Shown in pieces: positions 1 through 42,007 of a stretch of 42,007 nucleotides of DNA; positions within the stretch are counted from its first letter, which is position 1; the number at the start of each line of letters is the position of its first letter. The notes beneath the pieces are model-generated. The model was not told where the DNA came from. It was given only the letters and a program-made list of their open reading frames with translations, and searched no databases. Source of the DNA: Candidatus Staskawiczbacteria bacterium RIFCSPHIGHO2_02_FULL_42_22 (lineage in GTDB: Bacteria; Patescibacteriota; Minisyncoccia; Minisyncoccales; Staskawiczbacteraceae). The DNA is taken from contig MHOT01000023.1 of the NCBI GenBank assembly GCA_001820175.1, forward strand, positions 1 through 42,007. The letters are read 5' to 3'. The translations under genes were made by a program, and so were the position numbers.

Positions 1-102
1 AATTCACAAAAAGTCGAAGAAAAAAAGAAAATTTCGGTGAGATTTTCAGAAGTTTGCCGGACACCCGTTTCAGTCAGATAGTTATATGATTTGACACGGT
101 TT

Positions 103-132
103 TTGGATATAACTGTTTTTGGATATAACTGT
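103..132. repeat. Short tandem direct repeat
   Basis: A word of about 14-16 bases (TTTTTGGATATAACTG) occurs twice head to tail in AT-rich, non-coding sequence at the window edge. Bases 1-169 hold no other feature I can support. Confidence 0.5.
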
Positions 133-169
133 TTTAAACAACCCCCGCCTCAAGCTATCTTTAAGGCAG

Positions 170-204
170 AAAAAAGCCCCACGACAACAACGTTGCGGGA
201 CTTT
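170..204 (-). terminator. Rho-independent terminator of the small zinc-ribbon gene
   Basis: Read on the minus strand, a 10-bp stem (AAAGTCCCGC paired with GTGGGGCTTT, two G·U pairs) is followed by a run of T. It lies about 40 bp past the stop codon of the gene at 247-462, so it most likely ends that transcript. Confidence 0.6.
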
Positions 205-246
205 GAGAAAGCGCCTAGGCGGCACAGCTAAGGGTATCGCATGTAT

Positions 247-462
247 TTACGGTTTTGGCCACGGTTGCCAATGGGTACCCTCTTTGGCTCCCACTTCTAT
301 GAACTTCAGTTCGGGGTGAGTTGGGTCTGACAACCAGGCGACCGTTTGCTCAACATGATCGGGGCAAGCTCGAGCATACTGTGCATGTTCGTGTGCATTT
401 GCCGAGGCCTCGAACATGAGCGTCGCTGGCTTACCACATACGTCACACTTGACCTGAACCAT
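247..462 (-). CDS. Small zinc-ribbon-like hypothetical protein (71 aa)
   Basis: I do not recognise the family. The protein opens with CDVCGKP (a CxxC knuckle at residues 6-9) and has a later C-x-D-H motif (ACPDH, about residues 33-37) plus several histidines, a pattern suggesting a single zinc-binding knuckle. The start is supported by AAGGAG 7 bases before ATG. It is monocistronic, with its own terminator at 170-204. Base composition here and in the next gene is more G+C-rich than in the rest of the window, which may mean the two genes were acquired. The function is unknown. Confidence 0.55.
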   Translation of the reverse strand: MVQVKCDVCGKPATLMFEASANAHEHAQYARACPDHVEQTVAWLSDPTHPELKFIEVGAKEGTHWQPWPKP

Positions 463-526
463 TACTATGCTCCTTTGTGAGAAATGTACTCATCTGCCAC
501 TTCACAAAAATTTACATGAGTAAATT

Positions 527-572
527 ACTCTGAGGTGGGGACGAGTCATTGCTGAATCGTCCTTGATGTGCT
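527..572. repeat. Imperfect hairpin repeat, copy 1
   Basis: The segment has the form CTCTGAGGTGGGGACGA, then an apical loop, then TCGTCCTTGAT. A second, better paired copy lies at 1148-1189, and similarity extends about 25 bases to the left. The 463-663 gap has no other support for a gene. Confidence 0.45.
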
Positions 573-663
573 GTGGTCTCGCCTCAACGTATGTATTTGT
601 TGAGATCCCCACTCACGCCAGGTGTGCTGTGAGCACTTACTAGGCACCTGCCGGACGGTTTCG

Positions 664-981
664 CTAGTGGCCCGCGTTATCGCGGCCCCAGGAACTCCCA
701 TCGGGAGACCATCCGCCCTGGTACTCCAGGTTGAACTGACCCTTGCGAATCAGTTCAGTGATTTCTCTCTCGGTCTGGCGGCACCGGTCATACTCGGCGT
801 TGGACGCACGAGCATCGCGATGCTCTAGAGCCGCAAGAGTGTAGAAATCGTGGGCGTTGGCTTCCCCGTCGACACTGCGGACACACGCACTGTCGGCATC
901 CGGTTGATCTGTGTCGCAGAAGTCAACAATAACTTCGTGCGAACCAACGGTGCCCTTGAACGTATAGAAATCGCTAGCCAT
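664..981 (-). CDS. Hypothetical acidic protein (105 aa)
   Basis: No family is recognised. The protein is soluble, acidic, without signal peptide or membrane segment, and ends in a Gly/Trp/Asp-rich tail (GGWSPDGSSWGRDNAGH). Its middle (about residues 55-80) is charged and probably helical. The start is chosen because AGGAGAG lies 5 bases before the ATG. Codon choice is G+C-rich compared with the rpo and pil genes. It lies between two other small minus-strand genes with gaps of about 200 bp and repeated hairpins, so it is probably transcribed separately. Confidence 0.55.
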   Translation of the reverse strand: MASDFYTFKGTVGSHEVIVDFCDTDQPDADSACVRSVDGEANAHDFYTLAALEHRDARASNAEYDRCRQTEREITELIRKGQFNLEYQGGWSPDGSSWGRDNAGH

Positions 982-1086
982 GATACTCTCCTCTGTGCTC
1001 GGTTGTTACGGTGTCCGAGAAACCTGCTGCCTGTTTCACAACACGTGACAGTCACAGTGATAAATCAACGACTGCTCATTAACTTA

Positions 1087-1213
1087 TTACTGTGACTGAA
1101 TAGAAAGAACTTTTTCCACTTCAGAAAAATCCATTATTATAAATTCCTCTGATGTAGGGACGAATCTTACCGATTCGTCCTTGATCCATTCAATAACGGC
1201 CTGGAACTCGTAA
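1087..1213 (-). CDS. Possible 3' coding remnant or frameshifted extension
   Basis: Directly after the stop of the small membrane protein another frame continues with a protein-like stretch (NNYEFQAVIEWIKDESVRF... to a stop at 1087). No ribosome binding site or start codon lies at a sensible place: the open frame begins only inside the membrane-protein gene. It may be the tail of that gene after a one-base shift, a decayed gene, or chance. The hairpin repeat copy 2 lies inside it. Confidence 0.2.
1148..1189. repeat. Hairpin repeat, copy 2
   Basis: GGACGAATC and GATTCGTCC form a 9-bp perfect stem around TTACC, flanked by CTCTGATGTA on the left and TTGAT on the right. This is the same layout as copy 1 at 527-572, although the stem bases differ. 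Confidence 0.45.
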
Positions 1214-1393
1214 TTATTTGACGGCTCGTTTTCTTTGCCATTCAATATACTCCCGAGCCACCCGCTCGCCTCGCTGTTTTTCGGTTTCACCGAAAAGTAA
1301 AGCGAGGATGCAAATAAGCGGAATGGAGACAAGGAGGAGAACAAAGATACCGCTAAGAATGAAAAAGATGACTAGGAGCATAACATAACCCAT
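1214..1393 (-). CDS. Small single-span membrane protein (59 aa)
   Basis: One strongly hydrophobic helix (about residues 4-38) is followed by a short basic and acidic tail (ETEKQRGERVAREYIEWQRKRAVK), so the C-terminus probably faces the cytoplasm. The start is the ATG at 1393, 7 bases after GGAGG; a TTG further upstream is in frame but has no ribosome site. A near-consensus sigma-70 promoter precedes it. I do not recognise a family; small single-helix proteins of this kind are too generic to assign a role. Confidence 0.55.
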   Translation of the reverse strand: MGYVMLLVIFFILSGIFVLLLVSIPLICILALLFGETEKQRGERVAREYIEWQRKRAVK

Positions 1394-1428
1394 AACATAA
1401 CCTCCGACTAGAATTTGACACAATTGAT

Positions 1429-1456
1429 ATTATACTCCCATAGTAAATTTTGTCAA
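1429..1456 (-). promoter_or_regulatory. Strong sigma-70 promoter for the small membrane protein
   Basis: On the minus strand TTGACA (1456-1451) and TATAAT (1434-1429) are both perfect consensus hexamers with a 16-base spacer. Transcription would start near 1422, about 30 bases before the ATG at 1393. The -35 box sits just outside the hairpin element at 1470-1656. Confidence 0.7.
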
Positions 1457-1469
1457 GCTTCTTGCTTGC

Positions 1470-1656
1470 AACTGCTCACTAGACATAAAAAATAAGCTCA
1501 ACTGCCTCTGGTCGTCATTGCGAGACGCCCGCAGGCGGCGTGGCAATCCAGTAAGAATGATGGCGAGATTGTCCCGATTGCATTGCAATCGTGGATCCTC
1601 GGTGTAACCGGGACTTCGGTGCTCCTCGCAATGACGGTTTGGCCAGTGAGCAGTTA
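1470..1656. mobile_element. MITE-like hairpin with AACTGCTCAC ends and CATTGCGAG core (C1)
   Basis: The outer inverted repeats are AACTGCTCACTAGAC on the left and GGCCAGTGAGCAGTT on the right. The inner CGTCATTGCGAG / CTCGCAATGACG arms belong to a hairpin repeat common in many bacterial genomes. Related copies lie at 10499-10628 and 36667-36817. No coding capacity is evident. Confidence 0.6.
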
Positions 1657-1711
1657 CCCTTGTGTCCTTTACGTAGCGTTTGCCAAAACCTAGTAAGGGC
1701 ATTTTACTAAA

Positions 1712-1920
1712 AATGCGAATCTCGTTTGGCAAAAATGTAAAAAGAGTTTCGGCCGCCCCTTTGGCGAGCCTCGCCTTTTGGCGGGCCTCTTTGCGGATAA
1801 TTTCGCCGCCAGCTTTGTAAAAATGTGCTCGGCGTAGACAAGCTACGCCTAAACATTTTTCCAAAGCTGGCGCCAAAATTCTCTCGCAAATAGAGGCGAT
1901 TGCCAAACGAGATTCGCATT
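1712..1920. mobile_element. MITE-like long hairpin (E3)
   Basis: The ends are perfect inverted repeats of about 20 bases (AATGCGAATCTCGTTTGGCA). Inner arms pair imperfectly around a central stem with CGGCGTAG / CTACGCC, the same kind of centre as in E1 (31683-31860) and E2 (39860-40083). Conceptual translations across it only mirror the palindrome, so I do not call a gene. Target duplication is unclear (TA possible). Confidence 0.5.
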
Positions 1921-1965
1921 AAAAGAGCATCTCGGAGGCGCCCGAATAAGACGCCGAGAGTTAGG

Positions 1966-2013
1966 AAAAAAAATAATAGCCAGAGAGCATGCTCTCTGGC
2001 TATTATTTTTTAT
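1966..2013. terminator. Bidirectional terminator after rpoC
   Basis: A perfect loopless palindrome (arms 1968-1989 and 1990-2011, centre GCATGC) is flanked by A-runs on one side and T-runs on the other, so it can terminate from either strand. It lies 53 bp past the rpoC stop codon. Confidence 0.75.
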
Positions 2014-2065
2014 GTCGAGCTCTTTTAGTAGAATGACCGAGCGACCCCACAATGGCAAGTGCGTA

Positions 2066-5000
2066 CTACCGCCCCTTAAACCCCGTTCCCACCGGAATAA
2101 TCTTACCAATAATCACGTTTTCTTTAAGGCCTCGCAAATGATCCACCTTGCCTTCAAGTGCGGCTTTGATTAAGACGCGAGAAGTTTGCTGGAAGGAAGC
2201 GGCTGACAAGAATGACTCCGATGCCAACGCCACTTCGGAAATACCCAATAAAATCTGGCTGCCAAGCGGTACCTGTTTTTTGGCTTTTTGCAATTGCTCT
2301 ACTTCTTCCTGGAATACGGACCACTCAACAATTTCACCCGGCACCCATGTAGAATCCCCTTCCTGCTTGATGCGAATTCGTGAAAACATTTTTTGAATAA
2401 TAACCTCAACGTGTTTGTCGTGAATATCCACTCCCTGGGAAGCATAAATCCTCTGCACTTCTTTTAAAATGTAGCGCTGGGTTTCTTCCAGGCCGCTGGC
2501 TTTGTACAACTTTTTTAAGTCCAAGCTTCCGCCGCACAATGGCTGGCTTTCGCGAACCTTATCGCCCACGGCAACTAACATGGCGATTCTTCCGGGAATC
2601 TGGTAATCAATCGATAAGTCCTTTTTACCAGAACCTTCGGGTTTTATGGTAATAATTTTCTTTTCTTCATCAATTTTGGTCACCACGCCTTCAGCCAGCG
2701 CACACACCGCTTCTCCTTTTGGAGCGCGGCATTCAAAAATTTCTTCAATTCTTGGCAAACCCTGGGTAATATCTCCGCCTCCGGCTACTCCTCCCAAGTG
2801 GTGGGTTCTTAAGGTCAACTGAGTCCCTGGTTCACCGATGGCCTGAGCCGCCACTACTCCCACCGCTTCACCCAGTTTTATTAATTCGTTTCTTCCCAAA
2901 TCCCAACCGTAACATTTCTGGCACACTCCACGGGCACTTTTACATGAAAGGGGTGATCGAATTTCCACCTTTTCAATTCCCTCTTTAGTAATTTGGGTGG
3001 CCTGGTGCCAATTAATAATGCTTCCCTTTTTAACAATGATTTCTTTTTTACCTCGACCTGCCATAGCTTTCTTGTCCGCCGACTTGTCCGCCGCAGCATT
3101 AGCGGAGGCGGCCTCTTCTGACTCCACGTCTTGCATACAATACCTTCCCACTAATTTAAAGGTGAAATTTTGTTCAATAGCATCAGCATCTTTCTTGAAA
3201 ACCGTAATGCCTTTTTTATCGCCACAGTCCTCTTCTGAAACAATGACATCGTGAGCCACGTCTACCAATCGGCGGGTTAAGTATCCGGCCGAAGAGGTTC
3301 TCAAAGCGGTATCGGCCGTTCCTTTTCTGGCTCCATGAGTGGAAATAAAATACTCAAGCACATTAAACCCTTCGGTAAATGAGGCCTTCACCGGTAACTC
3401 GATAATATCTCCGGCAGGGTTGTTTACCAGCCCCTTCATGCCGGCCATCTGTACCAACTGTGCCCAGGTACCTCGAGCCCCCGCGTTAATAATAGACATT
3501 ACGGGGCCGTCTTCGGGCAAAGTGGTTTTTAGCAAACCCTCCAGTTTTGTTTTAACCGACTGCCAAATCAAAATTTTCTGAGATGTTTTTTCTTCATGGG
3601 AGAGCAAGCCCTTTTCGTAATGGGACTCAATGCGCTCCACCTCTGTTTCAGCATCTTCGATAAGCTGTCCCTTTTCTTTTGGCACAATTAATTCATCCAT
3701 GCCCCAGGAAATTCCAGAAAGCGTGCAGTATTCAAATCCCATGGCTTTAATTTTGTCCAAGGTAGCAATGCATTCCTCTCCATGGTATTTTTCAATAATA
3801 TCACGCACCATGGCTTTCAAGGCCTTGTTGTCTATTAATTTGCTAACGTACGGATACGTGGCCGGCAAACTGCTGTTTAAAATAAGGCGGCCTACGGAGG
3901 TCTCAATAATTTCATGTTCGGGAGATTTGGGGTTTGGCACCTTAATTTTTTCGTTAAGTCCCAGGTAACCATATTCGTGAGCGGTAATGGCTTCAGAGTC
4001 ACTGGAATAAAGCTTCACTTCTTTTGGCTTGCCCTGAGCCGCGGCCAAGGGTTCTTTTATCTTTGACAGGAAATAACACCCAAGCGCGATATCGCGGAAC
4101 GGACCCATGACCGGCATGCCGTTGGCGGGCCTCAATAAGTTTAAGCTAGAAAGCATGATTTCCCTGGCCTCCCTTTGGGCCTCTTCAGATAGCGGCAAAT
4201 ACACGGCCATTTGGTCGCCGTCAAAGTCGGCATTGAAGGCCTCGCAGGCAAACGGATGTAATTTTATAGTATCTCCTTCGGTTAATACCGGATGAAAGGC
4301 CTGAATGCCCAAGCGGTGCAGGGTCGGAGCTCGGTTTAAGAGCACCACCTTATCTTTTACAATTTCTTCCAAAATGGCCCAGACCTCCGGCACCTTTTCT
4401 TCAATTAATCGGGCGGATCCGCGGATGTTATAAGCCAATTCTTTGTCCAGAATACGCTTAATAACAAAGGGCTTAAAAATTTCAAGGGCCAAATTTTTGG
4501 GCAAACCGCACTGTGAAAAATGCAATTCGGTTCCTACGGTAATAACCGATCTTCCTGAATAATCCACGCGCTTGCCCAATAAATTCTGCCTGAACCTTCC
4601 CTGTTTTCCGGCTAAAATAGCAGCCAACGATTTTAATAATCGTTTGCCTCCGGTAGTAGCGGTAGTGGTAACCCCTTTGCGCATTTCGTTATCAATTAAT
4701 GCGTCAACGGCCTCCTGCAACATTCTTTTTTCGTTTCGAACAATGACCGCTGGAGCTGAAATTTCCTGCAAATATTTCAATCGGTTATTGCGGTTAATAA
4801 CCCGACGGTATAAATCGTTTAGGTCAGAAGAGGCATATCGGCCGCCGTCAAGCTGGACCATGGGGCGTAAATCCGGCGGTAAAATGGGTAACACGTCAAT
4901 AAACATCCATTCGGGGCGTATTTTTGCCCGCAACATTCCTTGGAAAAGCTTCAGGCGGCGTAAAATTTTCTTTTTGGTAATCGGAGGAGCTTCGGCGGCC

Positions 5001-5701
5001 TCTTTGACCAATTCATCGGTGGTAATTTGCAAGTCAACACTGGCAAATAATTTCTTTATCACTTCAGCACCGGTCCCGGCTTCAAACATTTCTCCGTATT
5101 TAAGCGACAGTTCATTGTAAACGACCTCAGATAAAATTCTTAGTGGCTTTATTTCCAACACCTCTTCTTTTACTTTTTCCCGGGCCTGTTTCAATTCGTT
5201 TTTGGCGGTTTCGGTAGTTTCTTTCTTAACTTTAGTTTTAAATTCTTGCTCAACTTGGTCTAAGATCCTTTCGCGCGCCTCATTATCAACCTTAGTAATA
5301 ATGTAACTGGAAAAATAAATTACTTTTTCTAATTGCTGACTGGATTTATTTAACACCAAACCCATGCGGCTTGGTACGCCCCGCAAAAACCAAATATGCG
5401 AAACCGGAGTGGCCAACTTAATGTGGCCCATTCTCTCGCGCCTTACCTGTGACTTGGTAACTTCTACCCCGCACCGGTCGCACACCACGCCCTTATACCT
5501 GATTCTTTTATATTTTCCACAGGCACACTCATAGTCCTTGTCAGGGCCGAAAATCCGTTCATCAAAAAGACCATCCTTTTCGGGCTTTTGGGTTCTATAA
5601 TTGATGGTCTCTGGCGTAGTCACTTCGCCATGACTCCAGCTCAAAACTTCCTCGGGAGAAGCCAGTTTTATTCTGATTGATTCTAGGTCTATGACTCGCA
5701 T
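2066..5701 (-). CDS. rpoC: DNA-directed RNA polymerase subunit beta'
   Basis: The largest catalytic subunit of RNA polymerase. Visible hallmarks are the N-terminal zinc ribbon (CACGKY...CDRCG, about residues 59-78), the absolutely conserved NADFDGDQMA loop holding the active-site Mg2+, the trigger-loop/bridge-helix region, and the second zinc site (CGD...CKSARGVCQKC). At 1211 aa it is of ordinary compact bacterial length without a large lineage insert. It is downstream of rpoB but not adjacent: a membrane-protein gene and an oppositely oriented RNA locus lie between. The TGA/TAA ends and the terminator at 1966-2013 close the unit. Confidence 0.98.
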   Translation of the reverse strand: MRVIDLESIRIKLASPEEVLSWSHGEVTTPETINYRTQKPEKDGLFDERIFGPDKDYECACGKYKRIRYKGVVCDRCGVEVTKSQVRRERMGHIKLATPVSHIWFLRGVPSRMGLVLNKSSQQLEKVIYFSSYIITKVDNEARERILDQVEQEFKTKVKKETTETAKNELKQAREKVKEEVLEIKPLRILSEVVYNELSLKYGEMFEAGTGAEVIKKLFASVDLQITTDELVKEAAEAPPITKKKILRRLKLFQGMLRAKIRPEWMFIDVLPILPPDLRPMVQLDGGRYASSDLNDLYRRVINRNNRLKYLQEISAPAVIVRNEKRMLQEAVDALIDNEMRKGVTTTATTGGKRLLKSLAAILAGKQGRFRQNLLGKRVDYSGRSVITVGTELHFSQCGLPKNLALEIFKPFVIKRILDKELAYNIRGSARLIEEKVPEVWAILEEIVKDKVVLLNRAPTLHRLGIQAFHPVLTEGDTIKLHPFACEAFNADFDGDQMAVYLPLSEEAQREAREIMLSSLNLLRPANGMPVMGPFRDIALGCYFLSKIKEPLAAAQGKPKEVKLYSSDSEAITAHEYGYLGLNEKIKVPNPKSPEHEIIETSVGRLILNSSLPATYPYVSKLIDNKALKAMVRDIIEKYHGEECIATLDKIKAMGFEYCTLSGISWGMDELIVPKEKGQLIEDAETEVERIESHYEKGLLSHEEKTSQKILIWQSVKTKLEGLLKTTLPEDGPVMSIINAGARGTWAQLVQMAGMKGLVNNPAGDIIELPVKASFTEGFNVLEYFISTHGARKGTADTALRTSSAGYLTRRLVDVAHDVIVSEEDCGDKKGITVFKKDADAIEQNFTFKLVGRYCMQDVESEEAASANAAADKSADKKAMAGRGKKEIIVKKGSIINWHQATQITKEGIEKVEIRSPLSCKSARGVCQKCYGWDLGRNELIKLGEAVGVVAAQAIGEPGTQLTLRTHHLGGVAGGGDITQGLPRIEEIFECRAPKGEAVCALAEGVVTKIDEEKKIITIKPEGSGKKDLSIDYQIPGRIAMLVAVGDKVRESQPLCGGSLDLKKLYKASGLEETQRYILKEVQRIYASQGVDIHDKHVEVIIQKMFSRIRIKQEGDSTWVPGEIVEWSVFQEEVEQLQKAKKQVPLGSQILLGISEVALASESFLSAASFQQTSRVLIKAALEGKVDHLRGLKENVIIGKIIPVGTGFKGR

Positions 5702-5768
5702 GGGCGTAAATTTTTAATTACTAATTTTTAATTTTTAAATAATTTCTTAATGCCTAAATCTTTGAACG

Positions 5769-6290
5769 CTATTTAATAAATTTAAAGGTGGAAAGCAGGG
5801 GATCCAGAAGTCCTCCTTTAGAAGAACTTATTCTAATTGCCTGATTATTTTTTGGTATAATTATTTCCTGGAAAGTATTTCCCATTTCCGAAGAATATAA
5901 AAATTCCTTTGAAGATACGTTGCCAATCACAATATTATTTATTTCTTGAGGAGATTTTTGTTGCTCCACTTCTAAAACTTTTAAATAGCTTTCTGATAAA
6001 AACTCTATGGTCAAATAAGGATACGCTGGATTCTCTCTACTCACGTCTCCTGCAGCTCTAACTATGAAGAAATCTTTTTTTTCTAAATCAGTTACTTCAT
6101 ATCCTGGGGGATATTTAAACTCAAATCCGTATTCTGCATTTGTATACGTTTTCCAATCAGCAGTTTGGGTATTTGAATTTTGGACATTGACCAATGGAAT
6201 TTGGGATTTTTGCAAATATAAAAATGTCCCACCAATTGCAATGACTATCAATACAATAACTCCAATAATGATTAAAGCTCGTTTTTGCAT
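5769..6290 (-). CDS. PsbP-like single-span membrane protein (about 173 aa)
   Basis: After a basic start (MQKR) comes one membrane helix (IIIGVIVLIVIAIGGTFLYL) and an extracytoplasmic domain. That domain opens with DWKTYTNAEYGFEFKYPPGYE, the motif typical of PsbP-like proteins with a Mog1/PsbP fold that are frequent in Patescibacteria. The role in these bacteria is unknown. I choose the ATG at 6290; an upstream in-frame GTG at 6362 would add 24 residues but overlaps the start of the oppositely oriented sRNA, and neither start has a clear ribosome site. It sits between rpoB and rpoC, 67 bp upstream of rpoC. Confidence 0.65.
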   Translation of the reverse strand: MQKRALIIIGVIVLIVIAIGGTFLYLQKSQIPLVNVQNSNTQTADWKTYTNAEYGFEFKYPPGYEVTDLEKKDFFIVRAAGDVSRENPAYPYLTIEFLSESYLKVLEVEQQKSPQEINNIVIGNVSSKEFLYSSEMGNTFQEIIIPKNNQAIRISSSKGGLLDPLLSTFKFIK

Positions 6291-6309
6291 ATAATTTAGG
6301 GGCGGGGGC

Positions 6310-6337
6310 TTGACAATAGCTTTTGGTCTGCTATACT
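6310..6337 (+). promoter_or_regulatory. Strong sigma-70 promoter of the sRNA
   Basis: TTGACA (6310-6315) and TATACT (6332-6337) are separated by 16 bases, on the plus strand, opposite the 5' end of the PsbP-like gene. The predicted transcription start is near 6344, exactly where complementarity to the downstream tRNA-like gene begins. Confidence 0.65.
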
Positions 6338-6343
6338 GAAGGC

Positions 6344-6416
6344 GCTTATCAGACGACGTCACATTCTAGCAATAGAACCAGAAACAACATTTTCTTAATT
6401 GGAAGTGTTGTTTTTT
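6344..6416 (+). ncRNA. Putative sRNA complementary to the tRNA-like RNA
   Basis: A stand-alone unit of about 73 nt with a near-consensus promoter (6310-6337) and an intrinsic terminator (6383-6416: 12-bp stem with two G·U pairs, loop TTAATT, then T-run). Its first 12-13 bases (6343-6355, CGCTTATCAGACG) are the exact complement of the anticodon arm of the tRNA-like gene (6481-6493). Bases 6360-6368 and 6371-6379 are complementary (18 pairs, one G·U) to the variable arm and T-stem start (6510-6518 and 6497-6505). The two blocks appear in permuted order, so one continuous duplex cannot form. I infer a regulatory or antidote-like RNA; a rearranged tRNA remnant is the alternative. Confidence 0.45.
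6383..6416 (+). terminator. Intrinsic terminator of the sRNA
   Basis: Stem 6383-6394 with 6401-6412 (12 pairs including two G·U), 6-nt loop, followed by TTTT. On the other strand the run would be A, so direction is plus. Confidence 0.6.
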
Positions 6417-6451
6417 GTTCCATTATGATAAAATTGATTTGCGGAGGCATC

Positions 6452-6539
6452 GGAGGTTGAAACCAGATGGATCTGGTCACCGTCTGATAAGCGGTCGGTT
6501 CTATTCATTTAGGATGTGGTTCGATCCCACCGACCTCCG
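6452..6539 (+). tRNA. Non-canonical tRNA-like gene: 8/4 branch, long variable arm, anticodon GAU
   Basis: The gene folds as follows. Acceptor: 8 bp (6452-6459 with 6531-6538, one G·U). D arm: 6-bp stem (6462-6467/6472-6477) with the 4-nt loop TGGA. Anticodon arm: 6479-6495 with loop CTGATAA, giving GAU, U33 and A37. Variable arm: 5 bp (6499-6503/6510-6514). T arm: 4 bp (6516-6519/6527-6530) with the canonical loop TTCGATC. Discriminator: G6539; CCA is not encoded. The 6+4 D arm and 8-bp acceptor resemble tRNA-Sec, the GGAGG acceptor and G73 resemble tRNA-Ser, but the anticodon is that of Ile. Normal tRNA-Ile is class I with a 7/5 branch. tRNAs with 8/4 branches (allo-tRNAs) are known from metagenomes. 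The most likely charging enzyme is SerRS (inference). A weak promoter (TAAAAT at 6429-6434) and a terminator flank it. Confidence 0.7.
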
Positions 6540-6546
6540 CGTCAAG

Positions 6547-6569
6547 GAATCTACTTTTTGGTAGATTTT
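6547..6569 (+). terminator. Terminator after the tRNA-like gene
   Basis: AATCTAC and GTAGATT form a 7-bp stem with loop TTTTTG, followed by TTTT on the plus strand, 8 bases past the discriminator base. This indicates the RNA is a defined transcript. Confidence 0.6.
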
Positions 6570-6632
6570 TTGATTACTCTGGATTGCCGCGGTGCGCGGC
6601 TCCTCACAATGACCAAAAGCGTGCTTTCTATA

Positions 6633-6713
6633 TTTCCGCCCAAATATTTTCTCCAAAAGACACTTCCCCTAGCGCCTCCGGTGTCTTTTGCGGGGAAATA
6701 TTTGGGCGGAAAA
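6633..6713. repeat. Long palindrome directly after the rpoB stop
   Basis: Arms of about 31 bases (6633-6663 and 6681-6713, beginning TTTCCGCCCAAATATTT) pair with few mismatches around a 17-nt loop. It starts 2 bp past the rpoB stop and may end or process the rpoB mRNA, though no T-run follows on the minus strand. A MITE-like element is equally possible. A degenerate CATTGTGAGGAGC fragment lies just to the left (6576-6612). Confidence 0.55.
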
Positions 6714-6715
6714 AA

Positions 6716-9700
6716 CTATTTCTTATCCGTCTTAATTTCCCTTACTTTTTCCTTCACTTCCACGGCCAATCCAAGCGACTTCAATTCCGATACCAACAAA
6801 TTAAACGACGCCGGAATGTTCGGGTTGCGGATCGGCTCGCCTTTTAAAATGGCTTCATAGGTAGTAGCTCTTCCCACCACGTCGTCGGACTTAATGGTCA
6901 ACATTTCCTGCAGAGTATAGGCCGCGCCATATCCTTCCAGCGCCCACACTTCCATTTCTCCAAACCGCTGCCCTCCAAACTGGGCCTTTCCTCCCAATGG
7001 CTGTTGGGTAATCAATGAATAAGGCCCGATGGACCTGGCATGCACTTTGTCATCCACCATGTGGATTAATTTCATCACATACATATAGCCAACAGTAATG
7101 GGCCGAGGGAACGGCAAACCGGTTTTTCCATCGTACAAGGTCAGTTGCCCTGACTCTGGGAGCCCCGCCTCTTTCAATTCTTTTTTAATATCTTCTTTGT
7201 TGGCACCCAGCAACGATGGGGTGATGGCCAGGTAATTTAATTTCTTGGCGGCAAACCCTAAGTGAGTTTCCAAAATTTGCCCGATGTTCATACGGCTGGG
7301 AACCGACAGGGGAGAAAGCACTAAATCTACCGGCGTTCCGTCGGCCAAAAATGGCATTTCGGCTTCAGCTAATATTTTTGAAACCACTCCCTTGTTTCCG
7401 TGGCGCCCCACTAATTTGTCTCCCACTTTAACGTGACGGGTTTCAGAAATTTCCACCTGGATTTTTTTAATAACACCTGGCTCCAGTTTATGCCCTAAAT
7501 CCCGTGAGAATATTTTTACATTGGTAACCTTCCCGTGCTTTCCATGCTCCATTCGCAAGGATGTATCTTTTACATCCTTGGCCTTGTCGCCGAAAATAGC
7601 ACGCAGTAATCGTTCTTCGGGAGTTAATTCGGCCTCTCCTTTTGGGGAAATTTTTCCCACTAAAATATCGTTCGGGCCTACACTGGCTCCCACTCGCACC
7701 ACGCCTTCTTCGTCTAAATCCTTCAATTTTTCCTCTCCGACGTTGGGAATATCAGAAGTGGTAACTTCCGGACCCAATTTTGTTTCGCGCACATCAGAGG
7801 TAAAGTCCTCGATATGAATAGAGGTAAATTCAAATTCTTTTACTAACTTTTCCGAAATGGTAATGGAGTCCTCAAACCCCCCTCCTCGCAATGGCAAAAA
7901 GCACACCAAAATATTCCTACCAAGCGCCAAGCGGCCCTGGTCTATAGAAGCGCCATCGGCCAGCACATCGCCTTTTTTAATCGCCTCTCCCTTTTCTACA
8001 ATCGGTTTTTGGTGGAAACAAGAGTATTGGTTGGTCTTTATGAATGTTTGCAATTCATAGGTTTCCTCAACTTTTTTACCATTAATATCGTAGAGCACAT
8101 CAATGTGGGAAGCATCTACTTCTTTTATTACACCGTTGGCACGAGCCAACACCACTTGCCCGGAATCAATGGCAACGTTTCGCTCCACTCCGGTACCTAC
8201 GAGCGGCACTTCGGGCCGTACTAAGGGCACGGCTTGCCGTTGCATATTTGAACCCATCAGGGCGCGGGAAGCATCATCGTTTTGCAAAAAAGGAATTAAC
8301 GAAGCGGCGGCCGAAATAAACTGTTTTGAAGAAACATCGGAAAAATCCACTTTATCAATTTCAATTTCAGCCGGTTCTCCTTTTACCCTGGCCTCTACTT
8401 TATCGGGCGGAATTTCCGGTAAAATTTTACCTTTGTCATCAATAGGACACGATGCTGGAACAATCACGTAGCGCTCCTCCTCTTGGGCTGATAAATAATG
8501 AACTTCATCGGTGATTTTTCCATTTTTTACTTTAAAATAAGGGGCTTCGATAAATCCATAGGGATTTACCCGCGCAAAACTGGCTAAATGGCCCACCAAA
8601 CCCACATTCGGACCTTCCGGGGTCTCAATAGGACAAATTCTACCGTAGTGTGAGGGCTGCACGTCTCGAACCTCAAAACCGGCGCGTTCTCGGGTAAGAC
8701 CTCCGGGGCCCGTAGTAGTTAAGCGGCGCTTGTGTTCAAGTTCAGCTAAAGGATTTTCGTTATCCATAAACTGGGAAAACTGGGATGAAGTAAAAAATTC
8801 TTTAACCACTGCCATTAATGGCCGAGGGTTGATAAGCTGGATAGCGGTGATAGTAGCCGGATCCAGGGTAGACATTTTATCCTTAATAATTCTTTCCATG
8901 CGCATTAAACCCACGCGCAGTCGGTTTTGCAACAGTTCGGATAACGTTCGTACGCGCCGGTTTCCCAAGTGATCCACCTGATCGGCCTTAGCATTGGGAT
9001 TGTTGTTTAGGGCAATAATTTCTTTGACCACTTCCACTAAATCCTCAATTTTAAGGGTCCTTTCTTCTTTTTCAATATCCTTATCCTTGCTGTTAGATTT
9101 ATTTAAAACGGGTAAGCGCTGCCAGGTTTTCCATCGGCCAACCTTGGATAAATCATAACGGTCAAAATTGAAAAACATGTTAAAAATCAAGTCCTGGGCG
9201 GTATCGGGAGTCACCAAATCCCCGGGTCGCAGGCGCCGATAAATTTCCACCAGGGCTTCTTTTTGGTCTTTTGATGTATCGCGCTTGAGCGTTTCTTTAA
9301 TGTAATGTATTTCCCCGGTATCTATATCTTTAAAAGCTTTTTCTATTTTCTCGATATTTTCCAAGCCCAGCGCCATTAATAAGGTAGTAGCCGGCACTTT
9401 TCGTTTGCGGTTTATTTTAACCCCGATAAATCCCGAGTCCTCGGTTTCAAATTCAAGCCAGGCACCCCGGTTTGGAATAATTTTTGCGCCAAAGTAGTTT
9501 TTCCCCCGGTGGCTTCGGCTGGTAAAAAACGCGCCCGGAGACCTGATTAATTGGCTCACTACCACGCGCTCCACTCCATTAACCACAAAGGTTCCCCGTT
9601 CGGTCATTAATGGAAAATCCGCCAAGAACACCTCCTGGTCTTTAACTTCTTTGGTTTTTTTATTGACTAAACGGATTTTAACCCGCAGTGGAACCTCCAG

Positions 9701-9949
9701 AGAATCATTGTTCTGTTTTGCTTCTAGCCCATTCTTATAGTTTGCCTTACCGAGGGTATAATCCAAAAACCAGAGTTCAAACTCTTTGCCGGTATGGTCT
9801 AAGATAGGCGAAATTTCAGAAAACAGTTCTTTGATCCGGACTTGGGTGAAGTCATCCCACGTTTCTTGCTGCATTTGCAGAAGGTGCGGGGTGGGAAAAG
9901 AAATTTTCGCCTTTGAGAAATTTTTTAATTTTTTTTGTATCTCAGCCAT
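6716..9949 (-). CDS. rpoB: DNA-directed RNA polymerase subunit beta
   Basis: Second catalytic subunit of RNA polymerase. Clear landmarks are the rifampicin-pocket region (SQFMDNENPLAELEHKRRLT followed by GPGGLTRERAGFEVRDV and HYGRICPIETPEGPNVGL), the KHGKVTN/GRHGNKGV active-centre segment and the C-terminal GGKAQFGGQRFGEMEVWALE motif that joins beta'. The 1077-aa length is compact. rplJ/rplL, its usual upstream neighbours, are absent; upstream lie only word repeats and MITE F1. Residues of the Rif pocket look wild type (S-Q-F, H, R), with N rather than Q in DNENPL. Confidence 0.98.
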   Translation of the reverse strand: MAEIQKKLKNFSKAKISFPTPHLLQMQQETWDDFTQVRIKELFSEISPILDHTGKEFELWFLDYTLGKANYKNGLEAKQNNDSLEVPLRVKIRLVNKKTKEVKDQEVFLADFPLMTERGTFVVNGVERVVVSQLIRSPGAFFTSRSHRGKNYFGAKIIPNRGAWLEFETEDSGFIGVKINRKRKVPATTLLMALGLENIEKIEKAFKDIDTGEIHYIKETLKRDTSKDQKEALVEIYRRLRPGDLVTPDTAQDLIFNMFFNFDRYDLSKVGRWKTWQRLPVLNKSNSKDKDIEKEERTLKIEDLVEVVKEIIALNNNPNAKADQVDHLGNRRVRTLSELLQNRLRVGLMRMERIIKDKMSTLDPATITAIQLINPRPLMAVVKEFFTSSQFSQFMDNENPLAELEHKRRLTTTGPGGLTRERAGFEVRDVQPSHYGRICPIETPEGPNVGLVGHLASFARVNPYGFIEAPYFKVKNGKITDEVHYLSAQEEERYVIVPASCPIDDKGKILPEIPPDKVEARVKGEPAEIEIDKVDFSDVSSKQFISAAASLIPFLQNDDASRALMGSNMQRQAVPLVRPEVPLVGTGVERNVAIDSGQVVLARANGVIKEVDASHIDVLYDINGKKVEETYELQTFIKTNQYSCFHQKPIVEKGEAIKKGDVLADGASIDQGRLALGRNILVCFLPLRGGGFEDSITISEKLVKEFEFTSIHIEDFTSDVRETKLGPEVTTSDIPNVGEEKLKDLDEEGVVRVGASVGPNDILVGKISPKGEAELTPEERLLRAIFGDKAKDVKDTSLRMEHGKHGKVTNVKIFSRDLGHKLEPGVIKKIQVEISETRHVKVGDKLVGRHGNKGVVSKILAEAEMPFLADGTPVDLVLSPLSVPSRMNIGQILETHLGFAAKKLNYLAITPSLLGANKEDIKKELKEAGLPESGQLTLYDGKTGLPFPRPITVGYMYVMKLIHMVDDKVHARSIGPYSLITQQPLGGKAQFGGQRFGEMEVWALEGYGAAYTLQEMLTIKSDDVVGRATTYEAILKGEPIRNPNIPASFNLLVSELKSLGLAVEVKEKVREIKTDKK

Positions 9950-9954
9950 AGAGT

Positions 9955-10079
9955 TCTGAAATTCGAATACCGAAACTCGAAATTCGAAACAAATTTTGAA
10001 TTTTTAAAATTCGTCGCCGATATAGCGAATTGTTTCGTCTTTCGCGCTTCGTATTTCGGATTTATTTGGCTTAGAACCC
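9955..10079. repeat. Word-array repeat upstream of rpoB
   Basis: Low-complexity sequence of repeated ATTCGAAA/CGAAACT words and their complements (AATTTCG, GTTTCGTC), one of several such palindromic arrays in this window. Any rpoB promoter must lie in or beyond it. Confidence 0.45.
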
Positions 10080-10080
10080 G

Positions 10081-10320
10081 TGAATTACGAAATGCCCGCT
10101 TGAAAGGACTTTTCGGGTATTTTCTCTAAATTTGGACTGAAAATCCGCTATACCAGGTATAATGCGTCGCTCGTTCGGGAAAGAATAATTGAGATTCTTC
10201 TTTCCCTCTCTCGCTTAACGCATTATAATTTTTATGCTTAGCTGCGCATAAGCATAAAAATTCTATCAAATTTTCATCACCAAATTTAGAGAAAATCCCT
10301 CGAAAGCATTTCGTAATTCA
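10081..10320. mobile_element. MITE-like hairpin F1 (TGAATTACGAAATGC ends)
   Basis: Outer arms TGAATTACGAAATGC and GCATTTCGTAATTCA are perfect inverted repeats; inner arms (CTAAATTTGG region) also pair. The interior holds a 77-bp hairpin module (10151-10227) also found in B2 at 37723-37799, and then a second hairpin (ATGCTTAGC...). The core AAATCCGCTA...ATTCTATCAAATTTT is shared with the B elements. No coding capacity. Confidence 0.65.
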
Positions 10321-10332
10321 AGGTAGAACGAT

Positions 10333-10357
10333 AAAAAACCCTAAGTAACTTTAGGGT
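10333..10357 (-). terminator. Short hairpin terminator
   Basis: ACCCTAA and TTAGGGT pair (7 bp) and are followed on the minus strand by a T-run. No gene end lies directly before it; the interval 10358-10498 holds a second CCCTCGC/GCGAGGG stem and AT-rich sequence without an ORF. Confidence 0.45.
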
Positions 10358-10498
10358 ATTCCCTCGCCGGCGCTATGCATCAAAAAATGTAAAAATGGAG
10401 CGAGGGAGTTGTGTTTTAGTTAGAGTAAAATGGCCACTGGTTTAATATATTTTGATTGTATTCCATATCACAAAAAATGTCAACAGTCAGTCCCCGCC

Positions 10499-10628
10499 GT
10501 AACTGCTCATTGGACATGTAAAATGGGTAATCTTCTCCCGTCGTCATTGCGAGCGGCGCCCGTGGGCCCGCCCTGAGCGAGGCCGAAGGGCGCCGCTCGC
10601 AATGACGACTTGTCCAGTGAGCAGTTAC
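10499..10628. mobile_element. MITE-like hairpin C2 (GTAACTGCTCA ends, CATTGCGAG core)
   Basis: Near-perfect palindrome: GTAACTGCTCATTGGACA at the left pairs with TGTCCAGTGAGCAGTTAC at the right, and CGTCATTGCGAGCGGCGCCC with its complement inside. Best preserved of three copies. Confidence 0.65.
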
Positions 10629-10651
10629 CCCCGCTAATTTTTTCTTTTTAA

Positions 10652-10687
10652 AATAAAAAGGGATGGGTGCAACCGTGCACTCCATCC
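10652..10687 (-). terminator. Rho-independent terminator of the CPBP protease gene
   Basis: On the minus strand GGATGGAGTGCA pairs with TGCACCCATCC around CGGT, then CTTTTTATTTT. It lies 38 bp past the stop codon. Confidence 0.75.
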
Positions 10688-10724
10688 TTTGCGATGAGTT
10701 TTGCGAGTCGTGGGCGATAACTTT

Positions 10725-11531
10725 TTAAACCAGGAAGATTGCCACCACAATAATGGTAAACATGATCCCCACCACAATTGTGTTGTTCATGGCGTGATAC
10801 GCAGTGGAAGCCATTAGGGCATCTTCTTCCATTTGGATGAATGACCGACTGGCGACTTCCATCTTTTCATCCCATTGCCGCTGCGAAAGGGGTGGGGCTT
10901 CTTGTGAGCCAAGGTAGTCCATGGCTCTTTTTTGCTGGCCCCAGATTTTTTCAAAGGCACTCGCATAGACGAACCCGTAAAAAAATCCGGGGATGATGAG
11001 GGCGATAGCGGCAGCCAACGGAACTCCGACCAGAAGATGCACCAGGCCGAACGCAATGGATGCCTTGGTAATCCGGCCGAACGTGTGTCTGCCCTTTCGA
11101 AACATTTCCTCTTCGATCCAAGCGGCGTTAGGAAACATGATTACCAGAAGACCGAAAAATGCCAGAAAACCAAACGCGATCGATACTTTCAGGAGTATGA
11201 TCATGACCAGAGAAATCTGTACCGGTTTTGACCCAGGCGGCAGTTCCGCCAAAGCCGCGAGAGGTGCAAATATGATATTGCCACCCCCTTTGAAAAAGAG
11301 ATTTGTCCAACCCCAGTTAAGGCCGGGCACTTTCCTTAAGAGGAAGAAAGCGGCGGTTGTGACCAAAACCACCAAAAAGCATTGGAAAAACATGGCCACG
11401 CCAAAATGTTTCCATACCTTAAGGCAGAATTCCAGATTCTTTTCACCTACTTTCCCGACGGTCGGTTTAATGATAAAGTAAAGTGCCACACAAACCAGCA
11501 GTATCTGGGCGATGGTAATCAGAATGCCCAC
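10725..11531 (-). CDS. CPBP-family intramembrane metalloprotease (268 aa)
   Basis: Multi-pass membrane protein with about seven hydrophobic segments. Three spaced motifs fit the CPBP (CAAX protease and bacteriocin-processing) family: EEEMFR (EExxxR), FGLVH (FxxxH) and a C-terminal AYHAMNN. Their Glu and His residues would form the metal site in the membrane. The family cleaves prenylated or other membrane peptides; the substrate here is unknown. The gene is isolated, with its own terminator (10652-10687), and is more G+C-rich than neighbours. The start ATG at 11531 is preceded by GGGAGAATGTC, a plausible ribosome site. Confidence 0.7.
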   Translation of the reverse strand: MGILITIAQILLVCVALYFIIKPTVGKVGEKNLEFCLKVWKHFGVAMFFQCFLVVLVTTAAFFLLRKVPGLNWGWTNLFFKGGGNIIFAPLAALAELPPGSKPVQISLVMIILLKVSIAFGFLAFFGLLVIMFPNAAWIEEEMFRKGRHTFGRITKASIAFGLVHLLVGVPLAAAIALIIPGFFYGFVYASAFEKIWGQQKRAMDYLGSQEAPPLSQRQWDEKMEVASRSFIQMEEDALMASTAYHAMNNTIVVGIMFTIIVVAIFLV

Positions 11532-11658
11532 GACATTCTCCCTACGATATGGAAAATAACACCGCTATGCAACAAGCACAACGGATATTTCCCTGAGGAC
11601 GACGAAAAGAACTGATTTATTATTAGCACATTAAATACATACTGTCAATTTTTACTAA

Positions 11659-11936
11659 TGTGAGCTTGGTGAATAATGCCAAAAAATCCTCGTGTCATTC
11701 CTGCGCAAACGGGAATCCAGAGGCAATGGTAAGCATCTTGGATCCCGGGTCAAGCCCGGGATGACGTATACGGGGTTACTCACTGTGGGAGCTTGGTGAA
11801 TAATGCCAAAGATCGTCATTGCGAGGAGCCCCGCCCGCGGGCGGGGCGACGAAGCAATCTTAAAAAAGCAAATTGAGATTGCTTCACTGCGGTTCGCAAT
11901 GACGAAAAAAACTATTATTCACCAAGCTCCCATATT
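11659..11936. mobile_element. Composite repeat: GAGCTTGGTGAATAATGCC elements with CATTGCGAG and CGGGATGACG hairpins
   Basis: GAGCTTGGTGAATAATGCC occurs directly at 11661 and 11790, and its complement (ATTATTCACCAAGCTCCC) closes the array at 11911-11930. Between the direct copies lies a GTCATTCC...GGATCCCGGG...CCCGGGATGAC hairpin, and between the inverted pair a CGTCATTGCGAGGAG hairpin. This looks like one hairpin element beside a related half-element. The 11532-11658 gap shows nothing else. A 9-bp hairpin (CCATATTAC/GTAATATGG) follows at 11928-11952. Confidence 0.5.
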
Positions 11937-11956
11937 ACACTACGCGTAATATGGAA

Positions 11957-12053
11957 ATTCAAAATCCTAAATCATAAATTCTAAATAATTACGAAATCCT
12001 AAAATCTAAAACGATGTTCGTTTAGAATTTAGAGTTTAGAATTTAGAGTTTCA
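11957..12053. repeat. Heptad word-array palindrome (CTAAATY/RATTTAG), copy 1
   Basis: The left arm is made of tandem CTAAAT-type heptads, the centre is a small hairpin (AAACGATGTTCGTTT), and the right arm consists of ATTTAGA-type heptads. Further copies lie at 17959-18113, 25733-25805, 30332-30481, 31636-31962 and, partially, 33100-33145 and 36850-36905. Confidence 0.6.
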
Positions 12054-12055
12054 TA

Positions 12056-12214
12056 AGACCTCTTGCAAAATAAGATTTTACTGCAAATTGTATATTTTGG
12101 CCGAAAATTCGCTAGAATTTTTCGGCGGGCCTATGGGCAAGCCGAAAAATTCTATCAAATTTTCATCTCAAAATCTTCAATTTTCGTAACAAAGCTTATT
12201 TTACAAGAGGTCTT
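12056..12214. mobile_element. TA-flanked MITE-like hairpin B1
   Basis: Ends AGACCTCTTGCAAAATAAG and CTTATTTTACAAGAGGTCT, flanked by TA. The core (GCTAGAATTTTTCGGC...GCCGAAAAATTCTATC) is shared with B2-B4. It starts 11 bp past the rodA stop codon and may end its transcript. Confidence 0.65.
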
Positions 12215-12224
12215 TATTTCTGAT

Positions 12225-13316
12225 TTACCTTCTCACTTTGATGCTCTGTAAAATACCGATACCGATAAAATTGGCAATTAAACCCGAGCCGCCGTAACTT
12301 ACCAAGGGCAGATAAATCCCCACCACCGGAAGTAAGCTAAGATTCATGCCGATGTTGATGGTAAATTGGGTAATCAGCATAATGGCAAACCCCACGGCAA
12401 ACAGCCGTGGAAAATTTGACTGTGATTGAATGGCGATTTTTAAAATACGCCAGATGAAAATCAGATACAGAAAAAAGAGCGCCATGATTCCCGCCAGCCC
12501 CCATTGCTCTGCAATGGCGGAAAAAATGAAATCGGTGTGCGGTTCGGGCAAAAATCCATATTGTACTTGCGAATCGCCACCGATCCCCGTGCCAAAAAAA
12601 CGGCCCGAACCAATAGAAATTTTTGTCTGGGTCTGACTCCAAGACGTTCCCAAAATATCGTAGGGAAACAAAAAAGCGGTAATCCGGGTTTTTTGGTACG
12701 AGGCAAGCAGAAAATACCAGGAAAATCCCGCCACCAATGCCGCGCAGCAGACCAGAATTAAAAAGTGTTTAATTTTAATCCCTGACACAATTAAAATGCC
12801 AAGCCAGATAAAGCTTAGCACCGCCACCCCGCCCAGATCCGGCTTTATGAAAATAAAAAAACCCATCAACACCAGGTAAACGCCCGAAAAAATAATGTGC
12901 CTGAATTTATACATTTGCACATGCCTCATGGAAAAGTATTTTGCCAAAAGCACCATAAATACCAGCTTTGCGGGTTCAATGGGGTCAAACGACAAAAAAC
13001 CTAGGCGATACCAGCCGCGCGTACCCCGAATGCTGGGGGCAAAAAAATGAAGTCCGGCCAAAAGTGCCAAACAGATAAAATAGAGAATTAGAATGAGGTA
13101 GGAATTGTTCCTTAGAATCCGGTAATCAAAAAAACTTACGAGTACCATGGCCAAGAGTCCCAGCACCAGAAACACCGATTGCTTTTGGATTAAAGAAAAA
13201 TCTTGCTGAGCCAGGCCATAGCTATAAATGGCACCCAGGCCGAATACAGCAATGCCGAGTGCGCAGCCGATGAGCATCCAATCATATTTTTTAAAAAAAG
13301 AAAATGGAATATTCAT
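12225..13316 (-). CDS. rodA: Rod shape-determining protein RodA (SEDS glycosyltransferase)
   Basis: A SEDS-family peptidoglycan polymerase with about ten membrane helices that works with a class B penicillin-binding protein in cell elongation. Typical signatures are RGTRGWYRLGFLSFDPIEPAK, KPDLGG, the large loop FGTGIGGDSQVQYGFLPEPHTDFIFSAIAEQWG, and the C-terminal NIGMNLSLLPVVGIYLPLVSYGGSGL. The 363-aa length is normal. The short N-terminal extension and 'HTDFIFSAIAEQWG' favour RodA over FtsW. Its ATG overlaps the stop of the upstream unknown gene by 4 bases, so the two are probably translationally coupled. Confidence 0.93.
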   Translation of the reverse strand: MNIPFSFFKKYDWMLIGCALGIAVFGLGAIYSYGLAQQDFSLIQKQSVFLVLGLLAMVLVSFFDYRILRNNSYLILILYFICLALLAGLHFFAPSIRGTRGWYRLGFLSFDPIEPAKLVFMVLLAKYFSMRHVQMYKFRHIIFSGVYLVLMGFFIFIKPDLGGVAVLSFIWLGILIVSGIKIKHFLILVCCAALVAGFSWYFLLASYQKTRITAFLFPYDILGTSWSQTQTKISIGSGRFFGTGIGGDSQVQYGFLPEPHTDFIFSAIAEQWGLAGIMALFFLYLIFIWRILKIAIQSQSNFPRLFAVGFAIMLITQFTINIGMNLSLLPVVGIYLPLVSYGGSGLIANFIGIGILQSIKVRR

Positions 13317-14251
13317 TGGTGCTGTTTTTGATTTAAATTATATCTTTTTTCAACAAACTTTTTTACTTCCTCCCAAGACATTTGTTTGGGCCATAATACA
13401 TTTCCCTCAGCATCATATATGGGAAGTATCATGGCGGGGTTTTCTTGATATAATCCCAACATTATTTTTTTTACCGCATCAACGTATTTTCCTCTCCTTT
13501 GATGCGCATATTCACTACTATCAATTTCGTATAATTCTCTTCCTTCTGCATCCTTTATTTCCGCGGTCTTTTTCATGGCAGGAATTATAACTCCAAGTAA
13601 ATATTTCGGCTTTATTCGCGACCTGGTAACAAATCCCGTACCCGCACTGTATGATTGCGTTTCTTTTTTATTCTTTAAATCATCCATTAAAATATTAGGA
13701 TCTTCGGGTGAGGGCGTTAGCATATAGTGGCCCATTTTTAATCCCGACAGACCGACTGATTTTTGATCTTTAAGGTATTTTAAATAAAAATCTTCTCCAA
13801 CCTCTTCTAAAAAAGATATGTCAAATACAATATTAATCCTATTTGACGAATAACGTCCATAATATACCTGTGGTTTATTTTTTTCCAATACCGGAAAGTC
13901 ATTTGTTTCTTGTAAATAAAGATTCTTACATCTTCCGTTAATATTAAAATAAGTATTTTGACGGTAATAATCTTGTGTTACGTGGCGGTTTCTAAAAGCT
14001 TCAATTTTACTTTCTCTGCCTCCTGGCGTACCCAAAAACCCATCTTTAAGCACCGATGCTACCGATATTCCCATATCTTCTTGGCTATTTTCCAAATCAA
14101 AAGTACGGGAAATTCCGGAATATGCAAGCCCTTTCTCATTAATATCTTTCACTTTTCCCATGATTTTTTCAATGATCTCCGGCGACAATTCCCCGTAAAG
14201 CTCCGTGAACGATTCTTGAGCTGAATTTTGCGACCCTAATTTTTCTGGCAT
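13313..14251 (-). CDS. Hypothetical protein coupled to rodA (312 aa)
   Basis: I do not recognise the family. The protein is soluble, charged, without signal or membrane segment, and probably cytoplasmic. Visible blocks are an N-terminal helical segment, a central part rich in Tyr/Asn and Asp (QVYYGRYSSNRINIVFDISFLEE), a YSAGTGFVTRSRIKPKYLLGVIIP stretch, and a C-terminal part resembling a helix-rich domain (PIYDAEGNVLWPKQMSWEEVKKFVEKR). The 4-bp overlap with rodA suggests co-expression, but I would not infer a shape-related role from that alone. The ATG at 14251 has only a weak ribosome site. Confidence 0.6.
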   Translation of the reverse strand: MPEKLGSQNSAQESFTELYGELSPEIIEKIMGKVKDINEKGLAYSGISRTFDLENSQEDMGISVASVLKDGFLGTPGGRESKIEAFRNRHVTQDYYRQNTYFNINGRCKNLYLQETNDFPVLEKNKPQVYYGRYSSNRINIVFDISFLEEVGEDFYLKYLKDQKSVGLSGLKMGHYMLTPSPEDPNILMDDLKNKKETQSYSAGTGFVTRSRIKPKYLLGVIIPAMKKTAEIKDAEGRELYEIDSSEYAHQRRGKYVDAVKKIMLGLYQENPAMILPIYDAEGNVLWPKQMSWEEVKKFVEKRYNLNQKQHQ

Positions 14252-14263
14252 ATATGTTTCTAT

Positions 14264-14302
14264 AATCTATAGTGTAAATATAGCGGCCGCTATATCTACA
14301 CT
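14264..14302. promoter_or_regulatory. Palindrome with TAGCGGCCGCTA core, copy 1
   Basis: A 12-bp perfect palindrome TAGCGGCCGCTA (14281-14292) is embedded in a longer one (ATAGTGTA...TACACTAT). It lies between the PaaX-like regulator and the gene at 13313-14251. The same 12-mer recurs at 15078-15089 on the other side of the regulator gene. It may be an operator or a transcript end. Confidence 0.45.
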
Positions 14303-14337
14303 ATGATTTATGTTTTTTGATTTTGTGATACAGGTAA

Positions 14338-14877
14338 TTATTTTATGGCTTCTATCAAAAATATTTTTACAGATGCATCCAACGAATAGGTTTGTAGTAA
14401 TATTTCAGTTTTTTCAGAAACATCATAAGGGGTAACCCAAACGCTTTGTTGGAACATTTTATACCCTAACGAATAAAGGATTTTTCTTAACAATTCCCTT
14501 GATTTTTTATATTTCTCCGGCACGTCAAAAATAAGCATAATCCATTTATCGTCTTTTCTCTTTTTTTTATTAGTATCTTCTAATTTGAATCGGGACCGTA
14601 TCGCCTTGTCGAAACCATTTTTTGTAAGGACGAGAGCGGAATTGCCCTTAAGATTTTCAATTTTAATAAAATTATTTTTCTTGGCATAATATACCAACTG
14701 GGCAAACTTTTGCGGACGTAATATTTTACGATATTTTTGATAAATAGGATCGTCTGAAGCCCAGCGTATTTCCCTGAATGTTCGCGGCGGATGAATAATA
14801 AAACGTAATACATCTTCTGTTTTACTTATAGCGTTAAATATATCCCAGAGAAATTGATCGGTAATAGGAAGTTTCAT
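14338..14877 (-). CDS. PaaX-like transcriptional regulator with Cas2-like fold (179 aa)
   Basis: The N-terminal part (about residues 1-85) is a predicted winged-helix region and the C-terminal part (KDDKWIMLIFDVPEKYKKSRELLRKILYSLGYKMFQQSVWVTP...) matches the ferredoxin-like core of PaaX-type repressors, which resembles Cas2 and is often mis-annotated so. There is no CRISPR array or other cas gene here. I choose the ATG at 14877 because AAGGA precedes it by 4 bases; the longer frame to 14970 runs into MITE F2 and its extra 31 residues are encoded by that repeat. Two identical 12-bp palindromes flank the gene and could be its autoregulatory sites. Confidence 0.65.
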   Translation of the reverse strand: MKLPITDQFLWDIFNAISKTEDVLRFIIHPPRTFREIRWASDDPIYQKYRKILRPQKFAQLVYYAKKNNFIKIENLKGNSALVLTKNGFDKAIRSRFKLEDTNKKKRKDDKWIMLIFDVPEKYKKSRELLRKILYSLGYKMFQQSVWVTPYDVSEKTEILLQTYSLDASVKIFLIEAIK

Positions 14878-14890
14878 TTTCCTTATTATA

Positions 14891-15061
14891 CTGTGAATTA
14901 CGAAATGCTTTCGCGGGATTTTTTCCAAATTTGGGAATAGAAATTCGATAGAATTTTTTATCGTAGCCATGTCTACGAGAAAAAATTATAGCGGATTTAT
15001 AGCCCAAATTTAGAAAAAAGACCCGAAAAGTCCTTTCAAACGGGCATTTCGTAATTCACAG
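14891..15061. mobile_element. TA-flanked MITE-like hairpin F2
   Basis: Ends CTGTGAATTACGAAATGC and GCATTTCGTAATTCACAG, flanked by TA (14889-14890 and 15062-15063). The core GATAGAATTTTTT...AAAAAATTATAGCGG equals that of the B elements although the outer shell is different. It lies just upstream of the PaaX-like gene. Confidence 0.7.
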
Positions 15062-15077
15062 TATTATAGCATAAAAA

Positions 15078-15089
15078 TAGCGGCCGCTA
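15078..15089. promoter_or_regulatory. TAGCGGCCGCTA palindrome, copy 2
   Basis: Identical to the 12-mer at 14281-14292. A G+C-rich perfect palindrome appearing twice around one regulator gene in AT-rich intergenic DNA is a candidate binding site. Confidence 0.4.
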
Positions 15090-15161
15090 ATTTTGTACTA
15101 TAACCCATACTAAATTGAGGGCGTATCATATTCTGAAAACAATTGTCTACGAGCAGATTTT

Positions 15162-17171
15162 TTACGTTAACAGGTCTAAGAATTCTTTTTCATGAATGAT
15201 TTTTACCCCCAGTTTTTGGGCGCGGGAAAGCTTTGAACCGGGATTGAGGCCGGCCACCAAAAAATCGACGTTCGCTGAAACCGACTCGGTGGTCTGTCCT
15301 CCTAAATCCCTCACCTTTTCTTTGGCTAAATTCCTGTCAATGGACTCCAGGGTACCGGTAAAAATAAATATTCTTCCGGTCAAGGGGCCCCCGGCTTTTT
15401 TAGCAGGGTTTTTTACGACAACTCCATGTTTTAACAGCTTATCCAAAAAACGGATATTTTCTTTTTGGCCAAACCACGCATGCACCGAGGCGGCCACCAC
15501 GGGGCCGATGTTGGCAATGGCATCAAAGTCCTCCAAACGGGCGCTTTTTAATTTTTCCAAGGATCCAAAATGCAATGCCAAATCGGCCGCCGTCTCCTGG
15601 CCAATATTTCTGATGCCGAGCGCATAAATGAATCGAGCCAAGGGTAATTCTTTTTTTTCTGAAATAGAAGTAATTAAATTTTCCGCCGATTTTTCGGCGA
15701 ACCGCTCAATCCCGGCTAAGTCCCCCTCTTGTAATTCAAACAAATCCGCAGGGTCGGAAACTAAACCCTCATCCAGCAACCGATCAATGATTTTAGGGCC
15801 CAACCCCTCAATATTAAACGCCGCTTTAGAAACAAAGTGGTAAAAAGATCTGCGCTGACGCGCAAAGCATTTTTCATTAGGGCAGCGCCAGACCACATCC
15901 CCTTCAGTTTTTTCTAATTTGGTTTTGCAACTTGGGCAATAGCGCGGCATGATAAAATTTTTCTCCTGCCCTACGCGCAGTTCCGGTAAAACCTTAATGA
16001 CATTGGGAATTACATCCCCTGCTCGGCCCACAATTACGGTATCACCCATTTTTAATCCCAGCCGTTTTATTTCATCTTCATTGTGCAACGTTGCACGCGA
16101 AATGGTAATGCCCGATAGCGCCACCGGTTCCAAAATGGCCACCGGAGTCATGGCTCCGGTACGGCCCACCTGTACTTTAATATCCAACACCTTGGTGGTG
16201 GTTTGATTTTGGGGAAACTTAAAGGCAATGGCGCCCCGCGGGGTCTTGCCCACCACACCCAATTTTTCATATAGTGAATTATTATTAACGATAATCACCA
16301 CCCCATCAATTTCGTATGGTAATTTTTCCCGCAGCTTCTGCGCCTGCTCGTGGAAATGAATTACTTCTTTTAATGAGGCACAATATTGGTTATGGGTGTT
16401 TATTTTAAACCCCAAGTCGTGCAACAGGGTATGTTTTTTTTCATGCGTATTAATGTTTGCCTCGCCCAAAATATCATAAGCAAATGAATCTAGCCGGCGC
16501 TCGGCGGTGATGGCCGGATCCAATTGGCGTACCGATCCGGCGGCAACATTGCGCGGATTGGCATACAGCGGCAACCCTTTTTCTTTTTGGATTTTATTAA
16601 TGGCATTAAATTCTTTTTTGGAAAGGAAGATTTCGCCGCGAACGACAAATGTTGAATCATAAATTAAGAATTTTGAATTATGAATTGAAAGCGGAATTGA
16701 CTGTACGGTTTTTATGTTTTGAGTGATGTCTTCCCCCACCGTTCCGTCGCCGCGGGTGGAAGCGGTTTTTAATACCCCATGTTCATATTCCAGTTCAATG
16801 GCCAATCCGTCTATTTTTAATTCACAATAAAAATCGACGTTCTGTTGTTCTTTTGGGGTTAGTAGTTTGGAAATTCTTTTAAGCCACTCTTCCATATCCT
16901 CTTTTGAAAAAGCATCGTTTAAAGAAAGCATCCTTTCTTGATGCTTTATTTTTTTAAATTCCTTCAGCGGAGCCCCACCCACTCGCTGGGTTGGAGAATC
17001 AGGAGTAACTAATTCCGGGTATTGCTGTTCCAAATCAAAAAGCTCTTTTTTCAAAGAGTCCAGCGCCTCATCCGATATCTCCTGCGTATCCAGCACATGG
17101 TACAAGTACCGGTGGTGATTGATAAGGTTTTTTAGTTTTTCTATGCGTTTTTGGGTTTGTTGTTTATCCAC
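15162..17171 (-). CDS. ligA: NAD+-dependent DNA ligase
   Basis: Seals nicks in replication and repair using NAD+. Domains in order: Ia (NMN binding, residues about 1-75), the nucleotidyltransferase domain with the adenylated lysine in CELKIDGLAIELEY, the OB fold, the four-cysteine zinc site (CPSC...CPNEKC), helix-hairpin-helix repeats, and a C-terminal BRCT domain ending LGVKIIHEKEFLDLL. The 669-aa length is standard. An odd point is residues about 163-180 (SIHNSKFLIYDSTFVV), where the DNA (about 16640-16690) is a word-type repeat of AATTATGAATT and its complement, apparently absorbed into the coding sequence. Upstream lies the pilus cluster, about 100 bp away. Confidence 0.97.
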   Translation of the reverse strand: MDKQQTQKRIEKLKNLINHHRYLYHVLDTQEISDEALDSLKKELFDLEQQYPELVTPDSPTQRVGGAPLKEFKKIKHQERMLSLNDAFSKEDMEEWLKRISKLLTPKEQQNVDFYCELKIDGLAIELEYEHGVLKTASTRGDGTVGEDITQNIKTVQSIPLSIHNSKFLIYDSTFVVRGEIFLSKKEFNAINKIQKEKGLPLYANPRNVAAGSVRQLDPAITAERRLDSFAYDILGEANINTHEKKHTLLHDLGFKINTHNQYCASLKEVIHFHEQAQKLREKLPYEIDGVVIIVNNNSLYEKLGVVGKTPRGAIAFKFPQNQTTTKVLDIKVQVGRTGAMTPVAILEPVALSGITISRATLHNEDEIKRLGLKMGDTVIVGRAGDVIPNVIKVLPELRVGQEKNFIMPRYCPSCKTKLEKTEGDVVWRCPNEKCFARQRRSFYHFVSKAAFNIEGLGPKIIDRLLDEGLVSDPADLFELQEGDLAGIERFAEKSAENLITSISEKKELPLARFIYALGIRNIGQETAADLALHFGSLEKLKSARLEDFDAIANIGPVVAASVHAWFGQKENIRFLDKLLKHGVVVKNPAKKAGGPLTGRIFIFTGTLESIDRNLAKEKVRDLGGQTTESVSANVDFLVAGLNPGSKLSRAQKLGVKIIHEKEFLDLLT

Positions 17172-17277
17172 ATTTTTTTATGTAAAACTTAAACTTCTCT
17201 TAAATAAACGGTGGAAAAAGATATTTTGCCATCTAAAGATATTTTGCCATCTATGGAACAAACATTTTTGTTCCACA

Positions 17278-17955
17278 TTAAAGGCATGGGTTCTCTGGGG
17301 CATTGGGGTCGCAAGCTATACTGCCATTATTCCCCGGTGCGCATTGCTGATCTTTGCACATAAATACAAAATCACAAGGACTGCTTTCGAGTGCACAGGT
17401 AATAATACCGCCACCCTGGGGATCCACTATACACCGACTTGGATTGACCGATGGATCACACATAGTACCCATCGGCGCACCCGTCGGCGCACCCGTAGTA
17501 GCGCTGTTATAATTGGCTTGCCGCTCCACACCATTGTAGTATCCCGTGGAATTTATGGCCAGCACCGGTGAGACGCCATCGGGGCTTACCGTGGCCGACA
17601 CTCTAAAGGTTCCATTACTTAGAGTGCTATCATATTCAACCCTGCAATTGTCACACTGATTTTGATTACAGCCATTTCCCTGGAGGGGAGTGGCGGTGCA
17701 GTTGTTACAATCGGGGCATTGGTTACACAAATCACACAATCCCCGGTCAGCCCCCGGCGGTATTTCCTTGTTATCATAATAGAGGGTTTTTTCTATTCCC
17801 GTGCGTGCGTTAGCAGAAGAAGTATTGGCATCAGCTGCGCTGCGCAGAATGCCAATTTCGTTGGTTAATATGGTAATCATTCCCAGCACAACGGCAATGA
17901 CCACCAAAACAATTAAAAAAATAATGATAAGCACCGCTCCTTTTTGATAATCCAT
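17278..17955 (-). CDS. Cysteine-rich PilX-like minor pilin-associated protein (225 aa)
   Basis: It begins MDYQKGAVLIIIFLIVLVVIAVVLG, the N-terminal helix of PilX/GspK-type proteins in which the prepilin motif is reduced, followed by an extracellular part. That part has a run of cysteines (CDLCNQCPDCNNC, then CNQNQCDNC), a TGAPTGAP repeat, and further Cys pairs to the C-terminus. The cysteines could form disulfides or bind metal. It is the last gene of the pilus cluster (minus strand), next to other minor pilins, which supports a place in the pilus tip or initiation complex. Family assignment rests on position and the N-terminus only. Confidence 0.55.
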   Translation of the reverse strand: MDYQKGAVLIIIFLIVLVVIAVVLGMITILTNEIGILRSAADANTSSANARTGIEKTLYYDNKEIPPGADRGLCDLCNQCPDCNNCTATPLQGNGCNQNQCDNCRVEYDSTLSNGTFRVSATVSPDGVSPVLAINSTGYYNGVERQANYNSATTGAPTGAPMGTMCDPSVNPSRCIVDPQGGGIITCALESSPCDFVFMCKDQQCAPGNNGSIACDPNAPENPCL

Positions 17956-17958
17956 AAT

Positions 17959-18113
17959 TTTAAAATCCTAAATCCTAAATCCTAAATTCTAAATGTTCGT
18001 GAAACCCTAAATACTAAACTCTAAACTCTAAACGAACTTCGTTTTAGATTTTAGGATTTAGAATTTAGGATTTCGTAGGTATTTAGGATTTAGAGTTTAG
18101 AGTTTAGAATTTT
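17959..18113. repeat. Heptad word-array palindrome, copy 2 (empty site for E1)
   Basis: Arms of CTAAAT-type heptads around the centre AAACGAACTTCGTTTT, then ATTTAGG heptads, and a second module beginning TTTCGTAGGTATTTAGG. Its GAAACCCTAAATACTAAAC stretch (18001-18019) is the uninterrupted version of the site that carries MITE E1 at 31674-31870. Confidence 0.65.
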
Positions 18114-18116
18114 AAT

Positions 18117-18740
18117 TTATTCTCCTTCGATTAAATTACCCAATGAAACCGTGGTTTGTATTATTTTTTCCGCCTCATTTTTAGAATTTAATACGTCAAG
18201 CAATATAGAAACCCGCGGCTGAATTAAATCATTCGTTGATGCAACATGCAACGCCCTGTCGCCGTTGATAATAAACCTGCCGTATTTTACCTTGAATTTT
18301 TCCGATAACAGATTTTTGGCATAACCCCCGGTTTTTACCTCCCGCAACGGCGGATTTAAAATATTTACCGAATCATCCAAGAAAAATTCCTGGCAGGCGT
18401 TGCCATCTGACTGGTTGATAAATTTAATTCCATTGCAGGCCTCTTGGGTGCCGTTATTGCAGTGGGTAAGAAGATACACGTAACCAGTAGTTCCCAAACA
18501 CCACCCTGTTGGGTCTTGGACCGCCGACTTAAGCGCTTTTGACATATATTCCATAACATAACTGCTTTGATTTAACAGTTCCTGGTTTTCCAAAGTTCTT
18601 TTTTGATCCTGCACAACAGCAATTAAAACATTAATACTGGCCGTAAGAATAATAAGAAAAATAGCCAAAACCACCACTAGTTCTATGAGGGAATACCCGT
18701 TCTGTGAATTTGAAATTTGAAATTTGAAATTTGAAATCAA
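18117..18740 (-). CDS. Minor pilin, PilW/PulJ-like (207 aa)
   Basis: A class III signal is followed by the hydrophobic helix: NGYSLIELVVVLAIFLIILTASINVLI, with Glu at position +5 of the mature protein as in type IV pilins. The following globular part (about 150 aa, two pairs of Cys: CLGTTGYVYLLTHC and CNGIKFI...C) is typical of minor pilins. The leader (MISNFKFQISNSQ) is encoded by tandem AAATTTC words of the neighbouring intergenic repeat. Cleavage by PilD and N-methylation are expected. It lies in a run of four minor pilin genes and probably belongs to the tip or priming complex. Confidence 0.7.
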   Translation of the reverse strand: MISNFKFQISNSQNGYSLIELVVVLAIFLIILTASINVLIAVVQDQKRTLENQELLNQSSYVMEYMSKALKSAVQDPTGWCLGTTGYVYLLTHCNNGTQEACNGIKFINQSDGNACQEFFLDDSVNILNPPLREVKTGGYAKNLLSEKFKVKYGRFIINGDRALHVASTNDLIQPRVSILLDVLNSKNEAEKIIQTTVSLGNLIEGE

Positions 18741-18846
18741 TTTGAAATTTACAATTTGAAATAATTAAACCCGTCGAAATGTTGCTTTGTCGACATTTCG
18801 ACACCTATTTTTTGAAAATTGAAAATTGGTAATTGAAAATTCATGT
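18705..18846. repeat. Word-array palindrome (GAAATTT and GAAAATT words) with TCGAAATG hairpin centre
   Basis: Tandem AAATTTG words overlap the pilin leader, followed by a hairpin (GTCGAAATGTTGCTTTGTCGAC region, 18774-18802) and AAAATTG words up to the stop codon of the BNR pilin. Confidence 0.5.
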
Positions 18847-20325
18847 CTACTTCCATCCATACAAATACTCCGTCTGGGTCAGGCCAAACGATTGCTCATT
18901 ATTAGTCCATAATACCAGAACGTCAACTTTTAGGGCATCGCCTTCAAGGGTGGTGGTAATTTTTCTTTGAAAAATGGTTGGGGGAAATCCTAAATCGTAA
19001 CTATAGAAGCCATCGCTGTTGAGCTTTAAAAAAGCCCCATTGTATGCTTGTAACTGGGTATACACCACCGTTTTATAATCGGCCTGGCAACCAGTCGCAC
19101 AGGGGGCGCCCACAAGACCGAATGCCCAATCCTTTGCATATAAGTACAACCGCCCAGGGTAATCCCCCGCTAAAAGCCGGGTACCATCAGCATTTGAGGC
19201 AACCGTAGCCCACGTTTGATTGCCGCTGCCCGCCGGCTGGGTTTCAGTCCAAGAACCGCCGCCGTTATACGATAGATACAGCCGTCCGTCGCTCACCCCT
19301 ACCATTAAACGAGTCCCATCAAAACTAGAGGCAGCTGACATCCAGGATTTAGTGGCATCTCCGGCCGGTTGTGTCTCGCTCCATGATTGGCCAAAGTTGG
19401 AAGAGGTATATAAGCGGCCGGGGTATTCTCCCGCCAACAATCGATTGCCGTCGGCGCTTAAAGCCATCGCCCTCCAATATTTATCCGCATCGCCCGCCGG
19501 CTGGGTTTCCTGCCAAGAGAGACCGTAGGTAGTTGAAATGTATATTCGTCCCGGGTTTGCCGCCACTACTGCCCGACTGCCATCATCACTAAAGGCAGAC
19601 CATATCCAGGTTTTATTTACATCACCCGCTGGCTGAATTTCGGCCCACGATTGGCCGGAATTAGAAGAAAGATAGAGACGACCAGAATAAAGACCTGCAA
19701 TTAAATGACTGCCATCGCCATCGGTAGCCACGGTATACCAATTTTTATTACTATTTCCCAACGGTTGGGTTTCTTGCCACGATTGGCCAAAATTAGAAGA
19801 AACATACAAACGTCCGTCATATATTCCCGCGATCAGATAGTTGCCATCAGCGCTCATTGCAATATCAGTCCAATTTTTAGTGCCCGGTCCCGCGGGAGAT
19901 TCTTCGTCCCACGATTGGCCTCCATCAGAAGAAAGATACAAACGACCGTTGGCATTTCCCACAAATAGATGCGTTCCGTCAGCGCTTGAGGCCGACAATG
20001 ACCAATTTTTATCACCCTCTGCCTGGGGATTGATTTCCTGCCAACCGCCAACCCCGCTGACAAAATTACTATCTCTGATATTCCTGATTATTTCCAGACC
20101 CTCCCTGCCAAGATGTGAAGCGGTAAACCGTAATGAGGTATTGTAGGTTGCATTCCTAATCATAAAAATAGACCCGTATACTAATACAATTCCAAAAGAG
20201 AGCAACGAAATGGCAATAATGATTTCCGCAATAGTAAAACCAGCTTCTCCACAAGCAATATTTTTCTTCAATTTAAATGACTTGGAAATTAATTGAAAAT
20301 TGATCATTGAAAATTGAAAATTCAT
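18847..20325 (-). CDS. Minor pilin with seven-repeat BNR/propeller domain (492 aa)
   Basis: A long leader (MNFQFSMINFQLISKSFKLKKN...) precedes the prepilin site GEAG|FTIAEIIIAISLLSFGI. After the pilin helix, residues about 106-400 contain seven tandem repeats of exactly 44 aa, each with K/Q-x-W, ADG, GRLYLSS and GQSW (Asp-box/BNR) motifs. Seven such units fit one closed beta-propeller, and the WQEINPQAEGD segment before repeat 1 would complete the last blade. A C-terminal domain with ATGCQADYKTVVYTQLQAYNG and a possible disulfide follows. This is probably a surface-exposed adhesin or sugar-binding pilin (inference). ATG at 20325 follows the previous stop (TAAATG) with GAGGTAAGG as ribosome site. 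The leader DNA consists of AATTTTC words. Confidence 0.75.
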   Translation of the reverse strand: MNFQFSMINFQLISKSFKLKKNIACGEAGFTIAEIIIAISLLSFGIVLVYGSIFMIRNATYNTSLRFTASHLGREGLEIIRNIRDSNFVSGVGGWQEINPQAEGDKNWSLSASSADGTHLFVGNANGRLYLSSDGGQSWDEESPAGPGTKNWTDIAMSADGNYLIAGIYDGRLYVSSNFGQSWQETQPLGNSNKNWYTVATDGDGSHLIAGLYSGRLYLSSNSGQSWAEIQPAGDVNKTWIWSAFSDDGSRAVVAANPGRIYISTTYGLSWQETQPAGDADKYWRAMALSADGNRLLAGEYPGRLYTSSNFGQSWSETQPAGDATKSWMSAASSFDGTRLMVGVSDGRLYLSYNGGGSWTETQPAGSGNQTWATVASNADGTRLLAGDYPGRLYLYAKDWAFGLVGAPCATGCQADYKTVVYTQLQAYNGAFLKLNSDGFYSYDLGFPPTIFQRKITTTLEGDALKVDVLVLWTNNEQSFGLTQTEYLYGWK

Positions 20326-20967
20326 TTACCTTACCTCCACTAAACCAGCGGTATTTATCGATACAGTTTTGGTTTTTGTTAAGTCGCTCTCAACGGCAAA
20401 TACGACTTCCGCGGCATTTTGAGTTGGAAACGGAGTAATGGTGGTTATGGGGTTTGGGGGAGAAAAATTAATGCTTACATTAGTGCTGGGAACATAGTTA
20501 ATCTGTTTAATAATAATTCCCGGCTCACTAATGCTAAAATTAATGGTCTCCACAACATAATCCAAGCCCGGATTAAAGCTGTATTGCCCACCGCCAGGCC
20601 CACCATCATCATCGTCATCGGACAGGGCATCAGCATAGATGACATATTTTTTATTGTCCAAAGTATCTACATATACCCCATACCCGTCTACCGGATGCAG
20701 CGCGCCTTCGGAGTCCTTATAGGTACCGGACGATAACGACATTTCCTGCGCCCTCCTCATATTCTGGCCAAAGGTATATGCAACCCTTGAAAGCGACGAC
20801 TGAACTTTGAATTCGTAAAAACCCGAAATGACTATTGAGGTTAAAAGAGAAATAATGCCAATGACCACCAGTAATTCAATAATCGTATAGCCAGCGCCGT
20901 TACTTGAATTTTTAATTTTACTAGACCCGCAGGGACTCCCCGCTGGTGCTTTTGAATTTTTAATCAA
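20326..20967 (-). CDS. Minor pseudopilin, GspH/FimT-like (213 aa)
   Basis: The prepilin motif NGAG|YTIIELLVVIGIISLLTSIVISGFYEFKVQSSLSRVAYTFGQNMRRAQEMSLSSG is the N-terminus of GspH/FimT-type minor pilins; a beta-rich globular part with a DDDDDGGPGGGQ loop follows. The start is TTG at 20967, whose bases overlap the pilD stop codon (TTGA), indicating coupled translation. The leader (KNSKAPAGSPCGSSKIKNSS) is encoded by a short hairpin repeat that also occurs, inverted relative to the gene, inside pilD. It is upstream of and directly abuts the BNR pilin. Confidence 0.7.
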   Translation of the reverse strand: MIKNSKAPAGSPCGSSKIKNSSNGAGYTIIELLVVIGIISLLTSIVISGFYEFKVQSSLSRVAYTFGQNMRRAQEMSLSSGTYKDSEGALHPVDGYGVYVDTLDNKKYVIYADALSDDDDDGGPGGGQYSFNPGLDYVVETINFSISEPGIIIKQINYVPSTNVSINFSPPNPITTITPFPTQNAAEVVFAVESDLTKTKTVSINTAGLVEVR

Positions 20968-21806
20968 GGTAGAATAAAAAAATTAAAATACCAATTTATG
21001 ATTCTATCCCCAAAAAACATGGAAACTAGGGTTCCTGCAATTAAAAATGGGGCAAAGGGTATTTCGCTTTTCAGTCCTTTTTTCTGTAAAAGCATTAGTA
21101 TCAACCCTATTATAGCACCAAAGAAGAAAGATAAGAATAATCCTGCCAGGATGTTGGGAAAACCCAATAAAAGCCCCAAAAGGATGGCCAGTTTTACGTC
21201 ACCAAAACCCATCCAAGCCCCCCTTGATATTAAAAATATCAGTAGAAAAAAACCCGAAGCAATAAGAGCAGCCAAAATAAAATTTCCAATTCCCAATACC
21301 CAATTTCCAATAAAAAAACTGCTCAATAAACGAAAAAGGAAAGTAATGATTATTGCTGGGAATAATACGCTATCGAGAATTAAATAAAACTTTAGGTCGT
21401 ATACAAAAATGACGATTAAAGAACTCGCAATGTACCATAAAAACAATATATTGATAATTTGATATATTGAAAATTGATTGAAAAGCACCTGCGGGGAGGC
21501 CCCGACGGGCCAGGAAAATTGAAAATTGAAAATTAACAGAAATATCAATCCTGTGGCAATTTCCACCATCGGATACTGCACTGATATTTTCTTACCACAG
21601 TAGCGGCATTTTCCCCACAAAAAAAGGAAACTAAAAACCGGAATTAAATCCAGCCACATCAATGAATGTTTGCAATGGGGGCAATACGACCTGCCACCGA
21701 CAAACCCTTCTCCTTTTTCTAACCGATAAATCACCACATTCAAAAAACTGCCGATGCAAAGGCCGAAGATAAAAACGAAAAATCCGATAAAATATAAAGG
21801 AAACAT
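20964..21806 (-). CDS. pilD: Type IV prepilin leader peptidase / N-methyltransferase
   Basis: Membrane aspartyl protease that cuts class III leaders and methylates the new N-terminus. Visible are the methylase loop with two CxxC pairs (CPHC...CRYC), the first aspartate motif in VYDLKFYLILD, and the GFGDVKL (GxGDxK) motif with the second catalytic Asp. About eight membrane segments, 280 aa. Two stretches look like repeat DNA absorbed into the frame: residues encoded by 21460-21545 (NFQFSWPVGASPQVLFNQFS) and by about 21280-21320 (GNWVLGIGNF). It serves the six pilin genes around it. A terminator at 21835-21870 separates it from the upstream major pilins. Confidence 0.93.
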   Translation of the reverse strand: MFPLYFIGFFVFIFGLCIGSFLNVVIYRLEKGEGFVGGRSYCPHCKHSLMWLDLIPVFSFLFLWGKCRYCGKKISVQYPMVEIATGLIFLLIFNFQFSWPVGASPQVLFNQFSIYQIINILFLWYIASSLIVIFVYDLKFYLILDSVLFPAIIITFLFRLLSSFFIGNWVLGIGNFILAALIASGFFLLIFLISRGAWMGFGDVKLAILLGLLLGFPNILAGLFLSFFFGAIIGLILMLLQKKGLKSEIPFAPFLIAGTLVSMFFGDRIINWYFNFFILP

Positions 21807-21834
21807 ATATTAATCGTATCACGATTTCTGTAAA

Positions 21835-21870
21835 TGAAAAATGGTGCCGCATGCGGCACCATTTTTTTTA
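21835..21870. terminator. Bidirectional terminator between major pilin 2 and pilD
   Basis: ATGGTGCCGCATGCGGCACCAT (21841-21862) is a perfect loopless palindrome flanked by A-run and T-run. On the minus strand it ends transcription after the pilin at 21896-22360, which would allow high pilin expression uncoupled from pilD. Confidence 0.75.
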
Positions 21871-21895
21871 CAATATTAAGCAACTTAACTACAAA

Positions 21896-22360
21896 CTACG
21901 GACAAGCAGCAGTGGTAAGACCAGCTTCGTTACAGGTGGCGGTAACTGTTTTTTTAGTACCAGTGGAATCCACACAGAAATAATCAGTAGAGGTTACTTT
22001 CAGTTGACCACAAGCTACCCACGTTGTAGCAGTGGAGTCGCAATCGGTTACTTGATCTGGAGTTGTGTTACCATCATTAGCTTTATCGGCGGCTGCGAGG
22101 GGGTTGGTGGCGGTGGCATCGGCACAGAAAGCGGTGAAGTTACCATTGGTATCAAAGTAAGCAGCGGCGTTTGTTGTTAAGCTGGACAAGTTTCCTTGTA
22201 CTGCAGCATCTTTTCCTTTGTTAATGTATGAAGTTACGTTAACTAGCACAATTCCTGTTAATACGGCAATAATCGCCACAACAACTAACAGTTCGATAAT
22301 TGTAAATCCAGCACCACTTTCCTTTTTATGATTATTACGTAAATTAAATAATTTTTTCAT
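21896..22360 (-). CDS. pilA: Major type IV pilin, copy 2 (154 aa)
   Basis: Leader MKKLFNLRNNHKKESGAG, then FTIIELLVVVAIIAVLTGIVLVNVTSYINKGKDAAVQ, with cleavage after Gly and Glu5. The globular part has five Cys, a NPLAAADKANDGNTTPDQVTDCDS block and a C-terminal ACP. It is a paralogue of the next gene; 59 bp are identical in both, suggesting gene conversion. A 16-bp perfect inverted repeat (22306-22321 with 22397-22412) encloses the start codon, so the mRNA leader can fold over its initiation region. No strong ribosome site is visible. It is the main fibre subunit candidate, followed by its own terminator. Confidence 0.85.
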   Translation of the reverse strand: MKKLFNLRNNHKKESGAGFTIIELLVVVAIIAVLTGIVLVNVTSYINKGKDAAVQGNLSSLTTNAAAYFDTNGNFTAFCADATATNPLAAADKANDGNTTPDQVTDCDSTATTWVACGQLKVTSTDYFCVDSTGTKKTVTATCNEAGLTTAACP

Positions 22361-22415
22361 ATTCTATATTTCATTACCCAGACCAGATTCCACAAAGAAA
22401 GTGGTGCTGGATAAA
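22303..22415 (-). promoter_or_regulatory. Inverted repeat enclosing the pilin 2 start codon
   Basis: The DNA coding the prepilin cleavage site (ATCCAGCACCACTTTC on the plus strand, 22306-22321) is mirrored upstream of the start codon (GAAAGTGGTGCTGGAT, 22397-22412), leaving a 75-nt loop that includes the ATG at 22360. Pilin 1 has the same arrangement. Confidence 0.6.
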
Positions 22416-22479
22416 ACCTTTTTTATTTTCACTTTTTAATCTAAGATATCGACCTTTTAAATTTTCTATTAATCTCAAA

Positions 22480-23010
22480 TTACGGACACGCAGTATCATC
22501 ACCGCCGGCGCAGGTAGCGGCCGTAACTATTTTCTTGGCGCCACTGTAATCTACGCAAAAATAATCAGCAGAGGTTACCTTCAACTGACCACATGCTCTC
22601 CACTCTGTAGCGTTTGAATCGCAATCGGTTACTTGATCTGGAGTTGTGTTACCATCATTAGCTTTATCGGCGGCTGCCAGAGGATTGGTGACAGTGGGAT
22701 CAGAGCACAAAGATGTGTAATCGCCAACCGAATCAAAATACACGGAAGCGTTGGTAGACAAGCTTGACAAACTCCCTTGGATTGAAGAATCCTTTCCCCG
22801 GTTAATGTATTGGGTGGTATTGGCTACCACAATCCCCGTCAACACCGCAATAATGGCGACTACCACCAATAGTTCAATGATTGTAAACCCAGCACCACTT
22901 TCGCGACTTACACTTTGTTTGATTTTCGGCTTACTGTTAGAATAATTATTGATGTAAGACAAGGATTGTGTGGCGAAAGTGGTACTGGGTAAACCCTTTG
23001 ATGTTTGCAT
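22480..23010 (-). CDS. pilA: Major type IV pilin, copy 1 (about 176 aa)
   Basis: Prepilin motif ESGAG|FTIIELLVVVAIIAVLTGIVVANTTQYINRGKDSS, then a globular part very similar to the neighbouring pilin (NPLAAADKANDGNTTPDQVTDCDS, GQLKVTSADYFCVD, C-terminal DDTACP). The leader is unusually long (about 46 aa from the ATG at 23010, MQTSKGLPSTTFATQS...); a shorter start with a non-ATG codon is possible. An inverted copy of the cleavage-site DNA lies inside that leader (22973-22994). Tandem major pilins that share identical blocks point to duplication with ongoing conversion. Confidence 0.82.
   Translation of the reverse strand: MQTSKGLPSTTFATQSLSYINNYSNSKPKIKQSVSRESGAGFTIIELLVVVAIIAVLTGIVVANTTQYINRGKDSSIQGSLSSLSTNASVYFDSVGDYTSLCSDPTVTNPLAAADKANDGNTTPDQVTDCDSNATEWRACGQLKVTSADYFCVDYSGAKKIVTAATCAGGDDTACP
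22883..22994 (-). promoter_or_regulatory. Inverted repeat in the 5' region of pilin 1
   Basis: 22883-22904 (GTAAACCCAGCACCACTTTC...) and 22973-22994 (...GAAAGTGGTACTGGGTAAAC) are complementary in 19 of 22 positions with a 68-nt spacer. The layout matches that of pilin 2. Confidence 0.6.
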
Positions 23011-23031
23011 AAGTATTGGGTAATTAAACTC

Positions 23032-23155
23032 TTCCCCGCCCACGGAGGGGCGGGGAATTCTTCTCCGCTCCGACGTTGATGGTTACACATTTTACGACGA
23101 TATGTTTTCTGTGCTTCTTTGCGCCCCGCCGACGGAGCGGCGGGGAAATTATTCT
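23032..23155. repeat. Two covarying G+C-rich hairpins upstream of pilin 1
   Basis: CCCCGCCCACGGAGGGGCGGGG and a second copy near 23127-23150 with CCCCGCCG...CGGCGGGG share the loop ACGGA and the 3' flank GAA; the eighth stem pair is C-G in one and G-C in the other. They lie in the probable promoter/leader zone of the major pilins. The rest of 23160-23305 holds a TTTGACA word array around GACGTCGTC. Confidence 0.5.
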
Positions 23156-23305
23156 ATTATATTACGAATGATAACAATGCACAACAATAATTCTGTGGAT
23201 AACTGGCTGACGACATGCGAAAATTAACAATTGACATTTGACCTTTGACAACCGACGTCGTCGTTGGTTAATTGTCACATGTCAATGGTTAAATGTAAAT
23301 TGTCC

Positions 23306-24514
23306 TTATACCGTTCCCAACGCCCCATACAACGGCGCAAACACCGATATGGCAATAACCCCCACAATAAGACCCAAAAATATAATCAGCATTGGTTCCA
23401 AAAGGGTTAAAAACAAATCAATAGCTCTTTTGACTTCTTTCTGATAAAAATTAACCACTTCCATGAGGGTTTTATCTAATTTCCCCGTTTCTTCCCCTAC
23501 CTTGATCATCTGGACCACAAACGGGGGAAAGTAATCGCTACGCTGCATCAACAGCGAGCTTATTTTTTCGCCTTCGGAAACTTTTCGTTCAATTTCGTTA
23601 ATAATTTCTTTATAAACGCTATTATTGACCGTATCGGAAGTAATTTTTAGGGCCCGGTTAATGGAAATTCCCGCGGTCATCAGCGTAGAAACATTGCCAC
23701 AGAATCGGCTTAAAAATATCTTGCGCAGGATATCGCCGAGAAACGGAATTTTCAGTGACAACCTATCGTATACCTTTTTGCCATTTTTTGTTTTAAAATA
23801 AAAAACTACTGCTACCACGCCTATTAAGAACGCCAGCATCATCATCCACCAAAAATTCCCCAAAAAGTGGTAAAACCCAAGCATTATTTGAGTAAAGGGC
23901 GGGGGATTGGCACTTGATTCCCGGATAAGTTCTTCAATTTTAGGCAACAGAAAAATAATAATGATGTTAAGTACCACAAAAAGCACCGATAGGGTAAATA
24001 TCGGATAAACCATGGCTTGCTGTAATTGGGAAACAATTTCCTGTTCCCGTTCCAGGTGATCCGCAATGTAGTAGAGGGCTTCGGAAATGTTGCCGGATAT
24101 TTCCCCGGACTTTACCAGATTCACAAAAAAATTATCAAAAATTTGGGGAAAGTGGCCCAGGGCCTCAGATAGCGGCACTCCTTCCTCTACGAACCGGGAA
24201 ATCTCCAGTATTACTTTCTTAAAATTTTCTTTATTGGCCTGCAACGCCAGGCCATTTAAGCTTTGTATCACAGGAACCCGGGAATCCAACATGACTGCCA
24301 GCTGCCGGGAAAAGACCGCCAAATCCTTCCTTGAAATCTTTCGTTCAATTCGCGCATTGATCAAAAATGGTTTTTTTTCCCCGATGGCAGTCATAGAAGT
24401 AACAAAAATATCATACTTTTGCAATAAAAGAACTGCCGCCTCTTTGCTGGAGGCCTCAACGGTACCTGTTTCTATTTTCCCTTCTTTGGTTCGGGCCTTG
24501 TAACTAAATTTCAA
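23306..24514 (-). CDS. pilC: Type IV pilus inner-membrane platform protein PilC
   Basis: GspF/PilC family, 402 aa, which anchors the assembly and retraction ATPases. It starts with the GspF N-terminal motif (FSYKARTKEGKIETGTVEASSKEAAVLLL) and carries the two homologous cytoplasmic domains (FSRQLAVMLDSRVPVIQSL... and FCGNVSTLMTAGISINRAL...), each followed by membrane helices, with the conserved GE(E/I)TG motifs (KSGEISG, KVGEETG). The length is standard. Between pilT and the major pilins in the usual order. Confidence 0.94.
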   Translation of the reverse strand: MKFSYKARTKEGKIETGTVEASSKEAAVLLLQKYDIFVTSMTAIGEKKPFLINARIERKISRKDLAVFSRQLAVMLDSRVPVIQSLNGLALQANKENFKKVILEISRFVEEGVPLSEALGHFPQIFDNFFVNLVKSGEISGNISEALYYIADHLEREQEIVSQLQQAMVYPIFTLSVLFVVLNIIIIFLLPKIEELIRESSANPPPFTQIMLGFYHFLGNFWWMMMLAFLIGVVAVVFYFKTKNGKKVYDRLSLKIPFLGDILRKIFLSRFCGNVSTLMTAGISINRALKITSDTVNNSVYKEIINEIERKVSEGEKISSLLMQRSDYFPPFVVQMIKVGEETGKLDKTLMEVVNFYQKEVKRAIDLFLTLLEPMLIIFLGLIVGVIAISVFAPLYGALGTV

Positions 24515-24524
24515 ATATGTGAAT

Positions 24525-24645
24525 TGTGAATCTTGTATCTAGTATCTTGAATGAAATAATTGAATTTAGAATACGATTTATATTCAATATTCTTTTTATT
24601 CTATTCCAGCTTCCAGCTACAAGATTCAAGATTCTAACTTTAAAC
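24525..24645. repeat. Word-array palindrome (GAATCTTGTATCTAG words)
   Basis: Fills the pilT-pilC gap: GTGAATCTTGTATCTAGTATCTTGAAT words on the left are mirrored by AGCTACAAGATTCAAGATTC on the right around an AT-rich centre. Confidence 0.45.
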
Positions 24646-24647
24646 CA

Positions 24648-25712
24648 CTACATTAGTAAACTCTTCAATTCCAAAGGATTAGCCGAATAATCAATTGCGT
24701 TTTTCAGTGAAATTTCCTTTCTGCGCACCAGATCAATCAACGCCCGATTCAGCGAAATCATTCCCTCTTTTCCCGATGTTTCTATGACCGCCGGTATTTC
24801 GTGGTTTTTATTTTCCCGGATTAAATTTGAAACGGCGTTGTTGCAAATCATCACCTCGCACACAGGGATAAACCCGCCCCTTACCCTTGGAACCAAGCGC
24901 TGGGAAATAACTCCCAGCAAAGAACCGGCTAACTGAAACCTGATTTGGTTTTGCTGTTCGGCCGGGAAGACATCGACCATCCGGTGGATGGATTGGGCGG
25001 CGGAATTGGTGTGGAGCGTGGCAAATACCAGGTGCCCCGTCTCAGCCGCGGTAATGGTAGTGGAAATGGTCTCAAGGTCTCTCATCTCCCCCACCATGAT
25101 GACATCCGGGTTTTGCCGGAACGTGGACTTTAGGGCGCTGGAAAAACTGTGGGTATCTACCAGCACTTCACGCTGCTCAATAATGGATTTGTCGCCCTTG
25201 TAAATGTATTCTATAGGGTCTTCAATGGTAATGATGTGGGCGGCCCTGGTATGGTTGATTTCGTCGAGCATCGCAGCGAGCGTAGTGGATTTTCCCTGGC
25301 CCGAGGCGCCGGTAATAAGCACCAACCCCTGGGATTTTGAGGTAAACTCATGCAATACTGGTGGCAATAATAAATTTTCAATCGTTCGAATAGAGGGCGA
25401 AATAAGCCGCAGAGCTAAGCTTATGGTATCTTTTTGGAAGAAAATGTTAACCCGAAAACGCGCCTTGCCGCCAAAATCGTAAGAAAAATCGATCTCTTTC
25501 TCTCTTAAAAATTTTTCCTTCCTTTCTTCGCCGAGCAAACTGAAGGCAAACCCTTTGGAAATTTCCGCCGTCACCTTTTTTTCATTGACCAAAGGGATTA
25601 ACTGGCCGACCACCCGGATGACCGGCGGCGGGCCCACCGAAATCAGCAAGTCGGATGCTTCCTGATTAATGGTGGTTTCCAATATTTTTTTAAATTGAGG
25701 TTCGTAATCCAT
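24648..25712 (-). CDS. pilT: Type IV pilus retraction ATPase PilT
   Basis: Hexameric secretion ATPase that powers pilus retraction. Walker A GASGQGKST (about residue 135), Asp box and Walker B (VGEMRDLETI), and His box (TGHLVFATLHTNSA) are present; 354 aa is the normal PilT length and there is no zinc site, unlike PilB. Its mRNA leader carries a short hairpin (25715-25731) ending 2 bases before the ATG; the same hairpin with compensatory changes precedes two other genes of the cluster. The presence of PilT implies retractile pili, useful for attachment or DNA uptake (comF is nearby). Confidence 0.94.
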   Translation of the reverse strand: MDYEPQFKKILETTINQEASDLLISVGPPPVIRVVGQLIPLVNEKKVTAEISKGFAFSLLGEERKEKFLREKEIDFSYDFGGKARFRVNIFFQKDTISLALRLISPSIRTIENLLLPPVLHEFTSKSQGLVLITGASGQGKSTTLAAMLDEINHTRAAHIITIEDPIEYIYKGDKSIIEQREVLVDTHSFSSALKSTFRQNPDVIMVGEMRDLETISTTITAAETGHLVFATLHTNSAAQSIHRMVDVFPAEQQNQIRFQLAGSLLGVISQRLVPRVRGGFIPVCEVMICNNAVSNLIRENKNHEIPAVIETSGKEGMISLNRALIDLVRRKEISLKNAIDYSANPLELKSLLM

Positions 25713-25714
25713 AA

Positions 25715-25731
25715 CTTTTGCTTCGCAAAAG
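25715..25731 (-). promoter_or_regulatory. 5' leader hairpin at the pilT start
   Basis: CTTTTGCTTCGCAAAAG (plus strand) forms a perfect stem around a 5-base loop directly before the ATG. Counterparts: 30315-30331 and 31619-31635, the latter with an A-T pair replacing G-C. Confidence 0.6.
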
Positions 25732-25732
25732 A

Positions 25733-25805
25733 AATTCTAAATTCTAATTTCTAAATTCTAAACGAATGTCGTTTTAGAGTTTAGGATTTAGAATTTAGGA
25801 TTTCG
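25733..25805. repeat. Heptad word-array palindrome, copy 3
   Basis: TCTAAAT/TTTCTAAATT words, centre AAACGAATGTCGTTTT, then TTTAGGATTTAGAATTTAGG. It fills the pilT to response-regulator gap. Confidence 0.6.
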
Positions 25806-26171
25806 TTACGTTAGTGTTTCCTTTACCGCCTTTACTATTTCCTCCGGGGTGGTTTGTATTTTTAAAAAATATTTTATGACGCCGAACTGTTCAATTTCCC
25901 TGGTGTAATCCTGTTGGTTGAGATTGGAAATAACCATGACTTTGATGTGGCGGATTGCCGCGTCGCCCCGCAGGACTTTTAAAAATTCCCAGCCGTCCAT
26001 TTTTGGCAGTATGATATCTAAAAGCACCATGTCCGGGTGGTGATTTTTTATTGCTTCAAGCGCCGCGACTCCATCCATCGCTACTTCAACAGCAAAACCC
26101 TCTCTTTTAAATTCAGTGGCGTAAATATCCACAATGAACGGATCGTCCTCGACTAATAAAATAGTTTTCAT
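25806..26171 (-). CDS. CheY-like single-domain response regulator (121 aa)
   Basis: Receiver domain only. The acidic pair (VEDD, residues 8-10), the phosphoacceptor Asp in VLLDIILP (about residue 53), the Ser/Thr switch (VISN) and the conserved Lys (KYFLK) are present. There is no output domain, so it must act by binding a partner. Its position between pilB and pilT suggests control of pilus extension and retraction, in the manner of PilG/PilH; no histidine kinase is encoded in the window. Confidence 0.85.
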   Translation of the reverse strand: MKTILLVEDDPFIVDIYATEFKREGFAVEVAMDGVAALEAIKNHHPDMVLLDIILPKMDGWEFLKVLRGDAAIRHIKVMVISNLNQQDYTREIEQFGVIKYFLKIQTTPEEIVKAVKETLT

Positions 26172-26279
26172 GTGAGTGCGATGCTAATATGCTAATGCAT
26201 ACTAATCATACCAATACGAAACGTTCGTTTAGCGCCATTAGTATTATTAGCATGCATTCGTATATTGGAATCGCATTAA
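26172..26279. repeat. Word-array palindrome (GCTAATAT words)
   Basis: It exactly fills the gap between the response regulator and pilB. GCGATGCTAATATGCTAATGC on the left is mirrored by TTAGTATTATTAGCATGC on the right; the centre is CGAAACGTTCGTTTAG. Confidence 0.55.
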
Positions 26280-28001
26280 TTATTTCTCCTGTGTTACCCT
26301 AATCACCTCATCAATGGTGGTCTCCCCCTGCAACACTTTTACCATGCCTTCCTGAGCCATCGTAAACATTCCTTGTTTTTGAGCGGCTTTTAAAATTGAG
26401 GACTCCACCGGATCCTTTAAAATAACATCACTTAGTTCATCGGTCATGGATAAAATTTCAAAAAGACCCATCCTACCCTTATACCCTTTAAAATTACACA
26501 ACTGGCAGCCCTTGGCCTCATATACATAGAGGGCACCCGAAAAGTTAAATTCTTTTTTCATTGATAAGGGCAGGCCTTTTAAGGTTTCTAGGATGTATTG
26601 TTTAAGGGTTTCACTGGGACTGACCTTTTTGCGGCACTTTTGGCAAAGCACCCTGATAAGGCGCTGGGCGATAGCCACCCGCAACGTAGAGGGAATTAAA
26701 AATGGCTTGACTCCCATGTCTATGAGCCGCGGAATAACTCCGATTGCCGAATTGGTATGAAGGGTTGACAACACCACATGTCCGGTCAGCGCGGCATTAA
26801 TGGCCAGCCCCGCAGTTTCCTCATCCCGAATTTCTCCCACCATGATGATATTGGGGTCTTGTCGCAAAATCTGGCGCAAGCCCTCGGCGAAGGTGTACCC
26901 AATTTCCGCCCGAATTTGCGATTGGTTAACACCCGCAATGGAATATTCAATCGGGTCTTCAACCGTCACAATATTGACGCCTTCCTGGTTTAAAGTGCGA
27001 AGCAGAGCATAGAGGGTGGTGGTTTTTCCCGACCCAGTGGGCCCGGAAGATAAAATTAATCCGTAGGGTTTTTTTAGGGCACTCTGGACTACTTCCAAAT
27101 TCCTGCCCCGGAGCCCCAGCGCATCAAATGATTGGAGGGCGGCTGAAGGATTTAAAACCCTGATTTCCACTTTTTCCCCATATAAAATAGGAAAGGTGGC
27201 CACCCTAAAATCAATATCTTTACCATTAATTTTGGCAGAAAATCGACCGTCCTGGGGAATTCTATTTTCATCAATTTTTAAATTGGCTAAAATTTTAATA
27301 CGCGACACGATAGACGAGTGAACTGAAATAGGCAGAAACAAGCTTAAATGTAAAATGCCGTCTTGGCGAAACCGGATATTCAGCCGATCTCGAGTGGGCT
27401 CAATATGGATATCAGAAGCACTGCCCTCAATGGCATGGCGTAAAATAACCATCACCATTTTTATAACCGGCGCGTCGTCAGTAATTTTGAAAGTGGCGGG
27501 ATTTTGATCCAGACCCCCCAGCACTTCTTTTTGATCCCCTTTTAATTCCTCCAGGGCCTTTTTGGTCTCTATTTCCAGGGTTTTGTATTGCTTCAGGACA
27601 TTTTGGATATCAGAAAACGTTACCAAGTAAATCTCGTAGACAAAATTTTCCTTGCGGCTCAAAAAGCGCAGGGCATTCTGGCTGGAAATATTTTCCGGAT
27701 AAACCATGCCAATGCCCACAATATTGCCCTTTTTAAACAAGGGCACCATGTTGTAATTTAAAGCCGCGGCCCCGGATATAAGCTCTAAAACCTCCGGAGC
27801 AACGGGCTTTGTATCAAGTTTCATTAAGGGAACATTGATAACCTTGCTTTTTAGCCGAAACAATGCTTCTTCGGAAACAATGTGTTGCTCCAATATGATT
27901 TCTTCCTCGGTTTTGCTAGTTTTTTGGAGCACTGCCTCCAGTTCCTTCTTTTTGTCCTCGCTGACAATCCCCTGGCCATAGAGCTCTAAAATGAGTTTCA
28001 T
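26280..28001 (-). CDS. pilB: Type IV pilus extension ATPase PilB
   Basis: GspE/PilB-type ATPase, 573 aa, that powers pilin polymerisation. N-terminal GspE-II-like domain (residues about 1-140), then Walker A GPTGSGKTTT, Asp box, Walker B (MVGEIRDEETA), His box (TGHVVLSTLHTNSA) and the tetracysteine zinc site that distinguishes PilB from PilT (CQKC...CQLC). Upstream is a CATTGCGAG hairpin and the TIG-repeat gene, about 300 bp away, so it may start a new transcript. Confidence 0.95.
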   Translation of the reverse strand: MKLILELYGQGIVSEDKKKELEAVLQKTSKTEEEIILEQHIVSEEALFRLKSKVINVPLMKLDTKPVAPEVLELISGAAALNYNMVPLFKKGNIVGIGMVYPENISSQNALRFLSRKENFVYEIYLVTFSDIQNVLKQYKTLEIETKKALEELKGDQKEVLGGLDQNPATFKITDDAPVIKMVMVILRHAIEGSASDIHIEPTRDRLNIRFRQDGILHLSLFLPISVHSSIVSRIKILANLKIDENRIPQDGRFSAKINGKDIDFRVATFPILYGEKVEIRVLNPSAALQSFDALGLRGRNLEVVQSALKKPYGLILSSGPTGSGKTTTLYALLRTLNQEGVNIVTVEDPIEYSIAGVNQSQIRAEIGYTFAEGLRQILRQDPNIIMVGEIRDEETAGLAINAALTGHVVLSTLHTNSAIGVIPRLIDMGVKPFLIPSTLRVAIAQRLIRVLCQKCRKKVSPSETLKQYILETLKGLPLSMKKEFNFSGALYVYEAKGCQLCNFKGYKGRMGLFEILSMTDELSDVILKDPVESSILKAAQKQGMFTMAQEGMVKVLQGETTIDEVIRVTQEK

Positions 28002-28054
28002 TTTGTTTATAATGATACTTTTATTATTTTATGCGGCCCTCCGCCCAACCCCAC

Positions 28055-28150
28055 CCCGTCATTGCGAGGAATCCGCAGATGACGAAGCAATCTAACTCCA
28101 TCGCCACAATCTTAGGCCTCGTCGCGTACGCGCTCCTCGCAATGACGATA
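28055..28150. repeat. CATTGCGAG hairpin repeat upstream of pilB
   Basis: CGTCATTGCGAGGAATCCGC...CGCTCCTCGCAATGACG forms an imperfect palindrome. The remainder of 28151-28297 holds a strong stem (AACCTCCCGCCGAGCGGGAGGTTTC, shown here by its position 28209-28233 as 10 bp plus a 4-nt loop) and no gene. Confidence 0.55.
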
Positions 28151-28297
28151 GACAGATATGTATGCGCGAGGGTTTACCTTATAATTTATCATTGCGGCAA
28201 GTCACCAGAACCTCCCGCCGAGCGGGAGGTTTCGACTCTGGGACCCTGCCCGGCCGGACACGAGAATTTTCCACTATTCTTTACAATAAAACCTTTT

Positions 28298-29836
28298 TCA
28301 TCCTATAAATTTCTTTAGAATATCTTTCAATAGAAATGAAGCGCCCAGCAGCGAAGCCAAGGATGATTGGAGGAAATCCATCAGCGATGTTTTGGGGGTA
28401 TCTGTAGCTAAAGTTCCTGGAGGGTTACCAGGGAGAAGGCAGTCATTATTAGACGTGCACATATTACTACCCGGTTCGTTTATAATGACACATTTGTTAT
28501 TGGTGGTACACGCCGTGTGCATTTGATTTATTACTGCATCGCCATCTTCGGTAACCGTGAATTTCATGACGTTTGAATTTCCGCCTCCGGGTTCGGGATT
28601 GGATACATAAATTTGGTGTTCGCCGACTGTTAGAAGACGTCTTCTAATGAGGGTCACGAGTTTCCCCCACCCATTACATATCGGAAATTCTGGCTCATAG
28701 CGAAAGGTGATAGCATCACTGTCAATATCATTTACCAGTAACGCGTAGTTTGAAAAATTATCCCCAACCACGGTTATTTCCAAAGTACCCTCTTTCGGAT
28801 TTAATGGGGTGGATGACGGCGACATGGCAGTAATGCTAGGCACCACATTATTCTCAACAGTGAATGCTTTGGCATTAGAACTTAAGTCGCCTCCCCTTTT
28901 TACCTTAACAGAAATAGTAGCGGGATTTTGTATGATTGACTCGGGAACCTCAAACTCCATACCTTCAGAGTCAGTATATTGAGTTGTCATATTATCGCCG
29001 CCAAATTCAACCTGATCATTGGAGCCAAAATTGGCCCCATATACACCTATTATAAACTGAGGGTTGCCATCATCAGTAAAATCTTCAATACTACAACTCG
29101 GTAATATAGATGAGGGACTGATTTTATCAATAAAGGGTTTTAATGAAAGATTTGGATTAATGGTGAATGCCTTTTTATTAGATTTTTCAAAGTCAAATAC
29201 ATCCGACGAATATGGAGTGCCAACAAAAACCATTCTTTCTCCTGAATTAGTAGAAAGATATTCGTGAGTAATCTTGACTTGGACTTTATTTTCGGAAATA
29301 AAAATAGTTTCAATGGGAGCAGTCCCAGATAATGCCTCAATCCAAACCTTCGATGTTGGCAAAAAATTATAGCCATTTACAACAATATCCATATCCGGTC
29401 CGCCAAATGATGAAGATGTTGGTGATATGCTGGTAATAGTCGCGCCCGATTTAACTATAAATTCTCTGGAGTTGGAAGTCCCTCCTCCGGGTGCGGGGTT
29501 TGACACGGTAATAAGATATCTTCCCATACTTTCGATATCTGCATAGGATATATATTGGACCTTTAATTTTGTCGGACTTATAAAATTGGTTGCGGCTGCC
29601 CTTGGAGAGCCATTCCAATTTACTACAGAGCCGTTTACAAAACCGGTGCCTTCGACGATTAAAATAAATCCTCCACCTCCCACTAATGCCGATTCTGGCG
29701 ATATAATGGTAATATGTGGAAGTGGATTGCCGCCCGCTGGCGGAACAAAATCCGCGTTTGAATAAAATACTACCCCAAAATTAAACAGGAAAATAGCACT
29801 CATTAAAATAATTCTCTTATAAGAAAAAATTTCCAT
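28298..29836 (-). CDS. Secreted protein with four IPT/TIG domains (512 aa)
   Basis: An N-terminal hydrophobic signal (IILMSAIFLFNFGVVFY) precedes four tandem immunoglobulin-like IPT/TIG units, each opening with a variant of ITxISPxS and closing with F-x-V (starts near residues 40, 132, 235 and 335). A C-terminal Cys-rich loop (CTTNNKCVIINEPGSNMCTSNNDC) and a hydrophobic tail (SLASLLGASFLLKDILKKFIG) follow, the latter perhaps a membrane anchor. IPT/TIG repeats are common in surface adhesins. Its place inside the pilus cluster suggests a pilus-associated surface or outer-envelope protein; the exact role is unknown. Confidence 0.7.
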   Translation of the reverse strand: MEIFSYKRIILMSAIFLFNFGVVFYSNADFVPPAGGNPLPHITIISPESALVGGGGFILIVEGTGFVNGSVVNWNGSPRAAATNFISPTKLKVQYISYADIESMGRYLITVSNPAPGGGTSNSREFIVKSGATITSISPTSSSFGGPDMDIVVNGYNFLPTSKVWIEALSGTAPIETIFISENKVQVKITHEYLSTNSGERMVFVGTPYSSDVFDFEKSNKKAFTINPNLSLKPFIDKISPSSILPSCSIEDFTDDGNPQFIIGVYGANFGSNDQVEFGGDNMTTQYTDSEGMEFEVPESIIQNPATISVKVKRGGDLSSNAKAFTVENNVVPSITAMSPSSTPLNPKEGTLEITVVGDNFSNYALLVNDIDSDAITFRYEPEFPICNGWGKLVTLIRRRLLTVGEHQIYVSNPEPGGGNSNVMKFTVTEDGDAVINQMHTACTTNNKCVIINEPGSNMCTSNNDCLLPGNPPGTLATDTPKTSLMDFLQSSLASLLGASFLLKDILKKFIG

Positions 29837-29893
29837 GAATTTAACTATTACTACAAATTACAAAGCTTTGGAATTTGTAACATAGCAATATTT

Positions 29894-30310
29894 TTAATAA
29901 CTAATAAATGGATTGCTTCTTCCGATTTCCACTTCCTGGACGCTTACCACTAAAAACCCTGATTCAGTTAATAGTTGTTGCGCCTCTGCAATGGTAGTCG
30001 CCTCAATGGTGCCGGTAATTGGTCGGTTATTTTTATCTCGCACCACGTAATTGAAATTTTTTTGTGCATCATTGAATAATTCCAATTTTTTAAATTTAGC
30101 CAAATCCATGATATCCAGATTTACCGCAATGTTTAATTCATTATACCCGTTTCCCGAGCTATTTTGCAAAGAAATATATTGGCTTTTGCCGGTTAGTTCA
30201 GGAAAAAAAACGATAAAAGAAATGGCCATAACCAGCACCACTGAAAGAACGGTAATTCCCATTAAAAATAATTTTTGCTTTGACCTTGGCGATATAAATA
30301 CGATAGCCAT
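29894..30310 (-). CDS. Small membrane protein with a GspF-N-like tail (138 aa)
   Basis: One N-terminal membrane helix (LFLMGITVLSVVLVMAISFIVFF), a middle part, and a C-terminal stretch FNYVVRDKNNRPITGTIEATTIAEAQQLLTESGFLVVSVQ. That tail strongly resembles the first 40 residues of PilC in the same cluster (F-x-Y-x-x-R-x-K...G-T-x-E-A...A-x-x-L-L). Position after pilM-N-O is where pilP normally stands, but I see no PilP motif or lipobox. It may bind the platform or its partners by mimicking the PilC N-terminus. The ATG is preceded by the shared leader hairpin (30315-30331). Confidence 0.55.
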   Translation of the reverse strand: MAIVFISPRSKQKLFLMGITVLSVVLVMAISFIVFFPELTGKSQYISLQNSSGNGYNELNIAVNLDIMDLAKFKKLELFNDAQKNFNYVVRDKNNRPITGTIEATTIAEAQQLLTESGFLVVSVQEVEIGRSNPFISY

Positions 30311-30314
30311 AATA

Positions 30315-30331
30315 CTTTTGCTTCGAAAAAG
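30315..30331 (-). promoter_or_regulatory. 5' leader hairpin, second copy
   Basis: CTTTTGCTTCGAAAAAG, with one mismatch in the stem, ends 4 bases before the ATG at 30310. Confidence 0.5.
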
Positions 30332-30481
30332 AAATTCTAAATTCTAATTTCTAAATCCTAAATAATTACGAAATCCTAAATTCTAAATCCTAAAATCTAA
30401 AACGAAGTTTGTTTAGAATTTAGGGTTTAGTATTTAGAGTTTCGCGAACACTTAGAATTTAGAGTTTAGGATTTAGGATTT
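30332..30481. repeat. Heptad word-array palindrome, copy 4
   Basis: CTAAAT-type words, centre AAACGAAGTTTGTTTAG, then ATTTAGG-type words with a TTTCGCGAACACTTAGAATTT module. It fills the whole gap after pilO. Confidence 0.6.
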
Positions 30482-30483
30482 CA

Positions 30484-31053
30484 CTAGTAACTGTTGGTTT
30501 TTACCTGCAGCTGAAAATCATATATTACCGACTGATTTGCTTTTGCGGACAAAACGCCTTGGCCAGCGGGAGAGCGAAAGGAAATCGAGGTGACTTCAAA
30601 TAACCGGGAAGAGGAGTCCAGGGCGGCAAGGAATTTTTTAAATCCTGAATACGTTCCTGACAAATCGAGATTAAAACTAATGCTTTTTATCCACTCTGCA
30701 ACCGATTTGTCTGTGGCGGACTTTTGGGCAAGACGGGAAAAAGAAGTCGATTTTAACGTCAGACCGCTCCCGTTGCTTTTATCCTGGAAAAAGGCCACTA
30801 GTGAAGCCAATGAAAAAGAGGCGGGAAGAGCGCTATCAATTTTTTGCAAATCCAACTGGCGCGCCTTAATTAAAGATAGTGTTTCAAAAACCCTGGCATA
30901 ATACTGTGCCTTGCCGGTGTATTCCTGATTTTTTTGGGCCAACGTCACTTCCAAATCGTGGATGCTATTATAAGTTGGCGCCACAAAAAGAAAGCCAAAC
31001 GCCAGGGTAATCACCAGAATCATTATTGCCAATGTGGGTCGGTTGAATTTCAT
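30484..31053 (-). CDS. pilO: Type IV pilus assembly protein PilO-like
   Basis: 189 aa with one N-terminal membrane helix (LAIMILVITLAFGFLFVAP), a coiled-coil (residues about 30-70) and a C-terminal ferredoxin-like part including SGTYSGFKKFLAALDSSSRLFEVTSI, the typical PilO signature. With PilM and PilN it forms the alignment subcomplex linking platform and envelope. It is separated by 6 bp from pilN, so the two are co-transcribed. Confidence 0.8.
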   Translation of the reverse strand: MKFNRPTLAIMILVITLAFGFLFVAPTYNSIHDLEVTLAQKNQEYTGKAQYYARVFETLSLIKARQLDLQKIDSALPASFSLASLVAFFQDKSNGSGLTLKSTSFSRLAQKSATDKSVAEWIKSISFNLDLSGTYSGFKKFLAALDSSSRLFEVTSISFRSPAGQGVLSAKANQSVIYDFQLQVKTNSY

Positions 31054-31059
31054 TTGATA

Positions 31060-31614
31060 TTAATTGGTTGAATAAGCATCATTCTTAAAAAACATCGCTT
31101 CCAGTACCATGTTTATCACAAACGTCACGCTTCCATTTCCGGATACCTGTGAATTTAATACGCTTACGTTTTTTACTTCAGCGGTGCTTTCTTCAAAAAT
31201 TTTCACCTGGTTGCTCAAGGCCTTCATATCTTTGGCTTGGCCGGCCAAGGTAAACTCATTTTTGGCCTGGGAAACATCAAAGGCCGAAAACCACACACTG
31301 GGCAATGTTTTTTGTTCAATGAAATTAAAAATATTTAATGAAATGGTATGACCGTTAATAAGAGATGTAAAATCCTCCACCCTTTTTTTATAGGTAATAA
31401 GATCCTTTTCCTCTTGTTTTTGGGTACTGGTGCCGGCGGCAGCTATTTTTTGGTCAAGATCATTGATGTTTTGGTGTAAAAAATAGGCCTTTAGTGAAAA
31501 AATGGCAAAGCAAATAACTGCCACCGCTAGCAGATAGCAGACAAAATAGAATAAAAAATCAATCCAAAAGGACGCGGTAGTTTTTGTTTGATGTATTTGC
31601 TGAAAGTCAACCAT
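31060..31614 (-). CDS. pilN: Type IV pilus assembly protein PilN-like
   Basis: 184 aa. A short cytoplasmic N-terminus, one membrane helix (LFYFVCYLLAVAVICFAIFSL), a coiled-coil and a compact C-terminal domain match PilN topology. The cytoplasmic N-terminus would bind PilM. The short INLLP motif of classic PilN is not evident, so the assignment leans on order (pilM-N-O) and topology. The start is preceded by the covarying leader hairpin at 31619-31635. Confidence 0.75.
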   Translation of the reverse strand: MVDFQQIHQTKTTASFWIDFLFYFVCYLLAVAVICFAIFSLKAYFLHQNINDLDQKIAAAGTSTQKQEEKDLITYKKRVEDFTSLINGHTISLNIFNFIEQKTLPSVWFSAFDVSQAKNEFTLAGQAKDMKALSNQVKIFEESTAEVKNVSVLNSQVSGNGSVTFVINMVLEAMFFKNDAYSTN

Positions 31615-31618
31615 AATG

Positions 31619-31635
31619 CTTTTACTTCGTAAAAG
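31619..31635 (-). promoter_or_regulatory. 5' leader hairpin, third copy
   Basis: CTTTTACTTCGTAAAAG: same loop as at pilT, with a G-C to A-T stem change compensated on both sides; ends 4 bases before the pilN ATG. Confidence 0.6.
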
Positions 31636-31962
31636 AAATTCTAAACTCTAATTTCTAAATTCTAAATGTTCGTGAAACCCTATGGACATCGCATCCAGAA
31701 ACCGCACTTAAGTTGCCGGCGGTTTGGCAGTATTGGGCGGCTTGGAGCAAAAAATTTGTGAGGCCTAGCCGTAGCTACGCCGAACAAATTTTTTGTGAAA
31801 ACTGCCCAAGATTGCCAAATCCGGCAAGACTTGGAGTGCGGTTTCAGGATGTGATGTCCATAAATACTAAACTCTAAACGAACTTCGTTTTAGATTTTAG
31901 GATTTAGGATTTAGAATTTAGAATTTAGAATTTCGTAGGTATTTAGGATTTAGGATTTCGTT
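31636..31962. repeat. Heptad word-array palindrome, copy 5, interrupted by MITE E1
   Basis: Nearly the same sequence as copy 2 (17959-18113), but split after GAAACCC by the insertion at 31683-31860. Confidence 0.65.
31683..31860. mobile_element. TA-duplicating MITE-like hairpin E1
   Basis: Ends TGGACATCGCATCC and GGATGTGATGTCCA (one G·U-type mismatch); interior GGTTTGGCAGTATTGG...GATTGCCAAATCC and a centre GTAGCTAC. Flanked by TA at 31681-31682 and 31861-31862; the paralogous empty site at 18008-18009 has a single TA. This matches the target choice of Tc1/mariner-IS630 transposases. Confidence 0.75.
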
Positions 31963-33033
31963 TTATATCCCCAATCCCCCCAGTGCTACTCCCACCGCAG
32001 TAGAAAAACTAGGGCTCATCTGGCGCAATGTTTGCTCAAGAATGGGAGGGTATAAAAAACCAGAAAAGCAATTTGGCACCAGGACATTTTTTTTCAGGGT
32101 CTCGGCAAAATATTCTTTTAGCCCGGGGATATTTGATGGTCCGCCAGTCAGATATATTTCTTCTATTTGTTTTTTTTCTTTCTGAAAAAAATCGGCAGAA
32201 ATATTTTTTACTTCAATTAATAGTGGGTCAATTAAAAGGTACAGGGTCTTTACCACATCCTGGCGGGTATACATCAATCCCTCCTTATTTTTTAGATCTT
32301 CGGCCTGCTCTGGACCAATTCCCAACACCGAGGAAATAGTTTGGGTAAATTGATTGCTGTTAAAATTAAAGCTGTAGCTTTTTTTCAAAAACCCTTTATC
32401 AACAATGTTAATGGTCGAACTTCGAACCCCCATGTCAACCAGACACACTACTTTTTTATTGTTTTTAGCCAAGGCCCGAGCGATCCCCATGGCCTCCGAT
32501 TCAAGCGCATATAAGTTAAGTCCCGCCATGCGGGCGATGCTTTGATAGTCCTGCACCACCTGATTGGGTACGGCAACCAAGAGCACTCTTAATGAAGAAT
32601 TTTTATCCCCCGGGGTCTTGGGTAATATTTGCCAATCCAAGGTAACTTCGGAAACGGGCAAAGTAATGTATTGGGACGCATTGTAGCGAATGGCGCCGGG
32701 AATTTCTTTTTCGGTCATGGCGGGCAGATCAAATGAAGTGCAAAACGTTGAAAAATCGGGGAGGGAGAAAATGGCCTCTTTCGTTTTAATTTTTGCCTCA
32801 TCTAAAATTCCCCGTATCACTTTTGCGGTAAAATCGTTAGAAAGCAGATAGCTGCTTTTTTCTTGGCTGGACCCGTAAGAATCCCTGTAAAGAAGATTTG
32901 ATTTTATTTGGCCGTAATTTTCCAAGGTCTTGCCCCCACCCCAACGGGAAACCTCCACAATTTTAATTGCAGACGCGCCAATATCAATTCCCAGCATCTT
33001 TTTTGGAAAAAATATTTTTAGAGGATTAAACAT
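31963..33033 (-). CDS. pilM: Type IV pilus assembly ATPase-fold protein PilM
   Basis: Actin-like (FtsA-fold) cytoplasmic protein, 356 aa. The phosphate-1 motif is GIDIGASAIKIVEVS, the second VCLVDMGVRSSTINIV and the adenosine motif IYLTGGPSNIPGLKEYFAE. It binds the PilN N-terminus and starts the pilM-N-O order at the 5' end of the cluster. The promoter region (33034-33230) is filled by TAATTAGAA and TTTAGG word palindromes. Confidence 0.92.
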   Translation of the reverse strand: MFNPLKIFFPKKMLGIDIGASAIKIVEVSRWGGGKTLENYGQIKSNLLYRDSYGSSQEKSSYLLSNDFTAKVIRGILDEAKIKTKEAIFSLPDFSTFCTSFDLPAMTEKEIPGAIRYNASQYITLPVSEVTLDWQILPKTPGDKNSSLRVLLVAVPNQVVQDYQSIARMAGLNLYALESEAMGIARALAKNNKKVVCLVDMGVRSSTINIVDKGFLKKSYSFNFNSNQFTQTISSVLGIGPEQAEDLKNKEGLMYTRQDVVKTLYLLIDPLLIEVKNISADFFQKEKKQIEEIYLTGGPSNIPGLKEYFAETLKKNVLVPNCFSGFLYPPILEQTLRQMSPSFSTAVGVALGGLGI

Positions 33034-33036
33034 GAA

Positions 33037-33215
33037 ACGAATTTCTAATTATTCTAAGTGCTCTAATTATTCTAATCAATTCCCAAAAAAGTGAATATCT
33101 AATTTCTAAACCGTTTTAGAATTTAGAGTTTAGGATTTAGAGTTTCAAGTATGGGATTTAATTAGGTTAATTAGTATAATTAGGAATAATTAGAATAATT
33201 CAATTATCTATATTA
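33037..33215. repeat. Word-array palindrome (TTCTAATTA words with a heptad centre)
   Basis: TCTAATTATTCTAA words on the left and TTAATTAG/AATAATTAG words on the right enclose a CTAAACCGTTTTAG centre with ATTTAGAGTTTAGG heptads. It separates the divergent pilM and comF genes and must contain their promoters (TATATTATACT near 33209-33220 is a candidate -10 for comF). Confidence 0.5.
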
Positions 33216-33234
33216 TACTCTAAATATACAAACC

Positions 33235-33981
33235 ATGACATACTCAAAGCATGTGGATAACATCAGAAAATTTTTACTAGAACTCCTCTTCCCTTCTTTT
33301 TGTTTGGGCTGCCGCAAAGAAGGCACCTACCTTTGTCCCGATTGCAAAGCAACGTTAGATATTTCTGAACACCAGTATTGCCTGTGTAGTAAACATCCAC
33401 TGCGACTGCCCGTCGATAGCACTAAGGGGAAATGCCAACGATGCCAGGACGCCCCGCTTTCGGGCCTGTATACCGCCCTGCCTTATCAAGAAAAATTTTT
33501 GACCAAAAAACTCATCTACCAATTCAAATATCCGCCCTATTATATTAAAGTATTGGCCCGCGATTTAGCCGGTATTATTGCCACCCACCTGGTTATTATC
33601 AAAAAAAATACCAACTCTATTTGGGAACATAGCGTACTGGTACCCATTCCCATGGAAATGAGGAAAATGAAAGATCGGGGCTATAATCAAACCGAGGAAC
33701 TGGCCAAAGAGCTAGGACATTTAATCAATGTCCCATCAATTTCGGGGAATTTAGTGAAAATAAAAAAGACGTTGCCTCAAATGAAGCTTTCGGCCACAGA
33801 ACGTCAAGAAAACATAAAAAACGCTTTTGCACTAAAAAACCCCGAGACCTTACGGGGAAAAAAGATATTTTTGGTGGACGATGTATACACAACGGGTTCT
33901 ACAATGCAAGAATGCGCCCGTGTCTTGCGAGCCGCGGGCGCCAAACAGGTATGGGGCATTGTCATCGCCAGGGAGGGTTAA
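33235..33981 (+). CDS. comF: ComF family phosphoribosyltransferase-like protein
   Basis: 248 aa. An N-terminal double zinc-ribbon (CLGC...CPDC, then CLC...CQRC) and a C-terminal phosphoribosyltransferase fold with the PRPP motif IFLVDDVYTTGSTM are the ComF/GntX signature, plus VPIPMEMRKMKDRGYNQTEELAKEL. ComF acts in late steps of DNA uptake, linking to primosome proteins in competent bacteria. Adjacent type IV pilus genes with PilT fit a natural-transformation role (inference). It is the only long plus-strand gene in this half and is divergent from pilM; its end overlaps the RT gene's end by 4 bases (convergent). Confidence 0.9.
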   Translation: MTYSKHVDNIRKFLLELLFPSFCLGCRKEGTYLCPDCKATLDISEHQYCLCSKHPLRLPVDSTKGKCQRCQDAPLSGLYTALPYQEKFLTKKLIYQFKYPPYYIKVLARDLAGIIATHLVIIKKNTNSIWEHSVLVPIPMEMRKMKDRGYNQTEELAKELGHLINVPSISGNLVKIKKTLPQMKLSATERQENIKNAFALKNPETLRGKKIFLVDDVYTTGSTMQECARVLRAAGAKQVWGIVIAREG

Positions 33982-34976
33982 TCCTCTTTAATTCCCAATT
34001 TTAAAACCTCGTTTCTAATTTTTTGCGCATTGCCATGTTTCAATAGCCCTAAATATGAACTGATTGTCGCTTCTTTATTCTTTATCTTTAATCTTTTAAA
34101 TATTCTCTGTTTGGTTTTATTCCTTAACACCCTATGGCCTGGAAAATGAACCCAACCCAAAAAATCCATCCCCGAATATAGGGTTTTGATGTAAATTTTA
34201 TCCGGGTGCAGGTTAAGTTTTAAGGTAGTATGTAAAAAATCGCCTATTTGGGGAATTATGTTTTTCAAATATCTCTTATCTTCGGAAAAAATCACGAAGT
34301 CATCGGCATACCTGATGTAATACTTTAACTTTAATTGGTGTTTTACAAACTGATCAAATTCGTTCATGTAGACATTTGAAAATAATTGGCTCGTTAGGTT
34401 GCCCAGCGGCAGGCCGATGCGTGGCCTGCCACTGTCAAAACTTCCAATAATTTCTTTTAATACGTCAACAATGCGCTCATCGGTTATTCTTTCGCTCAAT
34501 AATCGCAACAAGATGGTTTGATCAATAGAGTGGAAAAACTTTTTGATGTCGCACTTTAGAATCCAGCAGGTCTTAGTATTGTTTTTAGAAACAATATAGG
34601 CAAATCTTTTAAATCTTTCCATGGCTCGATGCGTTCCCTTGTCTTTACGGCACGAAAACGAATCAGCAATGAATGTGTCGTCAAAAAAGGGGTACAAAAT
34701 ACGGTAAACGGCGTGGTGCAAAAGGCGATCACGCACGCTGGCCTTGTGAATTATTCTTGGTTTTGGGTCATTAATACGGAATTCTTGGTAGCCGCCATGT
34801 TGATAACTTCCGTTGCTAAGATTGTGGTGCAGTGATAAGATATTATCCATCAGGTGAAACTGAAACTCCTGGACATCTTTTTTATTCCGCTTGCCAGGCA
34901 AAAACTCTTGCCAGGCCAGCAGCAAGTTCTCAATATGTATTAAATCTTCAAATCTATGATCCAATTTAATTCGCAT
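33978..34976 (-). CDS. DGR-type reverse transcriptase (332 aa)
   Basis: Copies the template-repeat RNA into mutated cDNA that replaces the variable repeat. Palm motifs are the first catalytic Asp in CDIKKFF (residues 142-148), LPLGNLTSQ (189-197; the SQ variant is characteristic of DGR enzymes rather than the SP of group II introns) and YADD (223-226). No maturase or endonuclease domain is present. I use the ATG at 34976 (MRIKLDHRF); the frame extends 10 codons further into a C9 tract. The template repeat, target and a divergent avd lie just upstream. Confidence 0.92.
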   Translation of the reverse strand: MRIKLDHRFEDLIHIENLLLAWQEFLPGKRNKKDVQEFQFHLMDNILSLHHNLSNGSYQHGGYQEFRINDPKPRIIHKASVRDRLLHHAVYRILYPFFDDTFIADSFSCRKDKGTHRAMERFKRFAYIVSKNNTKTCWILKCDIKKFFHSIDQTILLRLLSERITDERIVDVLKEIIGSFDSGRPRIGLPLGNLTSQLFSNVYMNEFDQFVKHQLKLKYYIRYADDFVIFSEDKRYLKNIIPQIGDFLHTTLKLNLHPDKIYIKTLYSGMDFLGWVHFPGHRVLRNKTKQRIFKRLKIKNKEATISSYLGLLKHGNAQKIRNEVLKLGIKED

Positions 34977-35373
34977 AGTAACGTTTCCTCTAATACCCCC
35001 CCCCAAACCTTACCGGTTTTGGAAAAATCCAAGGGCATGTACAAACAATGGATGGAAATTCACCGCAACATGGAGCGATCCGCGCGATTTGGGATAGGAA
35101 ATAAAATAGATGTGTTGTTTCTAAGAATTCTTGAATTGCTCAGAAAATCCATGTACACCCCGATTAACAAAAAAATACTAATTCTTGAAGAGGTATCTGA
35201 TTATATTGATTCATTTCGCTTTTTCTTCCAACTTCTCTGGGAGACAACTGGTTTCCAATAAAGAATATGTTTCTTTTGGAGCTGAAATAGAAAATTTGGG
35301 GAAAATAGTCGGTGGCTGGAAAAAAGGCCTTATTAATAAAACTTCCGCTACGAAAGCGGAAGAAAGAAGATAA
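34956..35373 (+). pseudogene. avd: avd-like DGR accessory gene, frameshifted and inverted
   Basis: The first frame (34956-35261) encodes LPVLEKSKGMYKQWMEIHRNMERSARFGIGNKIDVLFLRILELL..., a four-helix-bundle Avd-like protein that normally binds RT. It stops early after LLWETTGFQ, while the missing last helix (LVSNKEYVSFGAEIENLGKIVGGWKKG) continues in the +1 frame to 35373. A one-base insertion or two-base deletion near 35245-35256 explains this; sequencing error or programmed frameshifting remain possible. A nine-C tract (34996-35004) lies near its 5' end, and its start overlaps the RT start. Unlike usual DGRs it is on the strand opposite to RT and target. Confidence 0.75.
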
Positions 35374-35375
35374 TA

Positions 35376-35486
35376 GCTGGAGAGGACCTGGTTGCCAGCG
35401 TTCCACCTATTCGGGTTCTCGACCGAGTTGGCGTTCACGTTCCAGTAGCGGTTGTCGGAGTTCCAGTTGGCGTTAACGGCCCACAG
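35376..35486 (-). repeat. DGR template repeat (TR)
   Basis: 111 bp, aligned without gaps to the variable repeat at 35849-35959. 19 positions differ, and in all 19 the template has A on the coding (minus) strand. Its translation is rich in Asn from AAC codons (NANWNSDNRYWNVNANSVEN), the typical design for maximum diversification. It is located between target and RT. Confidence 0.95.
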
Positions 35487-35616
35487 TATTATGCACCATG
35501 CCATCAATTCCACTACCCCTTGAATACTCTTAGGGCTGTATCGTATTTGGGACATTAAAAGTCCGCCAGCATAGTGCACCGATTGTATTCTTTTTTAAAA
35601 AAATGCACACCAACTC

Positions 35617-35640
35617 TTACCAAAGGCATGCCTTTGGTAA
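35617..35640. repeat. Perfect loopless palindrome between TR and VR
   Basis: ACCAAAGGCATGCCTTTGGT with TT/AA flanks, centred on GCATGC. A second lies at 35686-35709. Confidence 0.55.
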
Positions 35641-35685
35641 TTCTCTGATAACGGTTTATTAAACCTCATGCATTTTTGGGGCGCT

Positions 35686-35709
35686 GCGCGAAGGCCATGG
35701 CCTTCGCGC
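35686..35709. repeat. Perfect loopless G+C-rich palindrome between TR and VR
   Basis: CGCGAAGGCCATGGCCTTCGCG with one more flanking pair, centred on CCATGG. It could be a terminator or a cruciform used in retrohoming; no T-run follows. The 35487-35751 interval holds no gene I can support. Confidence 0.55.
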
Positions 35710-35751
35710 TAAAGCCACCTTATTGAAATACTACCATATTTTTTTGAAAAC

Positions 35752-35791
35752 AAAAAAGCCCTCGTTCACCTTTTTCAAAGTGTCAGAGGGC
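35752..35791 (-). terminator. Terminator downstream of the DGR target gene
   Basis: GCCCTC (35786-35791 complement) and GAGGGC pair with partial inner pairing, followed on the minus strand by TTTTTT. Between it and the stop codon are several direct CACTTTG words (35795-35838). Confidence 0.55.
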
Positions 35792-35842
35792 CATAGTTTC
35801 AAAGTGCCAAAGTGACGAAGTGTCAAACGGCACAAAGTTTCA

Positions 35843-36487
35843 TCAATCGCTGGAGAGGACCTGGAAGCCAGCGAACCACCAAGACGGGTGCTCGACCGAG
35901 TAGGCGAACACGCGCCAGCAGCGGCGGTCGGAGTACCAGCGGGCGTTAACGGCCCACAGCACTCCCTTCTCGTCTTTGATGTATGCGATGTTGGCGTACC
36001 CGTTGATGATCAGGTTACCTGCCTGGCCGTGGGACTGTTGGCGGATAAGCCAGATAAACTGGCCCATAGTGATTTCGGCTTTGTCGCCGAATTCTTGCAG
36101 GATTGGGGCGTCCAGAGAGTCCTTTTCCAGGTTGTGGCAGGCGATGGATGTCGCCACGGAAGCCGGGCATTTCTTGCCCAAGAAATACCTCTTGAAATCA
36201 GGCCAGGCATAGCCGATGTTGGCCTCCTGGAGGATCTGCTCGGTCAGCACCAACTCATCGACAGCAGGAATCTTAACAGAACCTACCCGTCGAAGAAGCG
36301 GGGGTATGGGGTGTCGGTGCTTGGCGATGTGGTTGGCGATCAGGTCCGAAAGACCTCTTGCCTCGTTCACTCGCTGGGCCTCGTCTTCGGTAAGCGCCGC
36401 CTTGTTGTAGGCGGCCGACACGACCTCCAGAAACTTGAGTCCCTTGGAGTCGCGGCTGGTGACGGACGGGATCGATGTTTTGGACAT
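35843..36487 (-). CDS. DGR target protein with C-type-lectin-fold variable domain (214 aa)
   Basis: The last 37 codons are the variable repeat: LWAVNARWYSDRRCWRVFAYSVEHPSWWFAGFQVLSSD, matching the CLec fold of DGR variable proteins, with 12 residues changed against the template. The preceding INGYANIAYIKDEKGV is also typical. The N-terminal 140 residues are helical and unassigned, without signal or membrane segment, so the protein may be cytoplasmic or exported in an unusual way. The ATG at 36487 (MSKTSIPS) has AAAGGG at a 9-base spacing; longer frames reach 36655 but lack a ribosome site. G+C content is clearly higher than that of neighbours, a sign of separate origin. Confidence 0.85.
   Translation of the reverse strand: MSKTSIPSVTSRDSKGLKFLEVVSAAYNKAALTEDEAQRVNEARGLSDLIANHIAKHRHPIPPLLRRVGSVKIPAVDELVLTEQILQEANIGYAWPDFKRYFLGKKCPASVATSIACHNLEKDSLDAPILQEFGDKAEITMGQFIWLIRQQSHGQAGNLIINGYANIAYIKDEKGVLWAVNARWYSDRRCWRVFAYSVEHPSWWFAGFQVLSSD
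35849..35959 (-). repeat. DGR variable repeat (VR) with initiation site at its 3' end
   Basis: 111 bp, homologous to the TR. The invariant, G+C-rich 3' end on the coding strand (CCAGGTCCTCTCCAGC) is shared with the TR and is the expected initiation site of mutagenic homing; just beyond it the two diverge (GATTGATG against TATTATC). Confidence 0.93.
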
Positions 36488-36666
36488 CGGCGTCATCCCT
36501 TTCTTGGAAAGAGTGTGCTTGCTGCCGAAATAGCAGTCATAGCCAGAAACCCTCGGCAATACAAAGGGCTTTTGGCTACGACTGCTTATTAAATTTAGAT
36601 GTAAAGGTGCTATGTTTATCTTTTTGATCATATCATATAAATTAAAATATGTCAAATTTTCCGGAC

Positions 36667-36817
36667 GTAACTGCTCACGCCTTCCTTATTCGCCACTGTC
36701 ATTGCGAGGAGTCCTGAGCCACGGCGAAGGGCGACGAAACAATCCAGAGTGAAGCTGCACACACCCTAGATTGCCACGCCTGCGGGCTCGCAATGACGAT
36801 GGAGTGTGAAGGGTTAC
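36667..36817. mobile_element. MITE-like hairpin C3 (GTAAC ends, CATTGCGAG core)
   Basis: GTAACTGCTCACGCC on the left against GGAGTGTGAAGGGTTAC on the right, with CTGTCATTGCGAG/CTCGCAATGACG inside. The most diverged copy of this family. Confidence 0.5.
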
Positions 36818-36849
36818 TTTTGCCGCATAATATTTTTACTTATTAAAAA

Positions 36850-36905
36850 AATCTAAAACGGTTAGGATTTAGAGTTTAGAGTTTAGAGTTTAGAGTTTAG
36901 GATTT
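36850..36905. repeat. Partial heptad array after the RsiV-like gene
   Basis: Tandem TTTAGAG and TTTAGGA heptads (GTTTAGAGTTTAGAGTTTAG) with only a short left arm (ATCTAAAACGG). Confidence 0.5.
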
Positions 36906-36908
36906 CAT

Positions 36909-37658
36909 TTACCTGGGCATTTTCACCTCAAAATCCCCCACCGCGTACGCCGCTACCTGATACGGAGGGAAATAAAAGGTCAGGTAGTCGGAATTAATCA
37001 TAAATACGGAAAAATTTTCTTCTTTTGGACCAGCTCCATCGTCAAGCCATGCGCCCTGAGCATTACCCATGCGCGCCACTAATTGTTTGTTTATATCCGC
37101 CTTTGCATAATCAGAAATTTTTTGCAAATAATTTTTTTGGCCGGCAAAAAGATCAGCCAGCATGATTTCTTTATTATTTTTTACATCATAGTTAAGCGAC
37201 ACAAAATACCCCATTCCATGCGCGCCTCCCGTAAAGTTATACACACTAAATACCATGCTAATAACATTTTCATCAACCTGGCCTTTCTTGTAAGAAATAT
37301 TTAAATCGTACTGGCGCGGATAATTCAGGTAACCCTCGGGGTCAGTTTCTTGCGCGGCTTTATCATTTTCTAAGGCATTTTTTTTAAAACTATCTAATTC
37401 AGCCGTAATAATACCGTTAATTTTTTTATTCAGATCATCTAGGCCTTGAAAATAGGGATAGGTGATGGCGATATTAAACGGTTTTTTAGTGTCGGTTATT
37501 TTTTTATCTTCGATGGTTATAGATTGCAAAGCAACGACTTGTTCCTGGTCATTGTTTTCCTGCTTTGAAATGGATTGACGGTAGATAAAAAACAAAAAGC
37601 CGGCAACCGCCAGCAGCGCGATAACAATGATGACAATAAGTACTTTTTTAGTATTCAT
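36909..37658 (-). CDS. Membrane-anchored RsiV/PdaC-like DUF4163-DUF3298 protein (249 aa)
   Basis: One N-terminal helix (VLIVIIVIALLAVAGFLFFIY) anchors an extracytoplasmic domain. Its features are IAITYPYFQGLDDLNKKIN, the SVYNFTGGAHGMGYFVSLNYD core, a DLF block and the ending LTFYFPPYQVAAYAVGDFEVKMPR, which together match the DUF4163 + DUF3298 architecture of RsiV and of the PdaC N-terminal domain. In Bacillus RsiV this region binds lysozyme; no sigma factor lies here, so that role is not implied. MITE B2 begins 6 bp upstream of its start codon. Confidence 0.75.
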   Translation of the reverse strand: MNTKKVLIVIIVIALLAVAGFLFFIYRQSISKQENNDQEQVVALQSITIEDKKITDTKKPFNIAITYPYFQGLDDLNKKINGIITAELDSFKKNALENDKAAQETDPEGYLNYPRQYDLNISYKKGQVDENVISMVFSVYNFTGGAHGMGYFVSLNYDVKNNKEIMLADLFAGQKNYLQKISDYAKADINKQLVARMGNAQGAWLDDGAGPKEENFSVFMINSDYLTFYFPPYQVAAYAVGDFEVKMPR

Positions 37659-37664
37659 ATATTA

Positions 37665-37896
37665 GACCTGTTGCGTATTAAGGATTTACTGCAAATTGCA
37701 TATTTCGGCCACAAATTTGCTATACCTAGTATAATGTGTCGCTCGTTCGGAAAGGAATAATTGCGATTCTTCCTTTCCTCTCTCGCTTAGCACATTATAA
37801 TTTTTCGGCGGGCCCTCTAGGCAAGCCGAAAAATTCTATCAAATTTCTGGCTCAAAATCTTCAATTTTCGTAACAATCCTTAATACGTAACAGGTC
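37665..37896. mobile_element. TA-flanked MITE-like hairpin B2 with nested module
   Basis: Ends GACCTGTTGCGTATTAAGGA and TCCTTAATACGTAACAGGTC, flanked by TA (37663-37664, 37897-37898). The core equals B3, but carries at an internal TA a 77-bp hairpin (37723-37799, ends TATAATGTG/CACATTATA) also present in F1. It fills the whole gap between two genes. Confidence 0.75.
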
Positions 37897-37898
37897 TA

Positions 37899-38216
37899 TT
37901 ACCTAATAGACAATAATATAATTGAAACGCAAGCCGTAGTGACCCCTATATATCCAAATATATTCAGTTTTTCCTTAAAAAGCAACGTACCAATTATTAC
38001 CGTGGTAAGCAAACTTATGATTGACCATAGAGTTCCCACCACCGAAAGCTGGTTTCTTTGTAAAATGGCGGGTAACCAGGCCAAAACCCCCAACGAATAT
38101 ATTACTAAAATATAAATGACATATTTTATGCTCGGGTCCAAGGCAAATTTCTTTGACAAAAACTCACCAAGAGCAAAAAATACGCCGGAAATAAGTAACC
38201 AAAGTAAATAATTCAT
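37899..38216 (-). CDS. Small four-helix transporter-like membrane protein (EamA/SMR type, 105 aa)
   Basis: Four hydrophobic helices in 105 residues, a Glu in the first (FFALGEFLSKKFA) and a second half with VVGTLWSIISLLTTVIIGTLLFKEKLNIFGYIGVTTACVSIILLS resemble half-size EamA/drug-metabolite transporters. Such proteins work as dimers; the substrate is unknown. The stop codon abuts MITE B2. Confidence 0.65.
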   Translation of the reverse strand: MNYLLWLLISGVFFALGEFLSKKFALDPSIKYVIYILVIYSLGVLAWLPAILQRNQLSVVGTLWSIISLLTTVIIGTLLFKEKLNIFGYIGVTTACVSIILLSIR

Positions 38217-38304
38217 GTTTTATTTTTTTGGCGGACTGTGTCCTTGCTCCGACGCTGAAGCTCTGGCGCAAGAGTCCGTAGCTGGCCACTTCGGCAAGCG
38301 AAAG

Positions 38305-38388
38305 CGGAGGAGGTGGGAGTCGAACCCACTTAACCCTTTCGGGTTATAGTTTTCAAGACTATGGCACCAACCGTTATGCGCCTCCTCC
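38305..38388 (-). tRNA. tRNA-Ser (anticodon UGA)
   Basis: Acceptor GGAGGAG/CTCCTCC, D arm with GGTTGGT, anticodon loop CTTGAAA giving UGA, long variable arm (AACCC-GAAA-GGGTT), T arm GTGGG-TTCGACT-CCCAC, discriminator G. CCA is not encoded. A promoter with TTGAAA, 17-base spacer and TAATAA lies just upstream on the minus strand. Confidence 0.93.
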
Positions 38389-38444
38389 AATATTATTATT
38401 ATCACATACAAGCCATTTTTTCAAATTTGTGATATAATGGAGGC

Positions 38445-39618
38445 ATGGCTAAACTGTTAATTAATTATTCCAAGAGAGTAATATTCCCCAAAGGAAAACA
38501 GGCGATATTTTTATCAAAAGCAAGGGGGAAATAAACATTTCCTGGACTTTATTGGCAGAAAAATTGAAGATACATAGCAGGACATTAAATGATTTAAAAA
38601 GGGAAGAATATTCAATATCGTTGGATTGCCTAAAAAAGATTTGCAAAATGGCTGCCTTGGCTATGCCTGATGATGTAGAAATAAGGGACCCTTTCTGGTA
38701 TTCAATCAAAGGGGCCAGAAAGGGTGGATTAGCGATGATTAAAAAATACGAGGGCATTGTTGGTGATCCAAAATACCGAAAGATGAAGTGGTACCAATGG
38801 TGGGAAAAAATAGGAAAACATAGGAAAAATATGGTTGTGGGAATGACCAAAGATGTAACTCTCCCTTTACTATCAGCAGATTTAGCGGAGTTTACGGGAG
38901 TAATGCTAGGTGACGGAGGTATTCCCAAAAGCCAGGTAATTATTTCAACCAACAGCAAGGATGATAGAGAATACGGATATTTTGTAAGAGATTTAATAGA
39001 CCTGTCCCTAAATAAGATTTGTTACGAAAATTACAGATTTTGAGCTGGAAATTTGATAGAATTTTTCGGCTTGCCTCCAGGCCCGCCGAAAAATTATAGC
39101 AAATTTGTAGCCAAAATATGCAATTTGCAGTAAAATCTTATTTAGGGACAGGTCTAATGAAGAAGTTGTTTTTCGTAGAACCGGCCATATATTATCCGCC
39201 AGCCGCCCTGGTAATGAATATTGTAGTGTCCCGTGTAAAGTTAGTTAAATTTTGTAATAAAAAATTAGGATTAAGGATCGGGAACAAGTTAAAGCAAGGA
39301 TTGGATATTCCTCTGTGGATTAGAAAAGGTATTGAATTTGAAAAAAGATGTGTGAGGGGTTTAATGGACACCGATGGATGTATTTTTAACAAAGTCCATA
39401 AAATGAAAAATAAGCAATATAGTTATAAAAGATTGAGCCTGGTGAGTGCTTCGCCGATGTTAAGAAAATCTATCTTTGATATTTTAGAGAAACTCAGATT
39501 ATCACCGAAAATAAGAGGCAACAGATCAGTGCAAATCGAGAATAAAGAAAAAATTGCAGAGTATTTTAAAGTTGTGGGAAGTAGTAACCCCAAACACTTG
39601 AATAGATACCATAAATAG
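38445..39618 (+). pseudogene. LAGLIDADG-type endonuclease-like gene, broken by a frameshift and MITE B3
   Basis: The reading frame starts MAKLLINYSKRVIFPKGKQ at 38445, shifts frame in the G5A3 run at about 38524-38532, then continues NISWTLLAEKLKIHSRTLNDLKREEYS (helix-turn-helix-like) and FTGVMLGDGGIPKSQVII (first LAGLIDADG-type segment). MITE B3 follows, and then the second half with RGLMDTDGCIFN and LRLSPKIRGNRSVQI. Removing B3 with one TA rejoins the frame exactly (VRDLI-MKKLFF). A TATAAT box at 38433-38438 ends only 7 bases before the ATG, so the original transcript may be leaderless. It lies between two tRNA-Ser genes and is now probably inactive. Confidence 0.75.
38999..39154. mobile_element. 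TA-duplicating MITE-like hairpin B3 inside a gene
   Basis: 156 bp, ends GACCTGTCCCTAAATAAGAT and ATCTTATTTAGGGACAGGTC, flanked by TA at 38997-38998 and 39155-39156. The core GATAGAATTTTTCGGC...GCCGAAAAATTATAGC lacks the nested module of B2. Confidence 0.85.
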
Positions 39619-39637
39619 GGCATTATGAGAAATGTTA

Positions 39638-39727
39638 GGAGAGGTGGCTGAGCGGTTTAAAGCGGCAGGTTGCTAACCTGCGATCACGCAAGTGGTCTCG
39701 TGGGTTCAAATCCCACCCTCTCCGCCA
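39638..39727 (+). tRNA. tRNA-Ser (anticodon GCU), CCA encoded
   Basis: Acceptor GGAGAGG/CCTCTCC, D arm GCTGAGCGGTTTAAAGC, anticodon arm GCAGG-TTGCTAA-CCTGC giving GCU, long variable arm, T arm GTGGG... with TTCAAAT, discriminator G and encoded CCA (39725-39727). A 12-bp hairpin (CCTCGTTCCGCC/GGCGGGACGAGG) at 39757-39783 follows. Confidence 0.95.
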
Positions 39728-39859
39728 AAATGGGAAAATGTAAATTGGAAAGGTGCGCCTCGTTCCGCCGTTGGCGGGACGAGGACAGAATTCCATTCGA
39801 GCTATCTTTAAAATACACCGCTGTAATAATGTTAGCCAGATTTTTTTGGTTAACATTTA

Positions 39860-40083
39860 TAGAACACACATTCCAGAATTGGACTTAAGTGCCAGTAGGT
39901 TTGGCAATATAAGCCATCTTGGAGTTAAGACGCGAGGCGTAATGTGTCGCAACGCATTCGCCCCGTCTCCGAAGAATTTACGAGGCGTAGCCGTAGCTAC
40001 GGTGAGTAAATTCTTTGGGAAAGATGGTTTAGATTGGCAAATCCGGCGGCATCTTGGAGTCCAATTCTGGAATGTGTGTTCTA
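39860..40083. mobile_element. TA-flanked MITE-like long hairpin E2
   Basis: Ends TAGAACACACATTCCAGAAT and ATTCTGGAATGTGTGTTCTA, flanked by TA. The interior AAGTGCCAGTAGGTTTGGCA...GATTGGCAAATCCGGC and the centre CGTAGCTACG are shared with E1. It ends 24 bp upstream of the Hint-domain gene. Confidence 0.7.
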
Positions 40084-40107
40084 TAGCATGGGGGTTGCAA
40101 AAATAAT

Positions 40108-41091
40108 ATGAATATACAAAAAGGATCTATAACTATTTTGGTAATTATTGCCGCAATCATTGCTTTTCTGGGAGGAACGAGTTATTCTTTGGTAACTAAA
40201 CAATGGGGGTATTCTTTTAATAATCCTTTGTCTTTTTTCAAGACTTCTGACATTACCCAAATATCCTGCACCCAAGAAGCCAAGCAGTGCCCTAATGGCT
40301 TATATGTTAGCAGGAGCGGCCCTCGGTGTGAATTTGCCGATTGTCCTGCTATTGCCCCCACCGAAAAACCGAATACTACGGTTAAGCCATGCCCGGACGA
40401 AACCACTCTTTCTTCTGATGGCACTTGCCAATTAATTCCTGGCACCAACACCATAACTCTTGGCGAAGGCCAACGGGATAGCCATTTGTTGGTGCAAAAA
40501 ATTTATCCCGATTATATTACTGGCTTAAATTCCATGGGTTTTCCCGTGGCAGTTGAACCTGGTCGCCCCATTACCCTTTACATAAATCAAAGCGTCAGCA
40601 ACGGCTGCACCGTAACGCTAACCCTTATTGGCATACAAGGAAACACCGCTATATTTACTAAAAAAGTAATTCCTATTCCGGAGTATGGTTGCCCGAAATG
40701 TCTGGCAAAAAACACCATGATCAATACACCTAATGGATTAATTCCAGTGGAGCAACTAGCAGAGGGGATGGATGTTTGGACGACCGACGCATCGGGTAAT
40801 CGCGTAGCTGGAATTATTACTAGGGCTTCCAAAACTCTGGCCCCGCCAAATCACCGTATGGTTCATATCACTCTTGATGACGGCCGAGAAATATTTGCTT
40901 CGCATGGCCACCCTTTAGGAGATGGACGGACGTTTGGTAATCTTATCGCTGGCGAATTGCTTAACGGAGGATATATAGCAGTTTCAGAAAATATAGCATA
41001 CCAAGAAGATTATACTTATGATATTTTACCCTCCGGCGATACCGGGTTTTATTGGGCCAACGGCATTCTTATAGACAGCACGCTCCATTAA
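40108..41091 (+). CDS. Membrane-anchored protein with C-terminal Hint domain (327 aa)
   Basis: An N-terminal helix (ITILVIIAAIIAFLGGTSYSL) is followed by a Cys-rich part (six Cys between residues 54 and 107), a beta-rich region (about 110-195), and a Hint (hedgehog/intein) fold starting at Cys198: CLAKNTMINTPNGLIPVEQLAEGM, with the TxxH-like block FASHGHPL (His266/His268) and the end TGFYWANGILIDSTLH. The terminal His-Asn used for splicing is absent, so an N-S acyl shift and cleavage or ligation at Cys198, as in hedgehog-type proteins, is more likely than splicing (inference). This could release or anchor the extracellular part. Confidence 0.75.
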   Translation: MNIQKGSITILVIIAAIIAFLGGTSYSLVTKQWGYSFNNPLSFFKTSDITQISCTQEAKQCPNGLYVSRSGPRCEFADCPAIAPTEKPNTTVKPCPDETTLSSDGTCQLIPGTNTITLGEGQRDSHLLVQKIYPDYITGLNSMGFPVAVEPGRPITLYINQSVSNGCTVTLTLIGIQGNTAIFTKKVIPIPEYGCPKCLAKNTMINTPNGLIPVEQLAEGMDVWTTDASGNRVAGIITRASKTLAPPNHRMVHITLDDGREIFASHGHPLGDGRTFGNLIAGELLNGGYIAVSENIAYQEDYTYDILPSGDTGFYWANGILIDSTLH

Positions 41092-41159
41092 AGCTATACT
41101 TATGTCCATATAGCATGGGAAGAAAGGTCGTAAAAAAATAGTTAACATTTTTAAATAGT

Positions 41160-41342
41160 ATGGATGAAGCACAAAAAACAAAATTAATGGCTAATTGTTC
41201 CTGCGGATCGGGAAAAATGTATGGCGCATGCTGTGGAACGATGGAACTATGTTTTTGCGGATCCGGAAAGCCAGTAGGTCAGTGCTGTATGGCCGACCCA
41301 AAAGGACATGGGGTAGATATGGGTAACGAAGAAAAAGTGTAA
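41160..41342 (+). CDS. Double SEC-C zinc-motif mini-protein (60 aa)
   Basis: Two SEC-C-like motifs in tandem (CSCGSGKMYGACC and CFCGSGKPVGQCC) take up residues 13-45 of 60. SEC-C motifs bind zinc and are found at the SecA C-terminus, where they contact SecB and ribosomes, and in many small proteins. No other domain is present. A terminator follows at 41357-41386. No good ribosome site is visible before the ATG. Confidence 0.75.
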   Translation: MDEAQKTKLMANCSCGSGKMYGACCGTMELCFCGSGKPVGQCCMADPKGHGVDMGNEEKV

Positions 41343-41356
41343 AATTTCAGCGACAT

Positions 41357-41386
41357 AAAAAACCAGCATATATTGCTGGTTTTTTA
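41357..41386 (+). terminator. Terminator after the SEC-C gene
   Basis: AAAACCAGCA and TGCTGGTTTT form a stem around TATAT, followed by T-run; MITE B4 starts directly behind it. Confidence 0.75.
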
Positions 41387-41389
41387 TTA

Positions 41390-41547
41390 GACCCGTTGCG
41401 TATTAAGGATTGTGACGAAAATTGCAGGTTTTGAGTCAGAAATTTGATAGAATTTTTTAGCGTACCCTCTGTGGTACGGTAAAAAATTATGGCAAATTTC
41501 TGGCCGGAAGATGCAATTTGCAGTAAATCCTTAATGCGCAACGGGTC
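41390..41547. mobile_element. TA-flanked MITE-like hairpin B4
   Basis: Ends GACCCGTTGCGTATTAAGGA and TCCTTAATGCGCAACGGGTC, flanked by TA (41388-41389, 41548-41549). Core GATAGAATTTTTTAGCG...AAAAAATTATGGC with apical stem GTACC/GGTAC. Confidence 0.75.
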
Positions 41548-41564
41548 TATTGAATTCATAACGC

Positions 41565-41768
41565 TCAAGCAGCCACTAAGTCCCTTTCAATTTGGGCGTG
41601 GCATTCGGCCTCGGTCATCGATGGCTGACCAGGATGCTTTTCGGCCATATGAGCATCGATAGCCACCTGATTCATCGTGGCTTTAATTTTCACCAATGCT
41701 TCTTCACGATTCTCCGCATCAACACCCATAACATCCCCGCAACTGCACGTCATAGAAAAATGTTGCAT
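41565..41768 (-). CDS. DUF1059-like small protein (67 aa)
   Basis: MQHFSMTCSCGDVMGVDAENREEALVKIKATMNQVAIDAHMAEKHPGQ...: a CxCG knuckle near the N-terminus and a helical part ending in a His (HMAEKH) fit the DUF1059 family of small proteins thought to bind a metal through Cys and His. The function is unknown. The ATG at 41768 has no clear ribosome site; longer frames run through tRNA-Arg on the other strand and are rejected. Confidence 0.7.
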   Translation of the reverse strand: MQHFSMTCSCGDVMGVDAENREEALVKIKATMNQVAIDAHMAEKHPGQPSMTEAECHAQIERDLVAA

Positions 41769-41860
41769 AATTTTATTTTTAATAATATTGCCTTGATAAT
41801 ACCATGGGAAATAAAAAATTGAAATACTGAAACAATTAAGGTAGTATAAAATCATCAAAA

Positions 41861-41935
41861 GCCCCCATAGTTTAATGGATAAAATGCGAGCTTGCGGAGT
41901 TCGTGATCGAGGTTCGATTCCTCGTGGGGGCACCA
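41861..41935 (+). tRNA. tRNA-Arg (anticodon GCG), CCA encoded
   Basis: Acceptor GCCCCCA/TGGGGGC, D stem GTTT/AAAT, anticodon arm CGAGC-TTGCGGA-GTTCG giving GCG, T arm CGAGG-TTCGATT-CCTCG, A73 and encoded CCA. GCG is less usual than ACG for this codon box. TATAAA lies about 15 bases upstream. Confidence 0.9.
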
Positions 41936-41971
41936 AAATCTGACTTTCGGAAAATTGACCGACTTTTTCGT

Positions 41972-41994
41972 TGGCGGCGCAAAGCGCCGCCCAA
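41972..41994. repeat. Perfect G+C hairpin at the window end
   Basis: TTGGCGGCGC and GCGCCGCCCAA pair around AAA. No T-run follows; it may end the tRNA-Arg transcript or belong to the next gene beyond the window. Confidence 0.5.
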
Positions 41995-42007
41995 GCATTT
42001 CCCCCCG

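Follow-up and report, generated by a model that had tools for sequence, protein, structure and literature searches.

An allo-tRNA and a cognate antisense RNA in a compact cassette of Patescibacteria: a candidate RNA-only toxin–antitoxin module

The stretch of DNA analysed here, termed the window, comprises 42,007 nucleotides of Candidatus Staskawiczbacteria bacterium RIFCSPHIGHO2_02_FULL_42_22 (contig MHOT01000023.1), and carries a tRNA-like gene between rpoB (6716-9949, reverse strand) and a small open reading frame that precedes rpoC (2066-5701, reverse strand), on the strand opposite to these genes. A preliminary description had placed the gene at 6452-6539, and re-reading of the acceptor, the arms, the G73 base and the lack of CCA gave exactly the same coordinates. 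The acceptor stem consists of 8 bp between GGAGGTTG (6452-6459) and CGACCTCC (6531-6538); the D stem has 6 bp and a TGGA loop; the anticodon arm reads ACCGT-CTGATAA-GCGGT and places GAT at 6486-6488; a long variable arm of 5-6 bp follows; and the T stem, GTGG/CCAC, closes a TTCGATC loop. G73 is located at 6539 and no CCA is encoded after it. Energy minimization of 6451-6542 gives this cloverleaf as the best fold (z -2.7). The gene was called neither by ARAGORN nor by the Rfam tRNA model RF00005, while the selenocysteine tRNA model RF01852 scored it at 39.2 bits, under the cut-off of 47.

The tRNA-like gene, hereafter the allo-tRNA, was found to be one half of a two-RNA cassette of ~275 bp, the parts of which are as follows.

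6310-6337, forward strand: promoter P1 of the antisense sRNA, with TTGACA at 6310-6315, a 16-nt spacer, TATACT at 6332-6337 and TG before the -10
6343-6416, forward strand: antisense sRNA (predicted antitoxin), about 75 nt long including a terminator of its own, from covariance model R2 and predicted fold
6343-6355, forward strand: anti-anticodon segment CGCTTATCAGACG, a perfect 13-nt complement of anticodon arm 6482-6494
6359-6368, forward strand: anti-variable-arm segment TCACATTCTA, directed at the variable-arm 3' strand and the T-stem 5' strand; covaries (0/50,000 permutations)
6372-6379, forward strand: anti-variable-arm segment ATAGAACC, directed at the variable-arm 5' strand; covaries (0/50,000 permutations)
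6380-6416, forward strand: sRNA terminator, a 15-bp hairpin then T6, kept in the unit alignment
6426-6434, forward strand: promoter P2 of the allo-tRNA, an extended -10 (TGA-TAAAAT) exactly 6 nt before 6441
6441-6451, forward strand: pre-tRNA 5' leader, whose GCGGAGG (6441-6447) is a repeat of the acceptor strand able to pair with CCTCCGC (6534-6540)
6452-6539, forward strand: allo-tRNA (predicted toxin), with 8/4 branch, 6-bp D stem, long variable arm, GAT at 6486-6488 and G73 at 6539
6543-6572, forward strand: terminator of the allo-tRNA transcript (AATCTAC...GTAGATTTTTTG), a hairpin and T run conserved downstream of all aligned units

Promoter P1 matches the consensus at 11/12 positions, and TTGAC(A) with a -10-like hexamer is present upstream of all 30 homologous units; the sRNA start site would lie at about 6343. 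Covariance model R2, which describes the sRNA, had matches upstream of essentially all allo-tRNAs in the order. The P2 promoter of the window is an extended -10 only, and across the units its -10 has at least 5/6 matches in 28/30, the 6-nt spacing is kept in 28/30 and the TGn in 25/30; the extended -10 is likewise kept in a second, alanine-type family (see below). The order of parts is alike throughout the alignment, being TTGACA-N16-TATAAT (P1), an RNA of ~75 nt, a hairpin and T run, P2, GCGGAGG, the tRNA and a second terminator. At two further loci (L203 and L262), other DNA lies between the sRNA terminator and P2, and the two RNAs are therefore probably made separately. The sRNA would be produced in excess.

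The 5' leader of the allo-tRNA can form at least six contiguous pairs with the 3' end in 27/30 units, and it covaries with the acceptor (GCGGAGAG/GGAGAG; GCGGTGGG/GGTGGG; GTGGACCCG and GTGGACTTG/CAGGTCCAC). In both families the transcript is predicted to open with a duplicate of the acceptor strand, and this duplicate can base-pair with the 3' strand up to and including N73 and the base after it. When the leader is present on the unprocessed RNA of the window, an alternative fold (fold B) was the minimum-energy choice. The leader/acceptor repeat was rejected as the real acceptor, since fold B gives a bulged branch of more than 12 bp, and it was retained as a precursor conformation. One interpretation is that the leader holds the precursor in an inactive state up to the processing of its 5' end.

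Conservation of the allo-tRNA was studied using a covariance model of the tRNA (R1), and a structure-based alignment of 30 units (A2) was used for placement of the cloverleaf and the anticodon loop. A covariance model allowing 8/4 branches had been proposed as a check in the preliminary description; when this was run, the 30 units aligned with 93% of cells paired and with double changes at 21/29 pairs (0/500 shuffles). The D arm varied with compensation at all six pairs, and the 6-bp variable stem was 96% paired. Because the pairs covary, the cloverleaf is taken to be under purifying selection, and the 8/4 fold with long variable arm first read from the window alone is thus kept in 30 homologous units. 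Homologues with an ordinary class I tRNA-Ile fold would have spoken against that reading, and none had the 7/5 branch and short variable loop of canonical tRNA-Ile(GAU); all were 8/4 with a long variable arm.

The aligned units also kept U33 (28/30), A37 (30/30), the GG of the D loop (29/30) and G73 (29/29), together with a T loop of the TTCRA/TCCRA type in nearly all cases, and these marks suggest an RNA that can fold into the L shape and decode. Pairs 27-43 and 31-39, the latter closing the anticodon loop, were non-standard in 17/30 units each, and decoding by this weak anticodon stem could be poor. Host tRNA-Ser has the ends GGAG.../...CTCCG, which the allo-tRNA matches (GGAG..., G73). The anticodons among the 30 units were GAT (26), AAC (2), AAT (1) and AAG (1), with GAA in one unit of another order (L204). 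The tRNA half of the cassette therefore has the structure by which allo-tRNAs are defined, namely a 12-bp branch arranged as 8/4, a long variable arm, serine-type ends and a non-serine anticodon. For SerRS, recognition lies in the long variable arm rather than in the anticodon, and serine and alanine are attached to tRNA by synthetases, SerRS and AlaRS, that are blind to the anticodon. Allo-tRNAs of 8/4 shape insert serine in E. coli whatever their anticodon (PMC7609411). In the window, AUC and AUU account for 151/2290 codons of rpoB and rpoC, so efficient insertion of serine at isoleucine codons would be severe.

A normal tRNA-Ile(GAU) was found by its D-arm pattern in each of the 12 other genomes in the genus, carriers of the allo-tRNA included, and its T loop is GGTCCGA. 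An absence of any other GAU tRNA, together with proof of isoleucine charging, had been named beforehand as a finding that would count against an unusual role, and in the relatives another GAU tRNA was present. The source assembly is without a canonical tRNA-Ile(GAU) and also without tRNAs for Met, Asn, Asp, Gln and Tyr; as five other kinds are absent too, this is best explained as an assembly gap. The allo-tRNA is thus considered to be extra and unneeded for isoleucine, since relatives carry the normal tRNA, and the idea that it is the sole tRNA-Ile of the genome was rejected. As separate observations, truncated 5' copies of tRNA-Ile(GAU) lie just upstream of the intact gene in two genomes (L112 in G012; L117 in G006), and a 3'-like fragment lies downstream in a third (L116 in G008). 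Arg-type tRNAs with unusually long variable regions were also noted, one of 104 nt in the source assembly (TCG-like; L032, complement of 502-605, G000:C7) and one of 90 nt (CCG; L023, 1501-1590).

The relationship between the sRNA and the allo-tRNA was then considered in the window and across the units. A run of at least 13 Watson-Crick pairs, as in the perfect 13-nt match of the sRNA with the anticodon arm, was given by 1/20,000 shuffles of the sRNA. Among the 30 units, the sRNA formed 15.5 pairs with the cognate anticodon arm compared with 12.1 for non-cognate arms (0/100,000 permutations, a value that, like those below, overstates independence because the unit sequences are related by descent). 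Both variable-arm segments of the sRNA also preferred the cognate tRNA (0/50,000 permutations each). Single positions showed four or five types of pair and yet were complementary, for example C-G 10, A-T 7, T-A 7, G-C 5 and T-G 1. The same test on the 30 units revealed no cognate preference for the D arm, the acceptor strands, the T loop or the leader. The D arm is an important negative control, as it varies with compensation itself, and kinship is an unlikely cause of the covariation given that the D-arm, acceptor and T-loop controls lack a cognate preference.

Anticodon switches (AAT, AAC and AAG, and GAA in L204) were tracked by matching changes in the sRNA. The mean length of the sRNA match was 13.4 nt to its own allo-tRNA versus 7.1 nt to canonical tRNA-Ile, and with so much shorter a match the sRNA can spare the tRNA-Ile of the host. 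The predicted gain on co-folding of sRNA and tRNA was -3.5 kcal/mol for the window, with means of -5.6 for cognate and -2.0 for non-cognate combinations; as this gain is modest, action of the sRNA would require tRNA that is nascent or accessible at its loops. A specific interaction of adjacent RNA products, as looked for in a toxin–antitoxin pair, was thus found as predicted pairing, with cognate complementarity at the anticodon and variable arms only. Taken together, it is very probable that the cassette consists of a tRNA and its cognate antisense RNA. At one locus (L161 in G023, units at 5525-5769 and 11448-11690), the sRNA contains GTGGAGTCGAACCACATTC, which is antisense to the T arm of ordinary members and not to its own tRNA; the sRNA of these two copies pairs strongly with the tRNAs of other members, and it may act against sister copies.

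In total, 33 units of this first family were found in 24 Patescibacteria genomes, with a patchy distribution and up to four per genome. A DNA search with 6300-6545 detected the whole stretch, and not the tRNA alone, in 12/98 relatives at 69-79% identity and often in several copies. Model R1 separated members (63-109 bits, plus one clipped by a contig end) from ordinary tRNAs (about 45 bits or less) and identified 30 units in 21/247 genomes of the order; outside the order, the class yielded two units from its other orders (L203, L204), and a different class of the same phylum yielded one (L285). The sRNA was present upstream of all 30 aligned units and of these three. When 84,980 species genomes were scanned with a pattern, 17 stretches were obtained and, where a group was named, it was a candidate-phyla (Patescibacteria) lineage, comprising Staskawiczbacteria, Nealsonbacteria, Gribaldobacteria, Parcubacteria and Paceibacterota.

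The sites occupied are unrelated and include rpoB|rpoC, ftsA|ftsZ, gaps in the atp operon and positions beside nusA, among others. A hand count showed the orientation antisense to both neighbours to be ~3 times commoner than sense (about 12 to 4), a bias for which the two terminators readily account, since in the sense orientation an operon would be blocked by them. In the closest relative (G010), the rpoB-rpoC site is empty and a unit is located elsewhere in the genome. The cassette of the window adjoins a short repeat, CATTGCGAG...GCAATC (about 6583-6611, CATTGTGAGGAGCCGCGCACCGCGGCAATC on the reverse strand; L192), that is also present at the empty G010 site and is a possible insertion target. 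Separately, a near-perfect long inverted repeat at 6631-6715 of the window (CCGCCCAAATATTT...AAATATTTGGGCGG), just after rpoB, is terminator- or MITE-like.

In a single clear case (L233 in G003), P1, the sRNA and its terminator are intact and the tRNA is cut to its 3' end, which would represent loss of the toxin with the antitoxin kept. Similar sRNA-like units (GATAATCCTG...TCTCGTA) with no visible tRNA downstream occur in two different families (L234 in G039:C2; L243 in G089:C1), and could be orphan antitoxins or a further family. Clustering of 268 flanking open reading frames yielded housekeeping operons only (rpoB, rpoC and others) and no conserved protein partner. The idea of carriage by viruses or plasmids was rejected, as neither 50,697 phage nor 72,556 plasmid records gave a match and the family-1 pattern had none in IMG/VR. 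Two other leads were discarded, as a match of the family-2 pattern on one viral contig proved to be an ordinary phage tRNA cluster, and a loose promoter/antisense pattern gave unspecific matches, none of the 38 loci tested being matched by R1.

When model R2 of the sRNA was used as the query, a different tRNA-like RNA came to light in the same cassette layout, with a 7/5 branch, a short variable loop and a 9-nt anticodon loop. About 31 units of this second family scored at least 60 bits in the order (loci L246-L268 and L277-L284; examples are L241 in G026 and L245 in G019). In 23 aligned units, 98.6% of cells were paired and 13 pairs showed double changes. The alanine identity pair G3:U70 was present in 23/23 and A73 in 22/23, and the acceptor resembles that of host tRNA-Ala (GGGCCC.../...GGGTCCA). 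The anticodons are of the Leu, Ser or Pro kind, with UAG, UGA or UGG as the central triplet. Covariation with the sRNA was seen for each of the two anticodon-arm strands (0/20,000 in either case); a segment of acceptor 5' strand and linker also gave 0/20,000, with a small difference of 9.15 vs 8.59, and this signal is ascribed to relatedness. In our view, the strongest hint that charging with the wrong amino acid is the point comes from the two scaffolds being suited to precisely those two synthetases that are best known for ignoring the anticodon. In one genome (L244, G057:C24:3150-3800), what is possibly a third tRNA-like scaffold (GGGCCTGGGTG...CCCAGGTCC) follows the same type of promoter, sRNA and terminator.

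One interpretation of these data, which we consider rather probable, is that an antisense-gated mischarged tRNA constitutes an RNA-only toxin–antitoxin or addiction cassette. As read from the DNA, the architecture, the cloverleaf, the sRNA:tRNA co-evolution, the status of the allo-tRNA as extra to a normal tRNA-Ile and the AlaRS-type scaffold all point in this direction, and from them we infer a course of transcription, charging, misreading and toxicity. In this compact, mobile and protein-free cassette, P1 would make the short antisense sRNA and P2 the 8/4 allo-tRNA, with tRNA-Ser-like ends and variable arm and the isoleucine anticodon GAU. SerRS, being blind to the anticodon, would charge the allo-tRNA with serine, and the resulting Ser-tRNA(GAU) would decode AUC and AUU, so that serine replaces isoleucine and the proteome is damaged. 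Pairing of the sRNA with the anticodon loop would block decoding and, with its pairing to the variable arm, the main contact of SerRS, would neutralize the tRNA. The two RNAs would differ in stability, and a stable tRNA toxin combined with a short-lived antisense RNA from the stronger promoter would form an addiction module, which would account for the patchy, multicopy spread. Of the three roles offered in the preliminary description, regulated mistranslation is clearly the best supported, with a regulatory decoy and a non-decoding aminoacyl donor less so, and the adjacent antisense RNA, which had gone unseen there, would give the word 'regulated' a concrete mechanism.

It could be, instead, that the cassette benefits its host by controlled mistranslation, the sRNA tuning a suppressor that puts serine at isoleucine codons (or alanine at Leu, Ser or Pro codons) for useful proteome noise or a stress response, with no addiction. 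Covariation of the cloverleaf and of sRNA with tRNA supports this equally, and known allo-tRNAs do put serine or alanine at sense and stop codons in E. coli (PMC7609411). However, presence of the first family in 21/247 genomes of the order, at unrelated loci, in up to four copies and with absence from most close relatives is a better fit to a selfish element, and the host-benefit explanation is considered unlikely. The strong co-evolution of both RNAs and the weak anticodon stem would also suit an sRNA effector for which the tRNA-like RNA is a sponge or decoy, with neither acting in translation; retention of G73, G18G19, the T loop and U33/A37 or, in the second family, of the invariant G3:U70 and A73 would, however, be needless in a sponge, which renders the idea improbable. 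Somewhat less probable again is a cis-acting leader, in which the sRNA region is a T-box-like attenuator of the tRNA gene that senses its own tRNA. The terminator between leader and tRNA and the specifier-like complementarity of a leader segment to the anticodon are in keeping with an attenuator, but P2 has its own conserved extended -10 at a fixed spacing, other DNA parts the sRNA terminator from P2 in L203 and L262, and no T-box was matched by Rfam in the window at gathering score or in 6250-6720 at E up to 5. An ordinary origin, whether as the only tRNA-Ile, a tRNA pseudogene or a variant of selenocysteine tRNA, is very improbable, as the RF01852 score and the missing tRNA-Ile(GAU) of the source assembly are outweighed by a sub-cut-off match with anticodon GAU and never UCA, by covariation that signals purifying selection, and by the canonical tRNA in 12/12 other genomes of the genus against one assembly gap.

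If the toxin–antitoxin reading is extended to both families, the cassettes may represent a new class of protein-free addiction or anti-phage elements of Patescibacteria, with a mischarged suppressor-type tRNA as the toxin and its cognate antisense RNA as the antitoxin. The design would have arisen on at least two scaffolds, each with a synthetase that ignores the anticodon (SerRS; AlaRS), the anticodon thus being free to choose the codons poisoned; for this wider proposal we regard the case as evenly balanced. Among open-licence papers, nothing similar to a tRNA with a co-evolved antisense RNA was found, and this would be the first tRNA with an antisense inhibitor of its own. If toxic, it would also be the first toxin to kill by deliberate tRNA mistranslation and not by attacking tRNAs. 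The finding also shows that the very small genomes of host-dependent bacteria harbour minute mobile elements made of RNA alone, which go unreported by ARAGORN and the Rfam tRNA model, and for genetic-code engineering the cassette provides a suppressor tRNA of natural origin that is gated by an sRNA. The existence of allo-tRNAs whose anticodons are arbitrary has, to our knowledge, been an open question since their description; a testable reason would be that they are weapons or addiction devices, which need only a synthetase blind to the anticodon.

Allo-tRNAs were reportedly described by Mukai et al. in 2017 as serine-type tRNAs of 8/4 and 9/3 shape with non-serine anticodons, and the RNA studied here is like them in its 12-bp acceptor branch arranged as 8/4, long variable arm, Ser-type ends and non-Ser anticodon. 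Alanine-type allo-tRNAs with G3:U70 are among the known ones, soil allo-tRNA(UAU) forms have an extra element between the acceptor and the D arm, and links of allo-tRNAs to transposons or toxin–antitoxin systems have been hypothesized (PMC7609411). The present case differs in its Patescibacteria host, where the review lists Clostridia, Proteobacteria and Acidobacteria, and in the co-evolving antisense sRNA with a separate promoter and terminator, which is undescribed in that review (PMC7609411). Selenocysteine tRNA (RF01852) shares the 8-bp acceptor, 6-bp D stem, 4-nt loop, long variable arm and G73, but the allo-tRNA has GAU and not UCA, a sub-cut-off score, a normal sense-codon loop and an antisense partner; an assignment as tRNA-Sec was rejected.

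In type I toxin–antitoxin systems, the antitoxin is an antisense RNA and its target is the toxin mRNA. The cassette resembles these in that a small antisense RNA lies adjacent to its target and covaries with it, and in being compact, patchy and multicopy, and differs in that the target is a tRNA, no peptide is encoded and the RNAs are in tandem on one strand. In CreTA, the RNA toxin CreT sequesters a host tRNA, and CreA RNA with Cascade represses its transcription (PMC8501985, PMC10097628). Both systems would thus have an RNA-controlled RNA toxin that hits translation via tRNA biology. In the cassette, however, the toxin RNA would itself be a tRNA, with no protein partner found, and control would be by direct base pairing.
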